This document shows, one piece after another, positions 1 through 60,412 of a stretch of DNA of 60,412 bases. This DNA comes from a virus. How positions within the stretch are numbered: position 1 is the stretch's first letter; each line of letters opens with the position of its first letter. The stretch is taken from the IMG/VR virus record IMGVR_UViG_3300034522_000052, positions 1-60,412 of that record; one strand, 5' to 3'. The notes under the pieces are model-generated. The model was given only the letters and a program-made list of their open reading frames with translations, made no database searches and had not been told where the DNA came from. Both the position numbers and the translations under genes were made by a program.

Positions 1-90
1 TTTGAGCATTATAACGAGCACCACCCGCACAGCGCCTTGGGATACCGTTCACCACGGGAATTTCTGCGCAGTCGGGTATCACAACCCTAA
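1..90 (+). CDS. IS3-family transposase (OrfB), C-terminal fragment
   Basis: Frame 1 reads 29 residues and a stop. It contains YNEHHPHSALGYRSPREF, the typical end of the DDE integrase domain of IS3-family OrfB (NxxRPHSALGxxTPxE). The last catalytic Glu lies upstream of the window. Only the C-terminal tail is visible, so whether the full gene is intact is unknown. Confidence 0.8.
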   Translation, partial: FEHYNEHHPHSALGYRSPREFLRSRVSQP

Positions 91-121
91 GCGGGAAAAA
101 GTGTCTGGACCTATGGGGTCA
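1..121 (+). mobile_element. Right end of an IS3-family insertion sequence
   Basis: The window opens inside the 3' part of a transposase gene. After its stop at 90 comes a short non-coding tail ending in a probable terminal inverted repeat (about 101-121) that closes with TCA, as IS3-family right ends do. The element interrupts a tyrosine-recombinase reading frame that resumes at 122. The left end and the target duplication lie outside the window, so the IS cannot be named. Confidence 0.7.
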
Positions 122-343
122 AATCCATTTGTCTATGAGATTGATACCTCTAAGCTCAGCCCACATGAAGAGTGATTGAAGTGCTTGTAGATGCTTTTCA
201 ATCGTACCTAGACGAAGGTGGCGTGCGCGGAGAGAGTTTGTGACATATAGCGTAGACCAGTAGTCGGGCACTCCTGACTCACTATCAAGCAGAAGCATAT
301 TTCTCTGACCAGATGGTTCTATGTATAGTCTCGTTACTAGCAC
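122..343 (-). pseudogene. Tyrosine recombinase, N-terminal fragment cut by the IS
   Basis: An open frame of about 72 residues starts at 343 and runs into the IS end, where it gains two IS-encoded residues and stops. It contains NSLRARHLRLGTIEKHLQAL followed by a short helix, like the N-terminal SAM-like core-binding domain of site-specific recombinases found on genomic islands. The catalytic domain is missing. It lies on the host side of attL, so it probably belongs to a second element at the ssrA locus. Family assignment rests on the N-terminal pattern only. Confidence 0.55.
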
Positions 344-347
344 ATAT

Positions 348-493
348 CTTCCTCAAAACTCTCAGCTTAAAGAAATGCTAGTTGTTGGGCAAAAAAAAAG
401 CAAGCCAACTTTCCTAATGGGAAGTGCTTGCTTTTGTTGCCTGTAAAGGCTTATGAGACATTTTGAGGAGTAAAACTTCCTGAAAACTCTCAG
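348..493. repeat. 18-bp near-perfect direct repeat flanking the ssrA terminator
   Basis: CTTCCTCAAAACTCTCAG at 348-365 recurs at 476-493 with one change (C to G). The copies are 128 bp apart and bracket the old ssrA terminator, next to the start of the broken recombinase. It could be a short duplication or an attachment-type repeat of the older element. Confidence 0.4.
391..435 (-). terminator. Original ssrA intrinsic terminator
   Basis: On the minus strand a long hairpin (AAGCAAGCACTTCCC / GGAAAGTTGGCTTGCTT, small mismatches, TAAT-type loop) is followed by nine T residues. Before phage insertion this would have lain about 70 bp after the ssrA 3' end. Integration moved it to the far side of the prophage. 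Confidence 0.75.
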
Positions 494-501
494 TTGTAAT
501 G

Positions 502-530
502 TGGTGGAGCTGGGGGGATTTGAACCCCCG
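502..530. other. attL: 29-bp copy of the ssrA 3' end
   Basis: Identical to 60288-60316. On the minus strand the repeat is the T-arm and acceptor end of tmRNA, ending in CCA. The base before each copy differs (G at 501, T at 60287), which fixes the left limit. It lies 37 bp from the end of int (568), as expected for a phage whose integrase sits next to attP. Confidence 0.92.
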
Positions 531-563
531 GACTGTGCAGCTTTACCAATTGAACTATAAGGC
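502..563 (-). other. tRNA-like remnant overlapping attL
   Basis: Reading the minus strand from 563, phage DNA gives a good tRNA D-arm (TAGTTCAATTGGTAAAGC). After a few bases follows the tmRNA T-arm and a CCA end from the att core. No anticodon arm is present and the 5' acceptor strand does not pair with the 3' one, so this is not a working tRNA. It may be an old tRNA fragment carried in attP or part of the integrase binding site. Confidence 0.4.
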
Positions 564-567
564 TTTT

Positions 568-1743
568 TTATTTTCCGGTTGGATTTTGGATCAGGATTGG
601 CGCTTTTGCTGTCTGGCCGTCGTACTCGGCAAGGTAGGATCCGTAGTGCCGAAACAGCATTTCTGGCCCCTTGTGTCCCATCTGGGTGGAGAGCCAAAAC
701 AGGTTGCAACCGCGGCTGATGTTGGCGGTGGCGAAGGTGTGGCGGGTTTGGTAGAGGTGGCGGTAGCGAACGCCTGACCGCTTGAGGGTGTAGAGCCAGG
801 CTTTCTTCCTGATGGCGTCGGCCCCGGCCCATGGCTGGTTGAGCTTGGGGTCGTCAAAGACATACTCCCCCCGCATGAAGGTGAAGCGCTTCTGACTGGT
901 CAGCGCCGCCAGCGCCTCGCCGGTCAGTTCGATGGTGCGAGTCCCGGCCCGGGTCTTGGTGGTCTTGATGACGCCAACCACTTTGGCCCGCGACACCTGC
1001 ACGGTGTTACCGATCCAGTCGATGGCCTCCCAGCGAAGGGCGCACAGCTCTGACGGCCGCATCCCGGTCGCGAAAGCGAAGGCGAACAGGTTGGCCCACT
1101 GCTCATTGATGCCGTGGGCTGTTGAGATGATGGCGGCCACTTCCTCCGGGGTGAAGGGGTCCACGTCCTTGGCTCCTTGTTCGGGAACTGAACTCCCGTC
1201 CAAATATCGGGAAACGGTCACCAGCGAAACAGGGTTTGATGCGAGCAAACCATCCGTGACCGCCTCGTCTATGGCGCTGCGCAGGAACGACAGCCGGTTG
1301 CGGGCCGTCTTCGCGGTAGTGCCTCCCCTGATCAGCCAGTTTTTCACCTGGGCGGGGGTCAGCTCCGAGACGGTGATCCCGTGCAGATCGGCCAGCGCCT
1401 TGTGGCATTTGCGGTATCCAACCATCGTGGATGGGCTCAGCCCCCGGCGCTCGCAACGCTGCAGGTACTCGTCCAGGTAGTCGGCCACCTTGGCGGCGAT
1501 CGAGGCGCCGCCGAACATCCGCAGCTTCTTGGATTTCGGGAAGTAGTCGGCATAGGCGAATTGGCCCCGCTCTATCTTGCCCTGGATCTCCCCGAGCAGG
1601 CGGGAGGCGTAGCGCACGTTGGCGGTGGTGTTCGGCAAGTTGGACAGGGGCTCGCGACAGCGAACCCCCTTGAACGTGAAGGTGATGTTGATCGTCTCCC
1701 CGCGGACTGTCACGCCGCGTGGGAGCTGTTTCTCATTGCCCAC
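568..1743 (-). CDS. int: Phage integrase (tyrosine recombinase)
   Basis: A 391-residue protein from a GTG start with GGAGGTGA six bases upstream. A longer in-frame ATG version exists but lacks a ribosome site. An N-terminal arm-binding part and a SAM-like core-binding domain (about residues 80-165) precede the catalytic domain. Catalytic residues are Arg229 (GMRPSEL), Lys near 260, Arg334 (YQTRHTF), His357 (QMGHKG) and Tyr367 (FRHYGSY). It should recombine attP with the ssrA 3' end. It overlaps the excisionase gene by 34 bp, so the two are probably co-translated from the leftward early transcript. Confidence 0.95.
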   Translation of the reverse strand: MGNEKQLPRGVTVRGETINITFTFKGVRCREPLSNLPNTTANVRYASRLLGEIQGKIERGQFAYADYFPKSKKLRMFGGASIAAKVADYLDEYLQRCERRGLSPSTMVGYRKCHKALADLHGITVSELTPAQVKNWLIRGGTTAKTARNRLSFLRSAIDEAVTDGLLASNPVSLVTVSRYLDGSSVPEQGAKDVDPFTPEEVAAIISTAHGINEQWANLFAFAFATGMRPSELCALRWEAIDWIGNTVQVSRAKVVGVIKTTKTRAGTRTIELTGEALAALTSQKRFTFMRGEYVFDDPKLNQPWAGADAIRKKAWLYTLKRSGVRYRHLYQTRHTFATANISRGCNLFWLSTQMGHKGPEMLFRHYGSYLAEYDGQTAKAPILIQNPTGK

Positions 1744-1913
1744 TTTGTCACCTCCGCGATGTTGACCCAACGTTCCTTCACCCCATCCACGTTGACGATG
1801 TGAACCCCCAACTGCCATATACCGCGTTGGATCCGCTTGTTGATGGTGTCCCTATCGGTGAGCTCGATGGTGCTCAGGTAGGTGCTGAGCGGGATGGCGT
1901 CAGGCATTCTCAT
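1710..1913 (-). CDS. xis: Excisionase-like small DNA-binding protein
   Basis: About 67 residues, ending in KERWVNIAEVTKWA, a pattern seen in excisionases of lambdoid phages, with a predicted winged-helix-like core (DRDTINKRIQRGIWQLG). It directly precedes and overlaps int, the usual place for xis. Two ATGs (1913 and 1907) are possible and neither has a strong ribosome site, but the gene overlaps the end of the upstream gene, so coupling is likely. Its role would be to bend attL and drive excision with Int. Confidence 0.65.
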   Translation of the reverse strand: MRMPDAIPLSTYLSTIELTDRDTINKRIQRGIWQLGVHIVNVDGVKERWVNIAEVTKWAMRNSSHAA

Positions 1914-2343
1914 TATGATGAGCTGGCCCTGAATATGGCTGACTGCTGGATCTGCTGCTGTTCCCATGGTGTACGGTCCTCGCGGTTAAAATTGACTCGA
2001 GCCGGTGACGCCCGAGCTGGTTGTAGTAAAAGGTCTGAACTTGCTTGCGGGAGTTGGCCGCCTGGTCAAGGCGGTATTCCCCGAACGCCGGGCGTTTGAG
2101 TTGGTGCTGGTTGGCCAGCCGGCCAATGGCCTGGGCACTGACCCCCAGCTCCTTGCCCAGCTCGGTGGCACTCCAGAGCTGGCCGGTTACCCGAGGCGCT
2201 TCGATAGGCAGGTCGAAGTGCGCCAGGATGCGGCCGATCTCGGCGAGTTTGGCCGAACGGGAAAGGGTGGGGGAGCGCACTGTGCTGACCAGTTCGTTGA
2301 GTAGCTGGCTGTCCTGGTCGATGATCAGTTGAAGTTGTTGCAT
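1900..2343 (-). CDS. Small protein with the HTH-like domain of the Ant2 antirepressor C-terminus
   Basis: 147 residues. Residues about 55-115 (LWSATELGKELGVSAQAIGR, then ANQHQLKRPAFGEYRLDQ and RKQVQTFYYN) line up with the C-terminal domain of the P22AR_N antirepressor at 58635-59456 (YYTAGEVGERLGISANKVGR...). The shared part looks like a short helix-turn-helix found at the ends of phage antirepressors and KilA-type proteins. The N-terminus is helical and acidic. It may contact the same partner as Ant2; no function is proven. Confidence 0.7.
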   Translation of the reverse strand: MQQLQLIIDQDSQLLNELVSTVRSPTLSRSAKLAEIGRILAHFDLPIEAPRVTGQLWSATELGKELGVSAQAIGRLANQHQLKRPAFGEYRLDQAANSRKQVQTFYYNQLGRHRLESILTARTVHHGNSSRSSSQPYSGPAHHNENA

Positions 2344-2399
2344 GGCGTGGCCCTCCTGTCCCAGAGGATGGGGCGCCGGTTGGATTGAAGGAAGGGCCG

Positions 2400-3002
2400 C
2401 TATTTGGCTGGCTCACCAACCACCAGATCATAAGTGGCTGAGAAAATGTCAGGCTTGCATGGGTAGAACTCCCCAGCAACCCCCTTGATAATGAAGTCTC
2501 CTTTGGACGCGACCATGGTTCCTTCTGGGGTGTGAATTTTTAACTCATACGATTCGTTGTCCCACTCACCACCACGTCCCATCCATGACAGGATTTCTGT
2601 TGCATCACCAGTCCACACACCATTGAACTGCATCGCCTCCACAACTACAGGCTTTTTTCGATACATTGCCATCGTTTTTTCTCGATTAGTCGCTGCGGAA
2701 GCGACCACGTCAGCAGCCATGGCGTTAGCCAGTTCTGGAGCCAATACTGTCGTGGCGCTGATCAGCCTGTACTCGCCAGCCTCATGCTCGCTCGGCCAGC
2801 CGACCAGTTCGGCATGAACCTTGATGAGGCCGGACTTTGGCAGGCCAGAGCCGAGAGCATCAATAAACTCCTTGTCGCCATCCTCGGCTATATCATCAAG
2901 AACCATCTTCCGCACATCTGCTTCATGTGCTGACACCTCAAGAACGGCACCAGCCGACCAGCTCACACCAAGGGCTATCAGGGCTTTGAAAGTCATATCC
3001 AT
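2400..3002 (-). CDS. Two-part early phage protein of unknown function
   Basis: 200 residues from ATG at 3002 behind AAGGGGA. The first 112 residues match nothing I know. From Met113 the chain begins MYRKKPVVVEAMQF and continues to IKGVAGEFYPCKPDIFSATY, a small domain usually found as a separate phage protein that starts exactly with MYRKKPVVIEAxQF. It therefore looks like a fusion of two small early proteins. The internal Met could also serve as a second start. Confidence 0.75.
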   Translation of the reverse strand: MDMTFKALIALGVSWSAGAVLEVSAHEADVRKMVLDDIAEDGDKEFIDALGSGLPKSGLIKVHAELVGWPSEHEAGEYRLISATTVLAPELANAMAADVVASAATNREKTMAMYRKKPVVVEAMQFNGVWTGDATEILSWMGRGGEWDNESYELKIHTPEGTMVASKGDFIIKGVAGEFYPCKPDIFSATYDLVVGEPAK

Positions 3003-3015
3003 GGTCTATTTCCCC

Positions 3016-3210
3016 TTAACTTTGCAGCGGTTGCTGCTTTGGTTCGATTGTCACCACCCCGAGATCGCACTCGAACTGGATTGGCTTGGCTTGGCCGTGG
3101 TCTGCTGCGACCCAGCACATCACCCTGGCCATGCAGCCAAGGGCCTCCTCGGTACCAAGTTCCACCATGGCGGCGGCGATCTGCTCGGCGAATTCCTTGT
3201 TGTCAGCCAT
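3016..3210 (-). CDS. Small hypothetical early protein (64 aa)
   Basis: Starts with ATG inside the stop of the upstream small membrane peptide gene (TGATG arrangement), so translation is probably coupled. Residues 1-35 form an amphipathic helix region (EFAEQIAAAMVELGTEEALG), and the end is acidic to neutral. No family recognised. Confidence 0.6.
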   Translation of the reverse strand: MADNKEFAEQIAAAMVELGTEEALGCMARVMCWVAADHGQAKPIQFECDLGVVTIEPKQQPLQS

Positions 3211-3302
3211 CAGCCACCCTTCACAAACAGGTCGGCCGCCACGATGACGGCCAGAATGTTAATGGCCAGGATTGCGATCCCGGCCGCCTTTTGTTTGGTC
3301 AC
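3210..3302 (-). CDS. 30-residue single-span membrane peptide
   Basis: GTG start at 3302 with GGAGG five bases upstream. The start overlaps the stop of the preceding DUF4406 gene (GTGA), and its own stop overlaps the start of the next gene. The peptide is VTKQK followed by one hydrophobic stretch (AGIAILAINILAVIVAA) and DLFVKGG. Tight coupling on both sides and a good ribosome site support it as a real gene, probably an inner-membrane peptide of unknown role. Confidence 0.55.
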   Translation of the reverse strand: MTKQKAAGIAILAINILAVIVAADLFVKGG

Positions 3303-3604
3303 GCTGCCTCCTCATGCAGGATTGAGGTCAGGATCACCGGCTTGCCGAGCTTGATGGCCAGGGCGTGCTCTGCCCTGGCGCCGGCGCTGCGCTCCCAATG
3401 CGGCAGCATGACCAGCTGATCGGCCATCTTGACCATTTCAATGCAGATGGCCATGTACTCGTGTTGCTCCAGCCCATCCGGCAGGATTGCGGGGTTGAGC
3501 GCGATATGCCCGAGGGCATGCAGGCGTTCGGCCTCCAGGTTGAAGGCGTCGCGGTTGAAGTTGGGCAGGCCGGACATCGGCCCGGCTATGTAGATTTTCG
3601 CCAT
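3299..3604 (-). CDS. DUF4406 protein, nucleoside 2-deoxyribosyltransferase-like
   Basis: 101 residues beginning MAKIYIAGPMSGLPNFN, the signature start of DUF4406 proteins, a small Rossmann-like group related to nucleoside deoxyribosyltransferases. Near the end is MLPHWERSAGARAEHALA, which matches the active-site region of that superfamily. Such proteins are common in phage early regions; the substrate is unknown, and nucleotide salvage or modification is a guess. Downstream genes overlap it. Confidence 0.8.
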   Translation of the reverse strand: MAKIYIAGPMSGLPNFNRDAFNLEAERLHALGHIALNPAILPDGLEQHEYMAICIEMVKMADQLVMLPHWERSAGARAEHALAIKLGKPVILTSILHEEAA

Positions 3605-3623
3605 GGTGAATCCTTGAATAGAA

Positions 3624-3644
3624 AGCCCCGTACTGGCCGGGGCT
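3624..3644 (-). terminator. Weak intrinsic terminator between early genes
   Basis: Perfect 7-bp stem AGCCCCG/CGGGGCT with a 7-base loop; on the minus strand it is followed by TTCTATTC. The T-run is poor, so it is at most an attenuator inside the leftward operon. Confidence 0.4.
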
Positions 3645-3648
3645 CTGG

Positions 3649-3867
3649 TTATGCCCGCCAGCCGCGGTACCCGATAAAGCCCGGTGCCAGCACCTGCCGG
3701 AGGGGCAGGACTGGGAGGTGGGCTATCAGGGTCTTGAGCTGGGGGTTATCGGGTTGGCTGTCGATGGTGACCCGGGCGCCGGGGTTAATGCGGAGGTATC
3801 TGGCGCGGGTCTCTTCGGCTTCGGTGCGGGTCAGGCCTTGCTGGATAATGGGGGCTCGGTAGCGCAC
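3649..3867 (-). CDS. Small hypothetical early protein (72 aa)
   Basis: GTG start at 3867 with a near-perfect ribosome site (AAGGAGGTGA). It overlaps the end of the upstream gene by 37 bp. The middle, LTRTEAEETRARYLRINPGA, is a motif seen in other small phage proteins of unknown function. Basic overall. Confidence 0.65.
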   Translation of the reverse strand: MRYRAPIIQQGLTRTEAEETRARYLRINPGARVTIDSQPDNPQLKTLIAHLPVLPLRQVLAPGFIGYRGWRA

Positions 3868-4439
3868 GACTCACCTCCTTGTAACACCGCAGGCGCGGCG
3901 AGATCCGCCCGCACATACGGCACCTCGCAGGCAATCACCGAATCAGCGCACCAACTCACCTCGCTGGTATCGCTCGGGAATGGCTCGCTGTGGTAGTGGC
4001 TCTGGTCGCCAACCTGCAGCCAGATGCGCTCCGGCGCGGTGCGGATGGTTTCGGTTACTGTCACAGCAGGATCCGGCAACTGGCCAGCCAGCACGGAGTC
4101 GATGCTGGACACTATCGACTGCACGATCTGTATTTCAGACTCAGGGCACGATAGCGGAGAAACGTACCTGCGCGCACGCCGCAACAACTCCGCCAGCATC
4201 AGTTCACGCTTGTGGTGATTGGCCAGCAACTCCAGTCGCGAGCGCAGAGGGTGACGGTCTGGGACGATGCCGGAGAGAATGGCGTTGCTGATTGCTATCC
4301 CGGTGCTGTTGCGTTCTTCCAGCAGTGCATAGACCTTGGCCTGCAGTTGCTCAACTTCAGAAAATGTGACATATGCCCCCTCTTTGCGTTCTTCCATGAC
4401 CGGCCCTGTGGCGGTCAGCTCAAGGTCGTATCGCTTCAC
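3831..4439 (-). CDS. Ead/Ea22-type hypothetical phage protein
   Basis: 202 residues from a GTG that overlaps the previous stop (GTGA). A coiled N-terminal segment (SEVEQLQAKVYALLEER) is followed by a C-terminal block PERIWLQVGDQ...SEVSWCADSV resembling a small exchangeable domain in lambdoid early proteins. The longer frame upstream is the shadow of the neighbouring gene and has no start signal. Role unknown. Confidence 0.7.
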   Translation of the reverse strand: MKRYDLELTATGPVMEERKEGAYVTFSEVEQLQAKVYALLEERNSTGIAISNAILSGIVPDRHPLRSRLELLANHHKRELMLAELLRRARRYVSPLSCPESEIQIVQSIVSSIDSVLAGQLPDPAVTVTETIRTAPERIWLQVGDQSHYHSEPFPSDTSEVSWCADSVIACEVPYVRADLAAPAVLQGGESCATEPPLSSKA

Positions 4440-4843
4440 GATTTCTCTCCTTCCACAAATTCGAGGGCGGTTGCCACCTCCGGCAGCAGCTCGTCCCAGG
4501 TGGCGATAGCGCCATTCTGGTGCCAGCCGGCCACGCCCTGGCTGTTGTTCATCACGCCCAGCACGCCATTGAGCGCCTCGAGCAGGGTGTCGCGGTGCTG
4601 CTCCAGCAGGAGAAGCTGAGTGCCGAAGGCACACGCCAGACCCTTCTGCTCCAACTCGTCCGTGGGCAGCCCGTGACAGGCATTCCAGCAGGCGACAATG
4701 CGGCGGGCGTTGGCCCTGCCTTCGCCGTCTGGAAAGCCGTTTTCATCCCGCGGCCATACTTCGCAGACGCCGGTGCCATCGGCAGAGCCGACCGACTGGC
4801 CGTTACGAAAAAGGGCCAGCAGGCCCTTGGTGTGTTCGCTCAT
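4436..4843 (-). CDS. Hypothetical early phage protein with ANARRIVACWNAC motif
   Basis: 135 residues. The motif ANARRIVACWNACHGLPTDE near residues 43-62 is widespread in small phage early proteins that also carry an N-terminal TDG-type strand (here SADGTGVCEVWP). It overlaps both neighbours by 4 bp. Function unknown. Confidence 0.75.
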   Translation of the reverse strand: MSEHTKGLLALFRNGQSVGSADGTGVCEVWPRDENGFPDGEGRANARRIVACWNACHGLPTDELEQKGLACAFGTQLLLLEQHRDTLLEALNGVLGVMNNSQGVAGWHQNGAIATWDELLPEVATALEFVEGEKS

Positions 4844-5184
4844 ACATCCCCCAGCATTCTGATTTCGTCGTCCGTCAGGCCGGCAGCCCGGGCCTTGTCC
4901 ATCACCCGCAGGCGCTCGGCGTTGAGCGCATCAGCACGGCGATCTGCGTCGTTGGGCTCGATGATGCTCACCGGCGCCAGCCAACTGCCTCGCACCTTCA
5001 CGGCGATCTCCTTGCTGACGTGAGCGTCGCTCCCCTGGACGCCCTTGCGTGTCGCCATGCGTGCGGCGGTGGATGCTGATCCGCAGACGTGGATCGGGTA
5101 CTGATGCCCACGCCCCTCGGTGAGGTCGGTGTTGGTGTAAACCACCCAGACCTCTTTGGTGTCGGTAATGGTGATGTCGGTCAT
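4840..5184 (-). CDS. Hypothetical early phage protein (114 aa)
   Basis: The N-terminus, KEVWVVYTNTDLTEGRGHQYP, resembles a small beta-rich domain found in phage early proteins. The C-terminus is a helix ending DDEIRMLGDV. It overlaps rdgC upstream and the next gene downstream by 4 bp each, so it is part of one translationally coupled row. Function unknown. Confidence 0.7.
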   Translation of the reverse strand: MTDITITDTKEVWVVYTNTDLTEGRGHQYPIHVCGSASTAARMATRKGVQGSDAHVSKEIAVKVRGSWLAPVSIIEPNDADRRADALNAERLRVMDKARAAGLTDDEIRMLGDV

Positions 5185-6092
5185 AGCGGCGCCTCCTCAC
5201 CACCCAGGGCATTGAACAGGGCCGGAATGAACTGGGAGAGCTCGCCGGTCACCAGGGCGAAGTCCGCGTCCAGGCGGGCGGCCGGATCTTCACTGGTGAT
5301 GTCGTCGTTCTGCTCGCGCATGTCCTCGCTGAACTTGAGGCGCTTGATGGAGAGGTCATCGTCCAGCACAAAGCTGAGGCGCTCACCCCAGTTCAGGGCC
5401 AACTTGGTGACCAGCTTGTCGTTGGCGAGGTGGTTTTTCACCTCGTCGGTCATCAGGTCTTGCTGTTTGAAGCGGGCGATCCCGCCGTGCTCCATGGCGC
5501 TGCGTAGCTCGGATTCATCCTCCAGGGTGAAAGCTGCCGGCAGGTTTCCCTCTTGCAGCCACTCGGTCATGGTGATCTCGGGTGGGTTCTTGAGCGCCAC
5601 CGGCACCACCGGCAGGCTGCCAATGGACTTGCGAAGCAGAGCCAGCACATCGTCCGCCTTCTTGGCGGAGGAGGCATCGACCATAAGCAGGCCGTCGGCC
5701 GGGTTGATCCAGGCGAAGGTGTTGGCGGTACGGCTGAACGCCCGGGGCAGCAGGGTGTGCAGCAGCTCCTCCTTGAGCGCTTCCTTCTCTTTCTTCTTGA
5801 GGGCGCGGCCCTGCTCGTACTCGATGGCCTCCACCTTCTCTGCCAGCGCTTCCTTGATGACGGCGGTCGGCAGGATCTTGTCCTCGCGGAGGGCGCACAG
5901 CAGGATCTGGCCGTTGGCGGCATGGGTCAGGGTGTGGCCGAGCTTGCCGAAGGGTCGGGTCCAGCCAAAGCGGGAAATATCCTGGCTGCCGCAGGGGGTG
6001 AAGGCACACGCCTCCAGTTGGGTTTCCAGCTGTTCGGCGGTCAACTCGAACGGGCGGGTGAAGCGGTAAACTTGAAGGTTTTTAAACCACAT
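5181..6092 (-). CDS. rdgC: RdgC recombination-associated protein
   Basis: 303 residues, the full length of bacterial RdgC, starting MWFKNLQVYRF as the family does, with ETQLEACAFTPCGSQDISRFGW and the C-terminal DADFALVTGELSQFIP block. RdgC forms a dimeric ring around double-stranded DNA and limits RecA loading. In a phage it may steer recombination toward the phage RecT/exonuclease pair encoded just upstream. The start is preceded by AAAGGACCCAGACC, a leader shared with several genes of this phage. Confidence 0.95.
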   Translation of the reverse strand: MWFKNLQVYRFTRPFELTAEQLETQLEACAFTPCGSQDISRFGWTRPFGKLGHTLTHAANGQILLCALREDKILPTAVIKEALAEKVEAIEYEQGRALKKKEKEALKEELLHTLLPRAFSRTANTFAWINPADGLLMVDASSAKKADDVLALLRKSIGSLPVVPVALKNPPEITMTEWLQEGNLPAAFTLEDESELRSAMEHGGIARFKQQDLMTDEVKNHLANDKLVTKLALNWGERLSFVLDDDLSIKRLKFSEDMREQNDDITSEDPAARLDADFALVTGELSQFIPALFNALGGEEAPL

Positions 6093-6112
6093 GGTCTGGG
6101 TCCTTTGGTCGG

Positions 6113-6292
6113 TTAGTTGCGGGCTTTCTTGGCCTGCAGGTCGTGGATCTTCTTGGCTGCGGCCTCGGCGGTTTGCCGATCGCAGGTGATGCCGCCGGGC
6201 AGGATGAACTTGCCGGGCTGCTTGGGGTGGGGCATAACGACGCCCAACCCGATGACTACTGCGCCGCAGTAGGGGTTTTCCGTGGCTTTCAT
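6113..6292 (-). CDS. Small hypothetical protein (59 aa)
   Basis: ATG at 6292 follows GAGGACCCCC. Contains PYCGAVVIGLGVVMPHPKQP and GITCDRQTAEAAAKKIHDL, similar to small phage proteins encoded beside rdgC. The longer open frame overlaps the methylase gene and is not needed. Function unknown. Confidence 0.6.
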   Translation of the reverse strand: MKATENPYCGAVVIGLGVVMPHPKQPGKFILPGGITCDRQTAEAAAKKIHDLQAKKARN

Positions 6293-6350
6293 GGGGGTCC
6301 TCGACTTATCCACCGTTTCTGTGTGGCCTGAGGTGGATGGGTTGGGGGTA

Positions 6351-6929
6351 TCAGGCGGCAGCGCTGATGGGCTCTGCTCCGGCAAGCAGCAGGGTGAGCT
6401 TGCTGACATCGCGGATCCGGCATTCGCCGCGCCAGTTGGGTGCGAAGATGAGGAGCATGGAGCCCTTGGGGTTTCCCTTCATCTCTTCGCCGGTTGCCTT
6501 GTTGATGAAACTCACCCGGCCGTTGCGCCACTTGCCATTGGCATCGTGGTAGCCGGTGATGTGCCGCACCTCGCTGGCGCGCATACCGGGATACCATTCG
6601 GTGCTGGTGTCCTGGGGGACCAGCATGACGGTGCCGATGCCGCACCCCTGCTGCTCGATGGCCTTTTCCACCCACGGCCCGATATCGGAGTAGGGCGGAT
6701 TGAGCCATGCCCAAGGCGAGCGCACTGACGGGCTGATAAAGTCGCCCCAGTCCACGCTCAGGGCGTCGATATCCGGTGTCAGGAACTTCTCGCAGAGCGC
6801 CGTTTCCGGCAGGGCGGCGGCATCGAGGGCGAAGTTGAACTCCAGATCCAGCGCCCGGAACAGCCAGAGCGGTGTCTGGGTCATGTCCCGGGTCCCGGTG
6901 GGGGTAGTGGAGCCGCGGTAGTCAGCCAT
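6351..6929 (-). CDS. Phage N-6-adenine DNA methyltransferase
   Basis: 192 residues. Begins MADYRGSTTPTGTRDMTQTPLWLF and contains the catalytic motif IV NPPYSD (WAWLNPPYSDIGPWVEKA), as in the phage Dam family (PF05869-type). An FNFALDAAA segment provides the AdoMet-binding part. The start chosen has AAGGAGG upstream and overlaps the previous gene by 8 bp. It probably protects phage DNA or mimics host Dam marking; specificity cannot be read from sequence. Confidence 0.88.
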   Translation of the reverse strand: MADYRGSTTPTGTRDMTQTPLWLFRALDLEFNFALDAAALPETALCEKFLTPDIDALSVDWGDFISPSVRSPWAWLNPPYSDIGPWVEKAIEQQGCGIGTVMLVPQDTSTEWYPGMRASEVRHITGYHDANGKWRNGRVSFINKATGEEMKGNPKGSMLLIFAPNWRGECRIRDVSKLTLLLAGAEPISAAA

Positions 6930-7377
6930 TGGCGGCCTCCTTGCACTCAACTGCGGCCAACTGACCGGCCATCAACGCCTCGCGCAGGGCGATCATCTCC
7001 CTATTTCGGAACAGGCTAGTGGCGTAGATGAAGGGCTTGCGCAGGTTGTGACCTTGGATCTCGAGGAAGTCCTTGCAGCCCTGCTCTGTGAAGCAGGCTG
7101 TTTCGAATCGATCAATCTCCTTGACGGCAAGCCTTACCCAGTCACCTGTTTCACGGCAGTCTTCTTTGAGGAGGTCTAAGCGACGCGCAGTCCGACTATC
7201 GGCTTCCAAATGTCGCTCTTGATGCCACCATAAGGTACGGTCGTGGTCGTAGTCAGCATCAACAACAATTTCGCGCTTGGAGAACACGCAATAGAACGGG
7301 TCGGCAGTGTAACGGCCATCCTGAGTGTTCAGAGACAGCTGCATACGCTGGAGCAATTCTGGTAGTTGCTGGCTCAT
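6922..7377 (-). CDS. Ea22/Ead-like early protein
   Basis: 151 residues; a distinctive block GHNLRKPFIYATSLFRNREM near residue 110 recurs in short early proteins of lambdoid phages. Preceded by LDLLKEDCRETGDWVRLAVKEIDRFE. It overlaps the coiled-coil gene upstream by 4 bp. Function unknown. Confidence 0.65.
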   Translation of the reverse strand: MSQQLPELLQRMQLSLNTQDGRYTADPFYCVFSKREIVVDADYDHDRTLWWHQERHLEADSRTARRLDLLKEDCRETGDWVRLAVKEIDRFETACFTEQGCKDFLEIQGHNLRKPFIYATSLFRNREMIALREALMAGQLAAVECKEAANG

Positions 7378-9104
7378 GCCGCCTCCTTGTGCTGTTCAGC
7401 CTGCTGGTTGGCTGCAAACTGCTCCTCCCACAGCTTCACCTTGAGCTCGCAGGCATAGACGATCTGGCCGACCAGCTTCGCGCCGATCCCCTTCACCTTG
7501 TCCAGCTTGTTCCCCTGGTGGCTCATCACCTTGTAGAGGGTGTCGATCCCGGCCTCTTCCAGCGGCTTGATGGTGCGCGGCGGTAGGCCGCATTCATGGA
7601 TGCTGACTGTCTTGGCCCATTCGGTGCGGGGTTGCAGGTGGGGGTGACTCTGCTCCAGTGCCTCCTGCATGAAGGCGAAGATGTCCTGCGTCATGGCATC
7701 AGGGGCCCCGGCACCATATGGCGTCGGGTAGATGGGGTTCATCCACTGGCTCAGCATGACCGAACAACCGGAGCCATCGGATTTCATGGCGTGCAGCTTC
7801 CAGTTGAGGTCATTGATGAGGTAGGGGAGGTTTGACTGCAGGCCGTGATCCACCAGGTAGACATTCCAGAGCGTGCCGTCCTCGCCCTTGTAGGTCTTGG
7901 CAAGGTGCTTGAACCAGACCAGCTTGGCATCACGGCAGCTCTCGAGCTCCATGATGACGCCGTGGCGGCGTTCCAGCTCACGATCCTGCTCGTTGATGGC
8001 GTCCAGCAGGTCTTTGATTCGCCGCTCGAGTTTCAGCACCTCGGCGCGGTAGGCGGCCTCGTTGCTCTTGTGCTTGGCGATGGCGGTGCGTTGCTCCTCA
8101 AGCAGCTCGTTCTTCTCCTTGATGCGGCGTTTCATGCCTGCCGGATCCATGGCGTTGAGGTCGGCCAGTTGGCGCTCGAGCTGGCGGGCGCTGTATTGCA
8201 GGGCGCTGTATTTGGTCTGGACATCGTTTAGGGCGCGCTGGGCCTTGTAGAGCTCGTCTGCCATGGCCTCCAGCTCGGCGGCTTCGGCATCGCGCCGGGC
8301 TTGTTCTTCACGTTCACGGGCGGCCTGGGCTTGGCGCTGTGCCTCCTGCTCGCGGTGCTGGGCGGCTTCACGCTCCAAGCGCTGGCGATTCTCTTCCTGA
8401 AGGCGGGCTTGCTCCGCCGCCTGCTCGGCTATCAGGCGCTCGCGGTCGATGCGATCCTGTTCGGCCTGCTTCTGGCGCAGCTGCTCCAGCTCTGCCTGCT
8501 CGGCTTCGTACTTCTGGCGGGCTGCCAGGGCCTCGCCGAGGCGCTTGGTTGCCAGCTCCTTGGCGACGGTCGCCTGGGGCAGCAGCTCTTGCCAGGAGTC
8601 GTCCATGGCGTTCTGCTCGACCTCCTGCAGCATGACCTGCAGGTCGGCGGCGGCGATCTCGATGCTGGCAGAGGATCCCAGTTCATTGAGGCGGGCCAGT
8701 CGGGATTGCAGTGCTGCCACCCGGGCCTCCTCTGCCGCTTCGTACTGGGTGAGCGGGGCGCGCACCTCGTCTTTCAAGGTGTCCAGGGTGTCGCGCAGGG
8801 TTTTGCGGTTGGCGTCGATGCGCTTGGGGATCTCCTTGTACTGGTCGGTCAGCTCTTTGCCGAGCCCGTCCAGGTAGGTCTTGGTGCGGGCAACGGCATG
8901 GGCGACGCTGGCGATCTCCTTGCGCCCCTTGGGGGTGGTAATGTCGGGCACCAGGCTGGTTGCCTTCTGGCGGATATCGGCCAGCAGTTCAGCCACGCCC
9001 TGGCCCTCGGTGAACAGGGCGACGGCGGTGGTGGGTTCGATGACAACCAGCTGGGCTTGGGTGTTGTCTGCTTTGGTCTTTTCGACAGTGGCTTGTTCGG
9101 TCAT
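7374..9104 (-). CDS. DUF1351-like coiled-coil protein of the recombination cluster
   Basis: 576 residues from ATG at 9104 (AAGGACCCCACC leader). Residues about 15-130 (TTPKGRKEIASVAHAVARTK...) match DUF1351-type phage proteins that accompany Bet/RecT recombinases. Residues about 150-410 are a long Glu/Gln/Arg-rich coiled coil. The C-terminal 70 residues (ECGLPPRTIKPLEEAGIDTL...KGIGAKLV) look like a helix-hairpin-helix fold. The context suggests a DNA-binding partner of the RecT/exonuclease pair; no catalytic site is seen. Confidence 0.75.
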   Translation of the reverse strand: MTEQATVEKTKADNTQAQLVVIEPTTAVALFTEGQGVAELLADIRQKATSLVPDITTPKGRKEIASVAHAVARTKTYLDGLGKELTDQYKEIPKRIDANRKTLRDTLDTLKDEVRAPLTQYEAAEEARVAALQSRLARLNELGSSASIEIAAADLQVMLQEVEQNAMDDSWQELLPQATVAKELATKRLGEALAARQKYEAEQAELEQLRQKQAEQDRIDRERLIAEQAAEQARLQEENRQRLEREAAQHREQEAQRQAQAAREREEQARRDAEAAELEAMADELYKAQRALNDVQTKYSALQYSARQLERQLADLNAMDPAGMKRRIKEKNELLEEQRTAIAKHKSNEAAYRAEVLKLERRIKDLLDAINEQDRELERRHGVIMELESCRDAKLVWFKHLAKTYKGEDGTLWNVYLVDHGLQSNLPYLINDLNWKLHAMKSDGSGCSVMLSQWMNPIYPTPYGAGAPDAMTQDIFAFMQEALEQSHPHLQPRTEWAKTVSIHECGLPPRTIKPLEEAGIDTLYKVMSHQGNKLDKVKGIGAKLVGQIVYACELKVKLWEEQFAANQQAEQHKEAA

Positions 9105-9120
9105 GGTGGGGTCCTTGGGA

Positions 9121-9148
9121 TTGAAAAGGCCCGCAGTGAGCGGGCCTT
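9121..9148 (-). terminator. Attenuating terminator between recT and the coiled-coil gene
   Basis: Minus strand: AAGGCCCGC/GCGGGCCTT stem with a short loop, followed by TTTTC. It would cut expression of genes from 9104 down unless antiterminated. Confidence 0.65.
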
Positions 9149-9153
9149 GTTGG

Positions 9154-10131
9154 TTATTGCTGGGCGCCGTTCCCGGCACTGAGCTGCTTCTTGCGCTCGC
9201 CGGCGATCTGCTTGATACCTGCGATGATGTTCTGGTCGCCGGTTTCGTTGGCCCAGGTCCAGGCGGTGGTGTAGGCCTGCTGCCACTCGGCGGTATCGCT
9301 GGATCCCTCTATGGCGGCACAGTGGTCGGCGTAGGCGTTGGCGTGGTCCGCTTGGGCGGGTTCGGCCATCTGCTCATGTTCCAGGGTGACCGATTCGGTG
9401 CTCTGGCTGCGGATGGCATCCAGGGTGCGGCTCTTCGCTGGGGAAGTCTGCTGTGGCTGGTTGCCTGGGATCTCGTTGATGATGATCTCCTTGCCCTCCA
9501 TCTCCTCGGCGGTGGGCTCGCTACCGATCTCCGGCCAGGCCTTGCGCAGCGCCTGCGCCTCGGTGCACTTGGCGAGCTGGGCATAGGGCCGCTTGCGCCA
9601 CATGGCGTTGGGGCACTCGGTCTTGCCGCTCTGGGTGGCGTAGTTCTCCTTCCAGCGCTCCAGGGCGTGGAAGGCAACCCGCTGGCCGTTGACCATCTTA
9701 TAGACGGTGTACTTGCACCACTGCGGGTAGGTGACCTTGATCTTGGCGCTCTGGTTGTAGGGGTCTTGGAACTCTTCGGTGACATCCGGCCCGAACACGG
9801 GTTCATCGGCCCCCGCGTAGTTGCCGGAGCGATCGGCCTGGATCCGGTACATGCCGATCCCGGGCATCGGCACATCCCGCCAGACCTTCTCTTTGCTGCG
9901 GGCATCGGTTACCTGCATGGGGACGAGGTGGACCGGCTTGAGCAGAATATCCAGGCCGCGCGCCTTACAGTAGTCGATGGCCATGACCACCGAATCGGGG
10001 TTGGCTCCCGGGTAAATGGTGTTGCACAGGGCGTTCCAGGTCGGCTCGTCGATGCCTCGCTGGACGAGAATGGGGAACTGGGCGGCGAAGTTATCGGCCG
10101 CCTGCTGCTTGATACTGGTGATGTTGTTCAT
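9154..10131 (-). CDS. recT: RecT/Bet-type single-strand annealing protein
   Basis: 325 residues with the RecT-family core: SVVMAIDYCKARGLDILLKP, MPGIGMYRIQADRSGNYAG, and KCTEAQALRKAWPE near residue 195. The C-terminal third is variable, as in other members. It should anneal complementary strands made by the exonuclease encoded just upstream, with which it overlaps by 4 bp (ATGA). Confidence 0.92.
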   Translation of the reverse strand: MNNITSIKQQAADNFAAQFPILVQRGIDEPTWNALCNTIYPGANPDSVVMAIDYCKARGLDILLKPVHLVPMQVTDARSKEKVWRDVPMPGIGMYRIQADRSGNYAGADEPVFGPDVTEEFQDPYNQSAKIKVTYPQWCKYTVYKMVNGQRVAFHALERWKENYATQSGKTECPNAMWRKRPYAQLAKCTEAQALRKAWPEIGSEPTAEEMEGKEIIINEIPGNQPQQTSPAKSRTLDAIRSQSTESVTLEHEQMAEPAQADHANAYADHCAAIEGSSDTAEWQQAYTTAWTWANETGDQNIIAGIKQIAGERKKQLSAGNGAQQ

Positions 10132-10973
10132 GCTGCTTTCCTTGTCGCCCAGGCTGGGCGCTGGAGGGGTTTGAAGTCGTGCCAGTCGTTGTTGACCCGG
10201 CAGTCGTGGAAGCGATGGAGGTCGCGGCGGAACAGGTCCTTGCCCGCATCCTTCCAGTCGTCGGGGAGGGGCCGCACCCGCACCGGGTAGCGGCCACAGT
10301 TCACGCTGGTGCTGACAGCCAGAAACACGAATTCCGGCTGCTCGCCCATCACCCGGTGGAAGCCTTCGGAGTACATGGCGTCCTGAACGTGGTAGCGGAA
10401 GTCCTCGACATGGCGCTCTAAGCGACTCATGTCGTCCACCGACTTCACGTCAATGATGACGGGGTGATTGCTCAGGTGGCGGTCGGGGCGGACCCGGCAC
10501 AGCTCCTGGGTCTCTGGGTCAATCCAGTAGAAGGAGGCCTCGCTGTGCCCCTCCTGCTCCAGCAGCCAGCGGGCGTCCGGGTGGGCCATCACGCTGTCGC
10601 GCATCAGGTAGAGCTTGCGTCCCTCCTCGGCATCCATCACCGTCTTGCCCAGCTCTGCGCAGCTGGCTAGGAACTCGGCCTCTTCTGCCTTGCCGGCGTT
10701 GGTGCGGCGGTTGAACGGTGGGGCGATGATGAAGCGGTCTTTGAACTCGTCTGGCTCCAGCAGCAGGCAGTGGATGGCGCTGCCCATGTCGAAGGCCTTG
10801 AGCTTCTCTTCATCGAGCGGGGCGTTTTTGGCCCAGATGTAGGTGGCCGGGCTTTCGGCGATCTGGTCGAGCTGGCTTTTGCTGACCCCGGGGCCAGCGT
10901 GGTACTCCTCGTTGGAGAGGCCGAACACCCGGCCCAGCGGGTGTGCGGCGGACGTGTCGGCGAAGGCGTTCAT
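10128..10973 (-). CDS. RecE/exonuclease VIII-like PD-(D/E)XK nuclease
   Basis: 281 residues. GLSNEEYHAGPGVSKSQL opens the family. Nuclease motifs follow: GSAIHCLLLEPDEF, then CRVRPDRHLSNHPVIIDVKS (Asp...D-V-K core) and a helix with HVQDAMYSEGF. This is the minimal exonuclease VIII domain, which digests double-stranded DNA to leave 3' tails for RecT. Start at 10973 with GAAGGAGGTCC upstream. Confidence 0.9.
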   Translation of the reverse strand: MNAFADTSAAHPLGRVFGLSNEEYHAGPGVSKSQLDQIAESPATYIWAKNAPLDEEKLKAFDMGSAIHCLLLEPDEFKDRFIIAPPFNRRTNAGKAEEAEFLASCAELGKTVMDAEEGRKLYLMRDSVMAHPDARWLLEQEGHSEASFYWIDPETQELCRVRPDRHLSNHPVIIDVKSVDDMSRLERHVEDFRYHVQDAMYSEGFHRVMGEQPEFVFLAVSTSVNCGRYPVRVRPLPDDWKDAGKDLFRRDLHRFHDCRVNNDWHDFKPLQRPAWATRKAA

Positions 10974-11365
10974 AGAGGACCTCCTTCTGCTGTCAGTCTG
11001 CGACCTATGCGAGTGATGGCGCTTCTAATTTGGCCAAGCCTCACCCTCGCCCTGACTCGCTTCAATTTGTACTCGCGCACTTTCTGGCACCAGCAACAAA
11101 CCTCATCCTTATCGACGCACTCCCGATAGAACTCTTCGAACTCAATGCATTCGTAAGGGTCTTGTTTTAGTGACCGGTATTCATTCACAACCGTCTCGAG
11201 GCATGGGGTGCCAAAGGAGTGAAAGTTACTTCCCTCTCCAGCTGTATCAACGCTTTTGCACCGAGAATATGCCTCAGAACCCAGCGCCTTTAGCCTGCGA
11301 ACCTCATCGGCCCAGAAGGCGTGATCTCGCACCAGCGTTAAAATGCCAGTTTCTGTGGTTTTCAT
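10970..11365 (-). CDS. Hypothetical early protein with Cys pairs (131 aa)
   Basis: ATG at 11365 after AAAGGAG. Starts MKTTETGILTLVRDHAFWAD; has a long middle helix region and CCWCQKVRE near residue 92, which could form part of a metal site. The C-terminus is strongly basic (KLKRVRARVRLGQIR). Overlaps exonuclease and upstream genes by 4 bp. Function unknown. Confidence 0.6.
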   Translation of the reverse strand: MKTTETGILTLVRDHAFWADEVRRLKALGSEAYSRCKSVDTAGEGSNFHSFGTPCLETVVNEYRSLKQDPYECIEFEEFYRECVDKDEVCCWCQKVREYKLKRVRARVRLGQIRSAITRIGRRLTAEGGPL

Positions 11366-11727
11366 GCTGCGCTCCTTTGCTGGTACTGCTCCCATTGCTG
11401 GTCGCTCATGGCGTCGTGCAGGGCGGCGAGGTGACTGCGCCAGGCGGCCTGAGCGAGCTCTGCCAGCCCTGCATCGACCACCTGGTCAATGAACTGCGTC
11501 AGCGGTGCTTGCCGGCCTTCGTGCATCAGCAGCCAGATAGCCTGGTTGTAGTGGCGGTGCTGGTCGGCATTTACCTCGGCGAGCAGGGTGGCCGGGTCGG
11601 TTTCAAGCATCCCGGCCAGTAGCAGAGGGCGGTTTGTCGCGACCCACTCGGCGATCCACTCGGCCTTGGCGTTGGCCTCGGCCTCCTGGCTCTCCAGCAG
11701 GGCAAGCAGGGCTGTTTCGTTGGTCAT
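11362..11727 (-). CDS. Hypothetical helical early protein (121 aa)
   Basis: Nearly all alpha-helical and acidic, with ALLESQEAEANAKAEWIAEW and repeated short Leu/Ala helices. Shares an ATGA overlap with the next gene. No family recognised. Confidence 0.6.
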   Translation of the reverse strand: MTNETALLALLESQEAEANAKAEWIAEWVATNRPLLLAGMLETDPATLLAEVNADQHRHYNQAIWLLMHEGRQAPLTQFIDQVVDAGLAELAQAAWRSHLAALHDAMSDQQWEQYQQRSAA

Positions 11728-11729
11728 GG

Positions 11730-11921
11730 CTACATCTCCATTTCCAGTCGCAGGGTGCGCCGTTCGTGATACTCCTCGATGGCGCGGCTGGCAGAGGCTT
11801 TGTTGCGGGCCATCCTGGCCTGTTCGGCGGATGGGGCGGCGTCTACGTGGTACTTGCGGCGGGTGGGTGGCACCATCGCGCCGCGAAATCCCATCAGCTG
11901 GGCTTCGGTCAGTGGTTTCAT
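11730..11921 (-). CDS. Small basic hypothetical protein (63 aa)
   Basis: MKPLTEAQLMGFRGAMVPP..., then a basic helix (SAEQARMARNKASASRAIEE). Preceded by CACAGGACCCAGACCATG, the shared leader of this phage. First gene after the terminator that follows the KilA-N gene. Function unknown. Confidence 0.55.
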   Translation of the reverse strand: MKPLTEAQLMGFRGAMVPPTRRKYHVDAAPSAEQARMARNKASASRAIEEYHERRTLRLEMEM

Positions 11922-11942
11922 GGTCTGGGTCCTGTGGTGGTT

Positions 11943-11978
11943 AAAAACAAAAACCCCAGCACGAGGGCTGGGGTTTTT
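11943..11978 (-). terminator. Intrinsic terminator after the KilA-N gene
   Basis: Minus strand: AAACCCCAGC/GCTGGGGTTT stem of at least 10 bp with a 6-base loop and a T-rich tail. No clear promoter is seen between it and the gene at 11921, so the genes from 11921 to 568 probably depend on antitermination or read-through. Confidence 0.8.
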
Positions 11979-11996
11979 GGTTGAAACTGGCGCTGG

Positions 11997-12683
11997 TTAG
12001 CGTGGCTGCATCAGCGATTTGGTGCGCCGGGTGACGGAAGCCAGGGTCAGCTTCATCAAGTCGGTCAGGTCGTCATTGCTCATCAGGTCGAGCATGCGCT
12101 GCATGTCGCGCGGGTCGGTTGGGTCAATGACGTGGGCGCAGTCGGCAACCGGCCAGAGGGTGAGGCTATCCCCGCCGTGGCGGCCGCTCATACTGCCACT
12201 GTCTGGCTCGATGCTGAGCATGTAGCGGGTGGCGCCCAGCTTATGGCAGAGGGCCTTGGCTAGTTGCTGCCCGCTGCATTTGTGCAGGTCGCTGGCAATG
12301 GGCGGGAAGGGGATGTCATTATCAGTCAGCTCAGCAAGCTGGCGGTGCAGTGCTTCGCTTTCGCTGCGGCGGGCCGCTTGAGCGGCAGCGTACACCTCGA
12401 CTTCAAAAGCGGGCTCAATCCAGCCTGCATATTTCATGGCCACCAACTCGACCGCCCACACTCCTGGCTTATTGCCACCCCTCACCGTTTTCAAAGCGGG
12501 AAATCCCGCTTTGGCCTCTACCGCTGCGATGTAGGCACCATTGAAGCGCTTGAACTCGCTGGGCTTGTGCGATGTGGTAGCTTTGCCTTGGGCGATGGCA
12601 GCTTTATGCAGGTCGTTGAGGTTGTACATACCATCGGCTGCAATGGTGATGGAGTGGTTGGCAATGGTGAGCTTAGTGTTCAT
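11997..12683 (-). CDS. KilA-N domain protein (antirepressor-type regulator)
   Basis: 228 residues from ATG at 12683 with AAGGAAA upstream. Residues 1-110 are a KilA-N DNA-binding domain (DGMYNLNDLHKAA, KPSEFKRFNGAYIA, GGNKPGVWAVELVAMKYAGW). The C-terminal part has no known motif. The same frame is open upstream to 12851 and would add an Ash-like stretch. The C4-type RNA and complementary leader just upstream suggest antisense control, as for the P1 ant gene. Its likely role is to oppose a repressor or regulate lytic entry. Confidence 0.8.
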   Translation of the reverse strand: MNTKLTIANHSITIAADGMYNLNDLHKAAIAQGKATTSHKPSEFKRFNGAYIAAVEAKAGFPALKTVRGGNKPGVWAVELVAMKYAGWIEPAFEVEVYAAAQAARRSESEALHRQLAELTDNDIPFPPIASDLHKCSGQQLAKALCHKLGATRYMLSIEPDSGSMSGRHGGDSLTLWPVADCAHVIDPTDPRDMQRMLDLMSNDDLTDLMKLTLASVTRRTKSLMQPR

Positions 12684-12851
12684 AGTTGATTTCCTTCGGT
12701 TCAAAGATGAATCGCCACCGAAGAGACCAATCTTACTGGTGACGAACTGAGCAGGATTGGTCTTACCGGGAACCAAAGAAACCGGCGCCCCCGAAGAGGC
12801 TCCTGCCCAGCCCGTCATAACTGAAATTGCGGGTACTACTGGGCTGCACAT
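12684..12851 (-). other. Ash-like 56-codon leader frame fused in phase to the KilA-N gene
   Basis: From ATG 12851, which lies in the T-run of the C4-RNA terminator, the frame encodes 56 residues ending LNRRKST directly before the KilA-N Met, with no stop. The part NPAQFVTSKIGLFGGDSS resembles the Ash family of P4-like phages (known as short separate peptides). Either the leader is translated as an N-terminal extension or it is conserved because the RNA is the antisense target. Confidence 0.5.
12724..12763 (-). promoter_or_regulatory. Target hairpin of the C4-like RNA in the KilA-N leader
   Basis: AGACCAATC (minus strand 12763-12755) pairs with GATTGGTCT (12732-12724), forming a 9-bp stem around a 22-base loop. 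The same GATTGGTCT occurs in the loop of the small RNA (12903-12895), so the RNA can compete for AGACCAATC. This fits the a/a' pairing logic of C4 RNA. Confidence 0.6.
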
Positions 12852-12926
12852 AAAAAAACACGCGGGCGCGTGTTGTGCGCTTTAGTTCATCGGGAGACCA
12901 ATCCCGGCAATGGATTTTGCCATTGC
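12852..12926 (-). ncRNA. C4-type antisense RNA
   Basis: A unit of about 75 bases on the minus strand with its own strong promoter. First hairpin GCAATGG/CCATTGC (12926-12907). Second hairpin GGGA/TCCC exposes GATTGGTCT (12905-12892). The last hairpin, AACACGCG/CGCGTGTT followed by seven Ts (12874-12852), is an intrinsic terminator. Size, order, position before an Ash/KilA-N gene and complementarity to its leader match the C4 RNA family of phages P1/P7 and the related P4 cI RNA. I could not compare it with the family model. Confidence 0.65.
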
Positions 12927-12932
12927 TTTTAT

Positions 12933-12962
12933 AGTATCTAGAAACATTGGCATGGTTGTCAA
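12933..12962 (-). promoter_or_regulatory. Promoter of the C4-like RNA
   Basis: Minus strand: TTGACA (12962-12957), an 18-bp spacer, GATACT (12938-12933). The predicted start near 12926 coincides with the first RNA hairpin. It sits directly behind the terminator of the Sel1 gene, as expected for an independent lysogenic transcript. Confidence 0.65.
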
Positions 12963-12967
12963 TCCAT

Positions 12968-12993
12968 GAAAAAGCCCAGCGGTTGCCGGGCTT
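12968..12993 (-). terminator. Terminator after the Sel1-repeat gene
   Basis: Minus strand AAGCCC/GGGCTT stem with an imperfect middle, followed by TTTTC. It separates the Sel1 gene from the C4-RNA promoter. Confidence 0.65.
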
Positions 12994-13015
12994 GGTCTGG
13001 TGGTCGTTGTGGCGA

Positions 13016-13795
13016 CTACTTTGGTTGGTATTTCTCGAAGTAGCTGGCGGCCAGTTCTTGGCCTTTGGCCAGTTGGTCTGGGGTGAGGCGCTGTGCTGCA
13101 TTGTCACGCGCTTCACTGGATTGCTTGGAGCCATTGGCAGCAGCTACAGAATACCAGGCGTATGATTTAACAAAATCCTGGGTAGCACCCTCTCCTCGTC
13201 CGTACATTGCACCAAGATTGTGCTGCGCGCCCTCATCCCCTTGTTCTGCGGCCTTGCGATACCAAGTAACAGCCTGTTTATAGTCCTGTTGCACACCTCT
13301 TCCTTGATCGTACATGGACCCCAAGAAGTACTGTGCTGTTGCATGTCCTTGTTCTGCAGCTTTACGAAACAAGGATACTGCCTGTTTATCGTCTTGTGGC
13401 ACACCTAATCCCTTGATAGACATTGCAGCCAGACTGAACTGCGATTCTAGATCTCCTTGCTCGGCCGATTTGTTGTACCAGAATGCAGCTTGTTTATAAT
13501 TTCTAGCTACACCCCTGCCATTTTCGTACATCCGCCCCAAGAAGTACTGAGCACCCGCGTGACCCAGATCTGCAGCCCTCTGGTACCAAATCACAGCTTG
13601 CTTATCACTCTGTGGCACTCCTTTGCCGATGTCATAGCTAAGGCCAAGGAAATATTGATCCTCTCTGTTGCCAGCCTCAGCTTGTTTGATGACCTTTGCC
13701 ATGTCAGCAGCACTGGGTTCTGCCTGCGCTACTGGCATAACCAGCAACGCCAACCCCAGCAACACAGCTCCTATCCAACCCCCTACTCGATTCAT
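13016..13795 (-). CDS. Exported Sel1-repeat protein
   Basis: 259 residues from ATG at 13795 with AAGGAGGGG upstream. Residues 1-25 are a signal peptide (WIGAVLLGLALLVMPVAQA). Five consecutive Sel1-like repeats of 36 residues follow, for example AQYFLGRMYENGRGVARNY and AVTWYRKAAEQG. It should be periplasmic. Sel1 proteins are protein-binding scaffolds; in a prophage this is a candidate lysogenic-conversion gene. Its place in the leftward early region downstream of boxA is unusual for a host-altering gene. Confidence 0.88.
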   Translation of the reverse strand: MNRVGGWIGAVLLGLALLVMPVAQAEPSAADMAKVIKQAEAGNREDQYFLGLSYDIGKGVPQSDKQAVIWYQRAADLGHAGAQYFLGRMYENGRGVARNYKQAAFWYNKSAEQGDLESQFSLAAMSIKGLGVPQDDKQAVSLFRKAAEQGHATAQYFLGSMYDQGRGVQQDYKQAVTWYRKAAEQGDEGAQHNLGAMYGRGEGATQDFVKSYAWYSVAAANGSKQSSEARDNAAQRLTPDQLAKGQELAASYFEKYQPK

Positions 13796-13879
13796 AACCC
13801 CTCCTTGTTTCGAAGGGGGTATTATGGATCTGTTTGGGGCGGCTGTCAGCCTGCAACCCCCTGATGCAAGGGGCTCCAG

Positions 13880-13905
13880 GCTGGCCACTGTTGCCAGTGG
13901 CCAGC
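13880..13905 (-). promoter_or_regulatory. Perfect 11-bp hairpin with GCAA tetraloop
   Basis: On the minus strand CTGGCCACTG stem with loop GCAA (a GNRA tetraloop) and a fully complementary arm. There is no T-run, so it is not a terminator. A GNRA loop is the shape boxB RNAs use to bind N proteins, but this one lies about 90 bases after boxA and is longer than a lambda boxB. Confidence 0.5.
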
Positions 13906-13996
13906 GTTCACGTTCACGCGCCGCTTTCCGGTTTGAACGGGGTATCGGCGCATCCCTACCGGCATCGGGATTCGTGGTTGTGAGCCGGTTCCAGGT

Positions 13997-14008
13997 TGTT
14001 AAAGAGCA
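13997..14008 (-). promoter_or_regulatory. boxA antitermination sequence
   Basis: TGCTCTTTAACA on the minus strand is identical, 12 of 12, to the ribosomal-operon boxA bound by NusB/S10. It lies in the leftward early transcript. This suggests Nus-dependent antitermination of the left operon, which contains at least two internal terminators further on. Confidence 0.7.
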
Positions 14009-14107
14009 GGCCCAGCCGAATTAGGCGTGAGCGAAGCCAAAGCATCCTTGCGGTGCTTGAGAAAGAGGCTTTGGCTACGGCGCTATCAGGGAAGCGCCAG
14101 ACCCGGG

Positions 14108-14410
14108 TCAGATGGCGTTGCGGTGGAACTCGGCCCGCCAGTGGAGGAGGGCGCTGTGCTTGGTGATGCCGGCGGTGCGCTTCTGGGCGGCTCGAGCAGC
14201 AACAATGTGGTGCCGCTCGGTGGCCATCATGGCAACCGTCAAGCGTTGCTTGATGGTTCGGCGGCGGGCGGCGTTGCCGTTCAGGCGGTCGGCGATGGCG
14301 GCAACGATCTGGTCGGCGCGTTTTGCGGCTCTGGAAATAGTGACTTTCATCATGTTATCCTTGCGTCTGTTGGCGAGTTGGTCCTCGCTAATTCCCACTT
14401 GATTCGTCAT
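14108..14410 (-). CDS. Small strongly basic protein, candidate N-like antiterminator
   Basis: 100 residues from ATG 14410 (AGGACCCAGC leader), or 81 from ATG 14353 (AAGGATAAC leader). Arg-rich region AARRRTIKQRLTVAMMATER and a very high basic content. Its place early in the leftward operon, just before boxA, is where lambdoid phages keep N. No sequence match to known N proteins is claimed; it could equally be another nucleic-acid-binding protein. Confidence 0.5.
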   Translation of the reverse strand: MTNQVGISEDQLANRRKDNMMKVTISRAAKRADQIVAAIADRLNGNAARRRTIKQRLTVAMMATERHHIVAARAAQKRTAGITKHSALLHWRAEFHRNAI

Positions 14411-14451
14411 GCTGGGTCCTGATTGCTGGGGTTGGTCCCTCGGCTTTCACT

Positions 14452-14496
14452 GACCGGGTGGTACCCGGTCCTTCGAAGCCCGCCTTGTGCGGGCTT
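14452..14496 (-). terminator. Pair of hairpins in the left operon leader
   Basis: GACCGGGT/ACCCGGTC (14452-14470, perfect 8 bp) and AGCCCGC/GCGGGCT (14477-14496). The second has T-rich flank only on the plus strand (CTTTGTCGTTCTT), so it may stop plus-strand noise; on the minus strand it would be a weak attenuator. The 180-bp stretch around them has no gene. Confidence 0.4.
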
Positions 14497-14589
14497 TGTC
14501 GTTCTTACGCGCTGGTCAGGCGCTTCACTGCTGCCCTGGTCAGGGGCTGGGTCCTGTTGCCGGGTGGTACTCAATTCTTTGCTGGCTTT

Positions 14590-14739
14590 TTACTCCGCCA
14601 GATCCGGAGGTTTGCCGGTTACGTCTCCGGCCCGGGCTCTCACCGTTCGTGTGGCATTACCCAAGACCTTCACCACGGTTGGCCGCCTTCCACGTTGCCC
14701 CTTGTTGCTATCGGTCTTGGTTCGCTTTACCTCACGCAT
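14590..14739 (-). CDS. 49-residue basic peptide, first gene after the leftward promoter
   Basis: MREVKRTKTDSNKGQRGRRP then VKVLGNATRTVRARAG; about one third Lys or Arg. ATG at 14739 sits 35 bp after the -10 of the leftward early promoter, with a weak GAGAG ribosome site. Position and charge fit an N-type RNA-binding regulator. The longer upstream frame crosses the promoter and is not real. Confidence 0.5.
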   Translation of the reverse strand: MREVKRTKTDSNKGQRGRRPTVVKVLGNATRTVRARAGDVTGKPPDLAE

Positions 14740-14772
14740 TGAATCTCTCGTTAGGCAAAACTTACTGAGGTC

Positions 14773-14801
14773 ATGATAGGAAGGAATAACTAACAATGCA
14801 A
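14773..14801 (-). promoter_or_regulatory. Leftward early promoter (PL)
   Basis: Minus strand: TTGCAT (14801-14796), a 17-bp spacer, TATCAT (14778-14773). Drives the basic peptide genes and the long leftward operon. It lies just downstream of the repressor gene terminator. No repressor-type operator repeat is obvious around it. Confidence 0.7.
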
Positions 14802-14864
14802 TAGGGTGGTAAGAAAAATTTAACTGCGTGAGCGAGTGTCGCACAGACTGTTGAAGTGGGGGTA

Positions 14865-14890
14865 AGAAAAAACCCGCCAATTGGCGGGCT
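14865..14890 (-). terminator. Repressor gene terminator
   Basis: CCCGCCAATTGGCGGG perfect palindromic stem followed on the minus strand by six Ts, 24 bp after the repressor stop. Insulates PL from repressor transcription. Confidence 0.85.
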
Positions 14891-14913
14891 GTGCAGCATG
14901 ATGTCGGGGGGGG

Positions 14914-15519
14914 TTATGCCCTTCTTAGCTCGATCATCTTACCAAGGATAAGGGCGTCACTGGCTTTCAGGAAACCGAAGTGGGGGTCATCAACGACTAG
15001 GTTCATTCCATCAAGAGCTGTCTTAGCTCGGAGGAGCAGGACCTTATCTCCGTGCCGTACCAATGCAATGTCCTCAGGAACTAACTTGCGCTGTTCAGGG
15101 CTCATATCAATGACTATGACATCTCCCTTATGGATGCCACTACCGGCCAAGTCGTCGTTGGCTGCAACCACGGCACACAAGTGACCACCTTCCTCTACGA
15201 CCAGGTGGCGGCCGGTATCAATTAGCGGGATGGCATCGCTTGGCTGGCCAGCCAGATCGGCGAGTTCCCAGATTGGCACCTTCGATATTTCCATGCTTGA
15301 TGCGTATTCAGAGCTGCTTTTCCCTACGAAAAGCCATATCGGGTCACAACCAAGCACTCTTGATATACCCAAGACGCTGCTGATTCTTGGGTCGGTAGTG
15401 TTGCCGTGGATGATGGCACTCAGCGTTGGTTTTGATAGGCCCGTTTTTCTAGCCAGATCTGCTGGCTTAAGACCTTTCTCATCCATCAGTTGCTGGAGTC
15501 TTTCGTTAAAGGAAGACAT
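14914..15519 (-). CDS. CI-type phage repressor with degenerate S24 domain
   Basis: 201 residues from ATG 15519; in-frame starts at 15531 and 15552 are possible. Residues 8-45 are a helix-turn-helix (LMDEKGLKPADLARKTGLSK). The C-terminal half has the LexA/CI fold (KGDVIVIDMSPEQ...ALVRHGDKVLLLRAK). In my alignment with lambda CI, Asp stands where Ser149 should be (AANDD against EGNSM) and Leu where Lys192 should be, so self-cleavage is unlikely. It should bind the operators at 15575-15611 and block cro. Confidence 0.85.
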   Translation of the reverse strand: MSSFNERLQQLMDEKGLKPADLARKTGLSKPTLSAIIHGNTTDPRISSVLGISRVLGCDPIWLFVGKSSSEYASSMEISKVPIWELADLAGQPSDAIPLIDTGRHLVVEEGGHLCAVVAANDDLAGSGIHKGDVIVIDMSPEQRKLVPEDIALVRHGDKVLLLRAKTALDGMNLVVDDPHFGFLKASDALILGKMIELRRA

Positions 15520-15574
15520 CAATTTCACCATATCGTTAGATTCAACAAACATATCCCATTATGCCTCTGTGCAA

Positions 15575-15619
15575 GTTAGGTTTGTTTTTGTTGCTTAGTT
15601 AGTTTGTTCTTACTAATAT
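15575..15619 (+). promoter_or_regulatory. PR promoter with repressor/Cro operator repeats
   Basis: TTGCTT (15591-15596), 17-bp spacer, TAATAT (15614-15619): a good promoter reading into cro. Two direct repeats, GTTAGGTTTGTTTTT (15575-15589) and GTTAGTTTGTTCTT (15598-15611), are 23 bp apart, about two helical turns, one on each side of the -35. They are the best operator candidates. A repressor-maintenance promoter for the minus strand is not clear. Confidence 0.65.
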
Positions 15620-15646
15620 TGCTGTGGATACATAAGGGGACCAACC

Positions 15647-15862
15647 ATGCGAATTGAAGAACCGATTGAGTTTTTTGGCAGTGCAGCAAAGGCTGCAAGT
15701 GCCATTGGTTACAACCGGGTTTGTTTTAACGACTGGAAGAAAAAGAACGGCGGGATCGTGTCCCCAAAGGCTGCGGCCCTGTTTGTTGGGGCAAGCAACG
15801 GGGCTTTGGATTTCGGGTTTGGCGATTACTCCAGTTCTGACAAAGCACAGCAAGCGGCCTAA
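15647..15862 (+). CDS. cro: Cro-like repressor
   Basis: 71 residues; FGSAAKAASAIGYNRVCFNDWKK is a Cro/YdaS-type helix-turn-helix with the usual G-S-xxAA start and W-K end. First gene of the rightward operon, divergent from the repressor. ATG preceded by AAGGGGACCAACC. Confidence 0.85.
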   Translation: MRIEEPIEFFGSAAKAASAIGYNRVCFNDWKKKNGGIVSPKAAALFVGASNGALDFGFGDYSSSDKAQQAA

Positions 15863-15895
15863 CCAGTCGCCCAACCATCCACAGGACCCAAGACC

Positions 15896-16597
15896 ATGAC
15901 CAATCTGAGCCTTATCAACAACAACGACCAGACCATGAGCAGCGTTGAGATCGCTGAACTGACAGGGAAAGAGCACAAGAACGTTCTGGCCGATATCCGC
16001 AAAATGCTGGTCGAAATTCAATCGGCTGAAAAGCCAGCCGATTACAAAGACGGCAGAGGTCGCACCCAGCCGTGCCTTTTGCTGACCAAGGAAGAAACCC
16101 TCTGCCTTGTTGCTGGCTACAGTGCCGCCCTGCGCATGGCGATCATCAAGCGCTGGCAGGAGCTGGAATCCCAGCAGGGGCCGCAGATCCCGCAGACCTA
16201 TGCCGCCGCGCTGCTTGAGGCCGGACGCCTTGCGCTGGAAGTGGAGCAGAAAAACCATCTGTTGGCGGTTCAGGCACCCAAGGTGGCATTTGCCGATCGC
16301 GTTGCCGGTGATGACAAGGGCGTCAATATCGGCAACTACGCCCGCGCTGTCGGGCTCGGACAGAACGTGCTGTTTCGGGCGTTGCGCGATCATCGCATCC
16401 TGATGAGCGGCGGGAACCGGCACAACCTGCCGTTTCAGGACTACATCGAGCGCGGTTACTTCACCGTCAAGGAGGGCACCCGCACCAACAACGATGAAAC
16501 AGTCCCTACTTTCACGCCCATGGTGACCGGCAAAGGTCAGCAGTGGCTGACCCGACGACTGATCGACCTTGGCTATTTGAAGCCCATCGCCGCCTGA
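15896..16597 (+). CDS. Rha-type antirepressor with C-terminal KilAC domain
   Basis: 233 residues. N-terminal Rha domain (MSSVEIAELTGKEHKNVLAD, LLTKEETLCLVAGYSAALRM). C-terminal KilAC/Ant domain from about residue 125 (APKVAFADRVAGDDKGVNIG, NYARAVGLGQNVLFRALRDH, GYFTVKEGTR, MVTGKGQQWL). Such proteins counter phage repressors. Directly after cro, it would be made early once PR opens. Leader ACAGGACCCAAGACC. Confidence 0.88.
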   Translation: MTNLSLINNNDQTMSSVEIAELTGKEHKNVLADIRKMLVEIQSAEKPADYKDGRGRTQPCLLLTKEETLCLVAGYSAALRMAIIKRWQELESQQGPQIPQTYAAALLEAGRLALEVEQKNHLLAVQAPKVAFADRVAGDDKGVNIGNYARAVGLGQNVLFRALRDHRILMSGGNRHNLPFQDYIERGYFTVKEGTRTNNDETVPTFTPMVTGKGQQWLTRRLIDLGYLKPIAA

Positions 16598-16638
16598 CCA
16601 CCGGCCAGCTTTTCTATCCAACATAGAGGACCAACCCC

Positions 16639-17028
16639 ATGGGAAGAGTAACGCTCCCCGATCATGAAAATATGAGCACCCGCTCCCCGCTGCGGGTGCG
16701 TGGCACGCCGGCGCAGCGCCAGGTATGGCAGGAAGTCGGCGCCGAGTGTGGCATGACCGAAACCGCATTTGCGCGCGCTTCATTGCTGATCTTGCTCAAG
16801 GCCATATCTCAGCATGAGCCCGGCATCTTGGCGAGGGCCGTAAAACGGGCCAATCGAAGCCTGCTCGAGCAGGGATTCCCGCCCGTGACCGTCGAGGAGA
16901 TCCTGGATGGCTCCGGCCTGCCCGAGCGCGGCCTGCTCCAGTTCAGCCAAGCAGACGAGGCCGCCTACAACGAGGAGCGCCCGCTGCGCCCCCTGCAAAA
17001 ACTCATCAACTTCGTTATCGGGAGGTAA
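16639..17028 (+). CDS. Hypothetical protein at the CII position (129 aa)
   Basis: Begins MGRVTLPDHENMSTRSPLRV, with TPAQRQVWQEVGAECGMTET and AFARASLLILL following. Mostly helical. It sits where lambdoid phages carry cII, but no CII signature is visible. ATG preceded by AGAGGACCAACCCC. Confidence 0.6.
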   Translation: MGRVTLPDHENMSTRSPLRVRGTPAQRQVWQEVGAECGMTETAFARASLLILLKAISQHEPGILARAVKRANRSLLEQGFPPVTVEEILDGSGLPERGLLQFSQADEAAYNEERPLRPLQKLINFVIGR

Positions 17029-17032
17029 CCCC

Positions 17033-17251
17033 ATGACCATGCAACTCCGTCCGCCGCGCCCGGCATCCCAGCACGTCAGTGATCGCGACAACATCATCCT
17101 GAAGTCGGTCATGCACGAGCTGGCCCTAGCCCTCGACGAGCCGCTGATCTCGACCGCTCACGCAGCCGGCACCGACCGCCAAGCCGTTCGCCTGGCCCGC
17201 GAGCTCGAAGCCCGCACCCTTGAACGTGCCGAGGCACAACCCAGCGCATAG
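17033..17251 (+). CDS. Small hypothetical helical protein (72 aa)
   Basis: MTMQLRPPRPASQHVSDRDN, then two helices ending RELEARTLERAEAQPSA. ATG at 17033 with GGAGG seven bases upstream and 4 bp after the previous stop. Unknown role. Confidence 0.55.
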   Translation: MTMQLRPPRPASQHVSDRDNIILKSVMHELALALDEPLISTAHAAGTDRQAVRLARELEARTLERAEAQPSA

Positions 17252-17258
17252 GCAGTAC

Positions 17259-17281
17259 CTGCCCGCCTCACCAGCGGGCAG
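17259..17281 (+). promoter_or_regulatory. Perfect 8-bp GC-rich hairpin
   Basis: CTGCCCGC/GCGGGCAG with a 7-base loop, between two early genes. No T-run follows, so it may be a pause or RNA-stability element rather than a terminator. Confidence 0.4.
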
Positions 17282-17304
17282 CTTAAACACCACAGGACCC
17301 AACA

Positions 17305-17472
17305 ATGACCAATTCAACCATGGCCCATGGGGGCCACCCCTTGCTGCACTCTTTGCCGCATGACCTCGCCCACTGCCCGCTGTGCGGCGGTGAGCTGCAG
17401 TCCGGCACCAATGACCGCGCCTATGAGTGCCCAGCCTGTGAGTGCACCGAGCAGGAGGTGACCAATGGCTAA
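17305..17472 (+). CDS. 55-residue zinc-ribbon peptide
   Basis: Two knuckles, CPLCGG and CPACEC, spaced 18 residues apart, are typical of a zinc ribbon (Com-like or rubredoxin-type small phage proteins). ATG at 17305 follows ACAGGACCCAACA; it overlaps the next gene by 8 bp. DNA, RNA or protein binding is possible. Confidence 0.6.
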   Translation: MTNSTMAHGGHPLLHSLPHDLAHCPLCGGELQSGTNDRAYECPACECTEQEVTNG

Positions 17473-17596
17473 TCCGTCATCTGTTGCCACCTGGGAGCTC
17501 TATGAGCTCAGGAAGCGCGAATTACAGCAACAGGGCCTTACCCAGCACGAGTACGAGCTGGCTGTGCGCCGATTGGCTGATGAATTGGAGGTGTGA
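17465..17596 (+). CDS. 43-residue hypothetical peptide before the replication gene
   Basis: MANPSSVATWELYELRKREL, then a second helix (EYELAVRRLADELEV). ATG lies within the end of the zinc-ribbon gene behind AGGAGG, and the stop is 1 base before the initiator gene start. Tight spacing supports coding; function unknown. Confidence 0.5.
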   Translation: MANPSSVATWELYELRKRELQQQGLTQHEYELAVRRLADELEV

Positions 17597-17597
17597 G

Positions 17598-18431
17598 ATG
17601 GCGGCGCTTTTGAAGTTTCCAGATAGACGCCCACAGAGTGCCCCACAGGAGGTTCGTGTGGCAGACCTTGATGATGGCTATACCCGCATTGCCAATGAGC
17701 TCTACGAGGCGCTGATAGGTGCAAACCTGACTCGTAACCAGGCGAAGGTTGCTCACGCCATCACGCGCAAGACATATGGCTTCAACAAAAAGACCGACCG
17801 GATAAGTGATAGCCAGATTGCTGACCTGACAAAGCTTCCTCGCCAGAAGGTAAACAAGGCAAAAAATGAGCTGATCGCGATGAAGGTGGTCATTCGTAGC
17901 GGCCACGAAATAGGTCCCAATAAGAACCTTTTTGAGTGGGAAATTGAGTGTCACCAAAACGGTGACAGTGTCACTAATACAGTGACAAAAAGTGTCACCA
18001 AAACCGTGACAAGGGTGTCACCAAAACAGGGACACACAAAAGACACTATTCAAAAGACAGTAAAGACAACTACTGATGGGGCATCAGCTTGCGCTGAACC
18101 CCCAGCAGCAACCCCCGAAAAGCGACCAGTGAAAAATACACCATACCAGGCGATCCTGGATGCTTACCACGAAATACTCCCTGAGATGCCAGCCATCCGT
18201 GAGCTGACCGATTCTCGCAAAACCAAAATCAGGAACTTCTGGACCAAGTTCAAGTTCGACGAGACCCGCTGGCGCGCCTACTTGGATTTCATCGCCAAGA
18301 ACTGCCGTTGGATGTGCGAGAGCCGTCCGCGCCGCGATGGCGAGTCGGCCTGGAAGCCGAAGAACTTGGATTTTTTGGTGACCGAGAGGTGTTATCTGGG
18401 CGTGCGGGAGGGGCGGTTCAATGACGAGTGA
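17598..18431 (+). CDS. Lambda O-like replication initiator
   Basis: 277 residues. Residues 20-115 form the O N-terminal DNA-binding domain (DDGYTRIANELYEALIGANL, TRNQAKVAHAITRKTYGFNK, LTKLPRQKVNKAKNEL). A low-complexity Thr/Val linker encoded by the iterons follows (about residues 118-145). The C-terminal domain starts at NTPYQAILDAYHEILPEMPA. O proteins bind the iterons within their own gene and recruit helicase. It overlaps dnaB by 11 bp. The longer in-frame extension upstream overlaps the previous small genes and is rejected. Confidence 0.88.
   Translation: MAALLKFPDRRPQSAPQEVRVADLDDGYTRIANELYEALIGANLTRNQAKVAHAITRKTYGFNKKTDRISDSQIADLTKLPRQKVNKAKNELIAMKVVIRSGHEIGPNKNLFEWEIECHQNGDSVTNTVTKSVTKTVTRVSPKQGHTKDTIQKTVKTTTDGASACAEPPAATPEKRPVKNTPYQAILDAYHEILPEMPAIRELTDSRKTKIRNFWTKFKFDETRWRAYLDFIAKNCRWMCESRPRRDGESAWKPKNLDFLVTERCYLGVREGRFNDE
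17949..18034 (+). other. Predicted replication origin: four iterons inside the O gene
   Basis: Four imperfect 19-bp palindromes: TGTCACCAAAACGGTGACA (17949), TGTCACTAATACAGTGACA (17969), TGTCACCAAAACCGTGACA (17993) and TGTCACCAAAACAGGGACA (18016). Starts are spaced 20, 24 and 23 bp. An A-rich stretch (18035-18075) follows, as in lambda ori. The O protein N-domain should bind them. Confidence 0.82.
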
Positions 18432-19833
18432 TGCAATGGGGTTTGTGCCCCCTCACAACTTCGAGGCAGAGCAGTCTGTGCTGGGCGGGCTGATGCTGCG
18501 GGCTGACTCGTTCCACGACTTGGGCCTGTCTGAACGCGATTTTTACAGTCGCCCGCACCAGATCATTTTCGGGGCGATCTCCCAACTGATCGCCGCCAAG
18601 CAGCCGGTTGACATCATGACAGTGCAGCACCGTATCGAGCAGGACGGCGAGCTCGATGTTGCCGGCGGGTTTGCCTACCTAGTCGAGATCGCCAAGAACA
18701 CCCCAAGCGCGGCGAACATCGTGACCTATGGGGGGATGGTGCGTAGCGCTGCAGAGCGGCGCTTCGCTGTTGCCAAGCTGCATGACTGTATCGCGGCGAT
18801 GATGGAGCCTGGATTCAGCAACACCGATGAGCGGTTCGCTGCGATGGGGTCGCTGTTGTCTGAGGTCGATGCCAAGCGCTCTGGGGGTGTGACCGGGATT
18901 GCGGTACACGCCAGCGAAATCGTGCGGGACTGGTGTGATGAGCTGGATCGCCGGGCAAGCCGCCGCCCAGGGGAGATGACCGGTTATGCCACGGGGATCG
19001 CGTCCTTGGATGAGTTGCTCTACCCAGGTGGGATCAGCCCTACGGCGCTGGTGTGTATCGGAGCTCGACCGAAGATGGGCAAGACCACGCTGATGGCGAG
19101 CCTGTGTAACCACACGTCGCTGGTCAAGAAACTCCCTGTGGTTGGTTTTTCGCTGGAGATGACACGGGGTGAGCTGTTCGAGGTCATGGTATCGCAAGCG
19201 TCCGGTGTCTCCGGCAAGCATCTGAAATCAATGTCTGACCAGTGCAAGATGGACAAGGCCTACGCTGTTGCCGCAGAGCTTGGTAACTCCAAACTCCATA
19301 TCGCAGATCTGCCTGGGCTGACTGTGCACCAGGTGGTGCGTGAGAGTCGCCGGCTGAAGCGACAGTTCGGTCAGCTCGGGCTGATCGCTGTTGACTACCT
19401 GACGCTGATGACTGCCGACAAGGCTGAGCGTAACGATCTGGCTTACGGCGCGATAACCAAGGCGCTCAAGATGCTGGCCAAGGAGATGGGTTGCCCGGTG
19501 ATCCTGCTGACTCAGCTCAATCGAGGGCTGGAGCAGCGTGCAGACAAACGCCCGGTTCCCAGCGACAGCCGTGACACCGGCCAGATCGAGCAGGATTGCG
19601 ATGTGTGGATCGGCTGTTATCGCGATGAGGTCTATAACGAGGCTTCCCCGATGGCAGGAGTCATGGAGTTGCTGGTCAGGCTCAACCGAGGCGGTAAGAC
19701 GGGAACCGCTTACTGCCAGTTCCATGATGGGGTGATCTCAAATATCGACCAGCAAGAGGTTGCGCGCATGGCACATGCTGCAGAAGTGGAACGCAGCAAA
19801 TCCAAGCCAGCGAAAGGGGGGTGGGATGGCTGA
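18421..19833 (+). CDS. dnaB: Replicative DNA helicase, DnaB family
   Basis: 470 residues, full length. N-terminal DnaB domain (PPHNFEAEQSVLGGLMLRAD). RecA-like motor with Walker A GARPKMGKTTLM near residue 222, Walker B LIAVDYLTLM near 324, and the LTQLNRGLEQRADKRPVPSD motif. Encoding its own helicase next to O, the phage need not capture host DnaB. GGAGGGG precedes the ATG. Confidence 0.95.
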   Translation: MTSDAMGFVPPHNFEAEQSVLGGLMLRADSFHDLGLSERDFYSRPHQIIFGAISQLIAAKQPVDIMTVQHRIEQDGELDVAGGFAYLVEIAKNTPSAANIVTYGGMVRSAAERRFAVAKLHDCIAAMMEPGFSNTDERFAAMGSLLSEVDAKRSGGVTGIAVHASEIVRDWCDELDRRASRRPGEMTGYATGIASLDELLYPGGISPTALVCIGARPKMGKTTLMASLCNHTSLVKKLPVVGFSLEMTRGELFEVMVSQASGVSGKHLKSMSDQCKMDKAYAVAAELGNSKLHIADLPGLTVHQVVRESRRLKRQFGQLGLIAVDYLTLMTADKAERNDLAYGAITKALKMLAKEMGCPVILLTQLNRGLEQRADKRPVPSDSRDTGQIEQDCDVWIGCYRDEVYNEASPMAGVMELLVRLNRGGKTGTAYCQFHDGVISNIDQQEVARMAHAAEVERSKSKPAKGGWDG

Positions 19834-20137
19834 TTTTTTCAATCCTGACGTGAGTGCCGCGGTCGTGGCCGCGAAATTCTGCCGGGTGGTGATCTATCCC
19901 GCCGTGCGGGGCTGGTGTGGGGAGCGGATGCAGCTCGAGGTGGCCGACGAGATCGATGCGCTGGGATACACCGACCAGCGGCGTGGCGCAGGGCATTGGC
20001 TGGTGCAGAGCACGACGCCGGAGCGAGTGGCTGAGGAGGCTGCACGGCTGAGAGCCGCGCCAGTGCTGGTGTTGCGAGGTGGTGATTCATTTGGGGTTGT
20101 GGATAACTTCGAGAGGGAGGGCCTTGCCAACCAGTGA
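19826..20137 (+). CDS. Hypothetical nin-region protein (103 aa)
   Basis: Overlaps the dnaB stop by 8 bp. MADFFNPDVSAAVVAAKFCR..., with a second half QSTTPERVAEEAARLRAAPV. Resembles no named Nin protein that I can identify. A 76-bp gap with no gene follows. Confidence 0.6.
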   Translation: MADFFNPDVSAAVVAAKFCRVVIYPAVRGWCGERMQLEVADEIDALGYTDQRRGAGHWLVQSTTPERVAEEAARLRAAPVLVLRGGDSFGVVDNFEREGLANQ

Positions 20138-20213
20138 CACAAGGGGTAGCGCCCCGTACCATTGCCAGTGCCGGACCTAGACCACCCGGCTGTTTAACCA
20201 AAGGACCTAGACC

Positions 20214-20507
20214 ATGACCAAGCCGCATACCCGAGATCTATCCATCGCGACCCAGTTGGGGCGCGTGATATCCATCATGAGCGACGGCAAGGCCCGCACC
20301 CTGCGCGACATCGAGCGCGAGTGCTGGAGCCGCTACGGCCACGCCGACACCCAGGCCGCCATCAGCGCCAGACTGCGTGAAGTCTGCTGCCACGGCTGGG
20401 TGAAGCACTCCAACTGCAAAAACATCGACGGCAAGCAGGTGTGGCATTACCGCATCGAGCTGCCTCCCACCACCGAGGCCGTTGCAGCCAAGGCGGTGGC
20501 GGCATGA
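20214..20507 (+). CDS. Small winged-helix-like protein (97 aa)
   Basis: MTKPHTRDLSIATQLGRVIS..., GKARTLRDIERECWSRYGHA, DTQAAISARLREVCCHGWVK and a terminal strand form the pattern of a small winged helix, common in phage early regions. ATG behind AAAGGACCTAGACC; its stop overlaps the next start. Confidence 0.65.
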   Translation: MTKPHTRDLSIATQLGRVISIMSDGKARTLRDIERECWSRYGHADTQAAISARLREVCCHGWVKHSNCKNIDGKQVWHYRIELPPTTEAVAAKAVAA

Positions 20508-21040
20508 CTACCCTGACACAATCCCAAGTGGCCCAATTCCGTGAGCTGGTGATTGCCCAGCACGGGGAGGTGTTCACGACTTCCCGCCAGGTTGCTGAGC
20601 TGTTTGGTAAGCGGCACAAGGACGTTCTGAAAGCCCTTCGCAACCTGGAATGTTCACCTGATTTTGCAGGGCGCAATTTTGCGCTTTGCCATGATTTCAG
20701 TGAGTTACAGAACTGCAAGCCACTCCCGTACTACCAGATGACCAAGGATGGGATGATCTTTCTGGTCATGGGATTCATTGGCCCTCAAGCAGCCAAGTTC
20801 AAGGAGCTCTACATCCTTGCTTTCAACTGGATGGCCGAGCAGATCCGCACCACCCATGAGCTGACCCACTGGCAGCACGACTTCACCAGGCGAGAGGCTG
20901 CGTCCGTTGCCAATGGCTCGATGCATGGGCAAGGCCTGGCCCGCCGCCGCATCGAGAAGCATGCTCTGAGCCAGGAGCAGGCAGCTATCCATGCGAAGCT
21001 CCAGCTGTGCTTGAACCTGACCGGTGAGGTGGCGGCTTAA
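20504..21040 (+). CDS. Rha family regulatory protein
   Basis: 178 residues; VFTTSRQVAELFGKRHKDVL, FAGRNFALCHDFSELQNCKP, YQMTKDGMIFLVMGFIGPQA and FKELYILAFNWMAEQ are the Rha (pRha) core. Unlike the protein at 15896 it has no KilAC domain; its C-terminus is a helical tail (RRRIEKHALSQEQAAIHAKL). Rha proteins interfere with phage growth or repressors in some hosts. Confidence 0.85.
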   Translation: MTTLTQSQVAQFRELVIAQHGEVFTTSRQVAELFGKRHKDVLKALRNLECSPDFAGRNFALCHDFSELQNCKPLPYYQMTKDGMIFLVMGFIGPQAAKFKELYILAFNWMAEQIRTTHELTHWQHDFTRREAASVANGSMHGQGLARRRIEKHALSQEQAAIHAKLQLCLNLTGEVAA

Positions 21041-21042
21041 CC

Positions 21043-21636
21043 ATGGAGCTCACCCTTCTGAAAATGTCCGGCGGGGTGCTTGCCCCGTCCACTCCGGCCG
21101 ATGCAGAAGCCATCAAGCTGATGCCGATCGGTACCACCATCCTGGCCAAGGGCAAGGGGCGCCGCAACCTGGCGTTTCATCGCCGTTTCTTCGCCCTGCT
21201 CAACCTGACTTTCGATTACTGGGAGCCAACTGGCGGCATGGTATCGCCAGCAGAACAGGGGATCCTGTCCCGGTTTGTTCGCTACCTCGCCCAGTTCGGC
21301 GCTGGCAACGTGCTGAACAAGGCCAAGGATGAGTTTATCGACCAGCTGGCCAGCAGCCGTATCGAGCGCCACGGTCCCCAGGCTGAGAAGTCGTTTGAGG
21401 TGATGCGCAAGTGGCTCACTGTCGAGGCCGGTTATTACACCGTGGTGATGCTGCCGGATGGCGGCATGCGCAAGGAGGCCAAGAGCGTCAGCTTTGCCAA
21501 GATGGATCAGACTGAGTTCTCCGACCTGTACCGGGCTGTGTTCGGGGTCTGCTGGCGCTATGTGCTGAGCAAGCAGTTTGCCACCGAGGAGGAGGCTGAG
21601 AACGCCTGCGCCCAACTGATGGGTTTTGCCGGATGA
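21043..21636 (+). CDS. DUF1367 family nin-region protein
   Basis: 197 residues with the DUF1367 signature: LLKMSGGVLAPSTPADAEAI, GKGRRNLAFHRRFFALLNLT, FDYWEP, and FSDLYRAVFGVCWRYVLS. Common in lambdoid phages between replication and Q genes. No experimental function known to me. Confidence 0.85.
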   Translation: MELTLLKMSGGVLAPSTPADAEAIKLMPIGTTILAKGKGRRNLAFHRRFFALLNLTFDYWEPTGGMVSPAEQGILSRFVRYLAQFGAGNVLNKAKDEFIDQLASSRIERHGPQAEKSFEVMRKWLTVEAGYYTVVMLPDGGMRKEAKSVSFAKMDQTEFSDLYRAVFGVCWRYVLSKQFATEEEAENACAQLMGFAG

Positions 21637-21962
21637 GATTCGAGACCAGCCCAATCCGCTCCAGCGACCTGCGCGATGGCGCTCGCGGCCAGCTCTGCAA
21701 GATCCAGCTTGCCGGGGTCTGCATAGGTGGCACTGAAACCACCGTGCTGGCCCATCTGCCCAGTGCTCCGCATGGAATGGCCCTCAAGGGGGATGATTTG
21801 GTGGCGGTTGAGGCGTGCTGCGCTTGCCATGACGCCATTGATGGCCGTATTGCCTACGACTGGCAGCCCGGGGAGCGTGAAGAGGTTACCTATAGCGCCC
21901 TGACCCGTCAGTTGCACAGCTGGGTGGTGCGTGAGCTTGTCAGTGTGAAGGGGGCGGCATGA
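21633..21962 (+). CDS. DUF1364 HNH-like small nuclease-type protein
   Basis: 109 residues. SDLRDGARGQLCKIQLAGVC..., ETTVLAHLPSAPHGMALKGD and ACCACHDAIDGR give the Cys/His pattern of DUF1364 phage proteins (HNH/Endonuclease-VII-like zinc fold). It may process recombination intermediates. Overlaps both neighbours by 4 bp. Confidence 0.82.
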   Translation: MRFETSPIRSSDLRDGARGQLCKIQLAGVCIGGTETTVLAHLPSAPHGMALKGDDLVAVEACCACHDAIDGRIAYDWQPGEREEVTYSALTRQLHSWVVRELVSVKGAA

Positions 21963-22381
21963 TCCACCTCACCGCCCTCGATGCGGCCCGGTTACTGGGT
22001 AGCAGCCCGAAGGTCAGGACCGCAGCCAACCAGGTGCGCAAGGCCCAGCAGGTCACGTCCCTGCACGACAAGGTGCTGGCCCAGCTTGTTGGTTTCCCTG
22101 ACCCCGCCACCGAGCTGTTGTTCCACCCCAAGCGCAAATGGCGCTTCGACTACGCCTGGCCCACCCGCATGGTCGCCCTTGAGGTCCACGGCGGGATCCA
22201 CTCCGGTGGCCGGCACACCCGGGGGAGGGGGTTTGTAGAGGACCGGGCCAAGATGAACGAGGCCACCTTGCTCGGGTGGACCGTGTTGGAAGTTACCCCG
22301 GAACACATCAAATCCGGCCAGTTGCGCGCTTGGCTGCTCGCCGCCTTCAATCAGGACCAAGACCAGAGGACCAAACCATGA
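21959..22381 (+). CDS. Putative PD-(D/E)XK endonuclease (140 aa)
   Basis: Residues about 43-75 give ELLFHPKRKWRFDYAWPTRM then VALEVHGGIHSGG: a Glu, the FDYAW Asp, and a Glu-x-Val-H core as in restriction-endonuclease-like nucleases. RHTRGRGFVEDRAKMNEATL and GWTVLEVTPEHI follow. This class appears at the Rus/NinG resolvase position in phages, so Holliday-junction or branch cleavage is likely, but not shown. Confidence 0.7.
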   Translation: MIHLTALDAARLLGSSPKVRTAANQVRKAQQVTSLHDKVLAQLVGFPDPATELLFHPKRKWRFDYAWPTRMVALEVHGGIHSGGRHTRGRGFVEDRAKMNEATLLGWTVLEVTPEHIKSGQLRAWLLAAFNQDQDQRTKP

Positions 22382-23076
22382 CCCACGCTATCGAAATGGC
22401 TCTGCGCCTTTTCTCGCCGAAAGGCGCACTACATGAGCCATCGTCTGGTCGCTCCAGCACGCTGGGGAGAGAGGAGTTTCTGGGAGCCCTGCAGGTGGCC
22501 GCAAAGAGCAACCCGCAAGGACTTCAGTTCCTGATGGCCGACCACCTGGGGGACGAGCAGGCCATGGTGTCATTGCTGGCGTACTTCAGCACCACGCTGG
22601 ACAGTGACGAGGCCGGTGGTATGGCGCTCGCTATTCTGCTGCGCCGGCCTCTGCCTGAGCAGATGGATCAGTTGGTACTGTCTCACCCGCACTATGACAA
22701 GGAGCGCCGCCGGGCCGCCGTGGTGATGGAGAAAGCCAAGCGAGCTCACCGCGGTGGCAATGACCACGAGTACCAGCGCCTTCTGGCCGAGCGTAACGGG
22801 ATCTTGTCTCTCGCCCACGACCACTGTGTCGCCGAGATGCTGCAATCCGGCCGCTGCCAGCACTGCAAGGGGACCGGGATCCGTCCCCGCAAGGGTGACG
22901 GCTGCCCGAAGTGCCACGGCACCGGCCGGGTCGTGCCACACGTAGAGTTGGTGTCGCGCCGGTTCGGGCAGGAGATGAGGCAGGCCGTAGAGCGTGCTGT
23001 TGATGAGGTGATCCACCAGGCGTCAGATCTGGCCAAAGTCATGGGCCGACAAGTGAGGGAGATGCGGGCGGATTAG
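22378..23076 (+). CDS. Q-like late antitermination protein with zinc ribbon
   Basis: 232 residues from ATG 22378 behind AGAGGACCAAACC. Near residues 160-187 two knuckles, CQHCKGTG and CPKCHGTG, form the zinc finger of the lambda-type Q family. The C-terminal helical part (RFGQEMRQAVERAVDEVIHQ) fits as well. Last gene before the lysis genes, with a promoter and hairpin 53 and 93 bp after its stop: exactly the Q-pR'-tR' order. Three more copies of that promoter occur downstream. Confidence 0.85.
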   Translation: MTHAIEMALRLFSPKGALHEPSSGRSSTLGREEFLGALQVAAKSNPQGLQFLMADHLGDEQAMVSLLAYFSTTLDSDEAGGMALAILLRRPLPEQMDQLVLSHPHYDKERRRAAVVMEKAKRAHRGGNDHEYQRLLAERNGILSLAHDHCVAEMLQSGRCQHCKGTGIRPRKGDGCPKCHGTGRVVPHVELVSRRFGQEMRQAVERAVDEVIHQASDLAKVMGRQVREMRAD

Positions 23077-23128
23077 GCGCGGAGCGTTCGCCGCCGAGCA
23101 GGCGCAACCCCATGAATAGACGCAGTGA

Positions 23129-23157
23129 TTGAATATACCCCTCCCCGGCGTTAGTAT
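23129..23157 (+). promoter_or_regulatory. Late promoter unit A
   Basis: TTGAAT, 17 bp, TAGTAT, with CCCCGGCGT directly before the -10. Start predicted near 23164. Shares spacing, the GCGT before the -10 and the ATGGCC downstream with units B, C and D. Drives the lysis, terminase and portal genes. Confidence 0.75.
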
Positions 23158-23168
23158 TGCTCAAAGAT

Positions 23169-23198
23169 GGCCAGAGTCTCCGTGACCCTGGCCTTTTT
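23169..23198 (+). terminator. Hairpin terminator next to late promoter A
   Basis: GGCCAG/CTGGCC stem, extended by GTC/GAC inside, followed by TTTTT. It would end an RNA of about 35 bases unless RNA polymerase is modified. Confidence 0.75.
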
Positions 23199-23206
23199 CA
23201 TTTCTG

Positions 23207-23226
23207 GCCCGCCTCGTGCGGGCTTT
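23207..23226 (+). terminator. Second hairpin before the holin gene
   Basis: GCCCGC/GCGGGC with a 5-base loop, followed by TTT and GTCGTTTCTG. The same tail occurs after hairpins at 33072 and 36806. Confidence 0.55.
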
Positions 23227-23244
23227 GTCGTTTCTGGAGGGGCG

Positions 23245-23562
23245 ATGACGCCTGACAAGGATCCACAGAACTACAGCGTGCTCGCCTATCTGGCATTCGG
23301 CGGGCTGAGCGTATGGGGAGGGCTTGTGACCTACATACAGACGGTGAAACGCGAGGGAAGGAAATTCCGATGGGCTGAGGCGCTGCTCCAGGTGGTGGTG
23401 TCAGGGTTCGCCGGGATGTTGACCATGCTGCTGAGCTGGTACATCGCAGCCCCACTCCCGTTGTGCGGCTTCATGGCTGGCCTGGCTGGCTTGATGGGAT
23501 CGAAAGCACTGGAGCTGTACGAACGCCGGGCAACCGGCTGGATGACTGGGGGGAAGGGGTAA
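23245..23562 (+). CDS. LydA-like holin
   Basis: 105 residues from ATG 23245 with GGAGGGGCG upstream. Three hydrophobic segments: VLAYLAFGGLSVWGGLVTYI, LLQVVVSGFAGMLTMLLSWY and LCGFMAGLAGLMGSKALE. Pattern and size match LydA-type phage holins. It should open the inner membrane for the muramidase; its stop overlaps the next start (TAATG). Confidence 0.85.
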   Translation: MTPDKDPQNYSVLAYLAFGGLSVWGGLVTYIQTVKREGRKFRWAEALLQVVVSGFAGMLTMLLSWYIAAPLPLCGFMAGLAGLMGSKALELYERRATGWMTGGKG

Positions 23563-24110
23563 TGAGTATTCGCCTGCAGGTTATTGATGAGGTGATCCAG
23601 CGTGAGGGGGGTGACAAGTTCACTGATCGCGCAGAGGACCGCGGCGGCCCGACTCGCTGGGGGGTGACTCAAGCCACCGCTCGCCAGTTTGGCTACACCG
23701 GCCATATGCGCGACTATCCAAAGGCTGAGGCGGTAAAGGTCTACACCTCTTATTGGAACCAGATGCGCCTCTCATCCATTGAGGTGATTGATGCCGATCT
23801 GGCCACCTACCTGTTTGACTATGGGGTCAACTCCGGTCCAGGTCGGGCAGCAAAAGACCTTCAGCGCCTGCTGAATGTGTTGAACGACAGGCAAAAGCTC
23901 TATCCGGACGTGAAAGCAGACGGGGCCATAGGGCCTCGTTCTCTTTCTGCGCTGGAGAGTTACATCAAGGCGCGCGGTACCGGTGGCAAGCGCCTGCTGG
24001 CCGAGGCTGTGAACTCCCTTCGAATTGCCCACTGCATCACACTGGCTGAGCGCCAGGAGTCGCAGGAGGCCAATGCCTACGGCTGGCTGAGCCGGGTTTG
24101 TAACCTGTGA
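23562..24110 (+). CDS. Endolysin, GH108 N-acetylmuramidase
   Basis: 182 residues. REGGDKFTDRAEDRGGPTRW holds the catalytic Glu (REGG) of GH108. LFDYGVNSGPGRAAKDLQRL and DGAIGPRSLSALESY form the second half and the peptidoglycan-binding part. No signal peptide, so it depends on the holin. It cleaves the glycan strands at lysis. Confidence 0.92.
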   Translation: MSIRLQVIDEVIQREGGDKFTDRAEDRGGPTRWGVTQATARQFGYTGHMRDYPKAEAVKVYTSYWNQMRLSSIEVIDADLATYLFDYGVNSGPGRAAKDLQRLLNVLNDRQKLYPDVKADGAIGPRSLSALESYIKARGTGGKRLLAEAVNSLRIAHCITLAERQESQEANAYGWLSRVCNL

Positions 24111-24117
24111 GGTAGAT

Positions 24118-24342
24118 ATGGAGCACATCGTTGAGGTGGTCATCAACTGGATTGTCATCCTGATGGCTGTAGTGGGCGGCGCGTCCATGGTGGTGCAGGG
24201 GCTGGCCAAGATCGCGGCCGTCACCCCTTCCACCCGGGACGATGAGGTGATCGGGAAGGTGCAGGCCTTCTTGGTTGGCCTGACCAAGGTGCTGGATAAG
24301 CTGGCTATGAACCTGCCGGCTGAGAAAGCCAGGAAGCAATAA
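24118..24342 (+). CDS. Small single-span membrane protein of the lysis cassette
   Basis: 74 residues; one membrane segment at 7-30 (VVINWIVILMAVVGGASMVV), then a soluble amphipathic tail. It lies between endolysin and spanin genes and could be a second holin or an antiholin. Ribosome site GAGGTAG. Confidence 0.7.
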   Translation: MEHIVEVVINWIVILMAVVGGASMVVQGLAKIAAVTPSTRDDEVIGKVQAFLVGLTKVLDKLAMNLPAEKARKQ

Positions 24343-24343
24343 C

Positions 24344-24574
24344 ATGAACAGCTTGCTCCAACTGCTCGACATTCTAACGGCCCTTCTGGGCCGTTGGCTT
24401 AAGCAGGAGAGGGCAAGGGAGGCGCAGGAAAGCCATGACAAGAATCATGCGGACCCACAGGGGCGTTTTGCTGAGCGTTTCGGTGCTGCTTCTGGCCAGT
24501 TGCCAGATAGCCCCAAGTCAAACAGTGAACTGCCCGCCACCCACACCCAGGCTGACATGGAGCCCCGCCGCTAA
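24344..24574 (+). CDS. Short Rz-like inner-membrane spanin
   Basis: 76 residues: N-terminal hydrophobic stretch LLQLLDILTALLGRWL and a charged periplasmic part. Shorter than lambda Rz, but the o-spanin gene is nested in another frame, which is diagnostic for Rz/Rz1 pairs. Confidence 0.7.
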   Translation: MNSLLQLLDILTALLGRWLKQERAREAQESHDKNHADPQGRFAERFGAASGQLPDSPKSNSELPATHTQADMEPRR

Positions 24575-24653
24575 TGGCGGGGTTTGTCTTTCTGGGGAAT
24601 CCACAGCCGACTTACTGGACTATCTCGATGGACTGGAGCGATGCGGTGGTTAA
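24435..24653 (+). CDS. Rz1-like outer-membrane spanin lipoprotein
   Basis: 72 residues; signal peptide with lipobox LLAS-Cys23 (VLLSVSVLLLASC) and a Pro-rich stretch (NCPPPTPRLTWSP). It begins inside the Rz-like gene in the +1 frame. With Rz it should fuse the inner and outer membranes at lysis. Confidence 0.8.
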   Translation: MTRIMRTHRGVLLSVSVLLLASCQIAPSQTVNCPPPTPRLTWSPAANGGVCLSGESTADLLDYLDGLERCGG

Positions 24654-24807
24654 TGGCGTGACCGTGACCGGGGTTGTTACTCACGTGAGGGAGTATGACG
24701 GGAGTCAGGCCCTGGTCACCCTGAATACTGGCGTCTCCGTTCTGGTACCGGCAACTCACGAGCCCGCACCAGGCGACACCATCGTTGAAGGCGAGCTATC
24801 TCTCTAA
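24628..24807 (+). CDS. Small hypothetical beta-rich protein (59 aa)
   Basis: MDWSDAVVNGVTVTGVVTHV..., ending PGDTIVEGELSL one base before the next ATG. An alternative start at 24574 would overlap Rz1 almost fully; neither has a good ribosome site. Unknown role, between the lysis and packaging genes. Confidence 0.5.
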   Translation: MDWSDAVVNGVTVTGVVTHVREYDGSQALVTLNTGVSVLVPATHEPAPGDTIVEGELSL

Positions 24808-25698
24808 ATGGCAAAGACCGACTGGGCACAGCTCAATGCAGAGTTCCTGCAAGAGCATGACGCGACCGGCATCAGTGCGAAAGACTGGTGTGACAGCCGC
24901 GGCCTGAACTACAACTCGGCGCGTCGCTATTTGAAATCTCGGGGGCAATCCCCTGCGCAACCTGACAAATCTCGCGTAGCTGCGCAATCTGCGCATTCCG
25001 AAGTGCGCAAAACTACGCAGTCTGCGCAAAGTGCGCAAACCAAGGGGAATGAGGCCAAGGCCAAAGGGGGAGAGCGAAGAGGGGAGAAGTCCTCGGCATC
25101 CACTTATACCCCGGCCAGCTTGGACCAGAACTCGAAAACCAACTCGGGGCGCCAGCCAGATGGGCGCTTTGACAAGGGAAATCGGGAGTCCGTAGGCAAC
25201 CAAGGCAACCAGAACCCACCGAATAAGTGGCAACCCGGCGACCGCCCGGCGCTGACCCATGGCGGTTATGCCAAGTTCCTCGATGCCGAGGAGCTGTTCG
25301 ACCAGGCCCGCGAGCTGCAATTACGCGACGAGCTGGACTTCACCCGGGCTCGCGTCATCTCCGTCACCAAGCTGCTCAAGGGGCTGCAGCAGGACCTGGT
25401 CACGGCCAGCGAGATGACCGACCGGATTGCGCTCTACGACAAGATCCTGAAAGCCGAGCAGGCCCTCGACCGCAATATCCAGAGGATTGAGTCCATCGAG
25501 CGAACCCTAAGCGCCCTTCGCATCGACGAAGTGAGTGTGCCGAAGATTGAGGAAGATACTCGCCGGATCCGGGCTGCGGCCCGCAAGCTGACCGCAGAAG
25601 CGGACCGGCTGGAGAAGGATGGCGGCAGCGAGTCCACCCCGGTCAGCGAGATGGTCACCGAGCTGCAGGGGATGGGGACTGGCGGGCTGATGTCGTAA
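24808..25698 (+). CDS. Terminase small subunit
   Basis: 296 residues. N-terminal helix-turn-helix (LNAEFLQEHDATGISAKDWC, SRGLNYNSARRYLKSRG) of phage terminase small subunits. A low-complexity Ser/Gln/Lys linker (55-150) follows, then WQPGDRPALTHGGYAKFLDA and a long coiled C-terminus. It should bind the packaging start site and regulate TerL. A cluster of TGCGCAA repeats in its own gene is a candidate pac site, as in P22. Confidence 0.8.
   Translation: MAKTDWAQLNAEFLQEHDATGISAKDWCDSRGLNYNSARRYLKSRGQSPAQPDKSRVAAQSAHSEVRKTTQSAQSAQTKGNEAKAKGGERRGEKSSASTYTPASLDQNSKTNSGRQPDGRFDKGNRESVGNQGNQNPPNKWQPGDRPALTHGGYAKFLDAEELFDQARELQLRDELDFTRARVISVTKLLKGLQQDLVTASEMTDRIALYDKILKAEQALDRNIQRIESIERTLSALRIDEVSVPKIEEDTRRIRAAARKLTAEADRLEKDGGSESTPVSEMVTELQGMGTGGLMS
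24981..25038 (+). repeat. TGCGCAA repeat cluster, candidate pac site
   Basis: TGCGCAA at 24981, 25004, 25023 and 25032 plus TGCGCAT at 24990, within the small terminase gene. P22-type phages keep pac inside this gene. The protein encoded here is low-complexity (QSAHSEVRKTTQSAQSAQ), so DNA-level selection is plausible, but so is a simple repeat. Confidence 0.45.
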
Positions 25699-25717
25699 AA
25701 AAAATTAAAACAATAAT

Positions 25718-25727
25718 GTGGTAAAAT
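25718..25727 (+). promoter_or_regulatory. Extended -10 promoter of the moron gene
   Basis: TGTGGTAAAAT: TG one base before TAAAAT, in an A-rich stretch right after the small terminase stop. No good -35, as usual for extended -10 promoters. Confidence 0.5.
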
Positions 25728-25763
25728 GGCTTCGTGAATAACCACACCAGAAAAGGAATTGTG

Positions 25764-26198
25764 ATGGAAATCAATGTTGAGCATGTGAAATATATCCTCT
25801 CTACATTTTTGGAGGGTGATAAAATGTATGTTGATCTGCTCCCAGACATTGTTGAAAATTACCCGATTCAGGGTGATGGTAATCATGATTTTATATTCCA
25901 CTACTTGATGCTTATTGAACAAGGTTTCATCGCCTCTGCGGCAACATGCGAAAGGTACCGTCCAAGCTCCTTAGGCTACTTAGGTCTTGAACGAATGGTT
26001 GATGGGTACGAGATAGGCCTTGGTAATACCCAAGTTAGAATTACAAAAGAAGGATATGAGTTTGCTAAGGCACTTAGTAAACCGACTATATATGACCGAA
26101 TGCAAGAGCTGTCCAGTGAGCCAATAAGTGTAATGGTAGATATAGGCAAAGAGCTTATGGTTGGTTACTTAAAACAGAAGTGCGGAATAATATCGTAA
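25764..26198 (+). CDS. DUF2513-like protein in a self-contained moron cassette
   Basis: 144 residues from ATG 25764 (AAAAGGAATT upstream). NHDFIFHYLMLIEQGFIASA and VRITKEGYEFAKALSKPTIY resemble DUF2513 phage/plasmid proteins, which look like winged helices. The gene is clearly more AT-rich than the terminase genes on either side and has its own promoter and terminator, so it is probably an insertion expressed in the lysogen. Function unknown. Confidence 0.65.
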   Translation: MEINVEHVKYILSTFLEGDKMYVDLLPDIVENYPIQGDGNHDFIFHYLMLIEQGFIASAATCERYRPSSLGYLGLERMVDGYEIGLGNTQVRITKEGYEFAKALSKPTIYDRMQELSSEPISVMVDIGKELMVGYLKQKCGIIS

Positions 26199-26215
26199 CC
26201 ACCCCTACTTAAACT

Positions 26216-26238
26216 AACCCGCTTCGGCGGGTTTTTTA
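26216..26238 (+). terminator. Terminator of the moron cassette
   Basis: AACCCGC/GCGGGTT with a TTCG-type loop and six Ts: a textbook intrinsic terminator in front of terL. Late transcription must read through it. Confidence 0.85.
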
Positions 26239-26255
26239 TTGCCTGAGATCCCACG

Positions 26256-27953
26256 ATGACCGAACTCGAAACCTCCGCCATGACCGAGCAGGAGCAGATG
26301 GCCTACATCCGCTCGAAGCTCAGCGATAAGTGGTGGCGGATGAACAACCTCTACATGATCGAGAACGAGCAGGGCCAACTGGTGCGCTTCCGGCTGCGCC
26401 CGGCGCAGGAGCTGCTGTTCCGGACCATGTGGTACCTGAACATCATCCTCAAGGCGCGTCAGCTCGGATTCTCCACGGCTATCGACATCTATCTGCTCGA
26501 CGAGGCGCTGTTCAACAAGAACCTCAAGTGCGGGATCATTGCCCAGGACCTGACGGCTGCTGGCGAGATCTACCGCACCAAGATTGAAGTGCCGTTCGAT
26601 AACCTGCCTGGCTGGCTCAAGGCCCAGTTCAAGGTTGTGACCCGGCGCGGCGGGGCGAATGGCGGGCACATCCTGTTCCGGCACGGCTCCAGCATCCAGG
26701 TGGCCACCTCGTTCCGCTCCGGTACCGTGCAGCGCCTGCATGTCTCCGAACATGGGAAGATCTGCGCCAAGTATCCCGAGAAGGCCAAGGAGGTGCGAAC
26801 CGGGACGCTGCAGGCGATCCACCCGGGCGCCGTGGCCTTCATCGAGAGCACAGCCGAAGGGGTAGGGGGCGACTTCCACGCTATGAGCATGAAGTCCCTC
26901 GAGCTGGCCAGGGCATCCGGTGAGCTCAGCCAGCTCGATTGGAAGTTCCACTTCTTCGCCTGGTGGCAGGATCCCAAGTATCGCGCCGACGTGCCGGCAT
27001 TCGGCGTAGTGATGAGCAAGACCCAGGCGGAGTATTTCGCCGCGGTCGAGAAGTCGATGGGTTGCACCATTACCGACGAACAGCGGCAATGGTACGTGCT
27101 GAAAGAGTCCACCTTGGGCGCCGAGATGAAGCAGGAGTTCCCCAGCACGCCGCTGGAGGCCTTCCTGACCTCTGGGCGCCGGGTGTTCGACCCCATCCAT
27201 ACCATGGATGCCGAGGGCGATTGCATGGCCCCACTCATCGTCTACGACATCGACCCGGTGACCGGCAAGCGCGAGAAGGCTCGCAAGCCGGAGAAGCTGG
27301 ACGAGCGTGGCCAGCGCTCCCTCGAGAACATGCTGCTGGTCTGGGAGCTGCCAGACCCCGACGAGGATTACGCCATCGGCGCCGACGTGGCGGAAGGGCT
27401 GGAGCACGGCGACCGTTCAAGCCTCGACGTGACAGCCAAGAGTGACGGCCGTCAGGTGGCCCACTGGTTCGGGCATCTGGATCCCGGGCTGTTTGCCCAA
27501 CTGCTGGCCCACGTTGGAAGGTTCTACGGCAGCGCAGAGCATGGCCCGGCCTACATCGGGCCAGAGCGCAACAACCACGGCCACGCTGTGCTGCTCAAGC
27601 TCCGTGAAATCTACCCGACCCGACGCATCTACACCCAGGAGCACATCGACCGGGACCGCGACGACGAGACGCCACGCCTCGGATGGCTCACCACCCGGCA
27701 GTCCAAGCCGATCCTCGTCGATGGCCTCAAGGCCCTGCTGCGTGCCGGGCAATCCGGGATCCGCTGGATAGGCACCATTCACGAGGCTACCACCTACGTC
27801 TACGACAAGAGCGGCAGCATGAACGCCCAGGACGGCTGCTACGACGACCAGCTCATGAGCTACATGATTGCCCAAGAGATGCTTGCCCGGATGCCGGCCC
27901 GCATCGTCAAACCTGAATCCTTCCGCAAACCCAAGCACTGGATGGCCAACTGA
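26256..27953 (+). CDS. Terminase large subunit
   Basis: 565 residues. Motor domain with IILKARQLGFSTAIDIYLLD (Walker-A-like RQLGFST near residue 69) and VAFIESTAEG (Walker-B/coupling region). C-terminal nuclease with DYAIGADVAEGLEHGDRSSL (first Asp) and later Asp residues (CYDDQLMSY). It translocates and cuts DNA during packaging. Its stop overlaps the portal start by one base (TGATG). Confidence 0.93.
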   Translation: MTELETSAMTEQEQMAYIRSKLSDKWWRMNNLYMIENEQGQLVRFRLRPAQELLFRTMWYLNIILKARQLGFSTAIDIYLLDEALFNKNLKCGIIAQDLTAAGEIYRTKIEVPFDNLPGWLKAQFKVVTRRGGANGGHILFRHGSSIQVATSFRSGTVQRLHVSEHGKICAKYPEKAKEVRTGTLQAIHPGAVAFIESTAEGVGGDFHAMSMKSLELARASGELSQLDWKFHFFAWWQDPKYRADVPAFGVVMSKTQAEYFAAVEKSMGCTITDEQRQWYVLKESTLGAEMKQEFPSTPLEAFLTSGRRVFDPIHTMDAEGDCMAPLIVYDIDPVTGKREKARKPEKLDERGQRSLENMLLVWELPDPDEDYAIGADVAEGLEHGDRSSLDVTAKSDGRQVAHWFGHLDPGLFAQLLAHVGRFYGSAEHGPAYIGPERNNHGHAVLLKLREIYPTRRIYTQEHIDRDRDDETPRLGWLTTRQSKPILVDGLKALLRAGQSGIRWIGTIHEATTYVYDKSGSMNAQDGCYDDQLMSYMIAQEMLARMPARIVKPESFRKPKHWMAN

Positions 27954-30079
27954 TGATCAACGCCCAACCCAAGGCCCCTGAAAAAGGCGGCCTCGATACC
28001 CCGCGCCTGCTCAAACTGATGAGCGATATCAACGGCCAGCCGGACTGGCGAAGCCTTGCCAATCGAGCTTGCGCTTACTACGACAACGACCAACTGCCAC
28101 CTGCGGTAAAAAAGGCACTCGATGAACGCGGGCAGCCCATCACGATCCACAACCTCATCGCCCCGACTATCGACGGCGTGCTGGGGATGGAGGCCAAGAG
28201 CCGCACCGATCTGATGGTGATCGCCGATGACCACGACGACGAGCTGGAGCAGCTGGCGGAGGCCGTCAACGCTGAATATGCCGATATGTGCCGCCTGGGT
28301 GGACTGGACCGCGCCCGAGGCGAGGCGTATGGCGGCCAGATAAAGACCGGTGTGGGCTGGGTTGAGGTATGCCGCCGCGATGACCCGTTCGGCCCGCGCT
28401 ACAAGTTCAGCAACGTCCACCGAGACGAGGTTTATTGGGACTGGCACAGCAGGGAGCCGGACCTAAGCGACTGCCGCTGGTTGATGCGCCGCCGCTGGGT
28501 CGATCTGGATGAGGCCAAGACCATGTTCCCGAGCAAGGCACAGGCGCTGCAGTGGGGCGTCAACGACTGGGAGGGGATGGTAAGCCTGACCGCCATCGAG
28601 GGGATGGATCCCAACCTAGTCAGTGCCTATGACGAGTGGAGTCAGTTCAGCGGCAAGGAGATAGAGTGGTGCAGCCGGGAGCGGGACCGGGTGCTGCTGC
28701 AAGTGGTCTACTACCGCACCTACGCCATGCGTCAGGTGCTGAAGCTCGACTCAGGCCGGGCGTTGGAATACGACAAGACCAATCAACTGCATCTCGCTGC
28801 TGTGGCCATGGGGCGCGCCAAGCTGGAACGCTGCCCGGTGGCCGTGATCCGGGAATCCTGGTTCGTCGGCCCTCATCATCTGGTTGATCGACCCTGCTCT
28901 GCTCCCCACAACATGTACCCGCTGGTGCCGTTCTGGGGGTATCGCAAAGACCGCACCGGCGAACCCTATGGGCTGATTGCTCGAGCCATGCCGGCGCAGG
29001 ACGAGGTGAACCTGCGGCGTATCAAGCTCACCTTCCTGCTGCAGGCCAAGCGCGTCATCATGGACAAGGACGCCACCAACATGAGCCGGGATCAGGTGCT
29101 GGAGCAAGTCGAGCGCCCCGATGGCTATATCGAGCTCAACCCTGACCGAGCCAACAAGACCAGCGTGAGCGATGCCTTCAAGGTAGAGCAGGACTTCAAC
29201 GTGGCGGCCCAGCAGTTTCAGGTGATGCAGGACTCGGTGAAGCTGATCCAGGACACCATGGGGGTTTATGCCGCCTTCCTGGGCCAGGGCTCCACCGGAC
29301 AATCTGGTGTGGCCATCAGCAACCTGGTGGAGCAGGGGGCAACCACGCTTTCCGAGATCAACGACAACTACCGGATGGGCTGCCAGCAAGTGGGGCAATT
29401 GGCACTGGCATACCTGCTGGAAGACATGGCCAGCAAGCGCAACTACAAGGTGACAGTGAACCGGGATGACCCCCGCCGCCGCAAGGCCGTGGTGGTCAAT
29501 GTGGAGCAGGAGGATGGCAAGCTCACCAATGATGTGACCCGGCTGCGGGCCCATATCGCACTGGCGCCGATCCAGCAAACCGCCGCCTATAAGCAGCAGT
29601 TGGCTGAGCGGATGACCCAGGCCATGTCACAACTCCCGCCCGAGGCTGCCGGCGCTTGCTTTGACCTGCTGGTCGAGCTGATGGATGTACCGCGCAAGGC
29701 CGAGTTTGTGGAGCGGATCCGCAATGCCCTGAACATCCCGAAAGACCCGGACGAGATGAGCGACGATGAGCGCGCTGCCGCCGAGCAGCAGGCTCAGCAG
29801 GCCCAGATGCAGCAGGAGCTGGCCATGCGCGAGATGCAGGCCAAGCTGGCCGAGCTGGAGGGCAAAGCCGCCAAGTGGCAGGCAGAGGCTCAGCGCATCG
29901 CCAAGCTGACCGACTCTATCCGGTTTGAGGATGCTCTCAAGCAGGCCCAGACTGGCAAGACACTTCAGGAGATGGAGCGCCTTGCTGCCGAGCAACAGAG
30001 CATCCAGGGGGAGCAGGCTTTGCTGCAGGCTCAGCTGTTGGACACCATCCAGCAGCAGATCGACGCCATCGCGCTCTGA
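27953..30079 (+). CDS. Portal protein (P22-like)
   Basis: 708 residues, close to P22 gp1. Conserved VEVCRRDDPFGPRYKFSNVH, EVYWDWHSREPDLSDCRWLM and YGLIARAMPAQDEVNLRRIK. A long C-terminal helical barrel rich in Gln and Ala (residues about 600-700) ends the chain. A dodecameric ring at the packaging vertex is expected. Confidence 0.92.
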   Translation: MINAQPKAPEKGGLDTPRLLKLMSDINGQPDWRSLANRACAYYDNDQLPPAVKKALDERGQPITIHNLIAPTIDGVLGMEAKSRTDLMVIADDHDDELEQLAEAVNAEYADMCRLGGLDRARGEAYGGQIKTGVGWVEVCRRDDPFGPRYKFSNVHRDEVYWDWHSREPDLSDCRWLMRRRWVDLDEAKTMFPSKAQALQWGVNDWEGMVSLTAIEGMDPNLVSAYDEWSQFSGKEIEWCSRERDRVLLQVVYYRTYAMRQVLKLDSGRALEYDKTNQLHLAAVAMGRAKLERCPVAVIRESWFVGPHHLVDRPCSAPHNMYPLVPFWGYRKDRTGEPYGLIARAMPAQDEVNLRRIKLTFLLQAKRVIMDKDATNMSRDQVLEQVERPDGYIELNPDRANKTSVSDAFKVEQDFNVAAQQFQVMQDSVKLIQDTMGVYAAFLGQGSTGQSGVAISNLVEQGATTLSEINDNYRMGCQQVGQLALAYLLEDMASKRNYKVTVNRDDPRRRKAVVVNVEQEDGKLTNDVTRLRAHIALAPIQQTAAYKQQLAERMTQAMSQLPPEAAGACFDLLVELMDVPRKAEFVERIRNALNIPKDPDEMSDDERAAAEQQAQQAQMQQELAMREMQAKLAELEGKAAKWQAEAQRIAKLTDSIRFEDALKQAQTGKTLQEMERLAAEQQSIQGEQALLQAQLLDTIQQQIDAIAL

Positions 30080-30082
30080 CAG

Positions 30083-30111
30083 TTGCTTTCCTGACCTGCC
30101 AGCGTTACGAT
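30083..30111 (+). promoter_or_regulatory. Late promoter unit B
   Basis: TTGCTT, 17 bp, TACGAT, with CCAGCGT before the -10, 4 bases after the portal stop. Same layout as unit A. Start predicted near 30118. Confidence 0.7.
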
Positions 30112-30122
30112 TTCCCCAACAT

Positions 30123-30150
30123 GGCCCAGTCTCTCGAGATTGGGCCTTTT
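30123..30150 (+). terminator. Hairpin next to late promoter B
   Basis: GGCCCAGTC/GATTGGGCC (9 bp with one G-T) around TCTCGA, followed by TTTTC. It begins about 5 bases after the predicted transcript start. Confidence 0.75.
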
Positions 30151-30236
30151 CTTTGGTTGAGTTGTCAATCAGTAGCGTAACTGACTCCCTTTGAGTATGA
30201 TGTGTGGTGAGTCTAATGACTCCCGTACTTGTTTTA

Positions 30237-30289
30237 AGCCCGCCCTCCCGCGGGCTTTTTTTATGGACCAGCCTCGAGCTGGTTTTTTT
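30237..30289 (+). terminator. Two tandem terminators before the scaffold gene
   Basis: AGCCCGC/GCGGGCT (30237-30256) plus seven Ts, then ACCAGC/GCTGGT (30267-30283) plus seven Ts. With unit B this makes three terminators within 170 bp. The 300 bp between portal and scaffold genes hold no gene. Confidence 0.85.
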
Positions 30290-30379
30290 GTGCCCAGCTC
30301 CAGCCGGAGAGGGCTTTCACCGAGAGCCTTCCCCCGCTTGGGCAGCGATACCACCCACTGAAAACCCACGAGGACAACC

Positions 30380-31306
30380 ATGGATATGAACATCGACGAC
30401 CTGAACGGCACTGAGAGCCTGGACGAACTGGAAGCCATGCTGGAGGCGATCGAACGTGAGCCCGATGCCGAGCTGGATGATGGCACTGCTACCGAGCAAA
30501 CGGACGTAGACCCCGCGCCGTCGGCGGGTGAGGTGGCAGCCGGTATCGAACAAGCCAACACCGAGCAGGGCGGTGAAGGGGCCACGGAGCCTGAGAAGGT
30601 GATCCTGGCCAAGAGCGGTAAACACACCATCCCGTATGAAGTGCTGGAGCAGGCACGCAATGAAGCCAAGCAACTGCGTGAGCAGCTGGCTCAGTCGCAG
30701 CAGGCCCAAGCCGAGCGGGACAAGCTGCAGGCGCTGATGGAGAAGCACGGGATCAACCCCGACGTGGACCCCGACGATATCAGCCAGGAGGAGCTCGAGC
30801 AGTTGGCGCAGGACTACCCGGATCTCGGCAAGTCCATCGCCGCCATTGCCCGCAAGCTCCAAAAGCTGGAGCCCCAGGTCGCCCCGCAGCAGGTTCAACC
30901 CACCCTCAACCCGGTACAGGCCGCACTGCAGGCGGTACCTGATCTGGTGAGCTGGCGGGAAAAGGACCAGGACCGTTTCGACTTCGCCATCATCGTCGAT
31001 GAGAAGCTCCAGGCTGATCCCGCGTGGCAAGGCAAGTCGCTGGATGAGCGATTCGCAGAGGCGGCGCGCCGCACCAAGCTGGCCTTTGGTGATGAGGTCA
31101 TCCCTCCCGCCAAGGTACCCGGCAAGGGTGCAGAAAAGCCCGCTGATTTCATCCCGTCCAGCCCTTCGGCACTCGGCCAGACCCATCATGCCGCTCCCAC
31201 TGGAGTGGAGCGCTTTGGCGCCATGTCTCAGACCGAACTTATCGGCGAGATGGGCGCCATGACGGACGCCCAGATGGAGGCGCTGCTGGAGCAGGCCGGG
31301 TTCTAA
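30380..31306 (+). CDS. Scaffold-like head assembly protein
   Basis: 308 residues, very acidic N-terminus (DELEAMLEAIEREPDAELDD), a coiled middle (EQARNEAKQLREQLAQSQQA) and a Pro-rich tail. It lies directly before the major capsid gene, the place of scaffold proteins in N4-gp56-type phages. Residues about 179-237 are matched by a membrane protein at 57034-57792. Leader GAGGACAACC. Confidence 0.75.
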   Translation: MDMNIDDLNGTESLDELEAMLEAIEREPDAELDDGTATEQTDVDPAPSAGEVAAGIEQANTEQGGEGATEPEKVILAKSGKHTIPYEVLEQARNEAKQLREQLAQSQQAQAERDKLQALMEKHGINPDVDPDDISQEELEQLAQDYPDLGKSIAAIARKLQKLEPQVAPQQVQPTLNPVQAALQAVPDLVSWREKDQDRFDFAIIVDEKLQADPAWQGKSLDERFAEAARRTKLAFGDEVIPPAKVPGKGAEKPADFIPSSPSALGQTHHAAPTGVERFGAMSQTELIGEMGAMTDAQMEALLEQAGF

Positions 31307-31329
31307 CCCACCACCCATTTCAATAAGCC

Positions 31330-31360
31330 AACCCCGACCACTGTGTCGGGGTTTTTGTTT
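31330..31360 (+). terminator. Terminator before the major capsid gene
   Basis: ACCCCGAC/GTCGGGGT with TTTTT. It may balance scaffold and capsid expression in a read-through transcript. Confidence 0.8.
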
Positions 31361-31377
31361 TCATGTAGGAGAGGACC

Positions 31378-32595
31378 ATGACCCAAGTCACCTCGGCGCA
31401 AGCCAACAAGATTTTGCAGGCCGCACTGTTTACGGCGGCCAACCGTTCTCACTCGCTGGTGAACATGCTGACCGAAGAGGCCCCCAAGGGTGCCAAGGTC
31501 AACGGCGGCAAACAGACCAGCGCCGGCGCCCCCGTGGTGCGCATCACCGACCTCGGTAAAGGCGCCGGGGATGAAGTGGACATGCAGCTGTTCCACCAAC
31601 TGTCTGGCCGCCCGACCATGGGTGACAAGAAGCTGGCAGGGCGCCTCGAGAGCATGTCCTTCGCGGACTTCTCGCTCAAGATCAACCAGACCCGCCACGG
31701 TGTGGACGCGGGCGGCAAGATGAGCCAGAAGCGCACCAAGCACGACCTGAACAAGACGGCTCGCGTGCTGCTGGGTGATGGCTACTACGGCCGCCTGGTT
31801 GACCAGCGCGGCTTTGCTCAGCTGGCCGGTGCACGCGGCGATTACTCGGCCACCGATATCATCCTGCCGCTGGCGGATGATCCCGAGTTTGCCGACATCA
31901 TGATCAACGAGCTGACCGCGCCGACCTACGAGCGCCACTTCTTCGGTGGTGATGCGACCAGCTTCGAAGCCCTCGATGCGGCGGATCGCTTCAACCTCGG
32001 CTGTGTGGACAACATGGCGCTCTACCTGGCCGAGATGGCCAACCCCATCCAGCCGATCCGCATGGTGGCGGACCCGTCCGGTGGTGAGCCGCTCTACGTG
32101 CTCTACGTGACCCCGCGCCAGTGGCACGACTTCTACACCTCCAGCTCCGGCAAGGACTGGCAGGCAATGCTGGCTTCCGCGATGGAGCGCAGTAAGGGCT
32201 GGAACCACCCCATCTTCCGCGGTGAAGGTGCGATGTGGCGCGGCATCCTGGTCAAGCCCTACAAGGGCATGCCGATCCGCTTCAACCAAGGCAGCACCGT
32301 CAAGGTGTGCGCCGCCAACTCCGCGACCGGCGTGGAAGTGGACAAGGTAGCAGGCACCACCATCGACCGCGCCGTGCTGCTGGGTGGTCAGGCGCTGGCT
32401 AACGCCTTCGGCTCTGGCGAGCAGGGCGGCTCCTTCGGCATGCACGAAGAGAAAACCGACCACGGCAACAGTACCGAGATCTCCATCAGCTGGGTATCCG
32501 GCCTGCAGAAGATCCGCTTCAAGCAGCGCAACGGCAACATTCAGGACCATGGTTGCATGGTGCTGGATACCGCCGTCAGCGCCGTCGCGCGCTAA
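31378..32595 (+). CDS. Major capsid protein, N4-gp56 family
   Basis: 405 residues. SLVNMLTEEAPKGAKVNGGK, GRPTMGDKKLAGRLESMSFA, INQTRHGVDAGGKMSQKRTK and YVLYVTPRQWHDFY are hallmarks of the N4-gp56/DUF4043 capsid family (HK97-like fold). Ribosome site GGAGAGG. Most abundant virion protein expected. Confidence 0.93.
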   Translation: MTQVTSAQANKILQAALFTAANRSHSLVNMLTEEAPKGAKVNGGKQTSAGAPVVRITDLGKGAGDEVDMQLFHQLSGRPTMGDKKLAGRLESMSFADFSLKINQTRHGVDAGGKMSQKRTKHDLNKTARVLLGDGYYGRLVDQRGFAQLAGARGDYSATDIILPLADDPEFADIMINELTAPTYERHFFGGDATSFEALDAADRFNLGCVDNMALYLAEMANPIQPIRMVADPSGGEPLYVLYVTPRQWHDFYTSSSGKDWQAMLASAMERSKGWNHPIFRGEGAMWRGILVKPYKGMPIRFNQGSTVKVCAANSATGVEVDKVAGTTIDRAVLLGGQALANAFGSGEQGGSFGMHEEKTDHGNSTEISISWVSGLQKIRFKQRNGNIQDHGCMVLDTAVSAVAR

Positions 32596-32610
32596 TCCAC
32601 CCACCAGAGC

Positions 32611-32630
32611 GAGGGGGTTGATACCCCCTC
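32611..32630 (+). terminator. Hairpin after the capsid gene
   Basis: GAGGGGGT/ACCCCCTC with a short loop 15 bases after the stop. No T-run; more likely an mRNA stabiliser than a terminator. Confidence 0.4.
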
Positions 32631-32663
32631 CTGTTGATATCTGACCAGATAAGGAGCCATGTC

Positions 32664-33053
32664 ATGGCCAAAACTACCCTGATCGCCCGAGCTTACCGCT
32701 GGTTTGTTGGTTCGTTCGGCAACCTCTCTATCTCCCCGACCCTGGTGGCCAAGCTGGCGGCTGTGCCGTCAGGCGACGTCATCGCGTTTGGTGACAAGGT
32801 GGAGCCCAACCTGAAAGTGGTGGGTGTGACGATGTTCAGCACTGCGCTGGGCGCGAGTACCACCATCACCGCCAAGATCGGCACGACCACCATCATCAAC
32901 GCCGAGAGTACGGTGGGGGCGGTGGCAAAGTATTACCCGGTCGATGACTTGCTGACCGAGCCTGACCAGGAGCTCACCCTCACGGTTGGCGGCGGCGCTG
33001 CGACGGGCACGGTCAAGCTCAAACTGCATTACGAGGTAGTCGGCAACCTGTAA
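32664..33053 (+). CDS. Small beta-rich head protein (decoration-type)
   Basis: 129 residues from ATG 32664 (AAGGAG upstream). Starts MAKTTLIARAYRWFVGSFGN, then Thr/Val-rich strands (TTITAKIGTTTIINAESTVG) and a Gly-rich end. Position right after the capsid gene and beta content suggest a capsid decoration or head-stabilising protein; this is inference. Confidence 0.65.
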   Translation: MAKTTLIARAYRWFVGSFGNLSISPTLVAKLAAVPSGDVIAFGDKVEPNLKVVGVTMFSTALGASTTITAKIGTTTIINAESTVGAVAKYYPVDDLLTEPDQELTLTVGGGAATGTVKLKLHYEVVGNL

Positions 33054-33071
33054 GGCTGCCGATCACTGTCC

Positions 33072-33096
33072 GCCCGGCCCTGTGCCGGGCTTTTTC
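33072..33096 (+). terminator. Terminator after the head protein gene
   Basis: GCCCGGC/GCCGGGC hairpin with TTTTTCGTTTCTG tail, identical in its tail to the one at 36806. Confidence 0.75.
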
Positions 33097-33119
33097 GTTT
33101 CTGAATAGGAGTCATCGCC

Positions 33120-33557
33120 ATGAGCGACAAGATTGCCGTGGTTTACATCGGCGACAAGCCGAGCAAGAAAGACACCGTGACCGGATCCCGCCTGGTGTTC
33201 CCGCGCCATACGCCCGTTGACGTGGAGAGCCACATCGCCATGCAGCTGCTGGAGTTCCCCACCGTCTGGGTCAGCAAAGAAGCGCTGGCCGGCACGCTGG
33301 AGCGACAGGAGACCATCGCCAAGATGGAGGCCGAAGAGCAGGGGCGCCTTGCTGCCGAAGCTGCCCGCCTGGCCGAAGAGCAGAGCATGGTGGTCGGTGA
33401 GCGCGATCTGGCCAAGATGACCTCTGCCCAACTGGCCACCCTGGTGGAAGGGGAAGATCTGGATATCGAGCCGCAGGGCCCGCAAGAGAAAGTGCCCGAT
33501 TACCGGGTGCGCGTGCGTGATGCCCTGAAGGCCAAGCTGGCAGAGCAGGGGGAATAG
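33120..33557 (+). CDS. Virion-region protein of unknown function (145 aa)
   Basis: MSDKIAVVYIGDKPSKKDTV and SRLVFPRHTPVDV resemble a small beta domain seen in phage head-gene clusters; the second half is a Glu/Ala coiled coil and a short basic domain (DYRVRVRDALKAKLAEQ). Probably a minor head protein. Confidence 0.65.
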   Translation: MSDKIAVVYIGDKPSKKDTVTGSRLVFPRHTPVDVESHIAMQLLEFPTVWVSKEALAGTLERQETIAKMEAEEQGRLAAEAARLAEEQSMVVGERDLAKMTSAQLATLVEGEDLDIEPQGPQEKVPDYRVRVRDALKAKLAEQGE

Positions 33558-33558
33558 C

Positions 33559-34140
33559 ATGCAGATGGCGTCGCGTGAGCAGTTCCTGCCCACTGTCAGG
33601 CTGCACATCACCGGCCCGCTCGAAGTCATGCTGAGTGAGGCCGTCACAGAGGCGGCCATCACGTTCTGCCGGGAGTCGGCCTTGCTGACCCTTGACCGAC
33701 TGCTGCCCAGCGCGTCAGCCGGCAGCCTGGTGGAGGTCTGCAACATCAGCGGGATGACATCGTGCAATATGCTGCACCTGACCGGTGAAGGGGGCGCGCC
33801 ATTTGTCAGTGGGCGTGACTACTTCGCCATGTCGGCCAATGAGCTGAGCATCCTGACTGATCTCAGCGATGTGCGGATCTGGTATGTGGCTGCCCCGGTC
33901 AAGAACGCCACCGAGCTCCCAGCCCAGCTCTACCACGATCACGCCGATGCCATTGCCCATGGCGTCGCTGCCTTGCTCTATGCCCAGCCAGACCGCCCTT
34001 GGTCTGACCCTAAGCGGGCAGGATACCACCGGACTGAGTTTGTCGAAGGTTGGCGTCGCGCTGGCCGGTTCCGCAAAGAGCACAGCGCCCCGACCCAAGT
34101 TGAATTCCACAACCCGCCCCGCAAACACTCTTTTTTCTAA
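33559..34140 (+). CDS. Head-completion or connector-type protein (193 aa)
   Basis: LSEAVTEAAITFCRESALLT at the start, a beta middle and KRAGYHRTEFVEGWRRAGRF at the end. The position between capsid and adaptor genes suggests a connector component. No family named with confidence. Confidence 0.6.
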   Translation: MQMASREQFLPTVRLHITGPLEVMLSEAVTEAAITFCRESALLTLDRLLPSASAGSLVEVCNISGMTSCNMLHLTGEGGAPFVSGRDYFAMSANELSILTDLSDVRIWYVAAPVKNATELPAQLYHDHADAIAHGVAALLYAQPDRPWSDPKRAGYHRTEFVEGWRRAGRFRKEHSAPTQVEFHNPPRKHSFF

Positions 34141-34152
34141 AGGACTCCACAC

Positions 34153-34830
34153 ATGGCAACAGTTACCGTTGACTCGATCTTGAAGCGGGTAAATACCCTG
34201 CTCAACGATCGCACCTGGGTTCGCTGGCCCAAGCAGGAGCTGCTGGACTACTACAACGATGCTGCCAAAGCGATCGTGTTGATGCGTCCTGACGCCCACA
34301 CCAAGAACGTGCAGTTCAACTGCGCAGCCGGCACCAAGCAGAGCCTGCCTGCAGATGCCCTGCGGCTGATCGAGGTGCTGCGCAATGCCGACGGCAAAGT
34401 GATCCGCTTCGTGCCGCGGCGCGCCCTCGATGACAGTTACCCGGACTGGCATGCTGGCAAGGATGGCACCAGCGTGGCCGCCTACACCTATGACGATCGG
34501 GACCCCAAGAACTTCTATCTCTACCCGGGCCCCGCCGCCGCAGTGAAGGTGGATGTGATCTACTCCGTAGCGCCGCAATCCAAGGTGCTGGCGGACGTGG
34601 AAAACGTGGGCACGCCGGCGCTGGCCGATCTGGATGACATCTACATCAACCCGCTGATCGACTTCATCATGTACCGGGCCTTTTCGAAGGACTCCGAGTA
34701 CAGCGCCAACTCCAATCGGGCGGTCGGCCACTACAATGCCTACCTGCAGCAACTGGGTGAAAAAACCCAGGTTGATACCAACATGGAGCAGCGCAAGTCC
34801 GAAGGCTTCTCCCGCGTGACCGGGCAGTAA
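34153..34830 (+). CDS. DUF6682-type adaptor (gateway) protein
   Basis: 225 residues. TVDSILKRVNTLLNDRTWVR, ELLDYYNDAAKAIVLMRPDA and YINPLIDFIMYRAFSKDSEY are typical of the phage adaptor family (DUF6682), which joins portal and tail nozzle in short-tailed phages. AAAGGACTCCACAC leader. Confidence 0.85.
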   Translation: MATVTVDSILKRVNTLLNDRTWVRWPKQELLDYYNDAAKAIVLMRPDAHTKNVQFNCAAGTKQSLPADALRLIEVLRNADGKVIRFVPRRALDDSYPDWHAGKDGTSVAAYTYDDRDPKNFYLYPGPAAAVKVDVIYSVAPQSKVLADVENVGTPALADLDDIYINPLIDFIMYRAFSKDSEYSANSNRAVGHYNAYLQQLGEKTQVDTNMEQRKSEGFSRVTGQ

Positions 34831-34839
34831 GGGGGCAGC

Positions 34840-36432
34840 ATGGCTGGAGTGTGGAAGCGTGACGGTACGGTGGCCGTCACCAATGGCAACAAGAAGGTGA
34901 CCGGTACCGGGACCACCTTCGCAGACACCAAGAACGGGGTGGCCAAGGGCCACCTTTTTTGTATCACCAGTGGCACCTCGGTGGATTTCTACGAGGTGGA
35001 CTACGTGGTGTCCAACACGGAGTTGTATCTGGTGCAGGCCTATCGTGGCGTTACTGCCACGGGCAAAGCCTACGAGATCATCACGACCTTTTCGGATTCC
35101 GTTCCGGAGTTCGCCCGTCGCCTGACGGCCACCCTGAGCGCCTATCAGCAGCAGAGCGATGCCTTCCAGGCGCTGCTGACGAGCACTGCCACCACTGTTG
35201 AGGTGACTGCACCGGATGGAACCAAGCAAACACTGATCCCGTGGAAGCGTGTGACCAGTGAAGGGGAGGGCCAGGCGGCCCGCGCCAAGACGGAGGCGGA
35301 CAAGGCAGCAGCAAGCGCGGCCCTGGCTGGCGATATTGTCGCAGCGTCTGCCCTCCCACTGCCGGATGTGTGGGCGCCGCTCTCTGACAGCCTGCGCCTC
35401 ATCACCGGCTATGGGCGTGATGTGCTGGTCGGGTCGGACGTGGTGGCGAGGATGGTGAATTTCAGCCGCAGTACCACAGCGACCTATATCGGCAAAGATG
35501 GCCAGCTTAAAACCGCAGCCGCGAATGAGCCGAGGTTCGAGAAAGAGGGCCTGCTGGTTGAGGGGCAGAGTACGAATCTATGGACCTCGCAGAGCACCTC
35601 GCTAAACATCGTCAACGCCGCGCAGGAGTCCGTAACATTGCCAACTGGGGTTTCTGGTAATGTGTACAAAGTTGTACCAAGTTCTACTGATTACTCCTAC
35701 GTTAGAACCTCACCGCCACAACAAACCGGGCCACACACTCTGTCATGTTTCGCGAGAAAGGCGGATGGATCTGACGGAATGCCGACACTTTACGCTGGCC
35801 AAGCTGGCGCCCTGAATGTAAAGGCTTCCGGCATTTATCTTGGAGCAGGTTGGTGGCGGATGTACGCACTACTGACCAACCCCGTTGGTAATACGGGGTT
35901 TGGTTTCGCACCCTCAGCACTTGACCAGATCCCTGTCCACATTTGTTTCTTCCAACTGGAAGCGTTGCCCTTCGCCAGCTCCTATATACCGACAAATGGC
36001 GCGGCGGCAACTAGAACGAAGGACCTTCTCTATTTGGCCCCGTCAGGAAACGTCCCTGGCGATTTGAATATGGCTTATGCAGCCCAAATTAGGCTGATGG
36101 GCAAGGGGTTGAACTCTTGGCCTAGAGTATTTGAAATTTCAGGCGCTGAAAATAAGGGGCCCTTTATCGATCTGCAAACGGGGAGGTGGGGCGGGGTAGA
36201 CATTGTCGGGGTCAGAAAAACACTCGCAGCCAGATTTAGCGATACATCACACTGGTTGGATGGTGTGAAAGTTGGGTCCGCGTGGCAACCTTACCCCGTA
36301 AAAACCTACTCGGACCCGGTTTATATCGCCGGTTCAAATGTCGCGGTTTCGCGAGATTTCTATGGTCACATTCGCAATCTAAGAGCGTGGTTCTTCTCTC
36401 CAACCGATGATCAGATGAGGGCAACACGATGA
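34840..36432 (+). CDS. Tail fiber/spike-like receptor-binding protein
   Basis: 530 residues. The N-terminal 180 residues are a virion-attachment part (VWKRDGTVAVTNGNKKVTGT...) with a coiled linker (ARAKTEADKAAASAALAGDI). From about residue 205, VNFSRSTTATYIGKDGQLKT and EKEGLLVEGQSTNLW open a lectin-like module that ends with LEALPFASSYIPTNGAAATR, common in phage tail spikes; an LamG-like end follows. The DNA from about 35570 is noticeably poorer in GC than the 5' part, which suggests exchange of the host-recognition half. Confidence 0.75.
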   Translation: MAGVWKRDGTVAVTNGNKKVTGTGTTFADTKNGVAKGHLFCITSGTSVDFYEVDYVVSNTELYLVQAYRGVTATGKAYEIITTFSDSVPEFARRLTATLSAYQQQSDAFQALLTSTATTVEVTAPDGTKQTLIPWKRVTSEGEGQAARAKTEADKAAASAALAGDIVAASALPLPDVWAPLSDSLRLITGYGRDVLVGSDVVARMVNFSRSTTATYIGKDGQLKTAAANEPRFEKEGLLVEGQSTNLWTSQSTSLNIVNAAQESVTLPTGVSGNVYKVVPSSTDYSYVRTSPPQQTGPHTLSCFARKADGSDGMPTLYAGQAGALNVKASGIYLGAGWWRMYALLTNPVGNTGFGFAPSALDQIPVHICFFQLEALPFASSYIPTNGAAATRTKDLLYLAPSGNVPGDLNMAYAAQIRLMGKGLNSWPRVFEISGAENKGPFIDLQTGRWGGVDIVGVRKTLAARFSDTSHWLDGVKVGSAWQPYPVKTYSDPVYIAGSNVAVSRDFYGHIRNLRAWFFSPTDDQMRATR

Positions 36433-36761
36433 CCGACTTTATCGACCTCAACCTCAAGGCGGCCACTCAGGCCGCCATGACCAAGGCCCTGCTGGCAGCT
36501 GGCTTCGTCAAAGACAGCGAAACCGGCACCCTCTATCACCCCACTGCCAGCTTGCAGCTTCTGCCGCCTGGTATGATCACTCGCCCCACCGGCGAGGTGC
36601 AGACCGTCGATGGCATCGAGCTGGAGGTGCGGGAGGCCGTGCCCGGCTATCACGCCAACGTGCGCACCACCGACCCCGCCATGGCCGCCGCGCTGGCGCC
36701 GGTGACTGTCATCGTAGATACGCCCCAGTATGTCTGGGCATCAGATCCCGCCAGTATGTGA
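36429..36761 (+). CDS. Small protein following the fiber gene (110 aa)
   Basis: ATGA overlap with the fiber gene. MTDFIDLNLKAATQAAMTKA, a beta middle (VDGIELEVREAVPGYHANVR) and a short end. Could be a fiber chaperone or a small tail protein; no family match made. GC-rich again, unlike the fiber 3' half. Confidence 0.6.
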   Translation: MTDFIDLNLKAATQAAMTKALLAAGFVKDSETGTLYHPTASLQLLPPGMITRPTGEVQTVDGIELEVREAVPGYHANVRTTDPAMAAALAPVTVIVDTPQYVWASDPASM

Positions 36762-36764
36762 GCC

Positions 36765-36793
36765 TTGCCTCCTGGCGCTCCCGGCGTTAGGAT
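36765..36793 (+). promoter_or_regulatory. Late promoter unit C
   Basis: TTGCCT, 17 bp, TAGGAT, with CCCGGCGT before the -10, 3 bases after the preceding stop. Same layout as units A and B. Start predicted near 36800. Confidence 0.7.
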
Positions 36794-36805
36794 TTACCCA
36801 TCATG

Positions 36806-36832
36806 GCCCTGCTCTCTCGAGCGGGGCTTTTT
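36806..36832 (+). terminator. Hairpin next to late promoter C
   Basis: GCCCTGCTC/GAGCGGGGC (9 bp with one T-G) around TCTC, followed by TTTTTCGTTTCTG. Starts about 6 bases after the predicted transcript start. Confidence 0.75.
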
Positions 36833-36856
36833 CGTTTCTGCCTCTCTGAGATCCCC

Positions 36857-38464
36857 ATGCCCATACTCGATATCGTCACCATGCGAGGGACTATGCCGCG
36901 CGTGGAGCCCCATCTTTTGTCTGATGAGGTCGCGGTGATTGCTCGCGACTGCCATTTTGACCATGGCGTCATCTCGCCTCTGGAGGATGACGCCAGTGCT
37001 GGTGTGGAATTGCCCATCGTGCCTACCACCCTTTTTCACTATGGCCAGCACTGGTTCGCCTGGAACAAGGTGGTGGAGGCCATCCGCTCCCCGATAGCTC
37101 AGGACCCGTATGGCCGGGTTTACTACACGGATGGTGAGTATCCCAAGGTGACCCATGCCCAGATAGCCACAGGCGGCAGCAACAAGCCGACGGCGTGGTA
37201 TCGACTGGGCATTCCAGCCCCAGGTGTTCCGGTCGGGGTTGGCACCATCACCCCACCTGTTGGTGGTGTGGATGATGACCTGACAGATGACGAAACTCGC
37301 TTCTACGTGGATACCTTCGTTACTGCGATGGGTGAGGAGGGGCCCCCGGGCCCTGTCAGCGGAAAGGTGAATATCGGGATCCCAGGGTCATCCGTCACCT
37401 TGATGCTGAGCCCACCGACAACCCAGAACAGTAACATCACCAAGCGCCGGATATATCGGTCGGTGTCAGGTGGCGGCCTTGCCGATTACCTGTTGGTCGC
37501 CGAGCTGCCCATTGCTCAAGCATCGTTTGTCGATACCCGGGAGGATGGGGAGCTGGGCGCTGTGCTGGAGACCTACGACTACACCATGCCGCCGGATGGC
37601 ATGCGTGGCTTGTGTCAAATGGCGAATGGCATGTGTGCGGGGTTTGCTGGCAACTCCCTCTACCTGTGCGAGCCTTACCTTCCCTACGCCTGGCCGGAGA
37701 AGTACAGGCTGACCACTGAGCACGACATAGTGGCGATCGCTGCCATCGATACCACCTTGGTGATCGGGACCAAGGGGTACCCCTATCTTGCCCAGGGTGT
37801 GAGCCCGGCATCGGTGACCACCCAGAAGCTCAGCCAACTGCCGCAGTCCTGTGTCAGTGGTCGCTCTATGGTTGCCATGGATGGGGTGGTGCTCTATGCC
37901 TCCCCGGACGGGCTGGTCGGTATCGGCGCCAACGGTGGGCAGGTGGTGACCGAGCAGGTCATCACCAGAAAGCAGTGGCGCGCCATGAAGCCCGAGACCA
38001 TGCGGGCATGGCACCACGAGGGAAAATATGTGGCCATGACCGACACCCACGCATTCATCTTTGACCCGAAAAGTGGCGACTTGCGTGAGCTGACGAACCG
38101 GTGGGAGGCGGCTGTATCCGATATGGAGAGCGATTCACTCTACATTGCCAAGGGGCGCAGCTTGCAGATTTGGCGCGGCGGGAGCTCCAGCAATGGTCAG
38201 TTCGTCTGGCGGTCCAAGCCATTTATGGAGCCAGAGGGTTCGTCTTTCAGCTGCTGCCGGGTGTTGGCTCAAGATGTCGGTCAGGTCGGGATCAAGTTGT
38301 TCGTTGACGGGGAGCGGGTGATGGAGCTGTCCCCTGGCAACCTGGTGCCCGGGGCGTTCAGGTTGCCGCCAGTGCGGGGCCGGTTCTGGCAGATAGAGGT
38401 CTTTGGCACCTCGGTGGTGAGCCGCATCACCCTCGCGAGCAGCATGGCGGAGATGGTGAACTGA
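36857..38464 (+). CDS. Tail nozzle-like protein
   Basis: 535 residues from ATG 36857; the longer frame begins inside the terminator hairpin and is rejected. PILDIVTMRGTMPRVEPHLL, WYRLGIPAPGVPVGVG, FVTAMGEEGPPGPVSGKVNI and repeated beta blades (MCAGFAGNSLYLCEPYLPYA, VVLYASPDGLVGIGANGGQV) suit a beta-propeller/nozzle protein of podovirus tails (tail tubular B or gp10-like). Stop overlaps the next start. Confidence 0.7.
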   Translation: MPILDIVTMRGTMPRVEPHLLSDEVAVIARDCHFDHGVISPLEDDASAGVELPIVPTTLFHYGQHWFAWNKVVEAIRSPIAQDPYGRVYYTDGEYPKVTHAQIATGGSNKPTAWYRLGIPAPGVPVGVGTITPPVGGVDDDLTDDETRFYVDTFVTAMGEEGPPGPVSGKVNIGIPGSSVTLMLSPPTTQNSNITKRRIYRSVSGGGLADYLLVAELPIAQASFVDTREDGELGAVLETYDYTMPPDGMRGLCQMANGMCAGFAGNSLYLCEPYLPYAWPEKYRLTTEHDIVAIAAIDTTLVIGTKGYPYLAQGVSPASVTTQKLSQLPQSCVSGRSMVAMDGVVLYASPDGLVGIGANGGQVVTEQVITRKQWRAMKPETMRAWHHEGKYVAMTDTHAFIFDPKSGDLRELTNRWEAAVSDMESDSLYIAKGRSLQIWRGGSSSNGQFVWRSKPFMEPEGSSFSCCRVLAQDVGQVGIKLFVDGERVMELSPGNLVPGAFRLPPVRGRFWQIEVFGTSVVSRITLASSMAEMVN

Positions 38465-41400
38465 TGGCCAAGAAACCCGCTTATCGCGCCGGCCGTGACC
38501 AGGCCGCAACAGCCGAGAGCGTGGAGCTGCTCACCGGGCAGCGTGGCGATCGCCTTGATAAGGCAGTCACTTTCCGGGAGCTGGCGGCATTGGGGCTGTC
38601 TACGCTGCGCCCTGGTGCTGGCGGTGTTTATGTCCCGGGCAAGAACCTAGACCTTTTCCCTCCGGGCCAGATGGAGTTTCCCCACGCCCCGGTCAATGTG
38701 ATCGCCAATGGCGCATTTCATACGGTCCTGGTTGAGTGGGATCCGCCGCGGTACCGGGGGCACGCTCACGCCGAGATCTGGCGAGCGGAGAGCGACAACC
38801 AAGCCCAGGCCACCCTGGTGGGGACCTCTTCGGCCAATCTCTTCTCTGACGCCATTGGCAAGGGTGCCACGTTTTACTACTGGGTGCGCTTTGTCAACGG
38901 AAAGGATGATAGGGGCCCCTTCCAGGGCATGCAGGGCATCGTGGCGGAAACCAGTCGGGATGTGCAGGACATTCTGGACGAGTTGCAGGGCAAGATTGAA
39001 AAGAGCCATCTGGTTCAGTCGTTGCTCAACCCCATAGAGGATGTTCCTCAGCTCCAGTTGGATGTGTCGATCCTAAAGCCAAAGGTCGATGAAATCGAGG
39101 TTATCCGTCCCAAGGTCGCTGCCATCGAGGGCAAGATCCCCAGTATTGAGCAGGACATTGCGATCCTAAAGCCAAAGGTCGATGAAATCGAGGTTATCCG
39201 TCCCAAGGTCGCCGCCATCGAGGGCAAGATCCCCAGTATTGAGCAGGACATTGCGATCCTAAAGCCAAAGGTCGATGAAATCGAGGTTATCCGTCCCAAG
39301 GTCGCCGCCATCGAGGGCAAGATCCCCAGTATTGAGCAGGAGTTGGCCGGGCTGGATGAGCGCCAGAAGGTAGCTCAAGAGCTGCTGGATGATGCCCAGC
39401 AGCAACTGGGGATGTCGAGCATTGAGATCGGCCTAGTGCAGGATCGCTTGAATGCGAAGCTCGATAAGTACAAGGGTGATTTCGACTCGTTCCGCGATGC
39501 GGTGTTTGTCGTGGATCCAGAAAGCGGCAGCATCACGATGGATGCGGTCAATGCGGTGCGAGAGGAGCTTCACTCTTCCATTACTGGAGTTCAGCAGGAG
39601 CTTGATGCCGTATCAGGGCAGATCACCAGCAAGGCGGATAACGTCACGGTTGATAGCCAGGGGCAGCGCATTACCGAGGCCGAGCAGCGTATCAACGGGC
39701 TCGATGCCAGCCTGAGCCAAACCGTCACCCGGGGGGAGTTCACAGGCGAACAGCAGCGGGTCACCCAGATCGGTCAAGAGCTTGATGCGACAAAAGGGGT
39801 GCTGGCCCAGAAGGCGACACAGCAAGAGGTTGACGAGCAGGGCGAGCGGCTGGCCAACGCGGAAAGCAAGCTGACGGTACACACCGATGAGCTGAGTTCA
39901 CAGGCGCAGCGCCTTGATGGGCTGGCGGCCCAGATCACCCAGGGTGACGAGACTCTTCGGGCCAGTATCACTGAGCTGGCGCGTGTTTCGGCGGAAAGCG
40001 ATCAGGTGACCACGCAGCGGGTCAGCGGGCTCGAAGTGAGGGCGGGGGCATCAGAGGCCAAGATCCAGGCGCTCGAAGAAATCTTCGCGGATGACGGTGG
40101 TATTACTGCTGGCCGATTCGACGCCATCACGGCAGAACTCGAGCTGCAGCGAGGGAATGATGACGACAACGCATCTGCTGCGATCGATGGTGCCCTGGCC
40201 GTGGATGAGCGGGATCGGGAGACGCGGAAGGCGTTCGGGGCCATCCGTACAGAGCAGAGGGTAATCCTGACGGAGCAGCAGGCCCAGGCTCAGCGCACAG
40301 CAGACATGGAAGTGAAGTTTGAAGCGAAGGACGCTGCTACCCAAGCCAGGATCTCGTCGGTTGAGAAGGTGACCTCTGATGCAGACTCGGCGCTGGCACA
40401 GCGCATTGATAACGTCACAACGGAGTTCAAGGCGGCTGATGCTCAGGTCAATGCCGATATCCTGTCGCTGGCGCGGTCGAGCGCCGCCGCGGACGAGGCC
40501 CTGTCCTTGCGCCAGGACCAATTGGCTGCGACGTTATCGAGTGCGGCGGCAGATATTGCGGCGAACATCACGCGGGAAGAATCAGCAAGGGTTACTGCCG
40601 ATGAGGCCATCTCGAGGCGGGTGTCTGAGGTTGAAGCGCAGTTTGGCAGCGATCTCGAGGATACGAATGCGAGGCTTGCGACGGAGGAGCTGACCCGGGC
40701 GAGCCAGGGGGAAGCGCTCGCCCAGCAGATCAGCACTGTAGATGCTGCTTTCAAGGCCGCGGATACAGAGCTGTCTGCCTCCCTCGCTGAGTCGAGCAAG
40801 GCCCTGGCAGATGCCAAGCAGGCACTGGGGGAGCGTATCAGCACCATCGATGTGACGGTCGAGGAGAACGCGGCCAGCATCACCGAGCTGCAGCAGGCCG
40901 TGGTGAGCAATGAGGAGTCGCTGAGCCAGCGCCAGGACAAGCTGGAATCAGAGGTAGATGTTGGCGCCGTCAGCCAGGTTGAAGGTGCCTTGGCCGGGGA
41001 TGAACGTGACCGAGAGAACCGAAAGGCTCGCGGCGTCATTCTCCAACAGCAGAGCACGCTGGCGAATCAACAGGAGGCGCAAGCCAGGACTGTTGAGCAA
41101 CTGACCGCTGAGTTTGATGCTGAGAATGCGGAGATCAGGGCGCAGATCACCAATGAGCAGTTGACCAGGGCGACGGCTGATGAGGCGCTGTCACAGCGGA
41201 TCAGTGTTGTGGATGCCGAGTTCAAGGCGGCCAATGCGGATACCAATGCCGTTATCAGCGCTCTTGAACAATCGAGCGCATCGGCTGATGAGGCGTTGTC
41301 CTTGCGCCAGGACCAATTGGCTGCGACGTTATCAAGTGCGACGGCAGATCTTGCGGCGAACATCACCCAGGAGGAATCAGCCAGGGTCACCGCAGATGAG

Positions 41401-43557
41401 GCCATTTCGAGGAGAGTGTCAGAGGTTGAAGCGCAGTTCAGCGGCGACCTTGATGAGGTGAATGCGAGGGTTGCGTCCGAGGAGCTGGCCCGAGCGAACC
41501 AAGATGAGGCGCTCGCCCAGCAGATCAGCACTGTCGATGCGGCGTTCAAGGCCGCCGATACGGCACTGTCTGCATCTCTCGCTGAATCGAGCAAAGCCAT
41601 GGCAGATGCCGACCGAGCGCTGGGTGAGCGGATCAGCACCCTTGATGTGACGGTCGGAGAGAACTCAGCCAGCATCACTGAGCTGCAGCAGGCCGTGGTG
41701 AGCAATGAGGAGTCGCTGAGCCAGCGCCAGGACAAGCTGGAATCAGAGGTAGATGTTGGCGCCGTCAGCCAGGTTGAAGGTGCCTTGGCCGGGGATGAAC
41801 GTGACCGAGAGAACCGAAAGGCTCGCGGCGTCATTCTCCAACAGCAGAGCACGCTGGCGAATCAACAGGAGGCGCAAGCCAGGACTGTTGAGCAACTGAC
41901 CGCTGAGTTTGATGCTGAAAATGCGGAGATCAGGGCGCAGATCACCAATGAGCAGTTGGTTCGATCAACGGCAGATGAAGCCCTGGCACAGAAGACATCT
42001 GTGCTTGAAGCGCAAATCGAGGGGGTGGATCAGTCCCTCTCAGCCAGTATTGCCGAGGTGGCCAGGGTCAGCGCTGATGCTGATGCCGTCATGACCGAGA
42101 AGCTGAATCAGCAACAGTCCACAATGCAAACGGCGGATGCTGAGCTTTCTAGTCGCATCAATGAAGAGGCAACCACCCGGGCTGATGCCGTCGAGTCGCT
42201 GGCCAGTCAGATCCAGCAGGTAACGGCAAACTATCAGCAGGGAGATCAGCAACTCCAAGGCCAGATCACGGCAGAGTCAGTCGCTCGTGCCGATGCGATG
42301 CAAGCCCTCGGAAGCCAGATTGATACGGTGTCTGCTGTTGCAGGTAGCAAGAATAAAACGTTCTTCCAAGCCACTGCCCCAGGGTCAGCGATGGGCACCG
42401 GTGATCTGTGGTTTGATACCGACAACAACAACAGGCCGTACCGTTACAGTGGAACTGCTTGGGTTGCCACTGACGACCCGAGGATTGCAGCCAATGCCGC
42501 CGCCGTTCAACTCCAGAGCCAAGCTATTGCAGACTTGCAAAATGGTGCCCAGGCCATGTGGACAGCGAAAGCCAGCGCGGGCCAGATCACTGCCGGGATA
42601 GGGTTGATTGCAAACTCTGACGGCACGAGTCAGGTGGCTATCTCTGCCTCTCAGGTGTTCGTATTCAACCCGAATAGTTCAACGCCCATGGCGCCGCTGT
42701 TTGCCATCGACAACGGGCAGGCCGTGATTGCCGAGGCCATCATCCGAAAGGCCACCATCCAGATCATCCAGTCAGAGAAGATCACCGCCGACTACATCAA
42801 GGCCGGGGCGAGCATCACAACCCCGTTGATTAACGGTGGCCAGATCGATATGGGCAATGCCTTCCTGTCTGGAGGGGCTGCAGGGTTCGGTAAAGGCGGG
42901 CCATATGGTGGTTGGTCATGGATGTGGCATACGATCATCTATGCCGATGGCTCGCTCTACACTGACCGTTTATTCGCCTCGAACGGATCATTTACAGGTA
43001 CAGTCAACGCCAATGCAGGCACATTCCAGAATGTCACCATCGAGGAAACCTGCAATGTGAAAGGCACTGTCTATGCCAACAAGATTGTTGGGGATGTGCT
43101 GAGTGCTAAGGTTGTCAGTGCGAACTCAACAGACAGCGCAGGGAGTGGTCATGTAGTGGCATCGGCGTCCGTAAAAGGTTCGAGGACTCATGCCGCAAAC
43201 TTGTATTGCCTTGGGGTAACAGTTGAGGTGTATGCGTCGGGTGGATATCGGCCAGGTGGTAACGATCAGGATGTGCCGGCGACCATATCGGGCCGCCTCG
43301 TTCTGACAAATTCAGCCGGGGGCATCATCGCGACAGCCCCATTCAAGGTGAGATCAGAAAGCAACATTTCAATTGCCGAAGCCAGCCAATCGATAACAAT
43401 CCAAGGTGGGTTTGACGCTGGTACTGGCGCGGCCTCCATATCCTGCGCGGTCATCATAGATTCTAAGTCTGCGTCATACGGCGGTAGTGCAGGTGTTAGG
43501 GTCCCCGCTCAAAGCATTGCATTCTGCTTGCTACCCTCAGGGAGCCAGTTTAATTGA
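38464..43557 (+). CDS. Giant central tail fiber / host-specificity protein (1697 aa)
   Basis: Residues about 75-150 are a fibronectin type III domain (VLVEWDPPRYRGHAHAEIWR). Residues 200-1290 are a long coiled coil with two repeat systems: three near-identical 31-residue units (ILKPKVDEIEVIRPKVAAIE...) and 265-residue units starting GALAGDERDRENRKARG. The C-terminus (LFAIDNGQAVIAEAIIRKAT, IQSEKITADYIKAG) is the DUF1983-type end of lambda J-like proteins, and the last 150 residues are a distinct, lower-GC tip. A trimeric fiber is likely. Confidence 0.82.
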   Translation: MAKKPAYRAGRDQAATAESVELLTGQRGDRLDKAVTFRELAALGLSTLRPGAGGVYVPGKNLDLFPPGQMEFPHAPVNVIANGAFHTVLVEWDPPRYRGHAHAEIWRAESDNQAQATLVGTSSANLFSDAIGKGATFYYWVRFVNGKDDRGPFQGMQGIVAETSRDVQDILDELQGKIEKSHLVQSLLNPIEDVPQLQLDVSILKPKVDEIEVIRPKVAAIEGKIPSIEQDIAILKPKVDEIEVIRPKVAAIEGKIPSIEQDIAILKPKVDEIEVIRPKVAAIEGKIPSIEQELAGLDERQKVAQELLDDAQQQLGMSSIEIGLVQDRLNAKLDKYKGDFDSFRDAVFVVDPESGSITMDAVNAVREELHSSITGVQQELDAVSGQITSKADNVTVDSQGQRITEAEQRINGLDASLSQTVTRGEFTGEQQRVTQIGQELDATKGVLAQKATQQEVDEQGERLANAESKLTVHTDELSSQAQRLDGLAAQITQGDETLRASITELARVSAESDQVTTQRVSGLEVRAGASEAKIQALEEIFADDGGITAGRFDAITAELELQRGNDDDNASAAIDGALAVDERDRETRKAFGAIRTEQRVILTEQQAQAQRTADMEVKFEAKDAATQARISSVEKVTSDADSALAQRIDNVTTEFKAADAQVNADILSLARSSAAADEALSLRQDQLAATLSSAAADIAANITREESARVTADEAISRRVSEVEAQFGSDLEDTNARLATEELTRASQGEALAQQISTVDAAFKAADTELSASLAESSKALADAKQALGERISTIDVTVEENAASITELQQAVVSNEESLSQRQDKLESEVDVGAVSQVEGALAGDERDRENRKARGVILQQQSTLANQQEAQARTVEQLTAEFDAENAEIRAQITNEQLTRATADEALSQRISVVDAEFKAANADTNAVISALEQSSASADEALSLRQDQLAATLSSATADLAANITQEESARVTADEAISRRVSEVEAQFSGDLDEVNARVASEELARANQDEALAQQISTVDAAFKAADTALSASLAESSKAMADADRALGERISTLDVTVGENSASITELQQAVVSNEESLSQRQDKLESEVDVGAVSQVEGALAGDERDRENRKARGVILQQQSTLANQQEAQARTVEQLTAEFDAENAEIRAQITNEQLVRSTADEALAQKTSVLEAQIEGVDQSLSASIAEVARVSADADAVMTEKLNQQQSTMQTADAELSSRINEEATTRADAVESLASQIQQVTANYQQGDQQLQGQITAESVARADAMQALGSQIDTVSAVAGSKNKTFFQATAPGSAMGTGDLWFDTDNNNRPYRYSGTAWVATDDPRIAANAAAVQLQSQAIADLQNGAQAMWTAKASAGQITAGIGLIANSDGTSQVAISASQVFVFNPNSSTPMAPLFAIDNGQAVIAEAIIRKATIQIIQSEKITADYIKAGASITTPLINGGQIDMGNAFLSGGAAGFGKGGPYGGWSWMWHTIIYADGSLYTDRLFASNGSFTGTVNANAGTFQNVTIEETCNVKGTVYANKIVGDVLSAKVVSANSTDSAGSGHVVASASVKGSRTHAANLYCLGVTVEVYASGGYRPGGNDQDVPATISGRLVLTNSAGGIIATAPFKVRSESNISIAEASQSITIQGGFDAGTGAASISCAVIIDSKSASYGGSAGVRVPAQSIAFCLLPSGSQFN
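39069..39341 (+). repeat. Three tandem 93-bp repeats in the fiber gene
   Basis: Units start at 39069, 39162 and 39255. Copies 2 and 3 are identical over nearly the full length and copy 1 differs by GCT for GCC. 93 bp keeps the frame, so unit number can vary and lengthen or shorten the coiled coil by 31 residues. Confidence 0.9.
40186..41960 (+). repeat. 795-bp (265-codon) internal duplications in the fiber gene
   Basis: Homologous units begin near 40186, 40981 and 41776 (third partial). The block 40885-41165 recurs at 41680-41960 almost without change, while the rest of each unit has diverged, pointing to older duplication followed by recent copying. Confidence 0.85.
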
Positions 43558-43916
43558 TGAAAGCCGCTCTGGGCCGGATAGGAAAATCGGTAGGAGAGCC
43601 CAACCTACCAAGCAACATCGCCAGCGCCTGCCATCAAAAGCAGGCGTTTTTGTTTGTGCGCGGTGCTGACGGGTTTGTGCTCAAGCCACAGGCAGAAGAT
43701 GGCGTGATCGGCGTCCTGGTCTGGGTGGGGTGGGGTGATGGCGGGGCACCGGAGCGACACCTGCCGGAAGTGAAGCGCCTGGCACGCCTGATTGGGGCAC
43801 GCTGGCTGCGCTTCCACTCGGCGCGTAAGGGGTGGCTCAAGGTCGCACCAAGAATGGGATGGGTCCGTCAGCCGGATGATGCTGATGGGCTCTATGTGTT
43901 TCAGATCAACCTATGA
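43557..43916 (+). CDS. Small virion-region protein, possibly GNAT-like (119 aa)
   Basis: ATG overlaps the fiber stop (TGATG). FVRGADGFVLKPQAEDGVIG, VKRLARLIGARWLRFHSARK and RMGWVRQPDDADGLYVFQI give a beta-alpha pattern seen in phage proteins with an acetyltransferase-like fold. The match is by eye and weak. Confidence 0.55.
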   Translation: MKAALGRIGKSVGEPNLPSNIASACHQKQAFLFVRGADGFVLKPQAEDGVIGVLVWVGWGDGGAPERHLPEVKRLARLIGARWLRFHSARKGWLKVAPRMGWVRQPDDADGLYVFQINL

Positions 43917-43926
43917 GGTGTAGGTG

Positions 43927-44559
43927 ATGGGGAAGGGTGGCTCGAACGAAATTCAGGAGACCGAGGCTCAGAAGGCTGCGGCCAGTGTGGCCATGGAGCA
44001 GTGGGACCTCTACAAGAATGACCTGCAGCAGTACGAGGACCTCTTCATGGAGAAGGTGGATGACCTCAACAGCGAGGGGGAGTTCGACAAACTGGCAGGC
44101 ACGGCAGCGCTTGGCACTGCTCAATCCTTTGGTGAGGCGCGCGCCGGGCTGGCTGACTCCATGGCTGCCAGTGGAGTAGATCCAACCAGCGGCAGGTACC
44201 AGGAGGCGATGGAAGGACTGGCAACGGACCAAGCCCTGAGTCAGACCGATACCACTAACCGCGCACAGTCCAGCCAGCAGGACAAGCATGTTGCTGGGCT
44301 CAAGGATGTGGTGAGCATTGGCGCAGGGCAGAAGGCTGAATCGCTGGCTGGTATGGGGGATGTGGCCACAACCAGCTTGCGCAAGGCGACCAGTGATGCA
44401 CAGAGCTCTTACCAAAGCCAGCAGGCGACGGCTGGTTTGGTGGGAACCCTGGCAGGAGCTGCCACCTCGTATGGGCTGGCCAGCCTGAAAGCGCCGGCTG
44501 CAACGGAGATCAAGAAAATCAGCCCGACAGCATCCGTGCTGCAGGGCAAGGGTTACTAA
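43927..44559 (+). CDS. Internal virion protein candidate (210 aa)
   Basis: EAQKAAASVAMEQWDLYKND, a helical middle and a Gly/Ala C-terminal segment (ATAGLVGTLAGAATSYGLAS). Ser/Gln/Ala-rich composition and position fit an ejected internal protein. Confidence 0.6.
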   Translation: MGKGGSNEIQETEAQKAAASVAMEQWDLYKNDLQQYEDLFMEKVDDLNSEGEFDKLAGTAALGTAQSFGEARAGLADSMAASGVDPTSGRYQEAMEGLATDQALSQTDTTNRAQSSQQDKHVAGLKDVVSIGAGQKAESLAGMGDVATTSLRKATSDAQSSYQSQQATAGLVGTLAGAATSYGLASLKAPAATEIKKISPTASVLQGKGY

Positions 44560-44568
44560 GGGGGTTCC

Positions 44569-44949
44569 ATGGGTTACGCCGCAGACACTTACGCCAAAAT
44601 CACCCGAGAGCAGTACCAGGACTGGAAGACGCGCTTCTACCCCAAGCAGCAGGAGCTGATGGAGTTGGCCACCAACGGCCAGCTACTGCGGGAGCAACTG
44701 GGGCGGGTGGATGAGAACAACGCCAACGCGCTCCGCTCAGCTCAGCAGGCTACGGCCAACCGCAATGCGCGGATGGGGCTGGGCACCAGCAGCAATGCCA
44801 ATGATAACAGCCAGGGGCTGCGCATGGCGCTGATGACGGCAGGCACCGAGAACGGCCTGCGTGAACAGGAGCGGACCCGGCAAATGGGGATCCTGACCGG
44901 CGCGGATGCGGGGCTGCGTGAGGCAATTAAAACCGGAGGGGGTGTGTGA
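44569..44949 (+). CDS. Internal virion protein candidate (126 aa)
   Basis: MGYAADTYAKITREQYQDWK, a helical middle rich in Asn/Ala (NARMGLGTSSNANDNSQGLR). Ribosome site AAGGGGG. Belongs with its neighbours to a row of small helical proteins; function inferred from context only. Confidence 0.55.
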   Translation: MGYAADTYAKITREQYQDWKTRFYPKQQELMELATNGQLLREQLGRVDENNANALRSAQQATANRNARMGLGTSSNANDNSQGLRMALMTAGTENGLREQERTRQMGILTGADAGLREAIKTGGGV

Positions 44950-45206
44950 TGGGGTACGGCATTTTGGATATCGGCGGTCAGACTCGCCAGCAAGGTCTGG
45001 CAGGCCTGCGCGATGCGGCCAACCGAGAGTCGGAGATGGAGGCTGCCAACAAGAGTCTCAAGACCGCTCGCAAGGGGCAAACCCTGAGCACCATCGGTAC
45101 TGGCGCATCGATGGGCGCCATGTTGGGCATGGCGGGTTCACTCGGTGGCCCTCTGGGCGCACTGGCAGGTGCTGGGGTTGGTTTTCTGGCAGACAGCTTG
45201 TTTTAA
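44949..45206 (+). CDS. Glycine-rich small ejection-type protein (85 aa)
   Basis: ATG overlaps the previous stop (TGATG). Polar first half; second half is a membrane-active Gly/Ala stretch (TGASMGAMLGMAGSLGGPLG, ALAGAGVGFLADSLF) with GxxxG spacing, as in proteins forming the DNA-ejection channel. Confidence 0.6.
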   Translation: MGYGILDIGGQTRQQGLAGLRDAANRESEMEAANKSLKTARKGQTLSTIGTGASMGAMLGMAGSLGGPLGALAGAGVGFLADSLF

Positions 45207-45212
45207 GGAGGC

Positions 45213-46835
45213 ATGATGAGCGTATCGGGATTGGCGGAAGGTTTTCTGGCTGGCTTCAACACCATGGACCGCTACCAGCGGGGCCAGAAAGAGGACGCTC
45301 GGCAAGAGCGCGAGTTGGGGCTGCGCGATGCAATGGTGAAGCAGAACAAGGAGAACTCAGATCGCGACTTCTCTCTTCGGAAGGCCACTTTTGACAACTC
45401 GGTTGAGCAACAGAAAACAGCCAAGGAGCAATGGGGGCAGGAGTTTGACCTCAAAAAGAAAGAGGCGGGTAGCCTGCGGGATTACCGCAATGCCAACTTG
45501 GTGCTCGCTCAGGCTGCGGAGGGGAGGGCCAAACAAGAGAGTGACTGGCTGGTAAGTGAGAGAGTAAACCAAAAGCTTCTTGAGGATAGCCTGCCATTGA
45601 TTGACTCTGCATTCCAAGCGAGATTAAGGGGCGAGGCGGATCCGGCAGGGTATGTTGACCTGATGAAGAACAAGGAGTTCCAGAAGGGCGGAGCCCTCTA
45701 CCGGTTCAATTTTGACCGATACAGTGATAATCAGCACCTTCAGGACGCTCGGCAAATCGTGCCGCAAATTTCTGGCCTGATGAAGGATATCGACTCTGGG
45801 AAATTGAGTTGGGAAAATGAGGATGATCAGCGAGCCATTGTCCAACGCATCAACTCGTCGAAAATAATTGGCCCATTAAATACCATCTTGGAGCAGGAGG
45901 TTAAGCGCGGTATTGGCGAGGTCGATGCGGCATCTGGTAAAAAAATCACAGATAAAGAGCTGACGCATGTCATTCCAACTCAAGATGGGCGCGGTGTCAT
46001 GTATGGACTGAAGGTAACTTATGCTGACGGCAGCACTGCTGATAGCGTAGTGACCGAAGGTCGAAGCACGCAGCCAGGCGATCCGGTTAAAGTCTCAAAA
46101 TGGGGGGATCTGATAAAGACGGTGTACCAGCGTAGCCAGATGTACCATCAGCTTAGTGGGGCAGGGCAAAACCGCGAGACACTAAACCGTGTTGGTCAGA
46201 ACCTTGGCTTAGCCCAACAAGCTGACTTGAAAGGTCATAAGCAGGCGAGTGTTGACTTGATCAAGGAGCTCAACAAAAACGTAGCAAAAGTTCTCTCCAG
46301 TGATGCAGTGGGCAGTCTGGAAGAGAGGCAAGCACAAGCCAAACAACTACTCGCAAGTTACGAAGAAAACCAAGCCAAAATAGACAGCATCTATGGCGTC
46401 AGCAATGGTGCAGCGCCGGATGAATCATCTGGTGTCAATCCTGAGCAGTGGAGCCAGGGCAACCCTGAACGCCAGCAGTTTATGAGGGAGGCTGAGCAGG
46501 GGGGGTGGCTTGGCAGCTATCTTGAAAGCCCGGAAAAAATGGACGGTGCCTTTGCGTTATGGCGCCAAGCTGTTGCGAAAGAGGAGGCAGCCAAGCAAGC
46601 GGCGGCATCTGCTGAGAGGATTCGTGAAATTGAAGGGCCGAAAGAACCACAGCGGCCTAGCATTGCGCAAGCCAGACAGCTGGCGAGCGCCAATATGGCC
46701 ACAGGTTCAGGAAAACCGCCCCAGCCATACGGCAAACCAGTTGACGTCATGGGTTTAATCAAGGCTCACAACCAAAGTAACGCTGACAAGCAGGCTTCTG
46801 ACGGTTACGGATTGTACCAGCATGGTTACAAGTAA
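45213..46835 (+). CDS. Internal virion protein (540 aa)
   Basis: Almost entirely helical. MSVSGLAEGFLAGFNTMDRY, RQERELGLRDAMVKQNKENS, a central beta patch (DGRGVMYGLKVTYADGSTAD) and a Gln/Ala-rich C-terminus. AAGGAGG upstream. Position before the giant protein suggests a large ejection protein. GC content drops in 45450-46400. Confidence 0.65.
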   Translation: MMSVSGLAEGFLAGFNTMDRYQRGQKEDARQERELGLRDAMVKQNKENSDRDFSLRKATFDNSVEQQKTAKEQWGQEFDLKKKEAGSLRDYRNANLVLAQAAEGRAKQESDWLVSERVNQKLLEDSLPLIDSAFQARLRGEADPAGYVDLMKNKEFQKGGALYRFNFDRYSDNQHLQDARQIVPQISGLMKDIDSGKLSWENEDDQRAIVQRINSSKIIGPLNTILEQEVKRGIGEVDAASGKKITDKELTHVIPTQDGRGVMYGLKVTYADGSTADSVVTEGRSTQPGDPVKVSKWGDLIKTVYQRSQMYHQLSGAGQNRETLNRVGQNLGLAQQADLKGHKQASVDLIKELNKNVAKVLSSDAVGSLEERQAQAKQLLASYEENQAKIDSIYGVSNGAAPDESSGVNPEQWSQGNPERQQFMREAEQGGWLGSYLESPEKMDGAFALWRQAVAKEEAAKQAAASAERIREIEGPKEPQRPSIAQARQLASANMATGSGKPPQPYGKPVDVMGLIKAHNQSNADKQASDGYGLYQHGYK

Positions 46836-46898
46836 TCGGTTTGCTCGGTTGCGGAGCCTATCAGGCGATGAGTTTGGCTCAAGCAAGGAGGTAAGGCA

Positions 46899-46919
46899 GG
46901 CCGGGGCTCCCCGGCCTTT
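46899..46919 (+). terminator. Terminator between internal protein gene and the first immI-like cassette
   Basis: GGCCGGGG/CCCCGGCC with TTT. It also lies just after the stop of the minus-strand Mnt-like gene, but its T-run is on the plus strand. Confidence 0.65.
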
Positions 46920-46921
46920 GG

Positions 46922-47155
46922 TTATTTATCCTGGTTGCCGCTCATTGCGTCATCGAAGAGTTTGTTGATGACCGCCTTAATCTCTTCGTAGCTGGCTTGT
47001 TGAGGGGTGTCCCCACGATTAATCGCGTCTTGGAGTATCTGCACGATTTCCGAGTTCATTGATCGGCCATTCTTCCTCGCGCGCTCCTGAATTTTAATTT
47101 TTAAATCATCAGGCAACCTGACTCCAAGCGGGGCGATATTGCTTGCTCCTTTCAT
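46922..47155 (-). CDS. Mnt/Arc-type ribbon-helix-helix repressor, cassette 1
   Basis: 77 residues. GVRLPDDLKIKIQERARKNG and RSMNSEIVQILQDAI are the Arc-family strand-helix-helix core, with a C-terminal helix extension as in Mnt. Divergent from the Arc-like gene at 47266; three palindromic operators lie between. By analogy with P22 immI it should repress the antirepressor transcript in the lysogen. Confidence 0.88.
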   Translation of the reverse strand: MKGASNIAPLGVRLPDDLKIKIQERARKNGRSMNSEIVQILQDAINRGDTPQQASYEEIKAVINKLFDDAMSGNQDK

Positions 47156-47180
47156 GCGTGACCTCTGGCAAAAAAAATAT

Positions 47181-47251
47181 CTACATAATGTAGCAATTTC
47201 TCACTTGACTGAATAGCTACATGATGTAGAGTTTGTGTCTACATGGTGTAG
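47181..47251. promoter_or_regulatory. Three operator palindromes, cassette 1
   Basis: CTACATAATGTAG (47181-47193), CTACATGATGTAG (47217-47229) and CTACATGGTGTAG (47239-47251). They fill the gap between the divergent ribbon-helix-helix genes. A plus-strand promoter with TTGACT at 47205-47210 would place its -10 in or next to the second operator. Confidence 0.85.
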
Positions 47252-47265
47252 GTATTGGAGCGACG

Positions 47266-47421
47266 ATGAAGACGAGCAGCATCCCGCCATTTGGCGTTCG
47301 GATGGAAAAAGAACTGAAAGACTTGCTGGCCAAGCAGGCAAGGAAAAATGGGAGATCTCTTAACTCTGAAGTGGTCCAGATCCTGAAAGAGGCACTTAAG
47401 TATGAAGAGAAAGATGTGTGA
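47266..47421 (+). CDS. Arc-like repressor, cassette 1 (51 aa)
   Basis: MKTSSIPPFGVRMEKELKDL, LAKQARKNGRSLNSEVVQIL: a minimal Arc protein (P22 Arc has 53 residues). First gene of the rightward antirepressor transcript, so it should limit its own expression as Arc does. ATG behind TTGGAG. Confidence 0.88.
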   Translation: MKTSSIPPFGVRMEKELKDLLAKQARKNGRSLNSEVVQILKEALKYEEKDV

Positions 47422-47435
47422 GGGTGTAAATGGCT

Positions 47436-47465
47436 CGGCCCCGGCGGGTGCAACCGCCAAGGCCG
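47436..47465 (+). promoter_or_regulatory. Conserved two-part hairpin before antirepressor 1
   Basis: CGGCC, 2 bases, GGCGG, 6-base loop, CCGCC, 2 bases, GGCCG. It lies 15 bases after the Arc-like stop. The same 5-2-5-6-5-2-5 layout occurs in cassette 2 at the same distance, with a paired change inside the inner stem. Confidence 0.8.
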
Positions 47466-47500
47466 AAGGATGTAAATCAAACCAAGTTGAGGACCTGTGT

Positions 47501-48298
47501 ATGAATTTACACGAGAAGTGTAACGCTTCTGATACTGACAGCCAAGTGGCGCTGATCCCGGTTAACCAGAGCCAGGTCGGTGATGATCTGGTGCAGACCG
47601 TCAATGCTCGCGAGCTTCATGCCTTTCTGGAGGTTGGGAAGGTGTTTGCCGCCTGGATCCAAGAGCGCATAGAGCAGTTTGGCTTCGTTGAAAATCAAGA
47701 CTTTATAGTTATTTCCGAAACTGGAAAAAACCCTAAAGGTGGGCGACCTAGCAAGGAATACTTCCTCGCACTGGACATGGCCAAAGAACTGTCCATGGTT
47801 GAGCGCAACGCGAAGGGGAAGCAGGCTCGCCAATACTTTATCCAGTGCGAGCGCGTGGCAAAGTCACCGAACAACAACCCCATGCTGGTCGCTTCCACCA
47901 TGAATAGCGATCAACTGGCCCTGTTGATGGGGGAGGTTAAGCGGCGTGAAGCGGTGCAGCGTGAGCGAGACGAGGCGATCCGCACCAAGGCTTGCATCTC
48001 CAGCAGCCGAGAGGCGTCCGTAATGGCCAAGCTGGGCCATACCAAACGTGAGAACGAAGCGCTCAAAGAGCAATTGGGAGTTGGCACCAAGCACAAGAGC
48101 GTGAAGGGTGCAGGGCTGGAGCAGTTCTATATCGATGAGGGTGGCAACCGACGCCAGACCGCCAACCGGCTCAAGAAGATTGCGCTGGAGATGGGATTGG
48201 CTGGCGACATCATCGACATTGAAGACCCTAACTACGGCACGGTGAAGGCGTATCCGGTCAGTGTGATAGAGCGTTTCAAGCTGGAGGTGGCGGCATGA
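47501..48298 (+). CDS. AntA/AntB-type antirepressor, cassette 1
   Basis: 265 residues from ATG 47501 with GAGGA upstream. Residues 25-105 form the AntA/AntB N-domain (QTVNARELHAFLEVGKVFAA, GRPSKEYFLALDMAKELSMV, NAKGKQARQYFIQCER). The C-terminus (GAGLEQFYIDEGGNRRQTAN...) is a second small domain. Should bind and inactivate the CI-type repressor or a related one. The upstream frame through the hairpin is open but is probably leader. Confidence 0.87.
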   Translation: MNLHEKCNASDTDSQVALIPVNQSQVGDDLVQTVNARELHAFLEVGKVFAAWIQERIEQFGFVENQDFIVISETGKNPKGGRPSKEYFLALDMAKELSMVERNAKGKQARQYFIQCERVAKSPNNNPMLVASTMNSDQLALLMGEVKRREAVQRERDEAIRTKACISSSREASVMAKLGHTKRENEALKEQLGVGTKHKSVKGAGLEQFYIDEGGNRRQTANRLKKIALEMGLAGDIIDIEDPNYGTVKAYPVSVIERFKLEVAA

Positions 48299-48438
48299 GT
48301 GCAACCCAACTGCAAGACGAGCTGACCGCCTTGCTCGGCGATCTGGATGCTATTGACCTGACCCCAGAGGATCGCAGGCTGATTGCCAATCGGATTGAGC
48401 GCATGATGCCGGTTGAATATTCACCCGCCCAGCGTTAG
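48295..48438 (+). CDS. 47-residue helical peptide following antirepressor 1
   Basis: MSATQLQDELTALLGDLDAI, DLTPEDRRLIANRIERMMP. ATGA overlap with the antirepressor gene. Clearly related to the peptide at 59698 in cassette 2 and less closely to the one at 59957. Late promoter D overlaps its end. Confidence 0.75.
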   Translation: MSATQLQDELTALLGDLDAIDLTPEDRRLIANRIERMMPVEYSPAQR

Positions 48439-48441
48439 CAT
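48413..48441 (+). promoter_or_regulatory. Late promoter unit D
   Basis: TTGAAT, 17 bp, TAGCAT, with CCCAGCGT before the -10. It overlaps the last codons and stop of the 47-residue peptide gene. Start predicted near 48448; reads into the giant virion gene. Confidence 0.7.
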
Positions 48442-48485
48442 CTCTCCATCGTCGGTCAGTCTGCATGCTGATCGCCCCATCTCAA

Positions 48486-48520
48486 AAGCCCCGAACGGTT
48501 CGCCGCTCGGGGCTTTTCTT
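48486..48520 (+). terminator. Hairpin terminator after late promoter D
   Basis: AAGCCCCGA/TCGGGGCTT with a 12-base loop and a TTCTTTT tail, about 40 bases after the predicted start. Confidence 0.78.
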
Positions 48521-48544
48521 TTGAATACAGCCGAGGCCACTCGA

Positions 48545-51500
48545 ATGGACAAGTACAGTCTCCGTGACGCATCCCTGCCACAACCGCTGCAATCTGACTC
48601 TCGAGGAAAGCAGTTCTGGGATGGCATCAACAGTCAGCTTTCATCACCGCCCGCAGCTGCGGCCCCAAAGCGAGACCTCGACACAGAATGGAGCGATTAT
48701 CCCAAGGCGGTAGGCGCTGGCGCGTTGGAGCTGGTCGGTGGCATTGGTGAGTTAGCGCGGGGCGTGATAAGTCACGGGAAAGAGAATGGGGGGAAGACTG
48801 CTTGGGGGAATGTTGCCTCTGCGATCACCCCCTTGATGAAAGGGGTTGCGGCAACAGGGGATTTAGCTCAATCCGGCGCGGATGCCTTGAACGAGAGTAT
48901 GAGTGCTGACGCCAAGGAGGCACTGGGACGCCGACTGGTCGATGAAACGCCAGAAGGCCGGTTGACCCTGGGGGATGGCGCAGGGGATATCGATGTCTGG
49001 GCGATGAAAATGGCGCAGGGCGTTGGCTCTTTGCTACCGACACTCGCCGCTGGCGGGGTGACTGGGGTGGCCGCCAAAGCCTCTATCGGCCGGGCTGTCA
49101 CTGCATCCATGGTCAAGCGTGGCGCGACCCAGGAGGTAGCCGAAGCGGTTGCCGCCAAGGCCGTGTCCAAAATTGCCACCGGCGCCGCCGTCACCACTGG
49201 TGCGACCGGGTCAGTCGGCAGTGCGGGGGTGAACACTCGTGACACCGTGCTGGGCATGAGCTTTGATGAGCTTTCCCGCAGCGATACCTTCCGCCAGGCA
49301 TTCACCCGCATCGACCAGGATCAGCAGACGCAACACCTCTCTGATGAGGAAAAGCTGTCGTTGGCCCGGGAGGAGACTGCCAATGTTGCCAGCCGAGCCA
49401 CCATGAGCGACGCCAAGGTGTGGGGCGCGGCGGCTGTCGGTTCCATGATGGGCGATGCCATGCTGTTCAAGATGCTGGCTGGCAAGGCGGCCACCGGTGG
49501 AGTGCTGAAAGGTGCTGCCAAGGGGGCGGCAGGTGAGGGTATCAGCGAAACCCTGGAGGAGGGGGTGCAGCAATACGCTGTCAACGAATCCCTCAACGAG
49601 GTGGCCGCCGCTGATATCGACCCGATGAAGGGGGTCATGTCGAGCGCGATCGAGGGCGGCTTGATAGGGATGGGGGCAGGTGGTGCGGTAGGTGCTGTCG
49701 GTGGGGCGCGAGGCGGTAAGCATGCCAGCCAGGAAGATGGCGTTGGGACCGATCCGGTTTCAGAACCTTCCGCGCCGGTGACGGAGGGCGCTGCTGGTCC
49801 GGCAGTGGATCCGAACTTTGCATCTGCTCCACTGGAAGACGGCGAGCAGGCGCCCTCCTCCTCGCAGGCCGAGGGGGAGCTGAATCCGCTCGGCCCCAGC
49901 GCCAGCCAGTTTGACGAGCTGCGTGATGTGCCGGCCTATCTGCGTCAAGACGATACCGCCGATCGTTTCAAGGGGATGGCGCAGGATAGCGACGTTCAGC
50001 GAGCCTTGGCCGGTGAGTACGGGAGGTCAGTGCAGGAGCTGGTTGCTTCCCAGATGCAGGCTGGCGATCAGGGCAAGAGTCTTTATGAGCGAGCTCAGGC
50101 TGGTGAGCTTGGGCTTGACCCGTTCGCAGGCAACAAGAGCGCCCAGCAGGTAGCCATGGAGAACCAGCGCCTAGCCCTGCCGCTCAAGGATGTGATCTTT
50201 GCGGGCGATGCCAATGCTAAACCCAAGGGGGAGGCAGTGGCAGCACCTGGGGATCACGATGACCAACAGGCTGGCCCCGGCCCGCAATTCCGAGGTGGTG
50301 AGCGTACCCGCTGGCAGAGCGGGCAGGAGGGGGATGTGTTGCCGCCAGAGGCATCTTCCACCAAGCCCGCTGGCGAGCTGCCGGGCGCGGTGATTGAGGG
50401 TGAGGCCCGCGAGGTGGGTAACGAGTTGCCGCACCGCAATGTGGTCTATGGCAATGACTTGCGCGCCGAGCAGCAACGGGCCGCCGATCTGGCCCGCCGT
50501 GAGCGCGAGCTGAACAACCAGCCCCTGCAGATCGGTCAGTCAGAGACCCTCTTTGCCGGGGGCACACCGGGCGCTGACCCGCGCAATAGCGCCTATACCC
50601 CGCCCAGGCTGTCACGGGATCAGGTCGATACCAGCATGGGCGAGCAGTCCACCCGCGATCCGCGCAGCCCGGTGGCGCAGTCCATCGAGCAGGCAGGCAG
50701 CGCCACCGATTCGGTATTTGGCCCGCTCAAGTCGTTGCGCATCACCCGCAAAGGCAAGCCGTTCGCAACCGAGAAAGAGGCTGCCATGGCCAGCCGCAAG
50801 GGCCAGGAGATGCCGGTGCCGCTCAATGGTGGCGGCTTTGGGGTAGCGGCTATCGGTGAGGTGCAACAGGCCCAAGCGCAGCAGGGCGCAGTCAAGCAAC
50901 CGTCAAGCAATTCGGCCCAGCAGGATCGCCAAGACGGAAAGACTGAGATCGCGCAAAATGGCATGGTGATCGTTCATGGTTCCGGCAATCCAGGCATGAG
51001 CGAGCAGGATATTCAGATTGTCCGCGCAAGTGGTCAGAAGCAGGGCAAAAAGGGCCGTGTCTATGGTGGCTTCTATGGCACCAGCGAGCAGGACGCGCAC
51101 CAAGCGCAAGCCTACGCCGATATGATGGGCGGCACGCCCACCCTGTACGATGTCAAGATTAAGCCTGGCACCAAGGTGTTGCACAAGCAGGGGGATATTA
51201 CCCGCCTTTCTGAAAGCTACATCAACGAGTTGGTGAGTCAGGGATATGGTGTGGTCACCGGCACCGACCCGCGCGGCCAGACAGAGCATGTAGTTATCGA
51301 CAAAAGCGCCGTAGCAAGCATGGCCCCGCGCGGCGCGCAAGCAACCCCGTCCCAAGTCAACGACACGAATGTCGCTGACATAAGGCAACCATCTGATCAG
51401 CCAGCTGCAAGCGTAAGCGCTGAAACAGTTCCGGCACCGTCTGCCACAGCGGGCGAGGCCAGCCAATTAGTACCAGCTATCGATACCGGCTACCGGGATG

Positions 51501-54500
51501 TTATCCCTTCCAGCGAACAATCCGAGGTGACCCATGGCCAGCCTACCCCGATACCTGCAATCAGCAGTGAGCGACCAGGTGATCAGCCTGGAGCAGGCGA
51601 TCCGGTTGCAACAGGTGTTGGACAAACCACTGCCGAACTCGCGGAGCGAGCTGGACCCGGAGATCCGGCAGATGGTGCTCCTCTTACACCTTTACCTGTC
51701 ACCCAACCAGGAGAGGAAAATGCACTGACAGCCCCGGCACCTGCCGGGGTTGCTGTATCTGAAGGGGGGCAACCTGAGCAAGCCCGCGCGACTGCTGGGC
51801 CAGCGGCAGCGCCGACACCCTGGTCGGGGATGATCGATAACCCTGACGGCACCATCACCCTGGAAGGGGAAGTGGCGGCCCTCAAGTCGTGGGCGAAGGA
51901 TAACGGCGTGAAGGCGATCCCGGGCAAGGGTGGCCTGGTAGTGTCCACGACTTCGGTAGCTAAGGTGCGACAGCTCACCACGCCTGCCACCAGTGAACCG
52001 GTGCGGCAGATTGAAGCGGCCCGCGCCGAGATAGCGCCGGAGCCCACCGAAGCACAGAAGGAAGCGGGGAACTACAAGAAGGGGCACATCAAGCTGCAGG
52101 GGCTGGACATTGCGCTCGAGAACCCCAAAGGCTCTACCAGATCAGGTACCGATCAGGATGGCAGGGCGTGGCATTCAACCATGGCCCATGACTACGGCTA
52201 CATCAAACGCACCCTGGGGGCGGACGGTGATCATGTCGATGTGTTCATCGGTGACAAGCCAGATAGCGAGACGGTCTATGTGGTTGACCAGGTTGACCCC
52301 AAAACCGGCAAGTTTGACGAACACAAGGTGATGATGGGCTTTTCCGATGAGCAGGCCGCCCGGGAAGGCTACCTTGGCAACTACGAGGCGGGCTGGAAAG
52401 GACTGGGTGCCATCAAGGCGATGCCGGTGGAATCGTTCAAGCGCTGGGTGAAGGAGGGGGATACCACCAAGCCAGTCGCCAAGAAAGTCCGCATGTCTCA
52501 GCAGCGGGAGGGACTGTCCGCTGACGATGTGGCTCAGATTGTTTCTGACTTTAGACGTGAGTATAAAGGGGCTCAGTCACTCGACTTTATTGTTGGTCAA
52601 ACTCAAGAGGACCTTTATGGACCAGAAGGCGGCCCCGAGCAAATTGGATGGCGGGATGGGGGATACCTCCCCGGCAAGCAGCAAGTCCACCTCATCGCAG
52701 ACAGCATCACCCGCAGAGCCGGGCGTCAGGGTGTTCACGAAGGCGCAGGGGGAGAAAGAGGGGTATCTGGAGATCCCCGTCTTTTACAGCAGAACAGACC
52801 TGCGCCACGAAATGAACAGGGTATGGGAGGAGTTGAAAGAGCAAAAGCGGAAGTCGTCTCTACGTTACGTCATGAGGTCCTGGGTCACTATGGCCTGGAC
52901 ACGTTTACGCCTGAAAATAAGCGAGCTCTCCTCCAAAAGCTGAGTGATGCCAAAAGTGAGAAATGGCTTGCTCCTGCCTGGTCAGAAATCTCCCGCCCGG
53001 AGATGTATGGCGATAAAAGTGAGCAGCACCAGGCGGAAGAGGTGTTTGCCCACCTTACTGAAAACGAGTTGCCACCCCGTGCCATTCAAGCCTGGAACGA
53101 TATCAAGACCGAGTTCTCCCGCATGTTGCGCAAGACTGGCTTGGTGAAAGGCCCCATTAAAGAGCATGAGCTGGACAGCCTTATCAAGGCGGTTGGTAAA
53201 GGCATTCGCAGTGGAGAGCGCACCAAGCAGAACATCCGCAGCGATCAGGAGGTGATCGGCAAACAAGCCGATGAGCCAGCCAAGGATGACAAGCCCGAGC
53301 GCATCATCCGCTTCTCAAAGCAGGCAATGGCACAAGGGGACAAGCCGGCCAAGCACCTGACCCGTAAAGAGGTTGAGCTGGTTTCCCATGGTTGGTTCAA
53401 GCAGTACCGGGGGGCGAGCGGCATCAAGGTACAGATCCACGCCACCCAAGCAGAGCTTGAAGGGGCCCTGGGGCTGGATGCCAAGGACGGATTGATCCGT
53501 CGCGCGGCGTTTGACGACGATGCAGGCACTCTCCATGTGGCTGCCGACACCATCTCCGACCCCAAGCGGATGCGCGAGATCCTGCGCCATGAGGTGCTGG
53601 CCCACTACGGCCTGGCCAACGTCCTGGGTGATGGGGAATACACCAAGCTGATGAGCCGTCTCATCCAGTCGCAGAAGGACCCCAGCATGAAGCCGGTGTG
53701 GGACTGGGTGAACACCCATTACGCCGATGAGGACATCGGCACCCAAGCCGAGGAAGTGGTGGCCCACCTCGCCGAAGTCGAGCAGGGGGCCTGGGGCCGT
53801 GGCTGGGATCGGGTTGTGGCCATGGTCACCCGGGCGCTGCGCGCCGTTGGCTTCGTGCCGGATGGCATCACTGCTGCTGAGACCCGTTCCCTTATCGAAG
53901 GACTGGGTAAGCAGTTGCAGCGAACTGGACAGGATGACGGAGGCTCAGGCGGCAAGAAGTTCAGCCAAGAGGCCGAGCGGCCAGCCAATGATGGCGGCAT
54001 CAAGATGAGCCAGAGTATTGCTGATAACAGCCCTTCCCTTGAGCAATCCATCACGCAAAAGGCGAAATACCAAGCCGGCGCGGCGCTTGGCTCGGTGAAG
54101 AACTACATCAAGCAGAAACGCCCGGTGATGCTTGGCACCTTGACGGACCTGCAAATTGATCAGGTATACCGCGACATAACCGGCGGGGCTGTGTCGGAAT
54201 ACCAGCGCCTGCGCACTCAGATGGAGGCTGATCGTAACGACATCCTGCTGGATGCTGAAACCCGGATCGACCCGCTGTGGGATGCGCTGGACAAGCAGGT
54301 GAAGACGGCTCTTTCCAACCTGATGCACGATGCCACCATGACCCGCTTGCACCCTGACAAGTCACTCGATGAGAACAGCTACTACCTGGAGGCCAAACAG
54401 AAGGTAGAACGAGCCAAGAAACCGGAGACCAAAGCAGCCTATGAAGCAGAGCTTCACATCATCGAGCGCAATCACTCCGAGCTGGCCAGGCAGTACAACG

Positions 54501-56782
54501 CGCTGCCAGCCAATGCCAAGGCTCTCTACGACACCATGCAGGACACCTACACCAAGCAATGGGAATCCCTGCGTGGTGCGATTGAGCAGCGACTGGAGGA
54601 TTTGCTAGGTGTAAACCAAGGGCGTGCCATGGCTGCCGAGATGCGCCAGAAGATGGAGCACGCCCTGCAGCATGGCCCTTACTTCCCGCTGACCCGCTAC
54701 GGCGACTACGTGGTTAAGGCTCGCAAGGGGGACGAGTACGTTCGCGAGCACTTTGAGCGACGAGCCGACGCCGAACAGGCGGTTAAGCAGTACCAGCGTG
54801 ACGGTTACAACGCGGTGATGACGGTCAAAGAGGAGGGCGGTGGCGATAGCGCCAACGCGAACCAGCTCGGCATGGAGATGCTGAGCTTCCTCGATAGCGC
54901 CGATGGGGTCAGTAAGAGCGCCTTGAAAGACGAGATATGGCAGGCGATGCTGCGCATGATGCCGGATGCCTCCTACGCCAAGCATGCTATTCACCGCCGT
55001 CGGGTGAAGGGGGCCAGCCGAGATGCACACCGAGCCTACCTCAACAGCGTCTACCACTATGCCCGCCACGTATCCAAGATCCGCTATGGCCACAAGATGC
55101 AGGGGGAGCTGGACAAGCTGAGCGAGCAGATCCGGGCTGGTGTCGCAGGTGAACCAAGCAGCCTCAAGCCTGAAGACCTGGAGATAGCTCAGCAGGTGCT
55201 CAATGAGATGAACAAGCGCCATGACCTGAACATGAACCCGACCGGCAAGGCGTGGGCGGGTTCTGCCGGTAATATCGGCTTTCTCTACTACATCGGCCCA
55301 TCGGTTGCCTCTGCTGTGGTCAACATGACCCAGAACTTCACCGTGATGCTGCCCCAGCTGGGGGCCAAATATGGTTTTGCGAAGTCTGCTGCCGCCATGA
55401 CCCAGGCGCTGGGGGATTATGTGAAGCACGGTAAATTCAAGGCTGGCACTACCGAAGCGTGGCACTCACTGACGCGCTCTACCACGTTGCCAGCGGATGA
55501 GCGGGCCATCCTGGATAGGCTTTACCGTGCAGGGGCGCTGGATCTCACCCAGGCGCACAGCATTGCTGCCAAGGCTGACACCGACCAGCAAGATGCCAAG
55601 CCGATGGGGAAACGCTGGCGCCGAGCCATGCGCTGGGCGGGGGCCACCTTCCACAACGCCGAGGTGCTCAACCGTGAGGTGGCGGCCCTGGCCGCCTACC
55701 GTTTGCTCAAGCAGGCGGAGCCGACGCTCAATGGCCAGCAATACGCTGACCGGGTGGCTGAAATGGTGTATGACGGCCACGGCAACTACGCCGCCAGCAA
55801 CCGACCACGCTACATGCGCAACGACATCACCAAGGTGCTGACCCAGTTCAAGATCTACAGCCAGATGATGACCTACGTCCTTTACTCCAATGCCATCAAG
55901 GCAGCCAAGGGCGACAAGGTGGCGCAGAAGACGCTTGCCGGCGTGTTGGCAACGCACTGGGTGATGGCAGGGGTGATGGGATTGCCGACACCAATCACCG
56001 CCGTCGTTTATGCGATAGCAGCAGGGCTGGACGACGACGATGACCGCAGCGGTGAAGCGTCATTCCGCCTGGCACTGACCGAGGCGCTCGGGCCCCGCGC
56101 CGGGGAGCTGCTAGCCAAAGGGCCGATGGATGCCTTGACCAATCTCAGCATTGCCGGCCGTACCGGGCTGGGCGATCTGTGGTGGCGTAGCCCCAAGGAG
56201 GGCACCGAAGGGGACGATCTGGCATGGCACGCTGTTCAGCAACTGCTGGGCCCGGTTGCCGGGATTGGCATAAACCTGGCGCGGGGCGCGGGGCAGATGA
56301 CGGATGGCCACATTCAGCGCGGACTGGAAACTATGTTGCCCAAGTCGATTCGCGACGTTGCCAAGTCCTATCGCCAAGCGACAGAAGGGGAGCAGACCAT
56401 TAAAGGCGACATCATCATGGATGATGTTTCGACCTGGAACGTCGCCATGCAGGGGCTGGGTTTCGGTAGCGCCCAAATGGCCAAGAATTACGACGCCCGC
56501 GAATACATCAAAGGCAAGGAGAAACGCATCGCGGATAAGCGCTCCCAGTTGCTGACCGACTATTACATGGCCCGCAAAAGTGGTGAGATGGACGAGGTGC
56601 AAGAGGTACTGGAGCGCATCAAAATGTTCAATTCCATCAACCACCCTCGCGAGCGCATCACCGGCAAGAGCTTGGCGTTGTCGTTTAAGTCAAAGCTTCG
56701 CAGCAACGAGCGCACTCAGGGCGGGGTATACCTCAATCGCAACCGCGAATACCTGAGAGAGGAGGGGCGCTTCGCCGATTAA
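48545..56782 (+). CDS. Giant polyvalent virion protein (2745 aa)
   Basis: Start ATG 48545; the open frame before it crosses the terminator. Residues 1-420 are Ala/Gly-rich and membrane-active (SIGRAVTASMVKRGATQEVA). About 805-930 resemble an ADP-ribosyltransferase-like fold (MVIVHGSGN, RVYGGFYGTSEQDAHQAQAY). About 1170-1310 are the pyrophosphatase-like polyvalent domain (KGHIKLQGLDIALENPKGST). Zincin motifs HEVLGH (about 1442) and HEVLAH (about 1681) follow. The last 650 residues include an LPD38-type region. Such proteins are ejected into the host with the DNA. Confidence 0.85.
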   Translation: MDKYSLRDASLPQPLQSDSRGKQFWDGINSQLSSPPAAAAPKRDLDTEWSDYPKAVGAGALELVGGIGELARGVISHGKENGGKTAWGNVASAITPLMKGVAATGDLAQSGADALNESMSADAKEALGRRLVDETPEGRLTLGDGAGDIDVWAMKMAQGVGSLLPTLAAGGVTGVAAKASIGRAVTASMVKRGATQEVAEAVAAKAVSKIATGAAVTTGATGSVGSAGVNTRDTVLGMSFDELSRSDTFRQAFTRIDQDQQTQHLSDEEKLSLAREETANVASRATMSDAKVWGAAAVGSMMGDAMLFKMLAGKAATGGVLKGAAKGAAGEGISETLEEGVQQYAVNESLNEVAAADIDPMKGVMSSAIEGGLIGMGAGGAVGAVGGARGGKHASQEDGVGTDPVSEPSAPVTEGAAGPAVDPNFASAPLEDGEQAPSSSQAEGELNPLGPSASQFDELRDVPAYLRQDDTADRFKGMAQDSDVQRALAGEYGRSVQELVASQMQAGDQGKSLYERAQAGELGLDPFAGNKSAQQVAMENQRLALPLKDVIFAGDANAKPKGEAVAAPGDHDDQQAGPGPQFRGGERTRWQSGQEGDVLPPEASSTKPAGELPGAVIEGEAREVGNELPHRNVVYGNDLRAEQQRAADLARRERELNNQPLQIGQSETLFAGGTPGADPRNSAYTPPRLSRDQVDTSMGEQSTRDPRSPVAQSIEQAGSATDSVFGPLKSLRITRKGKPFATEKEAAMASRKGQEMPVPLNGGGFGVAAIGEVQQAQAQQGAVKQPSSNSAQQDRQDGKTEIAQNGMVIVHGSGNPGMSEQDIQIVRASGQKQGKKGRVYGGFYGTSEQDAHQAQAYADMMGGTPTLYDVKIKPGTKVLHKQGDITRLSESYINELVSQGYGVVTGTDPRGQTEHVVIDKSAVASMAPRGAQATPSQVNDTNVADIRQPSDQPAASVSAETVPAPSATAGEASQLVPAIDTGYRDVIPSSEQSEVTHGQPTPIPAISSERPGDQPGAGDPVATGVGQTTAELAERAGPGDPADGAPLTPLPVTQPGEENALTAPAPAGVAVSEGGQPEQARATAGPAAAPTPWSGMIDNPDGTITLEGEVAALKSWAKDNGVKAIPGKGGLVVSTTSVAKVRQLTTPATSEPVRQIEAARAEIAPEPTEAQKEAGNYKKGHIKLQGLDIALENPKGSTRSGTDQDGRAWHSTMAHDYGYIKRTLGADGDHVDVFIGDKPDSETVYVVDQVDPKTGKFDEHKVMMGFSDEQAAREGYLGNYEAGWKGLGAIKAMPVESFKRWVKEGDTTKPVAKKVRMSQQREGLSADDVAQIVSDFRREYKGAQSLDFIVGQTQEDLYGPEGGPEQIGWRDGGYLPGKQQVHLIADSITRRAGRQGVHEGAGGERGVSGDPRLLQQNRPAPRNEQGMGGVERAKAEVVSTLRHEVLGHYGLDTFTPENKRALLQKLSDAKSEKWLAPAWSEISRPEMYGDKSEQHQAEEVFAHLTENELPPRAIQAWNDIKTEFSRMLRKTGLVKGPIKEHELDSLIKAVGKGIRSGERTKQNIRSDQEVIGKQADEPAKDDKPERIIRFSKQAMAQGDKPAKHLTRKEVELVSHGWFKQYRGASGIKVQIHATQAELEGALGLDAKDGLIRRAAFDDDAGTLHVAADTISDPKRMREILRHEVLAHYGLANVLGDGEYTKLMSRLIQSQKDPSMKPVWDWVNTHYADEDIGTQAEEVVAHLAEVEQGAWGRGWDRVVAMVTRALRAVGFVPDGITAAETRSLIEGLGKQLQRTGQDDGGSGGKKFSQEAERPANDGGIKMSQSIADNSPSLEQSITQKAKYQAGAALGSVKNYIKQKRPVMLGTLTDLQIDQVYRDITGGAVSEYQRLRTQMEADRNDILLDAETRIDPLWDALDKQVKTALSNLMHDATMTRLHPDKSLDENSYYLEAKQKVERAKKPETKAAYEAELHIIERNHSELARQYNALPANAKALYDTMQDTYTKQWESLRGAIEQRLEDLLGVNQGRAMAAEMRQKMEHALQHGPYFPLTRYGDYVVKARKGDEYVREHFERRADAEQAVKQYQRDGYNAVMTVKEEGGGDSANANQLGMEMLSFLDSADGVSKSALKDEIWQAMLRMMPDASYAKHAIHRRRVKGASRDAHRAYLNSVYHYARHVSKIRYGHKMQGELDKLSEQIRAGVAGEPSSLKPEDLEIAQQVLNEMNKRHDLNMNPTGKAWAGSAGNIGFLYYIGPSVASAVVNMTQNFTVMLPQLGAKYGFAKSAAAMTQALGDYVKHGKFKAGTTEAWHSLTRSTTLPADERAILDRLYRAGALDLTQAHSIAAKADTDQQDAKPMGKRWRRAMRWAGATFHNAEVLNREVAALAAYRLLKQAEPTLNGQQYADRVAEMVYDGHGNYAASNRPRYMRNDITKVLTQFKIYSQMMTYVLYSNAIKAAKGDKVAQKTLAGVLATHWVMAGVMGLPTPITAVVYAIAAGLDDDDDRSGEASFRLALTEALGPRAGELLAKGPMDALTNLSIAGRTGLGDLWWRSPKEGTEGDDLAWHAVQQLLGPVAGIGINLARGAGQMTDGHIQRGLETMLPKSIRDVAKSYRQATEGEQTIKGDIIMDDVSTWNVAMQGLGFGSAQMAKNYDAREYIKGKEKRIADKRSQLLTDYYMARKSGEMDEVQEVLERIKMFNSINHPRERITGKSLALSFKSKLRSNERTQGGVYLNRNREYLREEGRFAD

Positions 56783-56796
56783 TCGCGGCCCTGGCT

Positions 56797-56830
56797 GACC
56801 CCCAGTGACAGATGTAAGCTGGGGGTATTT
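56797..56830 (+). terminator. Late transcript terminator
   Basis: ACCCCCAG/CTGGGGGT with a 13-base loop and ATTTTC, 15 bases after the giant gene. Confidence 0.75.
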
Positions 56831-56844
56831 TCAGGGAGCGAGTT

Positions 56845-57030
56845 ATGACGGTGAGAGAGTGTGTCGAAGGAATTCAAGAGGTGCTATGGTTTCTGGCTGG
56901 CCGCATTATGGAGGGGGTGGCAATGGGGTTTATCATCGCCTGCCTGATCGGTAGCACAGACACCTTCTTGGGGGTGTGGATCATCACCGGCGCCATGTTC
57001 GCGATGTTTGGGCGGCACTGGAGGGGATAA
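56845..57030 (+). CDS. Small two-span membrane protein (61 aa)
   Basis: Two hydrophobic segments, FLAGRIMEGVAMGFIIACLI and FLGVWIITGAMFAMFG. GGGAGCGAG upstream of ATG. Convergent with the membrane protein on the other strand, 3 bp apart. Possibly superinfection exclusion; not proven. Confidence 0.6.
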   Translation: MTVRECVEGIQEVLWFLAGRIMEGVAMGFIIACLIGSTDTFLGVWIITGAMFAMFGRHWRG

Positions 57031-57033
57031 GCA

Positions 57034-57792
57034 TTATTTGTCATTGGGTTTTCTATTAATGAACAACAAGGCAGCCACGCCACCAAGAGCGGCCCACTGA
57101 ATCAACAACCGATGAAAGTCTATCGATACGCTGGTTCTGTTCATATTAGATGTCGGGGTCGGTGGTGTTAATATAAATGAATACCCTGCCGGAGATTCTT
57201 TTTTTGCCCTTCCCCAGTCAACTGCATACTTCCATGGCGGGATTATGCTCATCAGTATGAATGCCAGTAACAATATGTTCAGTGTTTTTTTACGAGCATC
57301 CATCACCAAAAATTTCCCTTTTAGCAACATATAAGCACCAAAAACAAGGATGATAAGCGCCGCACTTAGCCCTCCAATTATAGCCTTTTCAATAATCTTG
57401 CTAGCCCCTTGCGTAGGGGCTTGATTATTTTTAGGTGGAGTTGGCTGGTTAAATGATTCTCTTTGTTCTTCCCAAAACTCAGCCATCGAATCGCTATCTT
57501 TATCGCTTGCAACTTTCACATTGGCAATGTTGTTATTGACTATTTCCCTAGTTAAACGCTCAACCTCTCTAAATCTTTCAGATAGAGGTTTGTCGCGCCA
57601 TTCTGGATCTGCGCTAAGTTTATCATCTATCCCAATGGCTATATCTGCAACCTCACCACCCTGAGCCATCCATGACTTTAGGTCTGGATTTTTATTTAAT
57701 GCTGATTGCACCTCTGACTGCGAATCAGCACTTGCAATGGATCCAGCAGATATTAAAAATGCAAATAATAAGGCAAAAATAAAACGCATCAT
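57034..57792 (-). CDS. Membrane protein with a scaffold-like exported domain
   Basis: About 252 residues. Signal peptide (FIFALLFAFLISAGSIASA). Residues 28-86 match the phage's own scaffold-like protein (30380-31306, residues about 179-237) at 27 of 59 positions with no gap: VQ.AL...PDL.SW and KL.ADP.W..K.L.ERF. Three membrane spans follow (GGLSAALIILVFGAYMLL, LLLAFILMSII, QWAALGGVAALLF). AT-rich, alone on the minus strand: a lysogen-expressed moron is likely. Starts 57792 or 57789; ribosome site weak. Confidence 0.75.
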   Translation of the reverse strand: MMRFIFALLFAFLISAGSIASADSQSEVQSALNKNPDLKSWMAQGGEVADIAIGIDDKLSADPEWRDKPLSERFREVERLTREIVNNNIANVKVASDKDSDSMAEFWEEQRESFNQPTPPKNNQAPTQGASKIIEKAIIGGLSAALIILVFGAYMLLKGKFLVMDARKKTLNILLLAFILMSIIPPWKYAVDWGRAKKESPAGYSFILTPPTPTSNMNRTSVSIDFHRLLIQWAALGGVAALLFINRKPNDK

Positions 57793-57864
57793 ATACCAAC
57801 CATTACGCTGAAAAAAAAACATAATGCATCACTTGGACGGTGCATGTCAGTGACCATAATCACG

Positions 57865-58248
57865 TCATCTTTTCTTACTTTTCATTTCTTGCCGAATGTA
57901 GTCCAGCACTTCCTGTATTTCCTCGCGCCGAACGTAAGGGGTATAGCGAGGATCATCCTTGTCGATCTCGTGAGGCGTGAGGACAGTGCCGGGTGGCAGT
58001 GTGAGTGCGGGGCGATCGAGGTTGAGACCTTCAATGATCTTCATTCCTTCAATGATTTTCACACCACTTTCAGCAAGCGCGGTATCTTCGTCGATGGTTC
58101 GCTGGATGCGATGAACCAACTCGGCGTTCATGGATCTGCCACTTGCCTTTGCCAACTCAGAAATAGTGTCCCTCATGCCGTCAGGCAGCCTGAGTACAAA
58201 CTTGTCTGATTCCCGGCTGGTTGGAACGGTACTTTTCTTACTCATCAT
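57865..58248 (-). CDS. Mnt/Arc-type ribbon-helix-helix repressor, cassette 2
   Basis: 127 residues. KFVLRLPDGMRDTISELAKA and SGRSMNAELVHRIQRTI are the Arc-family core; the C-terminal 75 residues are an extra acidic-helical domain (PYVRREEIQEVLDYIRQEMK). Divergent from the Arc-like gene at 58404. Expected to hold the second antirepressor transcript off in the lysogen. Confidence 0.87.
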   Translation of the reverse strand: MMSKKSTVPTSRESDKFVLRLPDGMRDTISELAKASGRSMNAELVHRIQRTIDEDTALAESGVKIIEGMKIIEGLNLDRPALTLPPGTVLTPHEIDKDDPRYTPYVRREEIQEVLDYIRQEMKSKKR

Positions 58249-58305
58249 CTACTTACGTTTGCTTAAACATATAAGAGAAGCATACAGGCACGGTGACATA
58301 CATCA

Positions 58306-58382
58306 ATGGTGGCACAGAGCCATCTTTTGTGTTGACAGTGCTAGATAGCTGACATAATCTCACGATGGTGGCACAGGGCCAT
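58306..58382 (+). promoter_or_regulatory. Antirepressor promoter with two operators, cassette 2
   Basis: TTGACA (58332-58337), 17 bp, TAATCT (58355-58360). Two copies of an 18-bp sequence, ATGGTGGCACAGAGCCAT (58306-58323) and ATGGTGGCACAGGGCCAT (58365-58382), flank it: one just upstream of the -35, one on the start point. The operator sequence is unrelated to cassette 1, so the two cassettes can be controlled separately. Confidence 0.82.
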
Positions 58383-58403
58383 CATCCATAGAGGAGATGC
58401 AGA

Positions 58404-58553
58404 GTGAGGGATTGGGACAAGTTTATGGTGCGGCTGCCACCCGGCTTTCGGGAGAGAGTTAAGGAGCTGGCAAAAGAGAATGGCCGTTCGATGAATGCCG
58501 AGATCGTGCAGCGATTGAAGGAGGCGCTGAAAAATGAAGGTAAGTTGGCTTGA
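58404..58553 (+). CDS. Arc-like repressor, cassette 2 (49 aa)
   Basis: GTG start with GAGGAG eight bases upstream. DKFMVRLPPGFRERVKELAK, ENGRSMNAEIVQRLKEAL: a complete minimal ribbon-helix-helix protein. Too short for most gene finders but in the exact place of arc. Confidence 0.82.
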   Translation: MRDWDKFMVRLPPGFRERVKELAKENGRSMNAEIVQRLKEALKNEGKLA

Positions 58554-58567
58554 TGCCAGAAAGAATT

Positions 58568-58597
58568 CGGCCAAGACGGTAGCCGCCGTCAAGGCCG
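58568..58597 (+). promoter_or_regulatory. Conserved two-part hairpin before antirepressor 2
   Basis: CGGCC, AA, GACGG, 6-base loop, CCGTC, AA, GGCCG; 15 bases after the Arc-like stop as in cassette 1. The inner stem has an A-T pair where cassette 1 has G-C, which keeps pairing. AATGTAAA follows, close to GATGTAAA in cassette 1. Confidence 0.8.
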
Positions 58598-58634
58598 AGG
58601 AATGTAAACCCAACAACCAAGTAAGGATTACGGT

Positions 58635-59456
58635 ATGACTATACAACAACAGTATCAGCAAACCAAAGTTATTGGCAGGGCCGCGAATCAGTCCATGGTC
58701 GTGCCGTTCCATGGCGACAACCTCTATCTGGTCGAGCACGATGGCGACCCCTATGTACCGATGAAGCCAGTGGTTGAGGGAATGGGGCTGGCTTGGCAGG
58801 TGCAGCATCGCAAGCTGGCAAGTAAGTTCGGCAAAGGTATCATCGAAATGGTGATCCCTTCAGCCGGTGGCAAGCAGACCATGACCTGCCTCCCCCTCCG
58901 CAAGCTACCTGCCTGGCTCTACTCGATTCAGCCGGGGAAGGTTGCCCCCGAGATCCGGGAGAAGGTGGTTGCCTATCAGGAAGAGTGTGACGAAGTGCTG
59001 TGGCAATACTGGACCACCGGTAAGGCCGATCGCCAATCCGTCAGGAAGGCTGCCAAGTCCTACTTGCCGGAATACCGTCAGGCGCGGGCGATCAAGATGA
59101 CCGCAGATGCCATTACGGTGGCGCTCTCGGTCATGCCAAACCTGAGCCAAGAGGCAAGGCAAACTGCGATGGCGACGGCCGTCAACACGGTGGTTGGTGA
59201 CAACATCCTTCCTCTTCCGGTGCTGACTGAGCGTTACTACACCGCCGGAGAGGTGGGTGAGCGGCTTGGTATCAGCGCCAACAAGGTGGGCCGCATCGCC
59301 AACGAGCACAACCTGAAAACCGAGCGATACGGGAAGTTCTTCCTGGACAAGTCCCGCAGCTCGACCAAGCAGGTGGAGACTTTCCGCTACAACGAGGCGG
59401 GGGCTGAGGCGGTTGGCGTCATCATCACTGCGCTGGAAGTTGGGGGTGCGGCATGA
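58635..59456 (+). CDS. P22AR_N-type antirepressor, cassette 2
   Basis: 273 residues with AAGGA upstream. MVVPFHGDNLYLVEHDGDPY, VPMKPVVEGMGLAWQVQHRK, LPLRKLPAWLYSIQPGKVAP and IREKVVAYQEECDEVLWQYW are the N-terminal domain of P22-like antirepressors. The C-terminal HTH-like domain is shared with the protein at 1900-2343. Should inactivate phage repressors; unrelated in sequence to the antirepressor of cassette 1. Confidence 0.9.
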   Translation: MTIQQQYQQTKVIGRAANQSMVVPFHGDNLYLVEHDGDPYVPMKPVVEGMGLAWQVQHRKLASKFGKGIIEMVIPSAGGKQTMTCLPLRKLPAWLYSIQPGKVAPEIREKVVAYQEECDEVLWQYWTTGKADRQSVRKAAKSYLPEYRQARAIKMTADAITVALSVMPNLSQEARQTAMATAVNTVVGDNILPLPVLTERYYTAGEVGERLGISANKVGRIANEHNLKTERYGKFFLDKSRSSTKQVETFRYNEAGAEAVGVIITALEVGGAA

Positions 59457-59701
59457 GCGACAGCAATGTGGTTCCATTCCCGTCTGGCGGAGAGCCAACC
59501 AACGAAACGATTGAGTATCTTCTTGAGATTGAAGGGCTTCTTGAAGATGCAAAGTTGTTGACGTCAGAGTGCGCCATTGCCACCGCTGATGAGCGCAGCG
59601 AGGGGTGCAGGTCGATGGCAAACAGCAAAATCGATGAAGCTCTCATTCATATAGAGTGCTGGATCAGCGAGGAGAGATTTAGCCTGGGAGGTCTGCAATG
59701 A
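59453..59701 (+). CDS. Small helical protein after antirepressor 2 (82 aa)
   Basis: ATGA overlap with the antirepressor. NETIEYLLEIEGLLEDAKLL and a second helix (MANSKIDEALIHIECWISEE). No counterpart in cassette 1. Unknown role. Confidence 0.65.
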   Translation: MSDSNVVPFPSGGEPTNETIEYLLEIEGLLEDAKLLTSECAIATADERSEGCRSMANSKIDEALIHIECWISEERFSLGGLQ

Positions 59702-59829
59702 GTGCCGCCCAACTACAGGTTGAGTTGAATGCCCTGCTGGGGGAGCTGGAGGTTATCGACCTCTGCCCCCAGGAACGCCGGGCGCTTGTTGACAGGATCC
59801 AGCGCATGATGCCTGACAAAGCTGACTGA
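59698..59829 (+). CDS. 43-residue helical peptide, cassette 2
   Basis: MSAAQLQVELNALLGELEVI, DLCPQERRALVDRIQRMMP. Same length class and sequence pattern as the peptide at 48295 in cassette 1. ATGA overlap with the gene before. Confidence 0.75.
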   Translation: MSAAQLQVELNALLGELEVIDLCPQERRALVDRIQRMMPDKAD

Positions 59830-59834
59830 TACTG

Positions 59835-59858
59835 ATGGGGCTGCGGCCCCATTTTTAA
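59835..59858 (+). terminator. Terminator of cassette 2
   Basis: ATGGGGC/GCCCCAT with a 4-base loop and TTTTT. Separates cassette 2 from the LexA-controlled gene. Confidence 0.85.
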
Positions 59859-59898
59859 TACCCAAATCAGTCCGAAAATGATAAATTCAAGAGATGCA

Positions 59899-59914
59899 CT
59901 GTATGGGTATACAG
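59899..59914 (+). promoter_or_regulatory. LexA (SOS) box over the promoter of the last phage gene
   Basis: CTGTATGGGTATACAG: CTGT, 8 bases, ACAG, with A before and TA after, close to the gammaproteobacterial SOS box. A -10-like TATACA lies inside it (59908-59913) with TTCAAG 16 bases upstream. The only gene downstream is the 40-residue peptide. Confidence 0.78.
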
Positions 59915-59956
59915 TATTTCACAGTCGAGAGACTGGGAGAGCAAGGGGGAAATCGG

Positions 59957-60079
59957 ATGGAATCACTACTAAGCGAACTGGAAGAGTTTGTTGAGACGCT
60001 GGACCTGGCGCCTGAGGAGGAGAGCAAGATCGCGCGCATTCTGGAAAAACTACGCGATGAAGCCACCGCGTCAGCGTGA
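59957..60079 (+). CDS. LexA-controlled 40-residue helical peptide
   Basis: MESLLSELEEFVETLDLAPE, EESKIARILEKLRDEATASA. ATG behind AAGGGGGAAATCGG, 43 bases after the LexA box. Helix-DL.PE-helix pattern like the peptides ending both antirepressor cassettes. Last gene before attR. Because CI seems unable to cleave itself, this peptide is a candidate SOS-driven antirepressor or co-factor, like the small LexA-controlled antirepressors of Gifsy prophages; untested. Confidence 0.7.
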   Translation: MESLLSELEEFVETLDLAPEEESKIARILEKLRDEATASA

Positions 60080-60098
60080 CGCGGAAGGATTCGGATTG

Positions 60099-60122
60099 GC
60101 CCGCCACTGTGCGGGCTTTTCT
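60099..60122 (+). terminator. Terminator of the LexA-controlled gene
   Basis: GCCCGC/GCGGGC with TTTTCT, 19 bases after the stop. Confidence 0.8.
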
Positions 60123-60145
60123 ATGCCTGGATGGCAGAAAAGAAA

Positions 60146-60175
60146 AAAGCCTGCATTTCTGCAGGCTTTCTTGCT
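60146..60175 (-). terminator. Two-way terminator serving ssrA in the lysogen
   Basis: AAAGCCTGCA/TGCAGGCTTT, perfect, with T-rich flanks on both strands (TTTTTTCTTTTC on the minus). It lies about 115 bp past the ssrA 3' end, so phage DNA supplies a replacement for the ssrA terminator it displaced. The rest of 60176-60287 has no gene. Confidence 0.75.
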
Positions 60176-60287
60176 CTTGGATCACCAGTGGATCATTTCG
60201 ATTCCAGTTTTGGTCCAGTCACTGTCGCTATGTTTTTGCTAAGTGGCTGTTTTTTCTGGGTTTGTCCTGTCGGTGTCCTAGTTAAAT

Positions 60288-60316
60288 TGGTGGAGCTGGG
60301 GGGATTTGAACCCCCG
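60288..60316. other. attR: 29-bp repeat at the ssrA 3' end
   Basis: Identical to 502-530. The tmRNA T-loop and acceptor end stay intact here, so integration preserves ssrA function. Confidence 0.92.
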
Positions 60317-60412
60317 TCCAAAATTACTACATCCTCGGTACTACATGCTTAGTCACTCTTTACATTCGCCAACACGCTGCGGAGAGACACGCCACGCATT
60401 GACTAGCTCGAT
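60288..60412 (-). ncRNA. ssrA: tmRNA (ssrA), 3' part
   Basis: The minus strand shows the tmRNA 3' end: GACTAAGCATGTAGTACCG, then a TTTTGGAC lead into the T-arm and acceptor ending CAGCTCCACCA. The tag-coding part and 5' end lie outside the window. tmRNA rescues stalled ribosomes; its 3' end is a frequent phage attachment site. Confidence 0.93.

Follow-up and report, generated by a model that had tools for sequence, protein, structure and literature searches.

Coliphage 186 and N15 each bring the SOS response to a non-cleavable repressor through a LexA-controlled gene, encoding Tum and AntC, respectively. Very small size and a tie to LexA control also meet in GIL01 gp7, a LexA-binding phage protein of about 50 amino acids that maintains the lysogen in its repressed state. 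Non-cleavable phage repressors are described as common in the Gifsy study (PMC3121763), in which the Salmonella proteins GftA, GfoA and GfhA are demonstrated antirepressors; their small genes share an operon with a dinI homologue, outside the immunity region, and have a LexA box located behind a terminator. According to the same study, the Gifsy repressor lacks the cleavage dyad, relatives of these antirepressors can occur together with a cleavable CI, as FsoA does in Fels-1, and Tum is a 146-residue protein with a DinI-like half. The TF-smORF modules and Qtip of Vibrio and Aeromonas phages are also very small and inactivate CI, but their activation depends on phage transcription factors and quorum sensing and is independent of SOS; the ARM81ld smORF comes from another phage of the same host as ARM81mr (PMC10432266, PMC11323111).

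We analyzed a 60,412-nucleotide stretch of viral DNA from an Aeromonas prophage, hereafter the window (IMG/VR virus record IMGVR_UViG_3300034522_000052, positions 1 to 60,412), whose last gene before attR encodes a 40-residue acidic peptide and is a candidate SOS trigger. The unit consists, in order, of an extended -10 element, a LexA box, a covarying GNRA hairpin, a Shine-Dalgarno sequence, the peptide gene and a terminator, and is given here with its flanking elements:

59835-59857, plus strand: terminator-like hairpin ATGGGGC-TGCG-GCCCCAT followed by TTTT, read directly and kept in many carriers
59879-59887, plus strand: extended -10 promoter element TGATAAATT, with TGRTAR conserved across loci
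59899-59914, plus strand: LexA (SOS) box CTGTATGGGTATACAG, read in the sequence, kept in relatives and sharing its pattern with dinI
59922-59935, plus strand: RNA hairpin of the 5'-UTR, CAGUC-GAGA-GACUG, with a 5-bp stem and a GNRA loop, from covariation
59943-59949, plus strand: Shine-Dalgarno sequence AAGGGGG, read directly
59957-60079, plus strand: gene of the 40-residue acidic peptide MESLLSELEEFVETLDLAPEEESKIARILEKLRDEATASA, from its ORF, homologues, dN/dS and a structural model
60098-60117, plus strand: intrinsic terminator 3' of the peptide gene (monocistronic), conserved in relatives
60288-60316, plus strand: attR core of 29 bp in the 3' end of ssrA (tmRNA), a direct repeat with its partner attL at 502-530

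The hairpin at 59835-59857 sets the peptide gene apart from the ant operon that precedes it. A preliminary description of this DNA had the box, the coordinates, the 40-residue length and the placement as last gene before attR right. The gene, which starts at 59957, lies outside the immunity region, far from the CI gene (14914-15552), and has its own promoter behind a terminator, as do the Gifsy antirepressors. Those proteins are about twice as long as the peptide, and no GNRA leader hairpin is reported for them in the available part of PMC3121763; their action is demonstrated, whereas the peptide is a candidate identified from sequence. Its 40 residues also contrast with the 146 of Tum. Among 50,697 phage records, ARM81mr was the sole match to the peptide, and no homology to the Gifsy, Tum or AntC antirepressors was found; no sequence relation to GIL01 gp7 was seen either. 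In regulation and layout, the peptide gene appears to work like the known LexA-controlled antirepressors, of which it is a candidate member.

The pattern CTGT-N8-ACAG occurs once in the whole window, at the box. Shuffled windows contain a mean of 0.92 such bare matches (at least one in 60 of 100 shuffles), so the box alone is not significant, and it is relatives that make the case. Homologous leaders from Aeromonas phages and prophages, 34 distinct sequences in all, agree at all ten CTGTA/TACAG positions and vary at box positions 7-10, as expected for LexA half-sites. By chance, the fuller pattern CTGTA-N6-TACAG should turn up 0.03 times per window and about 3e-5 times in any one leader; one match to it, in G041, was rejected, the neighbouring gene being unrelated. 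CTGTAT-N4-ATACAG has two sites in the 4.5-Mb genome of A. eucrenophila, at dinI (identified by eye from the sequence) and at the peptide gene, and the peptide's box is usually the sole near-consensus SOS box of a carrier, umuDC aside. Of 35 loci, 31 have TGRTAR 17-22 bases upstream of the box (at -19/-20 in 29), against an expectation of 0.02 per locus, a spacing that places the transcription start at or beside the box. The box at 59899-59914 thus overlaps the presumed transcription start, just 3' of the conserved extended -10, which agrees with the overlap of box and promoter first described. The LexA control proposed along with it gains strong support from the conservation of the leaders, and LexA almost certainly switches the gene.

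In conservation, the structured 5' leader comes close to the LexA box. Nearly all homologues have a 5-bp stem with a GNRA loop (GAGA, GTGA or GAAA) directly 3' of the box, and the most distant relative (G075:C15) has the stem CGGCC-GTGA-GGCCG. Across 14 distinct sequences, 100% of the cells are paired and two pairs are changed on both sides; in a control, sliding the partner by 1-3 bases destroyed the pairing. The thermodynamic z-score of the leader was not significant, and the case for the hairpin rests on covariation instead, by which it is an RNA element, with a probable role in mRNA stability or translational control.

A start at the in-frame ATG at 59894, which would give 61 residues and place the box inside the gene, was rejected because the leaders differ by non-triplet indels. 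Among coding copies of equal length, the peptide gene has a median dN/dS of 0.15, that is, it is under purifying selection; values for 39-residue copies were discarded because they allow no codon-for-codon alignment. The pattern M-[ED]-x-L-x-ELE...LDL-x-x-x-E...RIL-x-x-LR is kept in homologues down to about 45% identity. AlphaFold2 predicts a helical hairpin with helices at residues 4-14 and 19-39 (pLDDT 90), and the peptide is Glu-rich, with amphipathic helices and a net charge of -8. No functional relative was found in Pfam, PHROGs, PDB or a viral fold library, and Pfam gave no match to a DinI domain in the peptide. Sequence evidence for LexA control of this conserved, translated 40-residue peptide could hardly be firmer.

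Rather than being confined to the window's phage, the gene belongs to a conserved family, with homologues on 20 IMG/VR contigs (the same records recur between scans) and at seven loci in genomes of six Aeromonas species. A profile search placed the peptide in 14 of 37 Aeromonas genomes. Among 295 genomes of the order, there was no convincing copy beyond Aeromonas. The annotated homologue, phiARM81mr p70 (ALN97651.1, labelled hypothetical), is 95% identical, has 40 residues and the same LexA box, hairpin and terminator, and is likewise the last gene of its phage. That the peptide tracks the integrase or the structural modules was ruled out, as carriers differ in both. Among decaying copies, one (L084 3001) has its 3' end replaced, and another (L241 634-759) is a homologue that lacks a LexA box.

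Further decaying copies exist: L012 (6001-6120) has a nonsense stop at codon 7, L019 (10001-10102) has a frameshift in a poly-A run, and G049:C18 is a decayed remnant of the peptide unit in another phage of the same family. Such decay would suit an SOS-expressed moron unrelated to induction, for instance a growth-arrest or cell-division inhibitor or a superinfection-exclusion or anti-defence peptide, as would the presence of the peptide in phages with a self-cleavable CI and its place beside attR, between terminators and with its own promoter, which is typical of morons. We consider such a role unlikely: the peptide occurs in a single prophage family and is linked to paralogues that sit in antirepressor operons, and it is acidic and soluble, without the hydrophobic membrane-spanning character of TisB/Hok-type toxins. 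Cargo under SOS control does exist in related phages. L024, L025, L026, L027 and L029 (records G001, G002, G007 and G010) have a PF00717 (S24) gene whose LexA box is strong (TGCTGTATATAAATACAGTA or similar). In G001 this gene is half of a umuDC pair, the umuC having been read from the sequence, and the pair is a second cargo under SOS control. Because related phages carry LexA-driven umuDC, SOS control alone implies no role in induction.

A role in induction is suggested by the state of the repressor:

14914-15552, minus strand: CI-type repressor with an HTH and a catalytically dead S24 domain (Pfam HTH_3, weak Peptidase_S24)

Aligned with the CI of ARM81mr, which has canonical GDSM and IK motifs, the window's CI has Asp in place of the Ser nucleophile and Arg in place of the Lys. 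Among the CIs of this class that share a record or contig with a peptide, Ser is replaced by D, H, Q or N in all 26, and Lys is retained in some; over all paired carriers, the S24 serine is absent from CI in 26 of 28. The claim that this CI lacks the cleavage residues is thus borne out, and the whole group would not be expected to self-cleave. ARM81mr and G012 carry the peptide alongside an unrelated CI with an intact Ser/Lys dyad, in ARM81mr despite the close identity of p70 to the window's peptide; these two CIs are 99.6% identical to each other, which points to one recent swap. The 140-fold induction of ARM81mr by ciprofloxacin (PMC10432266) would be explicable by CI cleavage alone and does not discriminate. 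The objection from carriers with a canonical CI is softened by the precedent of Fels-1, which has a cleavable CI yet encodes FsoA, an antirepressor acting on another phage (PMC3121763).

The peptide occurs in 12 of 13 Aeromonas genomes with a dead-S24 CI (Fisher p 6e-7). The portal protein, used as a control, has the same distribution, and we did not accept this co-occurrence as proof, since it is confounded with phage family. In the thirteenth genome, a phage of the same family, beside a tRNA, retains the box, the GNRA hairpin, a distant homologue of 48-50 residues and the terminator. Of 42 IMG/VR contigs with a dead CI, 25 lack the peptide, which at first looked like counter-evidence. The ends of 19 of those contigs were checked, and several stop at the giant protein, at pepB or at the 82-residue ORF. 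IMG/VR provirus boundaries were several times cut at the stop codon just before the peptide, so that the gene is systematically missing there; as these ends reflect provirus trimming, those absences were not used.

Distances between peptides and those between CIs are uncorrelated (Mantel rho 0.016, p 0.42, n=26). One CI type, 100% identical, occurs with peptides just 62% identical, and 43 pairs of near-identical peptides have a median CI identity of 0.43, mostly with CIs that are 38-46% identical. Specific binding of the peptide to the window's own CI is doubtful, because the two show no sign of having co-evolved, although the peptide may recognize a CI surface that is itself conserved. The missing co-variation would also be accounted for by a host target under strong constraint: the peptide might leave CI untouched and modulate the SOS machinery or some other conserved protein of the host, serving the phage during SOS. 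It could do so as a DinI-like acidic helix on RecA, by binding LexA like GIL01 gp7, or as a partner of RNA polymerase or a protease. We regard a host target, all of these forms taken jointly, as possible but rather improbable. Whatever the CI type, integrase or structural module of the carrier, the peptide is conserved; it is also strongly acidic and, like dinI and phage umuDC, SOS-controlled, and the LexA operons of Gifsy pair dinI with an antirepressor (PMC3121763). Yet no Pfam or PHROG relation links it to DinI or other SOS modulators, its paralogues sit in phage antirepressor operons, and CI would then have to be reached by SOS in some other way, while most carriers yielded no further LexA box.

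These paralogues belong to two of the antirepressor modules of the window:

12735-12926 and 11997-12683, both minus strand: C4 RNA/isrK and KilA-N module (Rfam)
47402-48298: AntA-type antirepressor, overlapped by pepA
48295-48438, plus strand: pepA, second paralogue of the peptide, overlapping the end of the AntA-type antirepressor gene (profile search)
57865-58248, minus strand: Arc-like RHH repressor, divergent from the ant operon
58635-59456, plus strand: P22_AR_N-type antirepressor (ant)
59453-59701, plus strand: 82-residue ORF between ant and pepB
59698-59829, plus strand: pepB, 43-residue paralogue at the end of the ant operon, its start overlapping the stop of the preceding ORF (profile search)

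Searched against 17,584 ORFs of 14 phages, the peptide profile matched only the peptide and short ORFs at corresponding places. In the first round pepA and pepB were weakly similar to the peptide (E 0.1-0.7), and their paralogy rests on position and on intermediates in G011 and G012; a second round showed an ORF of the 59698 type directly upstream of the peptide gene in most carriers. In several carriers such ORFs follow antirepressor-like genes with divergent RHH repressors, and the antirepressor domain differs between carriers while the small peptide is constant. This neighbourhood links the peptide family, by position, to antirepression. The peptide might then act indirectly, countering RHH repressors or joining Ant proteins, so that SOS would release the ant modules and these would inactivate CI. 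Such a route would explain the independence from CI sequence, and pepA and pepB overlap translationally with ant operons that come with divergent Arc-like repressors, but several carriers (ARM81mr, G001 and G002) have no recognizable RHH/Ant operon beside the peptide, which rules it out as the general mechanism; we consider it improbable, more so than a moron.

The C4 antisense RNA (Rfam RF01695) and isrK (RF01394) lie directly 5' of the KilA-N antirepressor gene and form with it an immI module of the P1/Gifsy kind. Counting both Arc/Ant operons, the window's phage thus has three antirepressor modules, the SOS peptide apart. A 2789-codon ORF (window 48413-56782) lies beside the peptide end, and its C-terminal part is conserved in phages with otherwise different structural modules. 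In L014, L015 and L020 the ant operon is replaced by a conserved putative HTH regulator of 120 residues (MKRYLTSSSLAYVHRTKQK...), located about 360-725 bases before the peptide on the opposite strand and transcribed away from the peptide gene.

As the best single explanation, held with intermediate confidence, we propose that the peptide is an SOS-induced trigger of prophage induction, a good though unproven candidate for that role. The LexA promoter, the leader hairpin, a protein under selection, the monocistronic layout and the dead CI, all read from the locus and its relatives, are its starting points. In the lysogen, LexA bound to 59899-59914, over the transcription start, would keep the gene silent. 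DNA damage would remove LexA and yield a short monocistronic mRNA with a stabilizing or regulatory 5' GNRA hairpin, to be translated into the acidic two-helix peptide, probably a dimer or docked on a partner. The peptide would then drive the prophage out of lysogeny, for which it would be needed because a CI without the serine for RecA-stimulated self-cleavage cannot respond to SOS. Candidate targets are a face that the dead S24 domains have kept in common, a further regulator of the phage or a protein of the host; as one peptide serves phages with very different CIs, the target is most likely conserved across the family, and the paralogues in antirepressor operons suggest another phage regulator. 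More speculatively, and with clearly less confidence than in the trigger role itself, the dead S24 domain may be the receptor: the peptide would dock on a surface common to CIs that are 38-46% identical and release them all. It would then be perhaps the smallest antirepressor described and an interchangeable SOS module for many immunity types, inducing co-resident prophages together, with the conserved leader tuning the dose. The antirepressor reading of the preliminary description therefore holds in part, being favoured by gene placement, layout and paralogues and weakened by the lack of co-diversification with CI and of homology to the named antirepressors.

For ARM81mr, in which no extra sensory pathway had previously been seen (PMC10432266), the peptide homologue adds an SOS-controlled gene. 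If the trigger role is true, a widespread Aeromonas prophage family would have separated SOS sensing from the repressor and moved it into a portable cassette of about 250 bp, made up of promoter, LexA box, GNRA leader, peptide and terminator, which outlasts swaps of immunity, integrase and structural modules. It would also make testable how non-cleavable repressors are induced and how small antirepressors can get.
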